26,583 nt of DNA, taken from the IMG/VR virus record IMGVR_UViG_3300033993_001126, positions 1 to 26,583 of that record; one strand, given 5' to 3'. Position 1 is the stretch's first letter, and every line of letters begins with the position of its first letter. This document shows, one piece after another, positions 1 through 26,583 of this stretch. This DNA comes from a virus. A program made the translations under genes and the position numbers. Below the pieces are notes generated by a model. It saw only the letters and a list, made by a program, of their open reading frames with translations. It searched no databases and was not told the DNA's origin.

Positions 1-1146
1 CATTCCAAACTCCGTTTCACTGGCTTGTAAGATATAATTGAACAATTTATTTGGATTTGGTTCATTTATATGGTTTGTAGTAATCCTTCTTTTATAGATT
101 GGTGTTTCTACATAACCATTTTCATTAAAAAACTTCCATCTATGAGCAATATAATCACTCATTTTCTTATAATAAGGAACCTCTAACAATTCAGATGGAA
201 TATTACCATACATACATTGAAATGTAAGATTCTTTGACGCTTTGATTTCATCTTCTGTTAGACTGTCCTTACCATAATACAATCTTCCAAGATACTCATA
301 AGCATTTGGAGGAAGGTTATAATTGATCAACTTTGCAACTATGTGGGGGTGGTAGGCACTATAATCAATCATGAACAACATACCATCATCACCATATCTA
401 CTGATAAATGATGATCTACACCCATTTTCTTTGTTTAGAGCACTATAGTTAACGTTACCAAACCTATTACTAGGTCTTCCTGTTGCGGTATATAGGTTAT
501 ATTGTGTATAAACATAACCATCCTTATCTTTGACCGTTTTGTTTTCAAAATGCCTATTAAACAATTCTACGTCAACTTTTAAACCATTGTGTTCAAGAAT
601 TCTAAGATTTTCAGTAATAGTTCCGTTAATACTATAAAAACTATCATCCAACTTTAACATTTGAACTCTTTTAAGCATTTCACCATACATCTTCTCAAAC
701 TTCTCTAAATGTTTCACAATTGGAATACATTTATTCAAATCACTATAACACATAAACTTGTGTTTATAAAATGAATGAGCAGTTGTATCAAAACCAGTAT
801 AATCATCAATCTTACCGTCAGTAATAAAAAACAAGATGTTAATATCATACAAATTCTGTACTGGCATCAGATGCATGAACTTCTTTTTATCATAAATCCA
901 CTTTTTTCCTTTGAGTTTATTAAAGTCTTCAATCAATGTGGTTTTATCCACACAAAATCTTGAGTCTGGATGATCTACAGAAATTATATAAGTTTGTTTA
1001 CTTTTGATTGTATAAATCATTAATAAACACGGTTCATCTGCACATGGATGAAAGCATTCATCATTTTGAATGCAATCCATGATTAAATCACTGTTCCAAT
1101 TATCTTGTAAAAAGTTTTTGTAACTCTCAGTGTCTTTGATGACCAT
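1..1146 (-). CDS. Family A DNA polymerase, N-terminal 382 residues (gene runs off the left edge)
   Basis: The reading frame is open from an ATG at 1146 to the window edge and is the replicative or repair polymerase candidate of this genome. Residues 220-229 (TATGRPSNRF) match the conserved TATGR segment of family A enzymes. Motif A is DYSAYHPH at 261-268, with catalytic Asp261. The O-helix signature K-x3-F-x3-YG lies at 305-314. QASETEF (about 374-380) fits the segment before the missing motif C. Residues 1-170 look like a degenerate 3'-5' exonuclease domain: the usual DxE of motif I is DCI (24-26). The Glu steric-gate position of motif A is His266, and the Arg four residues before Lys305 is Ile301. 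An in-frame TGA lies 12 codons upstream with no other ATG between, so 1146 is the best start. The polymerase family is firm; its role in replication is inferred. Confidence 0.88.
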   Translation of the reverse strand, partial: MVIKDTESYKNFLQDNWNSDLIMDCIQNDECFHPCADEPCLLMIYTIKSKQTYIISVDHPDSRFCVDKTTLIEDFNKLKGKKWIYDKKKFMHLMPVQNLYDINILFFITDGKIDDYTGFDTTAHSFYKHKFMCYSDLNKCIPIVKHLEKFEKMYGEMLKRVQMLKLDDSFYSINGTITENLRILEHNGLKVDVELFNRHFENKTVKDKDGYVYTQYNLYTATGRPSNRFGNVNYSALNKENGCRSSFISRYGDDGMLFMIDYSAYHPHIVAKLINYNLPPNAYEYLGRLYYGKDSLTEDEIKASKNLTFQCMYGNIPSELLEVPYYKKMSDYIAHRWKFFNENGYVETPIYKRRITTNHINEPNPNKLFNYILQASETEFGM

Positions 1147-1152
1147 ACCGCA

Positions 1153-1180
1153 AGTATATCCACAATGTATATGGTGTCAA
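1153..1180 (-). promoter_or_regulatory. Promoter upstream of the DNA polymerase gene
   Basis: On the minus strand TTGACA (1180-1175) and TATACT (1158-1153) are separated by 16 bases, close to the sigma-70 consensus. The same stretch also reads TTG-N19-TATACTTG, one mismatch from the Bacteroidota-type TAnnTTTG -7 box. It fills the gap between the polymerase gene and the tail block. The expected transcription start falls at or within a few bases of the ATG at 1146, which would give a nearly leaderless mRNA. This suggests separate transcription of the polymerase by host RNA polymerase. Confidence 0.6.
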
Positions 1181-1191
1181 TTTTATACTTT

Positions 1192-1566
1192 TTATCTATA
1201 AAATTCAAGCGGATCTTTTAAAACTCCTGATATTCCTGGCATTAATTTTTCTGCATTTCTAATAGAAGACAAATTATCTTCTCTAACACCACTATATGTT
1301 TTAACCTTGTTTTGATAAACATCTGTTTTTGATCCTGTTATTCTCCAAATCAAATTAATTTTAGAATACAATCCATTTATAATATTATTATAGGAATCAC
1401 CGGATACTTCATATATTGTTCCATCATTGATTTTTTTTGCAAAATATCTGGTTATATAACCTCTATTATAATCATCTGTAGTAGGAGCTGGTTTTGTATA
1501 TACAGGATAATCTCCTTGTATTATATCAAAATATAGTCCTCTAGTATCATCAGTATATGTTTTCAT
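1192..1566 (-). CDS. Small putative virion (baseplate-associated) protein
   Basis: This 124-residue protein is the last gene of the leftward tail block. Its start overlaps the stop of the 909-residue hub-like gene by one base (TAATG), so the two are probably translationally coupled. It has no signal peptide and no membrane segment. The central part (about 35-80) is rich in aromatic and polar beta-type residues, including RYFAKKIND and INLIWRITG, as is common in small phage structural proteins. I do not recognise a named family. Its position after a LysM wedge and a hub-like gene suggests a baseplate accessory protein, but that rests on context alone. Confidence 0.6.
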   Translation of the reverse strand: MKTYTDDTRGLYFDIIQGDYPVYTKPAPTTDDYNRGYITRYFAKKINDGTIYEVSGDSYNNIINGLYSKINLIWRITGSKTDVYQNKVKTYSGVREDNLSSIRNAEKLMPGISGVLKDPLEFYR

Positions 1567-4295
1567 TATTTACCTATTAAATTGTAAGCAGGTCTTAATT
1601 GTGCTTTTAATCTTGTTTCCCATGTATTTTCATTGATAACATGAGTCACATTTGTTACTTGAAATACTACTACATCATCATTAAACGGAGGAGGTAAATT
1701 TGTAATTCTGAAAAATTCAAATGTCTTGATTCCTGAAATGCCCATCAAACTTATTTCAATTTCTACATTTCTTAGCGGTGAATTATAAATGTTTGTATTT
1801 GTTTTTAAATCACCATCATTTAACATATTGACCACAAGTTCTTCATATGGAATTACAATATCTACTATATCATACTTGTCATAGTTAACAGTTGTTGCTC
1901 CGCCAGTTCTTTGTGAAACAGGAGCAGTTTTAGTTTCATACAACGTAACTTGTAAAAATCCATCACCGTATTTGTTTCCGTCTTTTAATATTTGTTTGAA
2001 ATAATAATCTGATGTATCTGCATTTTTTTGGTTATCAGGTGTTTGATTAGTTGTTGATTTTGTTTTTAAAATTCTATCTGTATATACAACTTTTGGTTTT
2101 GTACTATTTGCATTATTTAACAAATTACTATAGTCAAGCAATTGATTTGATGTAGTATAATCATATGAACCAGCTTTAAAAATAATTTGATTTGCTTGAG
2201 CATTTGATAAATTAGTTGTAAAGTTCAATTTTTTAATAATTGAATTATTTGTCATATACTCAAATTTATAAATTTCATGTGTATAATCTTTGTCTGGCGG
2301 TCCTTTTGTGTCTACAATTTTTAATGTAGACTTTCCATTTACATCAGGAGCATCAACAACGGTCAATTCCCAAAAATTACAACTAGCTTCATTGATTTGT
2401 CTACAAATAACATCGTACACTTCTTTTAGATTTTTGTTGTTTGCATCTAAAAGAACACTTTGTAAAAAGTTCAAATTTATATAGATATTTTTTAAATATC
2501 CACGTTTCAAATTGTCTGGAATTCTAACTCCACCAAATGTTTGATCTTTTGCTGGTACAGCAGTGTTTTGTCTACTATTTTGATTATTTGGTCTTTGTTC
2601 TGGACGAGGTGTGTCATATAGTGCTCGTTTATCTTTAAAAGATTTTTTATCAGGTGGAATTTCTTTATTTGGTCTACCCCACACATTTAAGATATAATCT
2701 AAATCTTGTCTTTGTAGTGTAGTTAAAAACTTACCCGTTTTTGCTAATGCACAATCCGCACCAACGTTATTATTCTTTTTGAAAGAAAATGGTATAACTG
2801 GCGCATGTTCATCAAAACTTTGATCCAATACAGGATTGCCATTTGGTATTCCGTTATCATTAACATCTAATACATCACCGCCCAGTTCATTATAAATCTG
2901 TGAAGTAAATGGTAATGCTGCACCGGCAGTTCCTATTATAGTAGAAACGGTTCCTATCGCAGCGGAAGCTTGAATTTTTGGTTTTACATTTCCAAGTGCA
3001 ACTTTTAAAAGTTTACCTGATAGTCTTGAGTTTAATTTAGGAGCATTAGCATTTGGAATCAATACAGTCTTTTTTGTTGATATTAAATTGTCATGCGCAC
3101 CAATTGTAATGTCATCAATATTTAAATCAAAAAAGTATTGTGTATAATCTTTAACATCACCAATATTTTTTATTCCATTCAAAACGTCAACCAATAAATC
3201 CATGGTTATCCATGTAAAATCTGGCCCTTTTTTATTATTAGCATCAAAATCTCTTTCTGCTGTATAATTAATTACTTGTTTATTTCTACCACTAAAAATA
3301 TGATCAGGTAAATTTTCAAATTTAGATCCATATTTTTTCTCATAACCATCATTTGATTTTAATATTTTTGCAAAATCTTCACTTAATCCAGATTGACTAT
3401 TACCTTGGTTGTCAGTAGCAGTCACACTATTAACAAATGTCTCCACCAAAAGTTGATATTTTGTTCTAAATTCAGTTTCTTTACTGTCTAATTTTCCATC
3501 CTTATCAATTATCTTTCCCTTAATAATGTTTTCTTGTGAATCTTTTCTAAAACCAGAATAAAGAAGTTGTCTACTTGCAACTTCAGTCATTCCAATAATA
3601 ATATTATCATTAATGGTATATTCAAAATTTATAACTTGACCAATTAGAAATTCATAGTTTCCTTTGGATTTAGGAACATATTCTGAATATCTGTTATAAT
3701 GGTTGTCCCATATATCTATAATTTGATTGAAATCTGATAAGTTAATCAATGATTGTTGATTGAATGTGTTCCATCCAAATTCTACTATTACCGTTTGAAG
3801 TGGAGTTAGAAAATATGGAGTAATTGCTTTTAACTGTTCAATTGAATGACATGTCCAATTTATTTTTGCTTTTGCAAACCAAGATTTTTGTATTTCAGTT
3901 TCAATGCTAATGATACCAGGATCAGGTATATTTGGTCTAGTGGAAGATTCTATATATTTTGGTTGTAACTTACAGTTATATCCATATATTTGTTTGGACA
4001 CACCATATGGAGCTTTTCCATCAATTCCATATCTATTAAAAAATCCGTCACCACTTGCAAATACCAATCCCCATTCATTATCATTATCACTAATTAAATT
4101 TGCATTGCCATTTGGATACTCAACCATACCATTTGAAAATACTCTGGTCCATGCTTTTCTAGGACCAGCATATTGTGGCAAATCACCTTTGAATTGACCT
4201 TGTATTCCTGTTGACAAGGAATTTTTTCTAAAATCAAGTTCATCTATAACCCACGTTTCAAATGGGCCTGCTTCCCATGGTCTTTCTTTGGACAT
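1566..4295 (-). CDS. Large baseplate hub-like structural protein
   Basis: This 909-residue protein is rich in Asn, Asp and Tyr and has no signal peptide. Segments at about 126-180 (ISIETEIQKSWFAKAKINW, then a VEFGWN motif) resemble N-terminal parts of hub or wedge proteins of large myoviruses. The C-terminal 60 residues (FQVTNVTHVINENTWETRL) resemble the closing beta-domain of gp27-like hubs. A low-complexity, proline-rich linker lies around 545-590. The gene follows the gp53-like gene by one base and overlaps the next gene by one base, so it belongs to the same late operon. The order tape measure, LysM protein, hub protein is typical of contractile tails. A hub role is likely, but I cannot tell it from a large wedge protein without a structure search. 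Confidence 0.55.
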   Translation of the reverse strand: MSKERPWEAGPFETWVIDELDFRKNSLSTGIQGQFKGDLPQYAGPRKAWTRVFSNGMVEYPNGNANLISDNDNEWGLVFASGDGFFNRYGIDGKAPYGVSKQIYGYNCKLQPKYIESSTRPNIPDPGIISIETEIQKSWFAKAKINWTCHSIEQLKAITPYFLTPLQTVIVEFGWNTFNQQSLINLSDFNQIIDIWDNHYNRYSEYVPKSKGNYEFLIGQVINFEYTINDNIIIGMTEVASRQLLYSGFRKDSQENIIKGKIIDKDGKLDSKETEFRTKYQLLVETFVNSVTATDNQGNSQSGLSEDFAKILKSNDGYEKKYGSKFENLPDHIFSGRNKQVINYTAERDFDANNKKGPDFTWITMDLLVDVLNGIKNIGDVKDYTQYFFDLNIDDITIGAHDNLISTKKTVLIPNANAPKLNSRLSGKLLKVALGNVKPKIQASAAIGTVSTIIGTAGAALPFTSQIYNELGGDVLDVNDNGIPNGNPVLDQSFDEHAPVIPFSFKKNNNVGADCALAKTGKFLTTLQRQDLDYILNVWGRPNKEIPPDKKSFKDKRALYDTPRPEQRPNNQNSRQNTAVPAKDQTFGGVRIPDNLKRGYLKNIYINLNFLQSVLLDANNKNLKEVYDVICRQINEASCNFWELTVVDAPDVNGKSTLKIVDTKGPPDKDYTHEIYKFEYMTNNSIIKKLNFTTNLSNAQANQIIFKAGSYDYTTSNQLLDYSNLLNNANSTKPKVVYTDRILKTKSTTNQTPDNQKNADTSDYYFKQILKDGNKYGDGFLQVTLYETKTAPVSQRTGGATTVNYDKYDIVDIVIPYEELVVNMLNDGDLKTNTNIYNSPLRNVEIEISLMGISGIKTFEFFRITNLPPPFNDDVVVFQVTNVTHVINENTWETRLKAQLRPAYNLIGK

Positions 4296-4296
4296 A

Positions 4297-4593
4297 TTAA
4301 GAATTAATTAGTGTAAAATTTTGTAAAATTGTTTGTATGTCAGTTGGTATTCTCAATTGTTTGTTTATATCCAAACTAAGTTTACCTTTACCCAAATTGT
4401 TTGCAACCGCAATTATCCACCATAAACTCACATCATTATAATATCTATAAGCTATTTGGTCAAGATAATCATTGTCTGACACTGTAATATAGATATCACT
4501 TGGAGACTCTGGTATAGCTGGATATAATAAAGTTTTATATACCCTTTTTCCATCCCATCTTTTATCTATTGTTGTGTAGTCATATCTATTCAT
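4297..4593 (-). CDS. Baseplate wedge protein, gp53-like with LysM-type domain
   Basis: This 98-residue protein is a small baseplate component. The N-terminal segment (RYDYTTIDKRWDGKRVYKT) is followed by a LysM-like fold: VSDNDYLDQIAYRYYNDVS, then LWWIIAVANNLG, and closing with LRIP. This layout is typical of gp53 of T4-like phages and of the LysM/gpX proteins in simpler tails. I place the start at the ATG at 4593. A TTG four codons earlier (4605) would overlap the preceding gene by 8 bases, while the ATG leaves a 4-base gap after that gene's stop (TAA at 4600-4598). It lies between a large tail protein and the hub-like protein, as expected for a wedge or hub-proximal LysM protein. Confidence 0.78.
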   Translation of the reverse strand: MNRYDYTTIDKRWDGKRVYKTLLYPAIPESPSDIYITVSDNDYLDQIAYRYYNDVSLWWIIAVANNLGKGKLSLDINKQLRIPTDIQTILQNFTLINS

Positions 4594-4597
4594 ATAA

Positions 4598-6718
4598 TTA
4601 TCCAATTTCCATCATGTCAATTTCTCCTGTACGTCTTGCATTAAACTCTTCTTGTTGTTCAATTTCTTGTGCGCTTGCCAAAACAGATAACTGTCTTTCA
4701 AATGGACCTCCTGTTCTGATATCACCAAAGTTATTTCTACCAACTTTTGGTTTTTCTTTTTCAAGAATATTTGCGTCTATGTTTATTTCAACTTCTCTTG
4801 GAAACTGTGCTACAGTTACATTATCATTTGTTTTTAATCTTCCTTTCAAGTATTCAAATGTATTAGTAGTATCAGAAATAGTTTCCCAAGTTGCATTGTC
4901 TGGAATTGTCATACCAATACTGTTAATAACTATTGGTTGATCTTTATATATATCACCAATAGTGATCATAACCAAAGGTGGAACAATAAATCCATTTTTA
5001 TAATTTACTGGTTTTGTCAATCCCATCAAGTAATTGATTCTTTGCCACATTGGGAAAAGTTCTTTCACACTCATTGCAACTACAGAAAAATTGAATCCAA
5101 GTCCTCTAGTGAATCCTTTGTAGTTATATACTTTATCTGCATTTCCAATATATTGAAAATCATCCCATGTTGATACAGATCTTTCATTTATAGCTTTTAC
5201 AGTTGCTCTAAATGGTATATATTTTTGATTGTATATATCATAAAAATAAAACTTAATCAGATCTTTATCAATAAATGCATCTGTACTGGATTGTACATTT
5301 AATATGTTAATTAAATCACTTTTATTAACACCTGCAAATCCTTTTCCTTCTGGATCATCTAATAAATCTTTTCCGTTCTTATATTTTTTATATTCACGTA
5401 TATAGGTGATTTGATCTTGATCTTGTCTGTCTTCAAGTTTTGTTGGAGGATCATATGTATAATTTGATCTTAATATAAGTTCAAGTTTTTGAAGTTGTTC
5501 ATTAGCTAAAATTGTCTGCGGAGAAGTTGGAACTTGAAATTTTGTTGGATAATTACTGTTTAATAAATAATCAGTAAACAAAAATAAAATATCTGATACT
5601 TCAAATCCAGGATTTAAAACGTTAATTCCAGCAAAATATGTTTTATTGACAGCACCTATGAATGAAAAACCTTCACCAATTTTCATTGAATTTATATTAG
5701 TAGAATCAATTGAAAAACTTTCAGCACTGTATTTTGAAATTGCGCTATTATATTGACCTACGTATCTTGAATATTTATCAAATGTAGGAGTTCCTTCCAA
5801 ATCTCTGTTATCAGGCCCAAATCTTTGAACTGCACCTAAAGTATCATACGTATTAACACCATTCTTATCATATGAAACAATTCTTTTATTGTTAACCATC
5901 AAATTATATGTTTGATCATCACCCTTATATATTGTTCCATCTGGTTGTCCAATTGCAGAAAATGTACCAAACAATGTACTACTCTTGAAATAGTTTGCAA
6001 TGTTTTTAATAAAGCCAGGTTTACTTGGACTACTTAAATATTTGTAATTTTGTCCACTATAAGCTGCTTGTGCAGTTGCACCTCTTGTTAATCCCTTACC
6101 ATCACCAGGATTTATAATTGACAGTGGAGTACCACCTTGACCAGGAGCAGTACCTCTTGGAGGAGGATTTGGTGGATTGAATCCAAATGCACTTGCAACT
6201 CCTTTTACACCCAAAGCACCAAGAACACCACCTAAATTTGGTTCAATGTGTCTCAATGGTCTATCCAATATACCAAATGATGCAACTCTTGCAGCTGATT
6301 GAATTGGCATCAATGGATTATATAACTTAGTTTCATTAAAAGGTTGATATCCTTGTAGATATATTTGCTTTAATAAAAATTTAATACCAGGATTTGATGC
6401 GGAATATTTTGTTACTCTGACAACATCAATTGCAGCTGAAGGTTGGAATGGTGCAAACTTAAGAGTAGAATTAAGTCCTCTATTTGCATCATTAATGTTT
6501 GTTACAATATAAGGTTGATTTGCACCAATAACTCCACCAGATTCACCTTCTGGATAAGGACTGTACTTACTATATAAAATACTACTATTTGGAGTAAATA
6601 AAGTACTTAATTTATTTGCATCTCTTTCATTTACTGTAGGAGGCAAAATCAATCCTGCACCTTGTATTTGTGCATTTGTCGTTGTTTCTGGATTATTTAG
6701 ATTTGTTGAATTTGCCAT
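4598..6718 (-). CDS. Large tail/baseplate structural protein next to the tape measure
   Basis: This 706-residue protein lies four bases after the tape-measure gene. A Pro/Gly-rich flexible stretch covers about 178-212 and separates an N-terminal region from a large beta-rich body. The C-terminal third contains SVKELFPMWQRINYLMGL and, later, MITIGDIYKDQPIVINSIG followed by PDNATWE. This pattern resembles the tube-like domain of baseplate tube-initiator or hub proteins, in which a short helix precedes paired strands. The C-terminal 60 residues are charged and probably flexible. A role joining tube, tape measure and baseplate is a reasonable inference; no family name can be assigned with confidence. 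The ATG at 6718 is the natural start. Confidence 0.55.
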   Translation of the reverse strand: MANSTNLNNPETTTNAQIQGAGLILPPTVNERDANKLSTLFTPNSSILYSKYSPYPEGESGGVIGANQPYIVTNINDANRGLNSTLKFAPFQPSAAIDVVRVTKYSASNPGIKFLLKQIYLQGYQPFNETKLYNPLMPIQSAARVASFGILDRPLRHIEPNLGGVLGALGVKGVASAFGFNPPNPPPRGTAPGQGGTPLSIINPGDGKGLTRGATAQAAYSGQNYKYLSSPSKPGFIKNIANYFKSSTLFGTFSAIGQPDGTIYKGDDQTYNLMVNNKRIVSYDKNGVNTYDTLGAVQRFGPDNRDLEGTPTFDKYSRYVGQYNSAISKYSAESFSIDSTNINSMKIGEGFSFIGAVNKTYFAGINVLNPGFEVSDILFLFTDYLLNSNYPTKFQVPTSPQTILANEQLQKLELILRSNYTYDPPTKLEDRQDQDQITYIREYKKYKNGKDLLDDPEGKGFAGVNKSDLINILNVQSSTDAFIDKDLIKFYFYDIYNQKYIPFRATVKAINERSVSTWDDFQYIGNADKVYNYKGFTRGLGFNFSVVAMSVKELFPMWQRINYLMGLTKPVNYKNGFIVPPLVMITIGDIYKDQPIVINSIGMTIPDNATWETISDTTNTFEYLKGRLKTNDNVTVAQFPREVEINIDANILEKEKPKVGRNNFGDIRTGGPFERQLSVLASAQEIEQQEEFNARRTGEIDMMEIG

Positions 6719-6722
6719 ATAA

Positions 6723-9251
6723 TTATGTTAAGCTTGTTTGCATTGCTACTCCGCCTGAATCCAATCTGAATCCTACATTCTTAGAAATTCCGGTGATCAT
6801 CTTTTGACCGTCTAAGTCAACGTTTATTGTTATATTACCAATACCTTCTTTAATACCTTGTTTTATAGCTCCTACTATAGATGCTTGATTAATAGCAAGT
6901 TCATTAGCAACAGCAGCATTGTTTGTATTAACTGGCATACCAGCTTCATTTGTTTTATTGATCATACTGCTAAATGAAGGTAAATTTGGTCCACCAAATA
7001 AACCGCTTATAATATTAAATCCAGTTCTAAATGGAGCCGTAATTGCATCTAACAAAGATGCACCAATTGAAACTATACCATTTAATATTCCCAATCCAAG
7101 TTTTGAAGGAGAATTACCAACAAAAATATTTTTTATCCAATTATATGCATCAACGAACGGTTGTATGATAGTATCATATAATGCACCTCCAATTGCTTGT
7201 AATCCACCAAGAAATCCCTTTGGCGTTTCTTCCCATCTCTTCATCAGTGAAGTTATAAATGTAAATATATTTAAAATTACACCAAATGGACCCATAAATT
7301 TACCAACTATGCCAAATGTTCTTAGTAAAAAAGTTCCAATTGATCCCATTTTTCCAAATATACTAGTAATTTTTCCAATGAAACCAATTGCATTTGTTGC
7401 TTGTGTTCCTTGAAAAAATGAAAATGCTGCTTTCATACTTTGAAAAAATGGTAAACCAAGATCTCTCACATATGAAAAATAACTGAGAGCCTTCCCAATT
7501 CTTTCAATTGTAGGAGCTATTGTATTCATCAAGTAAATATAAGGAGCAATATATTTAAATGTAGACAAAATTGCAGGTAGTATATAAGTAGCCGCACTTA
7601 ACAATGGTTCTACTATATCCATTACAGGTTTTGCTAATTCCATCATCAATTTATTAAATTGATTTTGTAACTGATTAATTCTTTCTTGATTAGCTCGTTG
7701 TCTTAATTTAAGTTCTGCTTGTTTACCGATATCTTTTGCTTCTACATCTCTCGCCCTCTTCATTTCTTGCATTTTATCCAATTGAGCCTTTTGTTCAACG
7801 GTACCATTCATTCTTATGTAATTAAGCTCTTTATCAGCTTGAATCATTTCTTGCAATTCAGTGACTGTTTTTCCTGATGCTTTTGCAAATGCTTCTGCTT
7901 GAAATGGGTCCATTGCATCAAAATTCATGCTCTTTGCAACCTTTAAAATTTCTCTATTAGCACCAAGTATATCTTTTCTATAAGCCAATTCTCTTGCTCT
8001 TTGAAATGTGATATTTGTACCCAACAAAACACTAGCTTCAATTTCATCCGTTATACTAGCATTAAAATCCAATAATTTTTTAGCAGTATCTGCCATTTTT
8101 TGGAATGTTGTTCCCATTTGTCTAGCTTCAACTGTGCCTTTAATTAGATTTACTACTGAACTTCCAGTATAAATTCTTATATCATCAGATGCATCTGCAA
8201 TTTCTTTCATTACTTCAGGCAAAGGAACTCCAGCTGCATTTGCCATTGATTTTGCAAAACCAATCATTCCTTTTTGAGATGCAGCGGTACCTCTGGATAT
8301 ACTAGAAATTGACTTTAAAAATTTTGCACTTTCTGCTTCACTGATTCCAAGTTGCGCAGATAAAACTGCTACATCTTTTACTAAATCTTTATTTACTGCA
8401 ACCAACGCATTAAATTCTTTACCAATTGCAGTGGTTGCAGCAACTACGCCATCAAATGTAACTCCCAAATCAGCCAAGTCAATTGCAAGTGACTTAACGT
8501 TTTTTTCTAAAACATCAAAGTCCTCCCTTAAAAATCCAAAACTTTTTCTGAGAGTAAATGCTGCTTTATCAAATTCAAAATACATTTTTACGCCTTTAAG
8601 AATAACATCTTTCCAAGTTGGAACTGTACCTGATAAAAGTTTGCCAAACTCACCCATACTGCTCACAGTATCACCAAAAACATTTTTTAACACATCAGCA
8701 AGAGTAACATTTTGTCGTAATGTTGGTGTAAATGATTGAATTGATGTTATCTGATCATTCAGAGCTTTTACAACTTTACTTTGATTATTAGCTGTTGTTG
8801 ACACATAACGAAGTTCTGCACCACGTAATACATTTTGTATTTTTAGTGCTTCTATTGCTTTTAAACGTTCCGCATTATCAATTCCTGCTTTTGCAAGATT
8901 TGATTGCAATGCTCTTATTTGAGCTGATGCAATTCTCATTTGAAGTTCAGTTTCTTCTCTTTTAAACTGAAGTCCTACTGAATCCAAATATGAAGACTTA
9001 GATTTGATTTCATTAATTCTATTTTGAACCGCTTCTTGTAACTTTTGTGAAGTTAAATATCTTTCAGAGTTATTATTATTTAATCCGGCTTGTTTTACTA
9101 TATCTTTAAAATTGTTACTAAGTACATCTGTTTCTTTATTGATACTTTTGAACACATCTCTAAGTGATTGACTAAAACTAGTTAAGTCTTTAACACTTTT
9201 TTCTAATTTATCAATATCACTTTGATTTACAGTTGATCCTGGTGTTGGCAT
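6723..9251 (-). CDS. Tail tape measure protein
   Basis: This 842-residue protein sets tail length in the inferred role. Residues 1-170 are strongly helical and coiled-coil-like. A middle part (about 230-500) is Ala/Lys-rich helical sequence typical of tape measures. A hydrophobic, Gly/Phe-rich stretch with several candidate membrane-active segments covers about 555-720. The end closes with a beta-type sequence (NITINVDLDGQKMITGIS), often seen at tape-measure C-termini. The gene starts 41 bases after the frameshifted part of the gp26-like chaperone gene and is followed by the LysM-wedge and hub-like genes, the conserved order. If the usual 1.5 angstrom per residue holds, the tail would be of the order of 120 nm. 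Confidence 0.85.
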   Translation of the reverse strand: MPTPGSTVNQSDIDKLEKSVKDLTSFSQSLRDVFKSINKETDVLSNNFKDIVKQAGLNNNNSERYLTSQKLQEAVQNRINEIKSKSSYLDSVGLQFKREETELQMRIASAQIRALQSNLAKAGIDNAERLKAIEALKIQNVLRGAELRYVSTTANNQSKVVKALNDQITSIQSFTPTLRQNVTLADVLKNVFGDTVSSMGEFGKLLSGTVPTWKDVILKGVKMYFEFDKAAFTLRKSFGFLREDFDVLEKNVKSLAIDLADLGVTFDGVVAATTAIGKEFNALVAVNKDLVKDVAVLSAQLGISEAESAKFLKSISSISRGTAASQKGMIGFAKSMANAAGVPLPEVMKEIADASDDIRIYTGSSVVNLIKGTVEARQMGTTFQKMADTAKKLLDFNASITDEIEASVLLGTNITFQRARELAYRKDILGANREILKVAKSMNFDAMDPFQAEAFAKASGKTVTELQEMIQADKELNYIRMNGTVEQKAQLDKMQEMKRARDVEAKDIGKQAELKLRQRANQERINQLQNQFNKLMMELAKPVMDIVEPLLSAATYILPAILSTFKYIAPYIYLMNTIAPTIERIGKALSYFSYVRDLGLPFFQSMKAAFSFFQGTQATNAIGFIGKITSIFGKMGSIGTFLLRTFGIVGKFMGPFGVILNIFTFITSLMKRWEETPKGFLGGLQAIGGALYDTIIQPFVDAYNWIKNIFVGNSPSKLGLGILNGIVSIGASLLDAITAPFRTGFNIISGLFGGPNLPSFSSMINKTNEAGMPVNTNNAAVANELAINQASIVGAIKQGIKEGIGNITINVDLDGQKMITGISKNVGFRLDSGGVAMQTSLT

Positions 9252-9291
9252 ATTTTATACAACAATAAATATATAAAATATGAACTTTAAA

Positions 9292-9519
9292 CTATCTTTT
9301 AATTGTTTTTGGAGATTCTTTTGAAGTGGATTTGTCCATTGCTTCTGATTCTTTCATCTTTGTATCAGCCAGTAACTTGTAATAAAAGTTCCTCAAAAAC
9401 ACTGGTAAGTTGTAACCAATGTTTTGATCAAATGCTCCTTGGGAATAATAACCTAATTCAAATATCTGTTTATGTACAAACAGTTTATATTCAGCTGTTA
9501 GGCCAAAAAAATTGTACCG
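9292..9519 (-). CDS. Frameshift-encoded C-terminal extension of the gp26-like tail assembly chaperone
   Basis: This frame stays open from 9519 to a TAG at 9294-9292 and has no ATG until far into it. It overlaps the last 29 bases of the gp26-like gene. From about 9491 down it encodes 66 residues: EYKLFVHKQIFELGYYSQGA, then FDQN, NLPVFLRNFYYKLLADTK and a charged tail. The combination of an aromatic helix, a NLPV-x-LRNFY segment and a Lys/Glu-rich helix is typical of the T part of phage tail chaperones that bind the tape measure. It could be made as a fusion after a +1 or -2 frameshift in the upstream gene (about 343 residues in all). The coding nature of this frame looks sound. Whether it is reached by programmed frameshifting, transcript slippage or a sequencing error in the T7 run is open. 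Confidence 0.72.
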   Translation of the reverse strand, partial: RYNFFGLTAEYKLFVHKQIFELGYYSQGAFDQNIGYNLPVFLRNFYYKLLADTKMKESEAMDKSTSKESPKTIKR

Positions 9520-10324
9520 TCATCGGCACCTCCGATCTATCCTCAGAGTTACAGTTAGGACAAGTAAAATTAAATGTCATGTCCAAATCAGGTGAATTTT
9601 GACGGATAAACTTTCTCAATTCAATACTATCTCTTGATAAGAGTTCAGTATCAACAAACTTTCTGATAAATGCTTTGTCAGTATTACCGTCAATTGATGT
9701 AATTACATGTTTCAATCTAGTAGTAATTTCTGCACTTTGACCACCTTTGTTTAACTTAGATATAGATTTCAACTCATTTTCAATTTGTTGTTCTTCTAAT
9801 GAAGTGGCCAATTTAACAGTAACTAACTTTTTTGAATATGGAAGTGTGAAACTGATACTATTTTCTGATTTTGTAAATTTACTAAAGTCAAATTCTTTGT
9901 CTTTCAATTCAGATAGATTGATATCAATCTTTGATTCTTCTCTACAATTCTTACAAACTACACCTACGGGACCATAACTATCACCATATGCCAATCTTCT
10001 TGCAGCAACATACAATGCATTTTTGTCACCAATCAATATATTTTCAATCTTAATTGACTTATCAACAATCAAAGATTCAAGTAGTTTATCTAAAACAACA
10101 CCTTTTTTAATAAGATTTTCACTGGTAAGAATATCTTCTTCTTTAGCAGTCATCATCTTCAACTCAACTTTGCCTGATGATAACGGATCATTTTCTTTAT
10201 AAAAGAACCCTTTACTTGGTAACTCAATTACCTCAGTAGGAAATGACACCTCTTGTTTTTGTGGGGGTGGGGGTGCTTGAAAAGATTGTGGTCTTGTAAT
10301 TGGTACTGTGAAATTTTCTTCCAT
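9491..10324 (-). CDS. gp26-like baseplate/tail assembly chaperone with two CxxC pairs
   Basis: This 277-residue protein matches the T4 gp26 (T4_baseplate) family. After a Pro-rich N-terminus, ELPSKGFFYKENDPLSSGKV (34-53) and MMTAKEEDILTSENLIKKG (57-75) are the family's hallmark segments. Cys124/Cys127 and Cys255/Cys258 form two CxxC pairs likely to bind a metal. The zero-frame product ends in FFWPNS. In T4, gp26 helps assemble the hub and is absent from the finished baseplate. Here the gene lies between the tube and the tape measure, the place of G/GT-type tail chaperones, and its 3' end overlaps a second open frame (9292-9519). Its product should therefore occur as a short form and possibly a longer frameshifted form. 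Confidence 0.85.
   Translation of the reverse strand: MEENFTVPITRPQSFQAPPPPQKQEVSFPTEVIELPSKGFFYKENDPLSSGKVELKMMTAKEEDILTSENLIKKGVVLDKLLESLIVDKSIKIENILIGDKNALYVAARRLAYGDSYGPVGVVCKNCREESKIDINLSELKDKEFDFSKFTKSENSISFTLPYSKKLVTVKLATSLEEQQIENELKSISKLNKGGQSAEITTRLKHVITSIDGNTDKAFIRKFVDTELLSRDSIELRKFIRQNSPDLDMTFNFTCPNCNSEDRSEVPMTVQFFWPNS
9505..9511 (-). other. Candidate ribosomal frameshift site (run of seven T)
   Basis: On the minus strand the zero frame reads CAA TTT TTT TGG CCT AAC AGC TGA. A tRNA-Phe on the second TTT can re-pair perfectly one base forward, or two bases back, and both lead into the open frame that continues to 9292. The shift must fall between the TGA of the new frame (9522-9520) and the zero-frame TGA (9493-9491). 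The AGC TGA A context at the stop codon is a second possible +1 site. A homopolymer error would look the same. Confidence 0.55.
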
Positions 10325-10382
10325 AAAATGTATAACTTGTACACATATATATAAAAGAATCTAAATATTTGATTTATTTTAT

Positions 10383-11327
10383 TTAAATTGATACCGCAGA
10401 CAATTCTTTTTGAGCAGCAGATAAGTATACTTTAGCTTGTTTTACTTCTTCCTCTGCAGTTTTAACTGAATCTTGAGCATCTTTTCTTTGTTTTGATAAA
10501 TCAGCCGCATCTGTTTGTTCTTTAACTTCAGATGGTTTTTCATTCTTTACATCTGTTGATGTTACTTGAGTTTTAGATAAATTGGATAATCTAACTTTTG
10601 CAGCTTTTAACTTTTCTTCTTTTGCTCTTAATTCAGCTCTTCTTTGATTAACAAAAGCTGCTTTTGTTTTTTTTGTAGTATCTTTAATTGCGTCTTCTTT
10701 TAAAAGAGAAATTATTCTTCTTAACTTAGATTCAATACTCTCATTTACTTTATTGTACTTAAACTTCTGAGTCAAGTCTTTAAATAAAGCAATATCATAC
10801 CATCCAAAGATGTATCTAAAGAACTGTTCTTTTTGTGCATCTGTATATTTGTCAGATCCTAACATTTGTCTTACAGCAGTTCCACTTAAAATTCTACCAT
10901 CAACCATGGTTTGATTTTCAGGTATAATTAGTACATATCCACTTTTACTGAGAGGGTCTAATTGGTTTGTGTCTCCTTTAAATGACTTGAAATAACCACC
11001 TTGATCTACCTTTAATCTTTCTGCATCTTTTTGACCCAATGCAAATATTACACTGGTTTTGTCTGGATCATACTTCTGTGTAATTTCTACTGATTTGTAG
11101 GGGCTCTTTGTTTGTATGATGTGATCAGGTGCAACACCATGTCTTACCCAGATTTGTTGTTTTTCACCAAATGTAAGTGGAGAGTCTGGTAGTTCTACTT
11201 TACCACTAGTAGAAACGTAGGTGTCATTGCCAGTTATTGACTTTAAAAAATTAAAGGCATTTAAATGACCTCTGTGTGGTGGATGAAATCTACCAGGATA
11301 TATTCCAATTACGCTTTTCAAGTTCAT
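10383..11327 (-). CDS. NMNAT/cytidylyltransferase-like nucleotidyltransferase with helical tail
   Basis: This 314-residue protein has the two signatures of the HxGH nucleotidyltransferase superfamily: GRFHPPHRGH at 12-21, with His18 and His21, and ISxTxxR-like LSGTAVR at 147-153. The catalytic domain spans about 1-185 and should transfer AMP or CMP to a phosphate-bearing acceptor such as nicotinamide mononucleotide. Residues 200-314 are Lys/Glu/Ala-rich and predicted helical or coiled coil, unlike ordinary NMNATs. The gene is in the late tail block between the tube gene and the tail chaperone, downstream of a terminator-like hairpin. That position hints at a late or virion-associated role, or a moron-type insertion. 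The superfamily is secure; the substrate is unknown. Confidence 0.8.
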   Translation of the reverse strand: MNLKSVIGIYPGRFHPPHRGHLNAFNFLKSITGNDTYVSTSGKVELPDSPLTFGEKQQIWVRHGVAPDHIIQTKSPYKSVEITQKYDPDKTSVIFALGQKDAERLKVDQGGYFKSFKGDTNQLDPLSKSGYVLIIPENQTMVDGRILSGTAVRQMLGSDKYTDAQKEQFFRYIFGWYDIALFKDLTQKFKYNKVNESIESKLRRIISLLKEDAIKDTTKKTKAAFVNQRRAELRAKEEKLKAAKVRLSNLSKTQVTSTDVKNEKPSEVKEQTDAADLSKQRKDAQDSVKTAEEEVKQAKVYLSAAQKELSAVSI

Positions 11328-11363
11328 GTTATATAAATATAGTACTTAATTGTTAATGTACAT

Positions 11364-11393
11364 AAAAAAACTCCTTGTTTTGTCAAGGAGTTT
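11364..11393 (-). terminator. Intrinsic terminator after the tail tube gene
   Basis: The minus strand holds AAACTCCTTG (11393-11384 in transcript order), a six-base loop and CAAGGAGTTT (11377-11368), followed by further T residues to 11364. The 10-base-pair stem with a U tract begins about 25 bases past the tube gene's stop. It should end or attenuate most transcripts of the abundant tube protein before the NMNAT-like, chaperone and tape-measure genes. Confidence 0.85.
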
Positions 11394-11418
11394 AAAAAGG
11401 ATAAGTTTTTTGTTTTTA

Positions 11419-11910
11419 TTAGTATTGTAGAATACAGTAATCTACAGATAGAGTCAAACTAATGGTTGCTGGATCACCACTATCAGTCCAATCCATTTCA
11501 CCAAAATCAGCACTGGTGATGAATGCACCCTTTAATGTCCATTCTTCTACTTTATCACCTACTGGACCTAGAACGTTGACGGTTAGATCCTTCTTATAGA
11601 AGTCACTATAACCATCACGGCCAGTTACAGATTCATGACTCAAACGTACCCATTCCATTACTGCTTGAGCACCAGATGGTACAATTGGATCATATAGTTC
11701 CATTGTAATGTTATCCCATGTGGTTTTGCCTTTGTAGTAACGTTGGATGTTGATGTGATCCAATGTCTTCTTTTCACTGGTTACTGTTGGTCTCTTGACT
11801 TTTCTAATCAAGAAACTTGGAATACCATCACAGTACAATAGAAACCTATTTTTGACTTTTGGTTCAAATTGTGTAAAGAATATTTCATTACTGTTTAGTA
11901 GATCTGCCAT
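11419..11910 (-). CDS. Tail tube protein, gp19-like
   Basis: This 163-residue protein builds the inner tube of the contractile tail. Its length equals that of T4 gp19 as I recall it. Recognisable segments are NRFLLYCDGIPSFLIRKVKR near the N-terminus, the TWDNITMELYDPI strand pair (about 63-75), a VMEWVR helix (about 84-89) and the closing strands TSADFGEMDWTDSGDPATIS and LTLSVDYC. These match the gp19/T4-like tube family. A weak SD-like AAGGA lies about 11 bases before the ATG, the best such site in the window, as fits a highly expressed protein. It heads the leftward tail block and is followed by a terminator hairpin. The sheath gene is not in this window. Confidence 0.88.
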   Translation of the reverse strand: MADLLNSNEIFFTQFEPKVKNRFLLYCDGIPSFLIRKVKRPTVTSEKKTLDHINIQRYYKGKTTWDNITMELYDPIVPSGAQAVMEWVRLSHESVTGRDGYSDFYKKDLTVNVLGPVGDKVEEWTLKGAFITSADFGEMDWTDSGDPATISLTLSVDYCILQY

Positions 11911-11975
11911 AAATTTTTAAATCCTTATTTAGTTGTTGTAATAATAAATATAAATTAAAAGTACTTTTTTTTAAA

Positions 11976-12004
11976 TTGTGTTTTAATTTTTAAATAGTTA
12001 TACT
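11976..12004 (+). promoter_or_regulatory. Weak promoter candidate for the homing endonuclease
   Basis: In the 116-base divergent gap between the tube gene and the endonuclease, the plus strand carries TTGTGT (11976-11981), a 17-base spacer and TATACT (11999-12004), 22 bases before the ATG at 12027. The -10 box is good (5 of 6) but the -35 box matches only three positions, so this is tentative. The rest of the gap is AT-rich with no other feature I can support. Confidence 0.35.
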
Positions 12005-12026
12005 CTATACAAACCAAACTCCAATT

Positions 12027-13535
12027 ATGGCTAGATCTAAAAATTCAAAAAACTGGTTATCTTTAAACTGTAAACATTGTAATAATTTGTTTGAATGTAG
12101 AGTGAGCAAACCAAAGATCTTTTGTAGCAAGAAATGTAGTAATAGTGATAATTCAACAAAACAAAAAATAATTGATGGTCAGAAAAAAACTTTTGATGAA
12201 AAATACGGTGGTCACCCAATGACTACAGATGTTGTAAAATCTAATTTTAAATCTGCAATTGTTAAAAAATATGGAGTTGATAGTTACAGTAAATTGCCTG
12301 AATATAAAGAGAAGGTAAAACAAACTCTTCTACTAAAATATGGATCTGAAAGTTATATAAATGTAGAAAAAATAAAATCTACTATGATGGATAGATATGG
12401 AGTGGACAATGCAGCCAAGATAAAATCTGTCTTAGATAAAAGATCAGTTACTAAGAAATCAAACCACTATGAATTTCTAGTAAATTACTGTAATAGTAAC
12501 AAATTACAATTTCTATGTGATGAGGTGGATTACAAAGGTTATCACTTTAGTAACATTTATAAATTCAAATGTGACGTATGTAATAAAACATTAGAATCTA
12601 CGGTTTATAACTTAAACAACTTGTTTTGTGATTATTGTCATCCGGAAAAAATCACTACTGTTGAAAATCATTTTTACAATTTTTTACAAGAAATTTTACC
12701 AAAAGATGCTGTTATTAAAAGAAATGATAGAACAGTATTAAATGGCAAAGAATTGGATTTTTATATTCCAGAATTAAAAATTGCGTTTGAAATTGATGGA
12801 TTATACTGGCACAGTGAAAACGGTGGTGGTATCAATAAAAACTATCATTTGAATAAAACAAAATCTTGCAGTTTTTATGGTATATCACTAATTCATATTT
12901 TCGAAAATGAGTGGATCAATAAAACAGAAATTGTAAAATCAATTGTCAAAACACTGTTGAAAACCAATACACTATTTAAAATTAATGCTAGAGATTGCAT
13001 TATTAAAGAAGTAAATGAAACTGAAAAAAATAAGTTTTTAAATGACAATCATTTACAAGGTGAAGATAAGTCTACAGTTAAATTAGGATTGTATAATAAA
13101 AATGATCTGGTTAGTATTATGACATTTAGAAAAACTTCCCGTTTTGATAAAACAAGTGATTGGGAATTAGTTAGATTTTGTAATGCAATTAATACTACAG
13201 TTAATGGTGGTGCAAGTAAATTATTAAAACATTTTATCAAACATTATAATCCAAAAAATATAGTAAGTTATAGTGACAGAAGATATTTTACCGGCAAAAT
13301 ATATGAAACTTTAGGATTCAATTTTGTAAGTCATACACCACCTAATTATCATTATCTTATAAATAATTATAAAGATATCAGACACCGCATGAGTTTTCAA
13401 AAACACAAATTAGAAAAAATATTAAAAATATACAACCATTCATTAAGTGAATGGGAAAATATGAAAAATAATGGTTATGATAGAATTTGGGATTGCGGCC
13501 ACGGCAAATATTTCCTTAAGATTCTTTCAAACTAG
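12027..13535 (+). CDS. Homing endonuclease, Vsr/PD-(D/E)XK-like, with zinc fingers and a GNAT-like tail
   Basis: This 502-residue protein is a free-standing mobile endonuclease candidate. Order of parts: a zinc-ribbon (Cys15, Cys18, Cys33, Cys37); short repeats built on KYG (71-73, 104-106, and RYGV at 123-126) of the type seen in DNA-binding NUMOD-like stretches; a second CxxC pair set (Cys182/185, Cys201/204); and a nuclease core with ELDFYIPELKIAFEIDG (242-258) and YWHSE (260-264), as in Vsr-like and EDxHD homing enzymes. The C-terminal part (about 340-455) has GGASKLL, SYSDRR and YETLGF, resembling a GNAT-type fold that is fused to such phage enzymes. It reads against its neighbours, and its end overlaps the nucleotidyltransferase gene by 20 bases. 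This looks like an inserted selfish gene. Confidence 0.8.
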   Translation: MARSKNSKNWLSLNCKHCNNLFECRVSKPKIFCSKKCSNSDNSTKQKIIDGQKKTFDEKYGGHPMTTDVVKSNFKSAIVKKYGVDSYSKLPEYKEKVKQTLLLKYGSESYINVEKIKSTMMDRYGVDNAAKIKSVLDKRSVTKKSNHYEFLVNYCNSNKLQFLCDEVDYKGYHFSNIYKFKCDVCNKTLESTVYNLNNLFCDYCHPEKITTVENHFYNFLQEILPKDAVIKRNDRTVLNGKELDFYIPELKIAFEIDGLYWHSENGGGINKNYHLNKTKSCSFYGISLIHIFENEWINKTEIVKSIVKTLLKTNTLFKINARDCIIKEVNETEKNKFLNDNHLQGEDKSTVKLGLYNKNDLVSIMTFRKTSRFDKTSDWELVRFCNAINTTVNGGASKLLKHFIKHYNPKNIVSYSDRRYFTGKIYETLGFNFVSHTPPNYHYLINNYKDIRHRMSFQKHKLEKILKIYNHSLSEWENMKNNGYDRIWDCGHGKYFLKILSN

Positions 13536-14199
13536 CCTTTTTATCAAATATCTGATTGATACCATTTCTGAGTTTATCTAGGTGACCTCTGGATCTTAAT
13601 ACTTTAAAAACAATATTCTCTGTACTAAATTCTCCAGACTTGTTTAACCCAACTTCTCTCATATCATACAAATCTTTCAAAACTTTCTTTAACTTAACCA
13701 AACTTTCAGATTCTAGTGCATTTTTAATTTTCAACACCATATCACTGTATTTTTGTTGAATTTGTTCTTTATCCAATTCAAAATTCTCCTTCTTTGGTTC
13801 AGTCACCCATTTGTTATTTAACAATGAATAAACTCCAGTGGATCTATTTTTCTTAGAAATGTCTTGAATGTATACTTCAACGTTAAATCCTTTAACATGA
13901 ATGTCATGGTCTTCATTCCATTTACCTTTAATGGCATTTACCATCTTTTCAACCATTTCTACATCTTCAGATACGTCTTTGAAATCTATGACTATATGAA
14001 CGTCAATATCACTAAAATCTGACCAGTTATAATTTGCGCTGCTACCAATCATTATAATATCTTTAACTGGAACGGTTAATTCTGTATCCTTGTAGAAGGA
14101 TTGTCCTATAGACTTTAAAGATTCAGCTACATCTGGTTTTAGTTTTAAACCATCCCAAAGAGCTGGATTTAGAGTATTATTATAGATTCTTACTTTCAT
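13516..14199 (-). CDS. Predicted nucleotidyltransferase (Pol beta superfamily, minimal type)
   Basis: This 227-residue protein carries the GSx10DxD signature of Pol beta-type nucleotidyltransferases: IIMIGSSANYNWSDFSDIDV, with Gly52, Ser53, Asp64 and Asp66. A possible third acidic residue lies in FNVEVYIQD (about 105-113). The C-terminal half is helical and Lys/Glu-rich. Relatives add a nucleotide to RNA, protein or small molecules (AMP transfer), but the acceptor cannot be read from sequence. Its start overlaps the stop of the HAD phosphatase gene by four bases, so the two are probably co-translated. The 3' end overlaps the convergent endonuclease gene by 20 bases. Confidence 0.78.
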   Translation of the reverse strand: MKVRIYNNTLNPALWDGLKLKPDVAESLKSIGQSFYKDTELTVPVKDIIMIGSSANYNWSDFSDIDVHIVIDFKDVSEDVEMVEKMVNAIKGKWNEDHDIHVKGFNVEVYIQDISKKNRSTGVYSLLNNKWVTEPKKENFELDKEQIQQKYSDMVLKIKNALESESLVKLKKVLKDLYDMREVGLNKSGEFSTENIVFKVLRSRGHLDKLRNGINQIFDKKASLKES

Positions 14200-14831
14200 A
14201 TATTAGAATAACTATAACCAAATGATTCTGGCAATTGATTTATTAACAATTGTAAACCAGATAATGTACTTGACGCATTTGTATGTATAATACCTTTACC
14301 ACCAGCAGTTTCAAATGATTCTACATTTTTAGGCAAATCATCAATTAAGCAGCTATTTGGTTTAGCAAATCTACCTTTTCCTCTACCTGAACCGCTGAAG
14401 TTAACTTTTAAGCCAGACCAATGGTTACTTAACCACTGTAATTTACCTTTTTCTATATTTCTAATGATATCTTTAGCTTCTTCTCTTGGGTGGTTTTTAA
14501 GAATCCAATTGCCGCTAGTACTTGTTAGCACTTGTAGATCTAGATTGTTATCATTAACAATTTTAACTATACCATCTTTAAGTTGATCAAAATCAGGCAT
14601 TTTTTGCATACTTGACCAAAATACTTCACCTTTATCAGCAATTGCATCCCAAAATTTTGGAGTACCATATTGCGATTCAAACTCTTTAGGTGATGATCCT
14701 ATCATTTGAGCAAATTGTAAATCAAAATTGCACATCACACCATCCATGTCACAAAATACAATAAATGGTTCAGATTGCTCCAGGAGGTTAGCATCCCAAA
14801 CTTCAGGTAGAAGCGCTTTAAGTTTGATCAT
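14196..14831 (-). CDS. HAD-family phosphatase, 5'(3')-deoxyribonucleotidase-like
   Basis: This 211-residue protein has the HAD motifs in order: motif I FCDMDGVMCNF (26-36) with Asp28 and Asp30; motif II LTSTS (102-106); Lys residues near 150-157; and motif IV LIDDLPKN (162-169) with Asp164/Asp165. The CDMDGV-x-CNF form is typical of 5'(3')-deoxyribonucleotidases and related phage phosphatases, which remove phosphate from nucleotides. A polynucleotide 3'-phosphatase role cannot be excluded. It overlaps the following nucleotidyltransferase gene by four bases, suggesting coupled roles. The upstream gap has no clear SD for it (the minus strand reads CCTCC there). Confidence 0.83.
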   Translation of the reverse strand: MIKLKALLPEVWDANLLEQSEPFIVFCDMDGVMCNFDLQFAQMIGSSPKEFESQYGTPKFWDAIADKGEVFWSSMQKMPDFDQLKDGIVKIVNDNNLDLQVLTSTSGNWILKNHPREEAKDIIRNIEKGKLQWLSNHWSGLKVNFSGSGRGKGRFAKPNSCLIDDLPKNVESFETAGGKGIIHTNASSTLSGLQLLINQLPESFGYSYSNI

Positions 14832-14874
14832 AATAAAATAAATATCAGGAGGTTAAAATAAGTTGACTTAAATG

Positions 14875-14965
14875 TATAAAAAGCATATATTAAAAGCGCA
14901 ACATTTATATATAAAAAAGCATTAAGCATTTATTATAATAATAAAGCAACCGCAATATAAAAAGC
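14875..14965 (+). repeat. Short dispersed repeat TATAAAAAGC in the 160-base intergenic gap
   Basis: Three copies of TATAAAAA(A)GC occur on the plus strand at 14875-14884, 14910-14920 and 14956-14965, with additional AAGC words between them. The gap 14832-14991 also holds a TTGACT-N17-TATATT pair (14863-14891) on the plus strand, against the flanking genes, and a GCGCAGCGC near-palindrome (14964-14972) that on the minus strand is followed by a T tract. No reading frame of note is present. It could be a regulatory or small-RNA region, or simply AT-rich spacer. Confidence 0.4.
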
Positions 14966-14991
14966 GCAGCGCACCTGATAATTGTAAAAGT

Positions 14992-15270
14992 TTATTTAGG
15001 ATTTGGTATAAAAGTACCATCTTTTAGATTTAGTGAACCTTCACCATATTTGGTTGTGATGGAGTTTAACCACTCATCTTCATCTTTTTGAATCTTTTCG
15101 TAGTTGGTTCTAAGGTTAGATTCAACTTGAGATAGTTCTTTAATTTTTGCGTCTAGTGTCATTTTGTCTAAATACAATTGACCGAATGACATGATATTTT
15201 CTTGAAAACTGAGTTGAATTTTCTTTAGTGAATCCAACTCTTGTTGTGTGAATTTAATAGGTTCTGACAT
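14992..15270 (-). CDS. Small coiled-coil protein of unknown function
   Basis: This 92-residue acidic protein is almost wholly helical from about 7 to 75, with heptad-like spacing (LDSLKKIQLSFQENIMSFGQ, then a charged ELSQVESNLRTNYEKIQKDE stretch). It ends in a short GEGSLNLKDGTFIPN motif. Such short coiled-coil proteins, often with a closing Gly/Pro tail, are common among genes of large marine and freshwater phages, but I know no function. It stands between the glycosyltransferase island (12-base gap) and the 160-base intergenic gap, on the same strand as both sides. Confidence 0.6.
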   Translation of the reverse strand: MSEPIKFTQQELDSLKKIQLSFQENIMSFGQLYLDKMTLDAKIKELSQVESNLRTNYEKIQKDEDEWLNSITTKYGEGSLNLKDGTFIPNPK

Positions 15271-15282
15271 ATGGTATATATA

Positions 15283-16221
15283 TTAAGCAAATTTAAATTT
15301 TTTATAACATGAAAAATTTTCTTTATTGTTATATACTTTTACTTTATAATATGCATAATTACATAAATTGTTTACTACAAAATAAATACTTCGATCTGGC
15401 CTATCATTTAAAAAGTATATAGAATCATATTTCTGTAACAGAAACTCTTCGTTTTCCTTAACTCCTAATATTTCTACAGAGTATTCGCCGGTATTATAAA
15501 ACCACATACATAAAAACGATCCGTATTGGAATAATATTTTTAATTTATTATTGTTATATTTTTCATATACATCAACTAATCTTTTAAATTTTGTTGGTGT
15601 ATCTCCACCAGCATGGTATATGAATAGTGTATCATATGAAAGATTATGATAACTATATGGTATGATTTTAACGTTTTCTTGAATTAAACTGTTTTCTAGA
15701 TCAGACAGTTCTTTGTTAATTAAATTTTGACTTGTTAGTTTAGGCAACAGTAGTTGATCTAATGCGGTTTGTTCATGAAAATGACTATATGCATATAAGT
15801 TATAATTTTCCCACAGTTGATTCAACGTATCAATTGACCACTTAGAATTTTTCCATACCATAAATCCTGTACTTGTAATTGTATACATGATTTTATTTTC
15901 AGATAACGCATTTTTTGAAAGTATTAAATCAATTCCATCTTCTATAAATTCTTCAATTTTAATATTTTTTAAAAAAATAGCATCAGCATCTATCCAAACA
16001 ACATAATCATATTGAGACAAATATTTTTGGATTAACGGTATTTTGATCCACGAATTCTGTCTATCAACTAATGGTTCTTGTAAAATTTCACATACAAAAC
16101 TATAATTATTTTTATTTGCGTATTTCAAATTGATTTCAGATGTAAATTTTCCAAAATCACAATTGCCATAATTGTTCCAAACTACGTTTTTTGTGAAGGC
16201 AGTTAAGATTAAAATATTCAT
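15283..16221 (-). CDS. Glycosyltransferase, GT34/GMA12-MNN10-like
   Basis: This 312-residue enzyme has a GT-A fold signature. LILTAF at the start is the nucleotide-binding strand, VVWIDADAIFLKN (74-86) carries the metal-binding DxD as Asp78-Ala-Asp80, and HFHEQTALDQLL (near 147-158) is the family's conserved C-terminal motif. These fit galactosyl/mannosyltransferases of the GMA12/MNN10 type. About 90 C-terminal residues are beta-rich and lie outside the catalytic core, perhaps acceptor binding. It is the last of five leftward genes of the glycan island, one base past the stop of the GT2 gene (TAATATG), so it should be co-expressed with them. The sugar and acceptor are unknown. Confidence 0.75.
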   Translation of the reverse strand: MNILILTAFTKNVVWNNYGNCDFGKFTSEINLKYANKNNYSFVCEILQEPLVDRQNSWIKIPLIQKYLSQYDYVVWIDADAIFLKNIKIEEFIEDGIDLILSKNALSENKIMYTITSTGFMVWKNSKWSIDTLNQLWENYNLYAYSHFHEQTALDQLLLPKLTSQNLINKELSDLENSLIQENVKIIPYSYHNLSYDTLFIYHAGGDTPTKFKRLVDVYEKYNNNKLKILFQYGSFLCMWFYNTGEYSVEILGVKENEEFLLQKYDSIYFLNDRPDRSIYFVVNNLCNYAYYKVKVYNNKENFSCYKKFKFA

Positions 16222-16222
16222 A

Positions 16223-17410
16223 TTATTGATGTATGATCGTAAAATTTAAATGTCTAAAATAAGAATAATAGGAAAAATTATAAAAATATTTAGATATAAT
16301 TGATTTAAATTTATTTAACTTTTCATTCAATAACTCATCTCTAGATGTATTTGTTAAATGTACACTTTCATTTAAATAGTACATTTTAATGCACATTTTA
16401 TTATTTAAAGATTTTAATTTATCTAGTACGTCACACAAACCATCTTCACTTTCAAAATAATTTAATATAATTGTATAATGGTCAGATCCATGACATTTAT
16501 TAAATTCAATGTTTTTATCAATATAAATTTCTTTTATTTTTTCTTTTTGATCTACATCTAGATTTGGTGAAATTATAGATATGTTTTTAAAATCTGTATT
16601 CATGCCGAAATACATGATTGAATTCAATTCTTTATAAATTGAATTATAACTATATATAGACTCATAATTTGATGATATTGATTTTTCTAATCCAATATCA
16701 AAATTTTTATTATACGTCAAATCATGACTTGAACTTTTCGTACTTGAAATTGAATCGTTTCTAAGTGTCCATGTATAAAGATTTCTTGGTACATGCAGCC
16801 AATTACCATATCCATTCATGTATAACATTCTATAAGAATCTTCACATACATCATTAAACGTATTAACATTAAATTTTAAATCTTTAATATTTTTAAAACA
16901 TCTTCCGTGTCCAAAACAATAATAGTTTAAATTGTTACAATAATCGATTTGTGGATGAAAATGATTTAATTTATCAGTCAATTTTTCTTGATTAAAAATA
17001 TAACCGAAAGAATGAACAGATCCATCAGTTTCATTGATTCTTGTGAAATCACATGTTATTATAGAAAGATCATTGTATTTTTTGATTAAATTATTATAAA
17101 CAGTCAATATGTTTTTGTCTACCAAGTCGTCACTATCAACCAACAATACATACTCATATTCAGATGGTATAAATTTATTTGGCTGCCAATACATTTCCAT
17201 TTTATGATTTTGTTCAACATAAACAATTTTAGTATTATCTTTAATTTTTTCTAATAAATTTTGTTTTGTATCATCATTGCTATAATCATCAGTAACAAAC
17301 CAAGTAAAGTCTGTATAATCAATTGACATTATATTTTCATACAACCTATCAATATACTTTGATGTATTGTAGAAAGATGTATAAATTGCAAATTTAAGCT
17401 GATGGTTCAT
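16223..17410 (-). CDS. Glycosyltransferase family 2
   Basis: This 395-residue enzyme opens with the GT2 core: FAIYTSFYNTSKYIDRLYEN (7-26), then FVTDDYSNDDT (38-48) and VLLVDSDDLVD (88-98), the latter with Asp92-Ser-Asp94 for metal and nucleotide-sugar binding. The N-terminal 230 residues are the catalytic domain. The C-terminal 150 residues, Asn/Tyr-rich with a KYFYNFSYYSYF end, match no domain I recognise. Its start overlaps the stop of the heptosyltransferase-like gene by 17 bases, which supports a single operon. It probably adds one sugar in the same glycan as its neighbours. Confidence 0.8.
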   Translation of the reverse strand: MNHQLKFAIYTSFYNTSKYIDRLYENIMSIDYTDFTWFVTDDYSNDDTKQNLLEKIKDNTKIVYVEQNHKMEMYWQPNKFIPSEYEYVLLVDSDDLVDKNILTVYNNLIKKYNDLSIITCDFTRINETDGSVHSFGYIFNQEKLTDKLNHFHPQIDYCNNLNYYCFGHGRCFKNIKDLKFNVNTFNDVCEDSYRMLYMNGYGNWLHVPRNLYTWTLRNDSISSTKSSSHDLTYNKNFDIGLEKSISSNYESIYSYNSIYKELNSIMYFGMNTDFKNISIISPNLDVDQKEKIKEIYIDKNIEFNKCHGSDHYTIILNYFESEDGLCDVLDKLKSLNNKMCIKMYYLNESVHLTNTSRDELLNEKLNKFKSIISKYFYNFSYYSYFRHLNFTIIHQ

Positions 17411-18500
17411 ATTTCATTATGCTTTTAATATTGCCAATTACTACTTCTGATGTAATTGATTTTGAACATTCAAATTGTCTATCTGTATTTTTTAATTTGG
17501 GACACCAATTCCAATCTCCTTTGTCAAATGTATACTTTGGATTGTTCCAACAACCATGACAAACATTTTTATTAATGATTCTAAAAGGGGTGAAAAACTC
17601 ATTTTTTTCTAAACTCATGCCACTTATTAAGATAGAAGGTTTGTTCAATGCCCAAGATAACCATGATACACCAGAAGATAGTCCAATATAAAAATCACAG
17701 TTATATATCATGTTAATAACAACATTTAAATCGGTAGAATTACATAAAATAACATCTAAGTTAGGATCATCCAATAATTCAACTTCTTCTTTTTGAACAA
17801 TTACGACTTTATATCCATTAGAATTCAAAAAAGAAACTACATCTCTCCAGCCATTTTCTGTATTCCATTCTTTACATGCAGCCGTTGATTTTGTAGAGAT
17901 ACACACATATTTTTGTTTAATTGGTCTGTCTTTGTTTAATATCTTAAGAGGAGGCTTAATTTCTCTATAATCGATTCCTAAAATATTTGCACAAATTTCT
18001 TGATTATTCAACAATTTCCAACTTTTTCTTTCTCTAATTTCATCGTTAAAACATCCTATACTGTAAGATGCATATAAATTATGCACTTCCTTTCCTGGTT
18101 CAACAAATTTTATATGTGGATAAATGTCTCTAAATATTTCATTTTGATATGTAGAGCAATATACCGTGCAATTATGTTTTAGTCTAAATTCTTCAACAAA
18201 TGGCATCCACGAAATATTATCTCCCAATGATCTACTATCAAACCAAATAAACACATTTTTCGAAGTTGCATTATAATCGATTTCACGAATTAAATTTTTT
18301 GATTTAAAATCAATTATTCTTATTCTATAATCGATAAAGTAACAGTATGAACTTTTTACCCACATATTAGATGTAATGACATCATCATGTAGTATTTCAT
18401 TTGTTTCTTTATTGATAAATTGAACATAATATTTATTTTTATTATTATTGTCCAATATTTCACAAAAAGCGCCGTTGATAAAATTTATATTAATTTTCAT
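17394..18500 (-). CDS. Autotransporter O-heptosyltransferase-like enzyme (TibC/BAHT type)
   Basis: This 368-residue protein resembles bacterial autotransporter heptosyltransferases, which transfer heptose from ADP-heptose to Ser of surface proteins. An N-terminal beta-domain (1-80) with YVQFINKETNEILHDD is followed by the signature DSRSLGDNISWMPFVEEFR (88-106). The GT-B C-terminal half has STAACKEWN and GLSSGVSWLSWAL. Four cysteines (Cys314, Cys317, Cys333, Cys345) sit in CHGCWN, NWCP and FEC. From memory, TibC binds iron with four cysteines, the first three at the same spacing (C-x2-C-x15-C). The gene overlaps the GT9 gene by four bases and the GT2 gene by 17. A protein acceptor is therefore plausible; the fibre or another virion protein is the natural guess. 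Confidence 0.78.
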   Translation of the reverse strand: MKININFINGAFCEILDNNNKNKYYVQFINKETNEILHDDVITSNMWVKSSYCYFIDYRIRIIDFKSKNLIREIDYNATSKNVFIWFDSRSLGDNISWMPFVEEFRLKHNCTVYCSTYQNEIFRDIYPHIKFVEPGKEVHNLYASYSIGCFNDEIRERKSWKLLNNQEICANILGIDYREIKPPLKILNKDRPIKQKYVCISTKSTAACKEWNTENGWRDVVSFLNSNGYKVVIVQKEEVELLDDPNLDVILCNSTDLNVVINMIYNCDFYIGLSSGVSWLSWALNKPSILISGMSLEKNEFFTPFRIINKNVCHGCWNNPKYTFDKGDWNWCPKLKNTDRQFECSKSITSEVVIGNIKSIMKYEPSA

Positions 18501-19492
18501 ACAATGTTATTGTTTATTAAATATGTTATTGTATTTGTGACATCTTCAATTGAAGAATGACATTCAAACTTAGGTTTGTTTTCTAGACAATCTGTTAGAG
18601 GTGGTATACTATTCATTGTTCCCCATTCTTTAATGCTATATTTCATATTATTTGTACAAAATAAATCGCATTTACCTTTTACATAAATGTATTTGTAATT
18701 TCTAGTTCCTTTTCTATATGGAGATGAAAATCTAGGATCTTTTGCACTACCTAATTGAATTATAAACGTATCAGTTGTTCCCGCAAGATGTAAAAGACCA
18801 GAATCAAGAGTCACAAATAATTTTGCGTTATTTAATAAATGCCATGTATCACTTAAATCCAAAGTATCTGATAAATCCAAACCATATAAATTTTCAAATT
18901 TGTATATGAATTTTTCAGTAGTAACATTTTTTTCTTTTTGAATTGTAGTTTTTCCTGTTATTACCGTAAAAATATTATTTTTCGATAAAAAATTAATTAA
19001 CGATTGCCAATTCTCATGACTCCATGTTCTATTTGGCCAATTAGTAGATGGATGAATCACAACATAATCTTTTGGTAAATTAACAGAATTTGAAAAATCA
19101 TTTGGAAAAAAATCACAATGTAATTCATCTTCAAATAACTGAAATCCTAAATCATTTGCGTGGACTTGTCTTAAATCTACATGTTGAAACTTTCTTTCAA
19201 CACCTTGAGAATTTTTTAATCCAGGAAAAAGATAAGTCTGATAATATTCTATTTCATTCACAATAAGATTATTCCAATCTTTGTTTTTAAATTTATTATG
19301 AAAGTCTTCATAAGAATATAAAACGTCAATATAAGGACTATTAATAAAAACTCTTTTAGATTCTTCAGGAACAACAACATTTATTTTTTTATCATATACT
19401 GAAAAAACTTTACGTAATGATGGAGTAAAACAAATAGTATCACCTAACGTTTTACAATTAACCGATAAATAAACATCTCGCATAACTTTCAT
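18497..19492 (-). CDS. Glycosyltransferase family 9 (heptosyltransferase-like)
   Basis: This 331-residue GT-B enzyme begins with CKTLGDTICFTPSLRKV (13-29), the GD-containing opening of the GT9 family. It has IHPSTNWPNRTWSHENW (about 148-164) and TLDSGLLHLAG, the donor-binding end typical of ADP-heptose:LPS transferases. The C-terminal region again shows four cysteines (GKCDLFC, then DC and FEC), like the iron finger of the adjacent TibC-like enzyme but with other spacing. The stop overlaps the next gene's start by four bases, and the ATG abuts the GT4 gene's stop. A second ATG three codons in could also serve as start. A heptose or related hexose donor is likely. Confidence 0.77.
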   Translation of the reverse strand: MKVMRDVYLSVNCKTLGDTICFTPSLRKVFSVYDKKINVVVPEESKRVFINSPYIDVLYSYEDFHNKFKNKDWNNLIVNEIEYYQTYLFPGLKNSQGVERKFQHVDLRQVHANDLGFQLFEDELHCDFFPNDFSNSVNLPKDYVVIHPSTNWPNRTWSHENWQSLINFLSKNNIFTVITGKTTIQKEKNVTTEKFIYKFENLYGLDLSDTLDLSDTWHLLNNAKLFVTLDSGLLHLAGTTDTFIIQLGSAKDPRFSSPYRKGTRNYKYIYVKGKCDLFCTNNMKYSIKEWGTMNSIPPLTDCLENKPKFECHSSIEDVTNTITYLINNNIV

Positions 19493-20893
19493 TTAAATAG
19501 AATTGGTTTGGAACAAAACAATAGTTTTATTTAAATTATAAATAGTAAATGTTTTTTTACCATTAAACTCGGCACCAAACCAATATTCAACGTTTTTTAC
19601 CATAGTTAAATCATCAAAAAAACAAACATCACCTTTTTCATTTTTAATTTCTAGATAAACCTTACATGAATCAAAATAATCTTGTGAAAAGAAAACAAAA
19701 TTATGATTTTCTGAAAATCTATGAAATTTTACATATCCATTATTACTGAGTGATGTAGAACCATATCTTTTATTAATTATATCATACAAATCTCTAGATA
19801 CTTTATTCCATGAATAATTTGTTATAAATTTTTGTGATTTTTCTAAATGAATCTTCTTATATGTTGAATAATTTTTATAAGAATCCATGATGACTTCACT
19901 CAACATTTGAAAATCTGGTTCATCAAGATATCCATCAGAAAAATATTCATCTTCTTCACTATAAGCCGGTACCTTTTTTTGTATGTCTACTCCTAGTGGA
20001 TATTCACCAGCAAATTCAACTTGACCTGATCCTTTGGAATATATTGACGGAATTCCACAAGCAAACGCTTCAGCTAATGGTATATTCCACCCTTCTCCTC
20101 TTGAACAACTCAGAAAAACATGACAATTCTTTAATAAATTTAAATAAACACTTCGATCTGGAAAATTATGAACTATAATTTTTGGTGAATATAAATTGTG
20201 TTTTTTAAATCTTTCTGATGCTGGTATCCAAATTGGATAGTGTTTGTCTACGCTTACATGAAGTTCTACGTCATCAACACGTTCAAACGTTTTTATAAAA
20301 CATTCGATTATTTCTTTAGTTGATTTTCTAAATCCCCATGTACCAACAAGAAAAAATTTAAATTTATCAGACTTTTCTTGTTGAATAGGAAAACAATCTG
20401 GATCAATTCCTTCATGTACAATATCAATTTTACTTTCGTCCAATCCTTGTTGTATTAGACACTCTTTTTGCCACTTGGTTAAAACTATATTACTGTTGTA
20501 AGTTTTTAATTTATTTAAAAAATTAACATCGTATCTATCACTCTCCCACATTGTAAATGCGATTTTTGGTCCATAATATTCATCATAAAAATATAAATGA
20601 TTGTGTTCGGCTGAAATTAGGTGAATTTTTTCTCCTATATGAGTATCTAAAACCGTAGAGTTCCAAGGCAAAGGATAGTCGCTCCAAATTTTATTATTTT
20701 TATAATGAGACCACAACGTTTGTTCTGATAATATTTGTTTATCTAAATCATTTAAATACGAATCTAATTTTGGATCTAATGTAAAATTTCTTACATAAAC
20801 TTTAGCGTGATTGGATAATCCTCTAAAAAACCCTCTGGTATGATTATTGAATCCCGTAGAACCAAGATATGCACCGTGACATTTAATAAACAT
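19493..20893 (-). CDS. Glycosyltransferase family 4 with extra C-terminal beta-domain
   Basis: This 466-residue GT-B enzyme heads the leftward half of the island. The Rossmann-type C-terminal lobe has FFLVGTWGFRKSTKEIIECF (180-199) and the EX7E motif RGEGWNIPLAEAFACG (265-280), with Glu267 and Glu275 for donor binding. The first lobe starts with GAYLGSTGFNNHTRGF (7-22). Residues 385-466 form an added beta-rich domain (HRFSENHNFVFFSQDYFDSC), reminiscent of the N-terminal domain of autotransporter heptosyltransferases, and may bind the acceptor. Retaining chemistry is expected for GT4. The acceptor and sugar are not readable. Confidence 0.82.
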   Translation of the reverse strand: MFIKCHGAYLGSTGFNNHTRGFFRGLSNHAKVYVRNFTLDPKLDSYLNDLDKQILSEQTLWSHYKNNKIWSDYPLPWNSTVLDTHIGEKIHLISAEHNHLYFYDEYYGPKIAFTMWESDRYDVNFLNKLKTYNSNIVLTKWQKECLIQQGLDESKIDIVHEGIDPDCFPIQQEKSDKFKFFLVGTWGFRKSTKEIIECFIKTFERVDDVELHVSVDKHYPIWIPASERFKKHNLYSPKIIVHNFPDRSVYLNLLKNCHVFLSCSRGEGWNIPLAEAFACGIPSIYSKGSGQVEFAGEYPLGVDIQKKVPAYSEEDEYFSDGYLDEPDFQMLSEVIMDSYKNYSTYKKIHLEKSQKFITNYSWNKVSRDLYDIINKRYGSTSLSNNGYVKFHRFSENHNFVFFSQDYFDSCKVYLEIKNEKGDVCFFDDLTMVKNVEYWFGAEFNGKKTFTIYNLNKTIVLFQTNSI

Positions 20894-20972
20894 ATATATA
20901 ACAGTTTCAATACATATATTATCGAATTAAAAATAATTAAATTTAAATAAGATATACTATATATAATTATCA
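20894..20972. promoter_or_regulatory. Divergent intergenic region between the two halves of the glycan island
   Basis: The only place where the two gene sets diverge is this 79-base, very AT-rich gap, so promoters for both should lie here. The plus strand shows TATACT and TATAAT-like words near 20951-20965, just before the ATG at 20973. The minus side has a TTGAAA word about 20 bases before the ATG at 20893. No good -35/-10 pair and no SD is visible, so the exact promoters are unresolved. Confidence 0.4.
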
Positions 20973-21545
20973 ATGAAAAATCTTTACCATATAGTTACCA
21001 GATTTACAAGAAACGATGTTAAATGGTTGGATAACTGTTATAAAAGTATTATAAATAATGATATAAACTATAAATGGTACATAATCGGAATCGATGATTA
21101 CGTTGACGTTTCTAAATATAGAAATACAATATATCTAAAATTTCCTGATAAACCTAATTGGAAAAATTTATGCAATTATTATTTAGATGTTGTTCCAGAC
21201 GAAGGTCAGTGGTTTTTCATATTAGATGATGATAACCTATTACATCCAAATTTTAATCAACTAGACAAAAAAATACAACCAAATTCAAAACTAATAATAG
21301 TAAGTCAATTATATGAACCAAATAAGATTAGAATCGCATGTGAACAAAATATAATTGTTCAAAAAATAGACATGGCTCAGTTTTGTATTAAACGAGAAAT
21401 AATAAACGATTTAAGATTTTGGGAAATATATAGAGGTGATGGGTATTTCATCATGGAACTATATATAAGATGTAAGGAATATGAAATCCAAACTCAGATT
21501 ATACCTGAAATATTTTCTTATTATAATGCACAACATTGGATATGA
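20973..21545 (+). CDS. Short GT-A glycosyltransferase (GT2-like)
   Basis: This 190-residue protein starts the rightward half of the island. It keeps the first half of a GT2 core: LYHIVTRFTRNDVKWLDNCY (4-23), WYIIGIDD (35-42) and WFFILDDDNLLHP (80-92), with the acidic triplet Asp85-Asp86-Asp87 as metal site. At 190 residues it is shorter than a usual GT2 and lacks a long acceptor domain, so it may act with a partner. Its stop overlaps the oxygenase start by four bases (ATGA), suggesting coupled translation. The fold is likely; activity is less sure. Confidence 0.68.
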   Translation: MKNLYHIVTRFTRNDVKWLDNCYKSIINNDINYKWYIIGIDDYVDVSKYRNTIYLKFPDKPNWKNLCNYYLDVVPDEGQWFFILDDDNLLHPNFNQLDKKIQPNSKLIIVSQLYEPNKIRIACEQNIIVQKIDMAQFCIKREIINDLRFWEIYRGDGYFIMELYIRCKEYEIQTQIIPEIFSYYNAQHWI

Positions 21546-22240
21546 TAAACACTGATAGTATAGATATATTAAAATGTAAAGAACAATTTGAAAATCATAA
21601 TAAAGTAATAATTAATGATTTTTTATTAACCGATTATGCTGAATCTTTACATCAATTTTACAATGAAAAAATGCCATCTGATTGGTGGTTTGCATCGTCG
21701 TATCCATCCTTTACTAAAGGGGAGTCTCATGAGTTTATACAAGTAACTGAAGACAATTATCACACAATACAAATAAATAAATCATATTCAAATAAGTGTT
21801 TGAATGATCATATATATTCATATTTCTTCTATAGAACTATGCCACACATTGATGGATGTTCGTGTTTACATTGTTCTATTCATAGTTTTTTGTCTAGTGA
21901 AAAGATTATAAATATTTTAAATGAAATTACAAATTTAAATTTAAAAAAATCAACGACTATATTTGCAAACAAATATACATCAGATTGTTTTCTAGCAACT
22001 CATACAGATGACGGAAACGGAAGACTTGCATTTGTTTTACATTTAACAAAAAATTGGAATGCATGTTGGGGAGGGATGTATATGGATCACACAGATCCAA
22101 ACAATATAAAAACCGTGATTCCAAGTTTTAATAAAATGGTAATGTTTAAAGTAGGAAATCATGAAACACCTCACAGTGTGAGTTGTGTAACAAATAATTT
22201 AACAAGAAAAAGAATATCAGTTACAGGATGGTTTGATTAA
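21542..22240 (+). CDS. 2OG-Fe(II) oxygenase, prolyl-4-hydroxylase-like
   Basis: This 232-residue enzyme should hydroxylate a substrate using iron, O2 and 2-oxoglutarate. The metal ligands are seen as HTDD (His154 and Asp156) and His211 in NHETPHSVS. The 2OG-binding Arg is Arg224 in KRISVTGWF. GNGRLAFVLHLTKNW and CWGGMY are the conserved strands between them. I start it at the ATG at 21542, which overlaps the preceding gene by four bases; a TTG two codons earlier is less likely. It lies among glycosyltransferases, next to a collagen-like fibre gene. That fits hydroxylation of a protein or sugar in the same pathway, but relatives also act on nucleic acids or small molecules. Residue numbers refer to the 232-residue form. 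Confidence 0.83.
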   Translation: MINTDSIDILKCKEQFENHNKVIINDFLLTDYAESLHQFYNEKMPSDWWFASSYPSFTKGESHEFIQVTEDNYHTIQINKSYSNKCLNDHIYSYFFYRTMPHIDGCSCLHCSIHSFLSSEKIINILNEITNLNLKKSTTIFANKYTSDCFLATHTDDGNGRLAFVLHLTKNWNACWGGMYMDHTDPNNIKTVIPSFNKMVMFKVGNHETPHSVSCVTNNLTRKRISVTGWFD

Positions 22241-22243
22241 TTT

Positions 22244-23299
22244 ATGAAAAAATTCTGCATATTAACTTTAACTCATGAATCATTAAATAGACCAACATAT
22301 CTCCGTGATACAGTTGATTCTTTTTTAAACAATACTGAAGTGGATCAAGTTATTGATTGGTTCATATACATTAATAAAACAAATCAAGAATTTATATCAG
22401 TGTGTAATGAATTGATCGATAAATATAAAGATAAAGTCGATTTCAAAATTGTACATTCTAACGTAAATAATGGAGTTGGGTATGGAATCAATCGATTAAA
22501 TGATCTATCAATTGATTATGAATATAGTCTTTTTCTTGAAGGGGATTGGAAATGTATGTCGCCGGACATAAGTGGTCAACCAAAGACATGGTTGAAAACA
22601 AGCATTGAGTTATTGGACGAAAACCAAGATACAGATGCGGTATTTCTAAGAAGGTATATTAATGATTACGAAAGCAGATCCACAGGTATCTTTGCGTATT
22701 ATTCGGTTAAAAACTGTAAAGTCGAATCAAAAAATGGACTCAAATATTTTATTGTTCCTGTTAATTTATATACAAATAATCCATTGATTAGAAGAAATAA
22801 ATATTTTTATGACAACAAAACTTTTCCATTACAAGAATTTTTTGATTCAAATGGAAATCCAACTGAATTAAAAATAGATGATGTTATATATGTTGATTGG
22901 GGACAAGCAGAAATTAAAGCACAACCAACAGATAAAAAAATTAAATATATAATGTTAGTTTGGGGAAATTTTTGTCATATAGATAATATGGGCGAGTTTG
23001 ATAAACAAAATCAAAAGTTTATAGAACAAGAATCTAAATCGGGATGTAAAAAATATAACAATGGACAATCAAAGTGTAAATTTGGATATTATAATATATC
23101 TCCACATTTTTGTATATTATGTAGTAAAACTTTCTCAGAATTAGAAATAGAAAACGTTTTTGCTAAAGAATCTTATTTATTAGATACATTAGAAATTAAT
23201 AAAAATGAATGGACAAAAGAACAAAAATTAAAATTTATAAAAGATCAAAACTTAACTCCAGAATTCGATTTAGAACCTTTTATTAACTATTTAATATGA
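22244..23299 (+). CDS. Glycosyltransferase family 2-like with Cys-rich C-terminal region
   Basis: This 351-residue protein starts with a GT2-like fold: FCILTLTHESLNRPTYLRDT (4-23), WFIYINKT (39-46) and GVGYGINRLND (77-87). The DxD place is taken by YSLFLEGDWKC (94-104), with Glu99 and Asp101, so the metal motif is of the EGD type. The C-terminal region holds a cluster of cysteines (CKKY, SKCKF, HFCILC, about residues 268-292), possibly a metal-binding tail. It follows the oxygenase stop by three bases and overlaps the next start by four (ATGA), so it is in the same operon. The donor is unknown. Confidence 0.7.
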   Translation: MKKFCILTLTHESLNRPTYLRDTVDSFLNNTEVDQVIDWFIYINKTNQEFISVCNELIDKYKDKVDFKIVHSNVNNGVGYGINRLNDLSIDYEYSLFLEGDWKCMSPDISGQPKTWLKTSIELLDENQDTDAVFLRRYINDYESRSTGIFAYYSVKNCKVESKNGLKYFIVPVNLYTNNPLIRRNKYFYDNKTFPLQEFFDSNGNPTELKIDDVIYVDWGQAEIKAQPTDKKIKYIMLVWGNFCHIDNMGEFDKQNQKFIEQESKSGCKKYNNGQSKCKFGYYNISPHFCILCSKTFSELEIENVFAKESYLLDTLEINKNEWTKEQKLKFIKDQNLTPEFDLEPFINYLI

Positions 23300-23961
23300 T
23301 TAGTTTTATAATGCCAACAATATGGAAAGCGGAAGAAATACACAAATCAATCGAACAATTTAAGCGTGTAAAAGATAAAAACGCAGAATTAATTATAATT
23401 GATAATACACATTCTGATTTTCATGATAATGATTCAAGAATCATAGTCGTTAAATGTAGTAATAATATATTTGTAAATCCTGCTTGGAATCTAGGTGTAA
23501 AATTAGCAAAAAACAAATATATCTGTTTAATAAACGATGACATTTACTTTAACTATGTAACGTTATTTAATAATTTCTTAAAATTTATTAATCAAGATCC
23601 AAACTTTGGATTAATTGGATATAATGAGAATGCAAGATTAAGAGATAATAGTGTCATAATAAACAATGATGAAGATGAACTGATACTTGTGGATACTACT
23701 GGTATAGTTCCATTTGGTTATGGATGTTGTATATTTCTAAAAAAAGAAGACTATTTTGAAATATATGATGAATGTAAAATATTTTATGGTGACACAATTT
23801 TAATTGTATCAATCGTTGACATAAAAAGAAAACGGATGTATTATATAGATAATTTAATAAGTATTGGACGAATAAGCGTGTCAAGTGACGATTATCCAAA
23901 AAATATGGAAACTGACGAAATTTCGTTTTATAAACAATACAAAATCATAAAAAAATTATGA
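23296..23961 (+). CDS. Glycosyltransferase family 2 (short)
   Basis: This 221-residue enzyme carries a near-complete GT2 catalytic fold: ISFIMPTIWKAEEIHKSIEQ (2-21), ELIIIDNTHSD (31-41), NPAWNLGVKLAKNKYICLIN (61-80) and then Asp81-Asp82, with a late YGCCIFLKKEDYFEI segment. NPAWNLG is the usual acceptor-loop motif of rhamnosyl-type GT2 enzymes, so a deoxyhexose or similar is possible. It overlaps its neighbours by four bases on both sides (ATGA type), typical of a tightly coupled operon. Confidence 0.78.
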   Translation: MISFIMPTIWKAEEIHKSIEQFKRVKDKNAELIIIDNTHSDFHDNDSRIIVVKCSNNIFVNPAWNLGVKLAKNKYICLINDDIYFNYVTLFNNFLKFINQDPNFGLIGYNENARLRDNSVIINNDEDELILVDTTGIVPFGYGCCIFLKKEDYFEIYDECKIFYGDTILIVSIVDIKRKRMYYIDNLISIGRISVSSDDYPKNMETDEISFYKQYKIIKKL

Positions 23962-25178
23962 AAAACAGCAAAATTACTGTTTGTATATTTGGAAAACAAA
24001 TAGAAACTTTATTTTCAGAAAAAAACGCTCCTGAATATGAAGAAAATACATTTATACTTTTAAATTATGAAAATGATCATCAGTTAAATGATATAATAAA
24101 AAAACATGATCCTCATGTGTATATTACATTTGGCGATTGGCAAAAATATAAATTATTATGCAACGCTCCATATGAAATAAGAAAAAGATGGATGAATTAT
24201 CCTACTGATACAAATTTAAATCAAATAGGAGAAGACGCATTAAATTGTTATGTACATTCTACATTCAATTCTGATAATAATGAATCTCCATTGGTATCAG
24301 TTTTTACTCCCGCATATAGATCCTCACAAAAAATATTTAGACCTCTTCAATCACTTTTAAACCAAACGTATAAAAATTGGGAATGGATTATTATAGACGA
24401 TTCTGATGATGACGACAAAACTTTTAATTTATTAAAAGAAATAAGTGAAATAGATTATAGGATAAAGGTATTCAAAAATGCAAGAAAATCTGGAAGTATA
24501 GGTGAATTAAAAAGATGGGCAGCAGGTCTTTGTTCTGGAGAATATTTATGTGAATTAGATCACGACGATGAATTGACAATTAAATGTCTTGAATATGTAA
24601 CAAAAACATTCAAGAAATATCCAGACGCAGGTTTTGTTTATACAGACTCCGCTGAAGTATATGAAGAAGATGGATCTAATGTAAAATATGAGGAAGGATT
24701 TTGTCTAGGATATGGTAGTTATAGACAAGAGTTTTATAATGGTAAAATATATGAAGTTGTAAACGGTCCAAAAGTAAATCCAAAAACAATTAGACACATA
24801 GTTGGTGTACCTAATCATATAAGATGTTGGAGAAGAGATTCTTATTTTAAAGTAAATGGACATAATCCACATCTACATGTTTGCGATGATTACGAATTAA
24901 TAATAAAAACGTTTCTTACAACAAAAATTGCATATATACCAAAATTAGGATACATTCAATACAGAAATAAAGAAGGTAATACCACTACTTCAAGAAACAA
25001 AGAAATACAAAGATTAACCAGAATAATCAAAAATTCATATGACCATCTAATTCATAAAAAATTTGTGGAATTAGAAATCAATGACTTTTTATATGATGAA
25101 AAGACACAATCTTCAAATATAGATGGACCAAATCCACTATTTGAACAACATGTCTGTATCATCTCTGATGTTAATTAA
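23958..25178 (+). CDS. Glycosyltransferase family 2 with N-terminal extension
   Basis: This 406-residue enzyme has about 105 residues before the GT2 core. The core opens with SVFTPAYRSSQKIFRPLQSL (114-133), WEWIIIDDSDDDD (141-153) and GEYLCELDHDDELT (194-207), with Asp201-His-Asp203 as the metal motif. IRHIVGVPNHIRCWRRDSY (about 277-295) belongs to the acceptor side. The N-terminal extension (FGKQIETLFSEKN, then HVYITFGDWQKY) resembles a small Rossmann-type domain. It is the last gene of the rightward operon, and its stop overlaps the fibre gene's stop by three bases in a convergent layout. Confidence 0.8.
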   Translation: MKNSKITVCIFGKQIETLFSEKNAPEYEENTFILLNYENDHQLNDIIKKHDPHVYITFGDWQKYKLLCNAPYEIRKRWMNYPTDTNLNQIGEDALNCYVHSTFNSDNNESPLVSVFTPAYRSSQKIFRPLQSLLNQTYKNWEWIIIDDSDDDDKTFNLLKEISEIDYRIKVFKNARKSGSIGELKRWAAGLCSGEYLCELDHDDELTIKCLEYVTKTFKKYPDAGFVYTDSAEVYEEDGSNVKYEEGFCLGYGSYRQEFYNGKIYEVVNGPKVNPKTIRHIVGVPNHIRCWRRDSYFKVNGHNPHLHVCDDYELIIKTFLTTKIAYIPKLGYIQYRNKEGNTTTSRNKEIQRLTRIIKNSYDHLIHKKFVELEINDFLYDEKTQSSNIDGPNPLFEQHVCIISDVN

Positions 25179-26583
25179 TTATTTTTTAATACTTTAATCT
25201 CTTCCTTTAAAGTATCAACCTCAGTCTTTAATACTTCAATGTCTTCAATTGCTTTCTTCAACGCACTCCACATTGTTGGTACAAAGCTCCACGTATCAAG
25301 ACTTTGATAAATTGGATCACCATTTTTATCAACTGCATTTTTTTCTCCAAATACAGCTTGATTCAATCCACCATCTTGTACTTCATGTGCAATAAATCCA
25401 GATTCAACTTTTTGTAATGGATCATTAATACGAATAAATGTTTTTGGTTGAATGTTTTTAATAATTCCCCATCCATCATTATAGTTTTGTATATTGGTTT
25501 TTAATCTATAGTCAGATTGTGGCCCGGCTGGTCCGATTGGTCCTTGTCTTCCTTGAGGCCCTTGTGGTCCGATTGGTCCTTGTCTTCCTTGAGGCCCTTG
25601 TGGACCAGAAACATTGCTTGGAGCACCACTACTTCCGCTTGTTCCGCTTGATCCACTTGTTCCACTTGATCCGCTACCTCCACTTGATCCACTTGTTCCG
25701 CTTGATCCACTTGAACCACTTGTTCCACTTGATCCGCTACCTCCACTTGATCCACTTGTTCCGCTTGATCCACTTGAACCACTTGTTCCACTTGATCCGC
25801 TTGGTCCGATTGGTCCTTGTCTTCCTTGAGGCCCTTGTGGACCAGAAACATTGCTTGGAGCACCACTACTTCCGCTTGTTCCACTTGATCCACTTGTTCC
25901 GCTTGATCCACTTGATCCACTTGTTCCACTTGATCCGCTACCTCCACTTGATCCACTTGTTCCGCTTGATCCACTTGAACCACTTGTTCCACTTGATCCG
26001 CTACCTCCACTTGAACCGCTTGTTCCGCTTGAACCGCTTGGTCCGATTGGTCCTTGTCTTCCTTGAGGCCCTTGTGGACCAGAAACATTGCTTGGAGCAC
26101 CACTACTTCCGCTTGTTCCGCTTGATCCACTTGAACCGCTTGTTCCGCTTGATCCACTTGAACCGGATGTTCCGCTTGATCCACTTGAACCGGATGTTCC
26201 GCTTGATCCGCTTGAACCACTTGTTCCGCTTGAACCGCTTGAACCACTTGTTCCGCTTGAACCGCTTGGTCCGATTGGTCCTTGTCTTCCTTGAGGCCCT
26301 TGTGGTCCAGCTACGTTACTTGGAGCACCACTACTTCCACTTGTTCCGCTTGATCCACTTGAACCGGATGTTCCGCTTGATCCACTTGAACCGGATGTTC
26401 CACTTGATCCGCTTGAACCGCTTGTTCCGCTTGAACCGCTTGAACCACTTGTTCCGCTTGAACCGCTTGTTCCGCTTGAACCGCTTGGTCCGATTGGTCC
26501 TTGTCTTCCTTGAGGCCCTTGTGGACCAGAAACATTGCTTGGAGCACCACTACTTCCGCTTGTTCCGCTTGATCCACTTGAAC
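25175..26583 (-). CDS. Collagen-like tail fibre with C-terminal intramolecular chaperone (partial, 5' end off window)
   Basis: The frame is open from the right edge to a TAA at 25177-25175, with 468 full codons visible. The N-terminal part shown is Gly-X-Y repeat: GSSGTSG-type and GPQGPQGRQGPIGPSG-type triplets, broken by GAPSNV. The last 113 residues (25178-25516) form an S74-type chaperone. It starts at SDYRLKTNI (Ser and Lys of the autocleavage dyad) and has GFIAHEVQDGG and a final coiled coil (ALKKAIEDIEVLKTEVDTLK). In this family the domain drives trimer formation and then cuts itself off. A collagen-like trimeric fibre is therefore likely, with host binding elsewhere in the molecule. 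An ATG at 25366 is internal, not the true start. Its strand opposes the adjacent glycosyltransferase operon. Confidence 0.88.
   Translation of the reverse strand, partial: SSGSSGTSGSSGAPSNVSGPQGPQGRQGPIGPSGSSGTSGSSGTSGSSGSSGTSGSSGSSGTSGSSGSSGTSGSSGSSGTSGSSGAPSNVAGPQGPQGRQGPIGPSGSSGTSGSSGSSGTSGSSGSSGTSGSSGSSGTSGSSGSSGTSGSSGSSGTSGSSGAPSNVSGPQGPQGRQGPIGPSGSSGTSGSSGGSGSSGTSGSSGSSGTSGSSGGSGSSGTSGSSGSSGTSGSSGTSGSSGAPSNVSGPQGPQGRQGPIGPSGSSGTSGSSGSSGTSGSSGGSGSSGTSGSSGSSGTSGSSGGSGSSGTSGSSGTSGSSGAPSNVSGPQGPQGRQGPIGPQGPQGRQGPIGPAGPQSDYRLKTNIQNYNDGWGIIKNIQPKTFIRINDPLQKVESGFIAHEVQDGGLNQAVFGEKNAVDKNGDPIYQSLDTWSFVPTMWSALKKAIEDIEVLKTEVDTLKEEIKVLKNN
25517..26583 (-). repeat. Coding tandem repeat of collagen-like Gly-X-Y modules
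   Basis: Modules marked by GAPSNV(S/A)GPQGPQGRQGPIG occur with their GGAGC anchor at 25620, 25857, 26094, 26322 and 26541. The spacings are 237, 237, 228 and 219 bases, differing by multiples of 9 bases (three codons, one Gly-X-Y triplet). Between anchors lie GSSGTSG-type triplets, rich in Ser and Thr. The nearly identical DNA suggests recent unequal recombination or slippage; it will also be hard to assemble. Confidence 0.85.

Follow-up and report, generated by a model that had tools for sequence, protein, structure and literature searches.

The 26,583-nt viral sequence analysed here (the window) carries on its minus strand a gp26-like tail gene that ends in CAA TTT TTT TGG CCT AAC AGC TGA, with another reading frame running on past its stop codon. 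The locus raises the question of whether ribosomes change frame at the T7 run to join a gp26-type chaperone to a second domain and, if so, in which direction. We consider it highly probable, from comparison of the window with its relatives, that a programmed +1 ribosomal frameshift yields tail assembly chaperones of two lengths, the short TAC-N and the long TAC-NC, in the gpG/gpGT arrangement. At the sequence level the locus is a real, conserved recoding site of a known kind, the frameshifted tail assembly chaperone; as far as we have seen, the new elements are the +1 shift proposed for this clade and the coexistence of both directions within one family.

The junction and its neighbourhood

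The 0-frame product (9491-10324, minus strand) is a protein of 277 aa that matches PF12322, the T4 gp26/gp51 family, with 60.6 bits (cut-off 24.5) over profile positions 9-219 of 219, and phrog_150 ('baseplate hub') with an E of 9.8e-19. On these matches, along with 160 IMG/VR loci from two scans, we take it to be TAC-N. Its 3' end reads as the original prediction had given it, with the T7 run of CAA TTT TTT TGG CCT at 9511-9505, the stop TGA at 9493-9491 and FFWPNS* as the end of the protein. The +1 (equivalently -2) frame has a stop at 9522-9520, and from there it stays open to TAG at 9294-9292. Because this upstream +1-frame stop and the 0-frame stop bound the overlap, the frame change is confined to the 29 nt of 9519-9491. 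The second frame had been described as open to 9292 without a plausible ATG start, and we found no ATG, GTG or TTG in it through 45 nt beyond the 0-frame stop. The -1 frame closes at once at the junction; TAC-C lies in +1 instead, so the T4-like trait of a TAC-C in -1 is absent from the window.

The +1 frame would encode TAC-C, a helical domain of ~70 aa (9292-9519, minus strand; FGLTAEYK...YNLPVFLRNFYYKLL...) recognised from dN/dS, homology and AlphaFold2 modelling. Translation of 9292-10324 (minus strand) with one four-base step at TGGC gives a putative TAC-NC of 343 aa. In the mechanism that we propose, most ribosomes would end at the TGA and release TAC-N in the role of gp26 or gpG. A minority would slip +1 while peptidyl-tRNA-Phe is on TTT and TGG waits in the A site, and would read on as ..FFGLTAEYK.. 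to make TAC-NC, which with its TAC-C domain would take the role of gp51 or gpGT. By analogy with lambda, TAC-N would coat the tape measure protein from the next gene, and TAC-C would recruit tail tube subunits. A search of 9000-10500 against Rfam returned nothing up to an E of 1.

Tail tube and tape measure genes are found on either side of the gp26-like gene, as expected of a G/GT (TAC-N/TAC-NC) pair. Directly downstream is a gene for an 842-aa product (6723-9251, minus strand), which in a single BLASTP comparison matches the protein of Flavobacterium phage immuto that is annotated as tail tape measure (E 4e-11); the 842-aa product itself matches nothing in Pfam or PHROG. Two genes upstream is a gp19-like tail tube protein (11419-11910, minus strand; PF06841 29.7 bits against a cut-off of 28.2, phrog_4542 E 9.1e-28), and the gene between it and the gp26-like gene scores 20.7 for CTP_transf_like, just below the cut-off of 21.

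Conservation and identity of the out-of-frame domain

In the first IMG/VR scan 80 loci were kept of 94 found, and all 80, like the window, have the same TAC-C domain in the +1 frame past the gp26 stop when read by eye, with the consensus FGLTxEYK..H.QIF.L.Y.S.G.F.....Y.LPVYLR.FY...L...K.KE. A TAC-C HMM was built from 55 distinct sequences of this set, with immuto, Mel-JY01 and LR756508 included in the pool. Applied to the best 80 of at least 599 loci from a second, profile-based scan, it matched the +1 frame at E<1e-3 in 80/80 and the -1 frame at that level in 0/80; four of these loci (L135, L153, L179 and L195) have short frames, at or near a contig end. The two scans share at least two contigs (L028 = L119, L052 = L126). 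The out-of-frame overlap that had been expected of relatives in the event of a programmed shift is therefore present in both sets.

Loci on genome contigs numbered 14, of which 13 were read; L220, whose match ends at the contig end, was left out. TAC-C lies in the +1 frame, by eye, in 12 of the 13, L218 and L219 sharing one contig. The lone exception, L221 (Aquificaceae), has a longer overlap and, on inspection, a possible +1-frame TAC-C. L221:1941-7170 is an island in an Aquificaceae MAG with sheath-like, tube-like and gp26-like genes and a long tape-measure-like ORF (neighbours named by eye), and may represent a tail-like particle or prophage with the same frameshift device.

In 26 independent close pairs, dN/dS was 0.119 for the +1 reading and 1.51 and 2.10 for the other two. 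Earlier medians over 909 pairs with pS of 0.05-0.6 were 0.68 for the +1 reading and 0.91 and 1.74 for the others, and we put the value of 0.68 over all pairs down to saturation. Judged by these ratios, the TAC-C frame evolves as protein, under purifying selection in the relatives.

A profile of 125 +1-frame TAC-C sequences aligned with the TAC-C of T4-like phages and the T4 gp51 C-terminus with an hhalign probability of 96.4 and an E of 1e-9. The target rows were P-SSM2, S-PM2, HTVC008M, Cr30, phiM12, KVP40, phiW-14 and the T4 gp51 C-terminus (the Vi01 row was empty), and the kinship with GT-type chaperone domains envisaged in the original prediction was recovered for T4-like TAC-C. This profile alignment makes TAC-C a homologue of the T4 gp51 C-terminal domain and of cyanophage gp51. 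Both T4 gp26 and T4 gp51 carry PF12322; on phrog_150 (282 positions) gp51 matches 13-280 and gp26 14-235, and T4 gp51 therefore consists of a gp26-like domain plus TAC-C. Cyanophage gp51, described in a passage of Sullivan et al. 2010 (PMC3037559) as being without the first ~200 residues, is TAC-C alone. Pfam and PHROG scans of TAC-C gave nothing convincing. DUF6760 was considered for TAC-C and rejected, with 1/19 members matching, at an E of only 0.006, and nine other TAC-C sequences without a match.

Structural models were calculated with AlphaFold2 for TAC-N (14 window and IMG/VR sequences, pLDDT 84.5) and TAC-C (19 sequences, pLDDT 82.5), the latter predicted as helix-helix-helix. The Foldseek rank 1 in the PDB for the TAC-N model was the HK97 tail assembly chaperone, which was not significant (E 1.2). 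VIA-align of the model against 438 chains placed YqbN at the top (Z 5.7, rmsd 3.5, 82 aligned), which we take to be a tail chaperone like XkdN of PBSX, with the HK97 chaperone (Z 5.0, rmsd 3.8, 96 aligned) and a PICI-like ORF19 (Z 4.6, rmsd 5.8, 93 aligned) following and the next match at 3.1; all of these lie below a Z of 8, where the tool warns of a possible common arrangement. The modelled fold of TAC-N is suggestive of a resemblance to tail assembly chaperones. A fold search with TAC-C gave no useful match, and a PDB sequence search with both alignments gave nothing credible. As a separate observation, TAC-N has two CxxC pairs (residues 124/127 and 255/258) on either side of the tail-chaperone-like part, as though a zinc ribbon had been split to take in the chaperone fold, and weak VIA matches to Tim15 and ZPR1 span the region.

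The slip site and the direction of the proposed shift

For 138 distinct genes we took the two codons before W/Y/F-P plus the next codon as the slip-site triplet. TTT TTT TGG accounts for 110, TTT TTT TAC and TTT CTT TGG for 11 each, TTC TTT TGG for 4, and TTT CTA TGG and TTT CTA TTC for one each. The second, P-site codon is TTT in 125, CTT in 11 and CTA in 2, so that TTT or CTT followed by T is found in 136/138. Phe in the P site is TTT in 125/125 and never TTC, against 76% TTT and 24% TTC for other Phe codons of the same genes (binomial 2e-15, kinship ignored). Likewise Leu is CTT in 11/13, against 22.5% of the Leu codons in these genes (binomial 4e-6, kinship ignored). By these codon counts the slip codon is under synonymous constraint. 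TTT_T and CTT_T would both allow re-pairing one base forward, and the two CTA sites have TTT_C ahead, itself able to slip +1 to TTC. No conserved Shine-Dalgarno-like stimulator was found, SD-like 4-mers within 24 nt upstream occurring in only 46/128 sites, nor a conserved downstream RNA structure (mean folding z -0.72 against mononucleotide shuffles, 18% below -2).

A -2 shift, the other direction allowed by the original prediction, has the same frame relation and is known in Mu. The P-site Phe-tRNA would move two bases backward along the T run, the junction would read QFFFG and not QFFG, and full re-pairing would be possible at 121/138 sites. It would also account for the first Phe codon, which is TTT in 134/138, above expectation (binomial 1e-11, relatedness ignored); a simple P-site +1 slip needs no such bias, and slipping of two tRNAs, an effect of the E site or some contribution from -2 may lie behind it. 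At the four TTC TTT TGG sites, however, a -2 slip would re-pair on TCT, and it is indifferent to CTT versus CTA, yet CTT is preferred at the Leu sites, where the change from CTT to TTT matters for +1. The site of phage GXN1, TTC TTT CGT, does not suit -2 either. Because both the TTC TTT TGG sites and the CTT preference suit +1, we favour +1, and regard a programmed -2 shift as improbable.

TAC-C could instead never be fused, and be a separate small protein from ribosomes that reinitiate past the TGA. Such a state is suggested by LR756511, where an ATG located at the 0-frame stop opens the TAC-C-like ORF, and by the Mel-JY01 annotation, which has a separate overlapping hypothetical protein. Against it, ATG, GTG and TTG are all absent from the +1 frame through 45 nt past the 0-frame stop in 33/87 genes, the window and 32 others; the other 54/87 contain some such codon, at scattered positions, so this argument makes separate initiation unlikely only in genes without a start codon, such as the window. 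Synonymous constraint on the slip codon and the fused form of T4 gp51 also argue against reinitiation, and we hold it to be very improbable. Transcriptional slippage on the T7 run, giving mixed mRNAs with some in the fused frame, would be in keeping with the presence of T7 in most relatives, but the run is broken in the sites with TTC TTT TGG, TTT CTT TGG, TTT CTA TGG or TTT CTA TTC while the domain stays out of frame, and we give this reading only a very slight chance. Homopolymers are error-prone, and an error in the T7 run had been offered as the alternative to a shift, with one fused frame as the true gene; since a fused frame occurs in 0/160 IMG/VR loci of both scans and the same arrangement is seen in sequenced isolates, e.g. 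immuto, Mel-JY01, SP-15 and LIS04, sequencing error is refuted for the family and has a negligible probability here. The comparative evidence thus supports the earlier proposal of a gene just ahead of the tape measure gene in which a frameshift adds a T-like domain to a gp26-type chaperone, with +1 as the better-fitting direction.

We have met no earlier description, as far as we have seen, of the slip motif of this clade, the sense-codon (TTT)(TTT or CTT)_T. The +1 frameshift of prfB (release factor 2) would be alike in that, as we take its slip site to be, a CTT_T or TTT_T codon slips to TTT. The window's clade differs from prfB in having a sense TGG or TAC in the A site and not a stop, and in the lack of a conserved Shine-Dalgarno-like stimulator. 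The forward sites of the RECODE set with CUU before a stop are presumably also those of prfB. In passages of PMC10885494, CUU before a stop is the commonest forward shift site in the remaining RECODE set (295/448), and 0/481 forward cases were predicted, which its authors blame on records without whole genomes. Forward sites are hard for frameshift finders, and the present family supplies many naturally occurring, alignable sequences for a +1 site without a stop codon in the A site.

Frame of TAC-C across the family and related systems

We surveyed the direction in 26 named or uncultured phage records. TAC-C lies in the -1 frame in 10 (P-SSM2, S-PM2, HTVC008M, Melnitz, Cr30, phiM12, KVP40, phiW-14, Vi01 and XacN1) and in the +1 frame in 13 (immuto, Mel-JY01, LR756508, GXN1, LIS04, SP-15, RM378, PAU, pT24, PTm1, MA9V-1, LR756502 and Lak-A1, the last read with TAG as Gln). 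The frame labels of PAU, pT24, PTm1, MA9V-1, LR756502, Lak-A1, LIS04, GXN1, SP-15, RM378 and XacN1 were assigned by eye, most of these being without the T7 motif at the slip site. The FF slip motif is missing in 6 of the 13 +1 records (PAU, pT24, PTm1, MA9V-1, LR756502 and Lak-A1), and among the 10 -1 records all but Vi01 have FF at the junction. In the remaining three records there are two genes (T4 and CP220) or a separate ORF (LR756511). T4 genes 26 and 51 are separate and on opposite strands, and CP220 has two PF12322 places, one of which runs in frame into a gp51-like end. The arrangement in LR756511 (our L086), a huge phage, appears uncoupled, with the ATG of its TAC-C-like domain overlapping the 0-frame stop region. 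The +1 lineages comprise phages of Flavobacterium, Tenacibaculum, Chryseobacterium, Microcystis, Rhodothermus, Bacillus, Listeria and Streptococcus, Lak and other huge phages, and the window's environmental clade.

A tree of the short domain was calculated from 54 rows, the frameshift types being trimmed of their last 10 residues; on it, 4 changes suffice for the four states (minimum 3, shuffled mean 14.2). The +1 rows do not form one clade, as GXN1, LIS04 and SP-15 group weakly with -1 and two-gene rows. Deep forks are weak, the long branches of CP220, T4 gp51, RM378, XacN1, PTm1 and PAU are unsafe, and the tree, having no firm root, does not order the directions in time. We think it rather probable that the jump direction changed in evolution within this one tail chaperone family, at the same FF junction where FF was kept: classical T4-like phages would jump -1 and several lineages +1, while in T4 the jump was abolished by the split into 26 and 51. 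Since +1, -1, separate-ORF and two-gene states occur side by side, the T4 genes 26 and 51, whose products are known as baseplate hub proteins, may be viewed as the two halves of a frameshift gene that has split. The out-of-frame position of TAC-C also means that it is missing from the LIS04 annotation, is a separate hypothetical protein in Mel-JY01 and is a short hypothetical fragment in immuto and SP-15.

The likeness to lambda gpG/gpGT is drawn from the arrangement: in both, the gene that precedes the tape measure gene would specify a short protein and a frameshift-extended one, with a small domain as the extension. They differ in that lambda shifts -1, according to passages of PMC5009743, and that the window's TAC-N has 277 aa and CxxC pairs. 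T4 gp51, with both TAC-N and TAC-C, matches the putative TAC-NC, although T4 uses two genes on opposite strands and the window one gene with a shift. The gp26-gp51 overlap of cyanophages, pelagiphage HTVC008M, Cr30, phiM12 and others has the same two homologous parts, with TAC-C in -1 and not in +1. Two further cases are likened to the window by description. First, Bacillus thuringiensis phage 0305phi8-36 has, close to its tape measure gene, orfs 143/144 for a short and a long protein of tail chaperonin-like type, which are two genes with no frameshift in passages of PMC2147016. Second, the tail chaperone of Halorubrum virus HSTV-2, an archaeal virus, very likely shifts +1 at the G-T junction, as stated in a passage of PMC5009743.

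The tie between the T4 gp26 family and the G/GT system anticipated in the original prediction is supported by our data. The abstract of Vladimirov, Gautam and Davidson 2022 reportedly names genes 26 and 51, and the link is probably already in print there. That study is cited for T4-like TAC genes in passages of PMC10885494 and PMC12846349, which credit some T4-like phages with one short and one long TAC gene and describe poly-T -1 signals in their TAC-N genes. A statement in the review of Atkins et al. 2016 (PMC5009743) has G-T frameshifting as widely conserved 'except T4'. Excerpts of a 2010 review (PMC3004832) table gp26 and gp51 as hub assembly chaperones and describe gp51 as required for assembly and absent from the final particle. 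Genetic work cited in the same excerpts places gp26 in the hub itself, and T4 gp26 may therefore not be a chaperone only. Our literature searches, with subscription papers mostly outside their scope, returned no title on a +1 case in the gp26/gp51 family.

Elsewhere in the window no tRNA genes were found, and three further regions drew our attention. At 25500-26583 (minus strand) there are collagen-like Gly-X-Y repeats (SSGTSGSSG..GPQGPQGRQGPIGP), and the C-terminal end looks by eye like a Peptidase_S74-type tail-fibre chaperone end. This gene adjoins several glycosyltransferases and a 2OG-Fe(II) oxygenase (21536-22240), and its product is perhaps a hydroxylated or glycosylated collagen-like fibre. 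A 502-aa DUF7487-containing protein is encoded at 12027-13535 on the plus strand, opposite to the surrounding tail genes, and we would guess that it is possibly a mobile homing-type gene. Lastly, an open frame at 1-1190 (minus strand), beside the baseplate genes and leaving the window edge, shows by eye motifs like those of a family A DNA polymerase palm.
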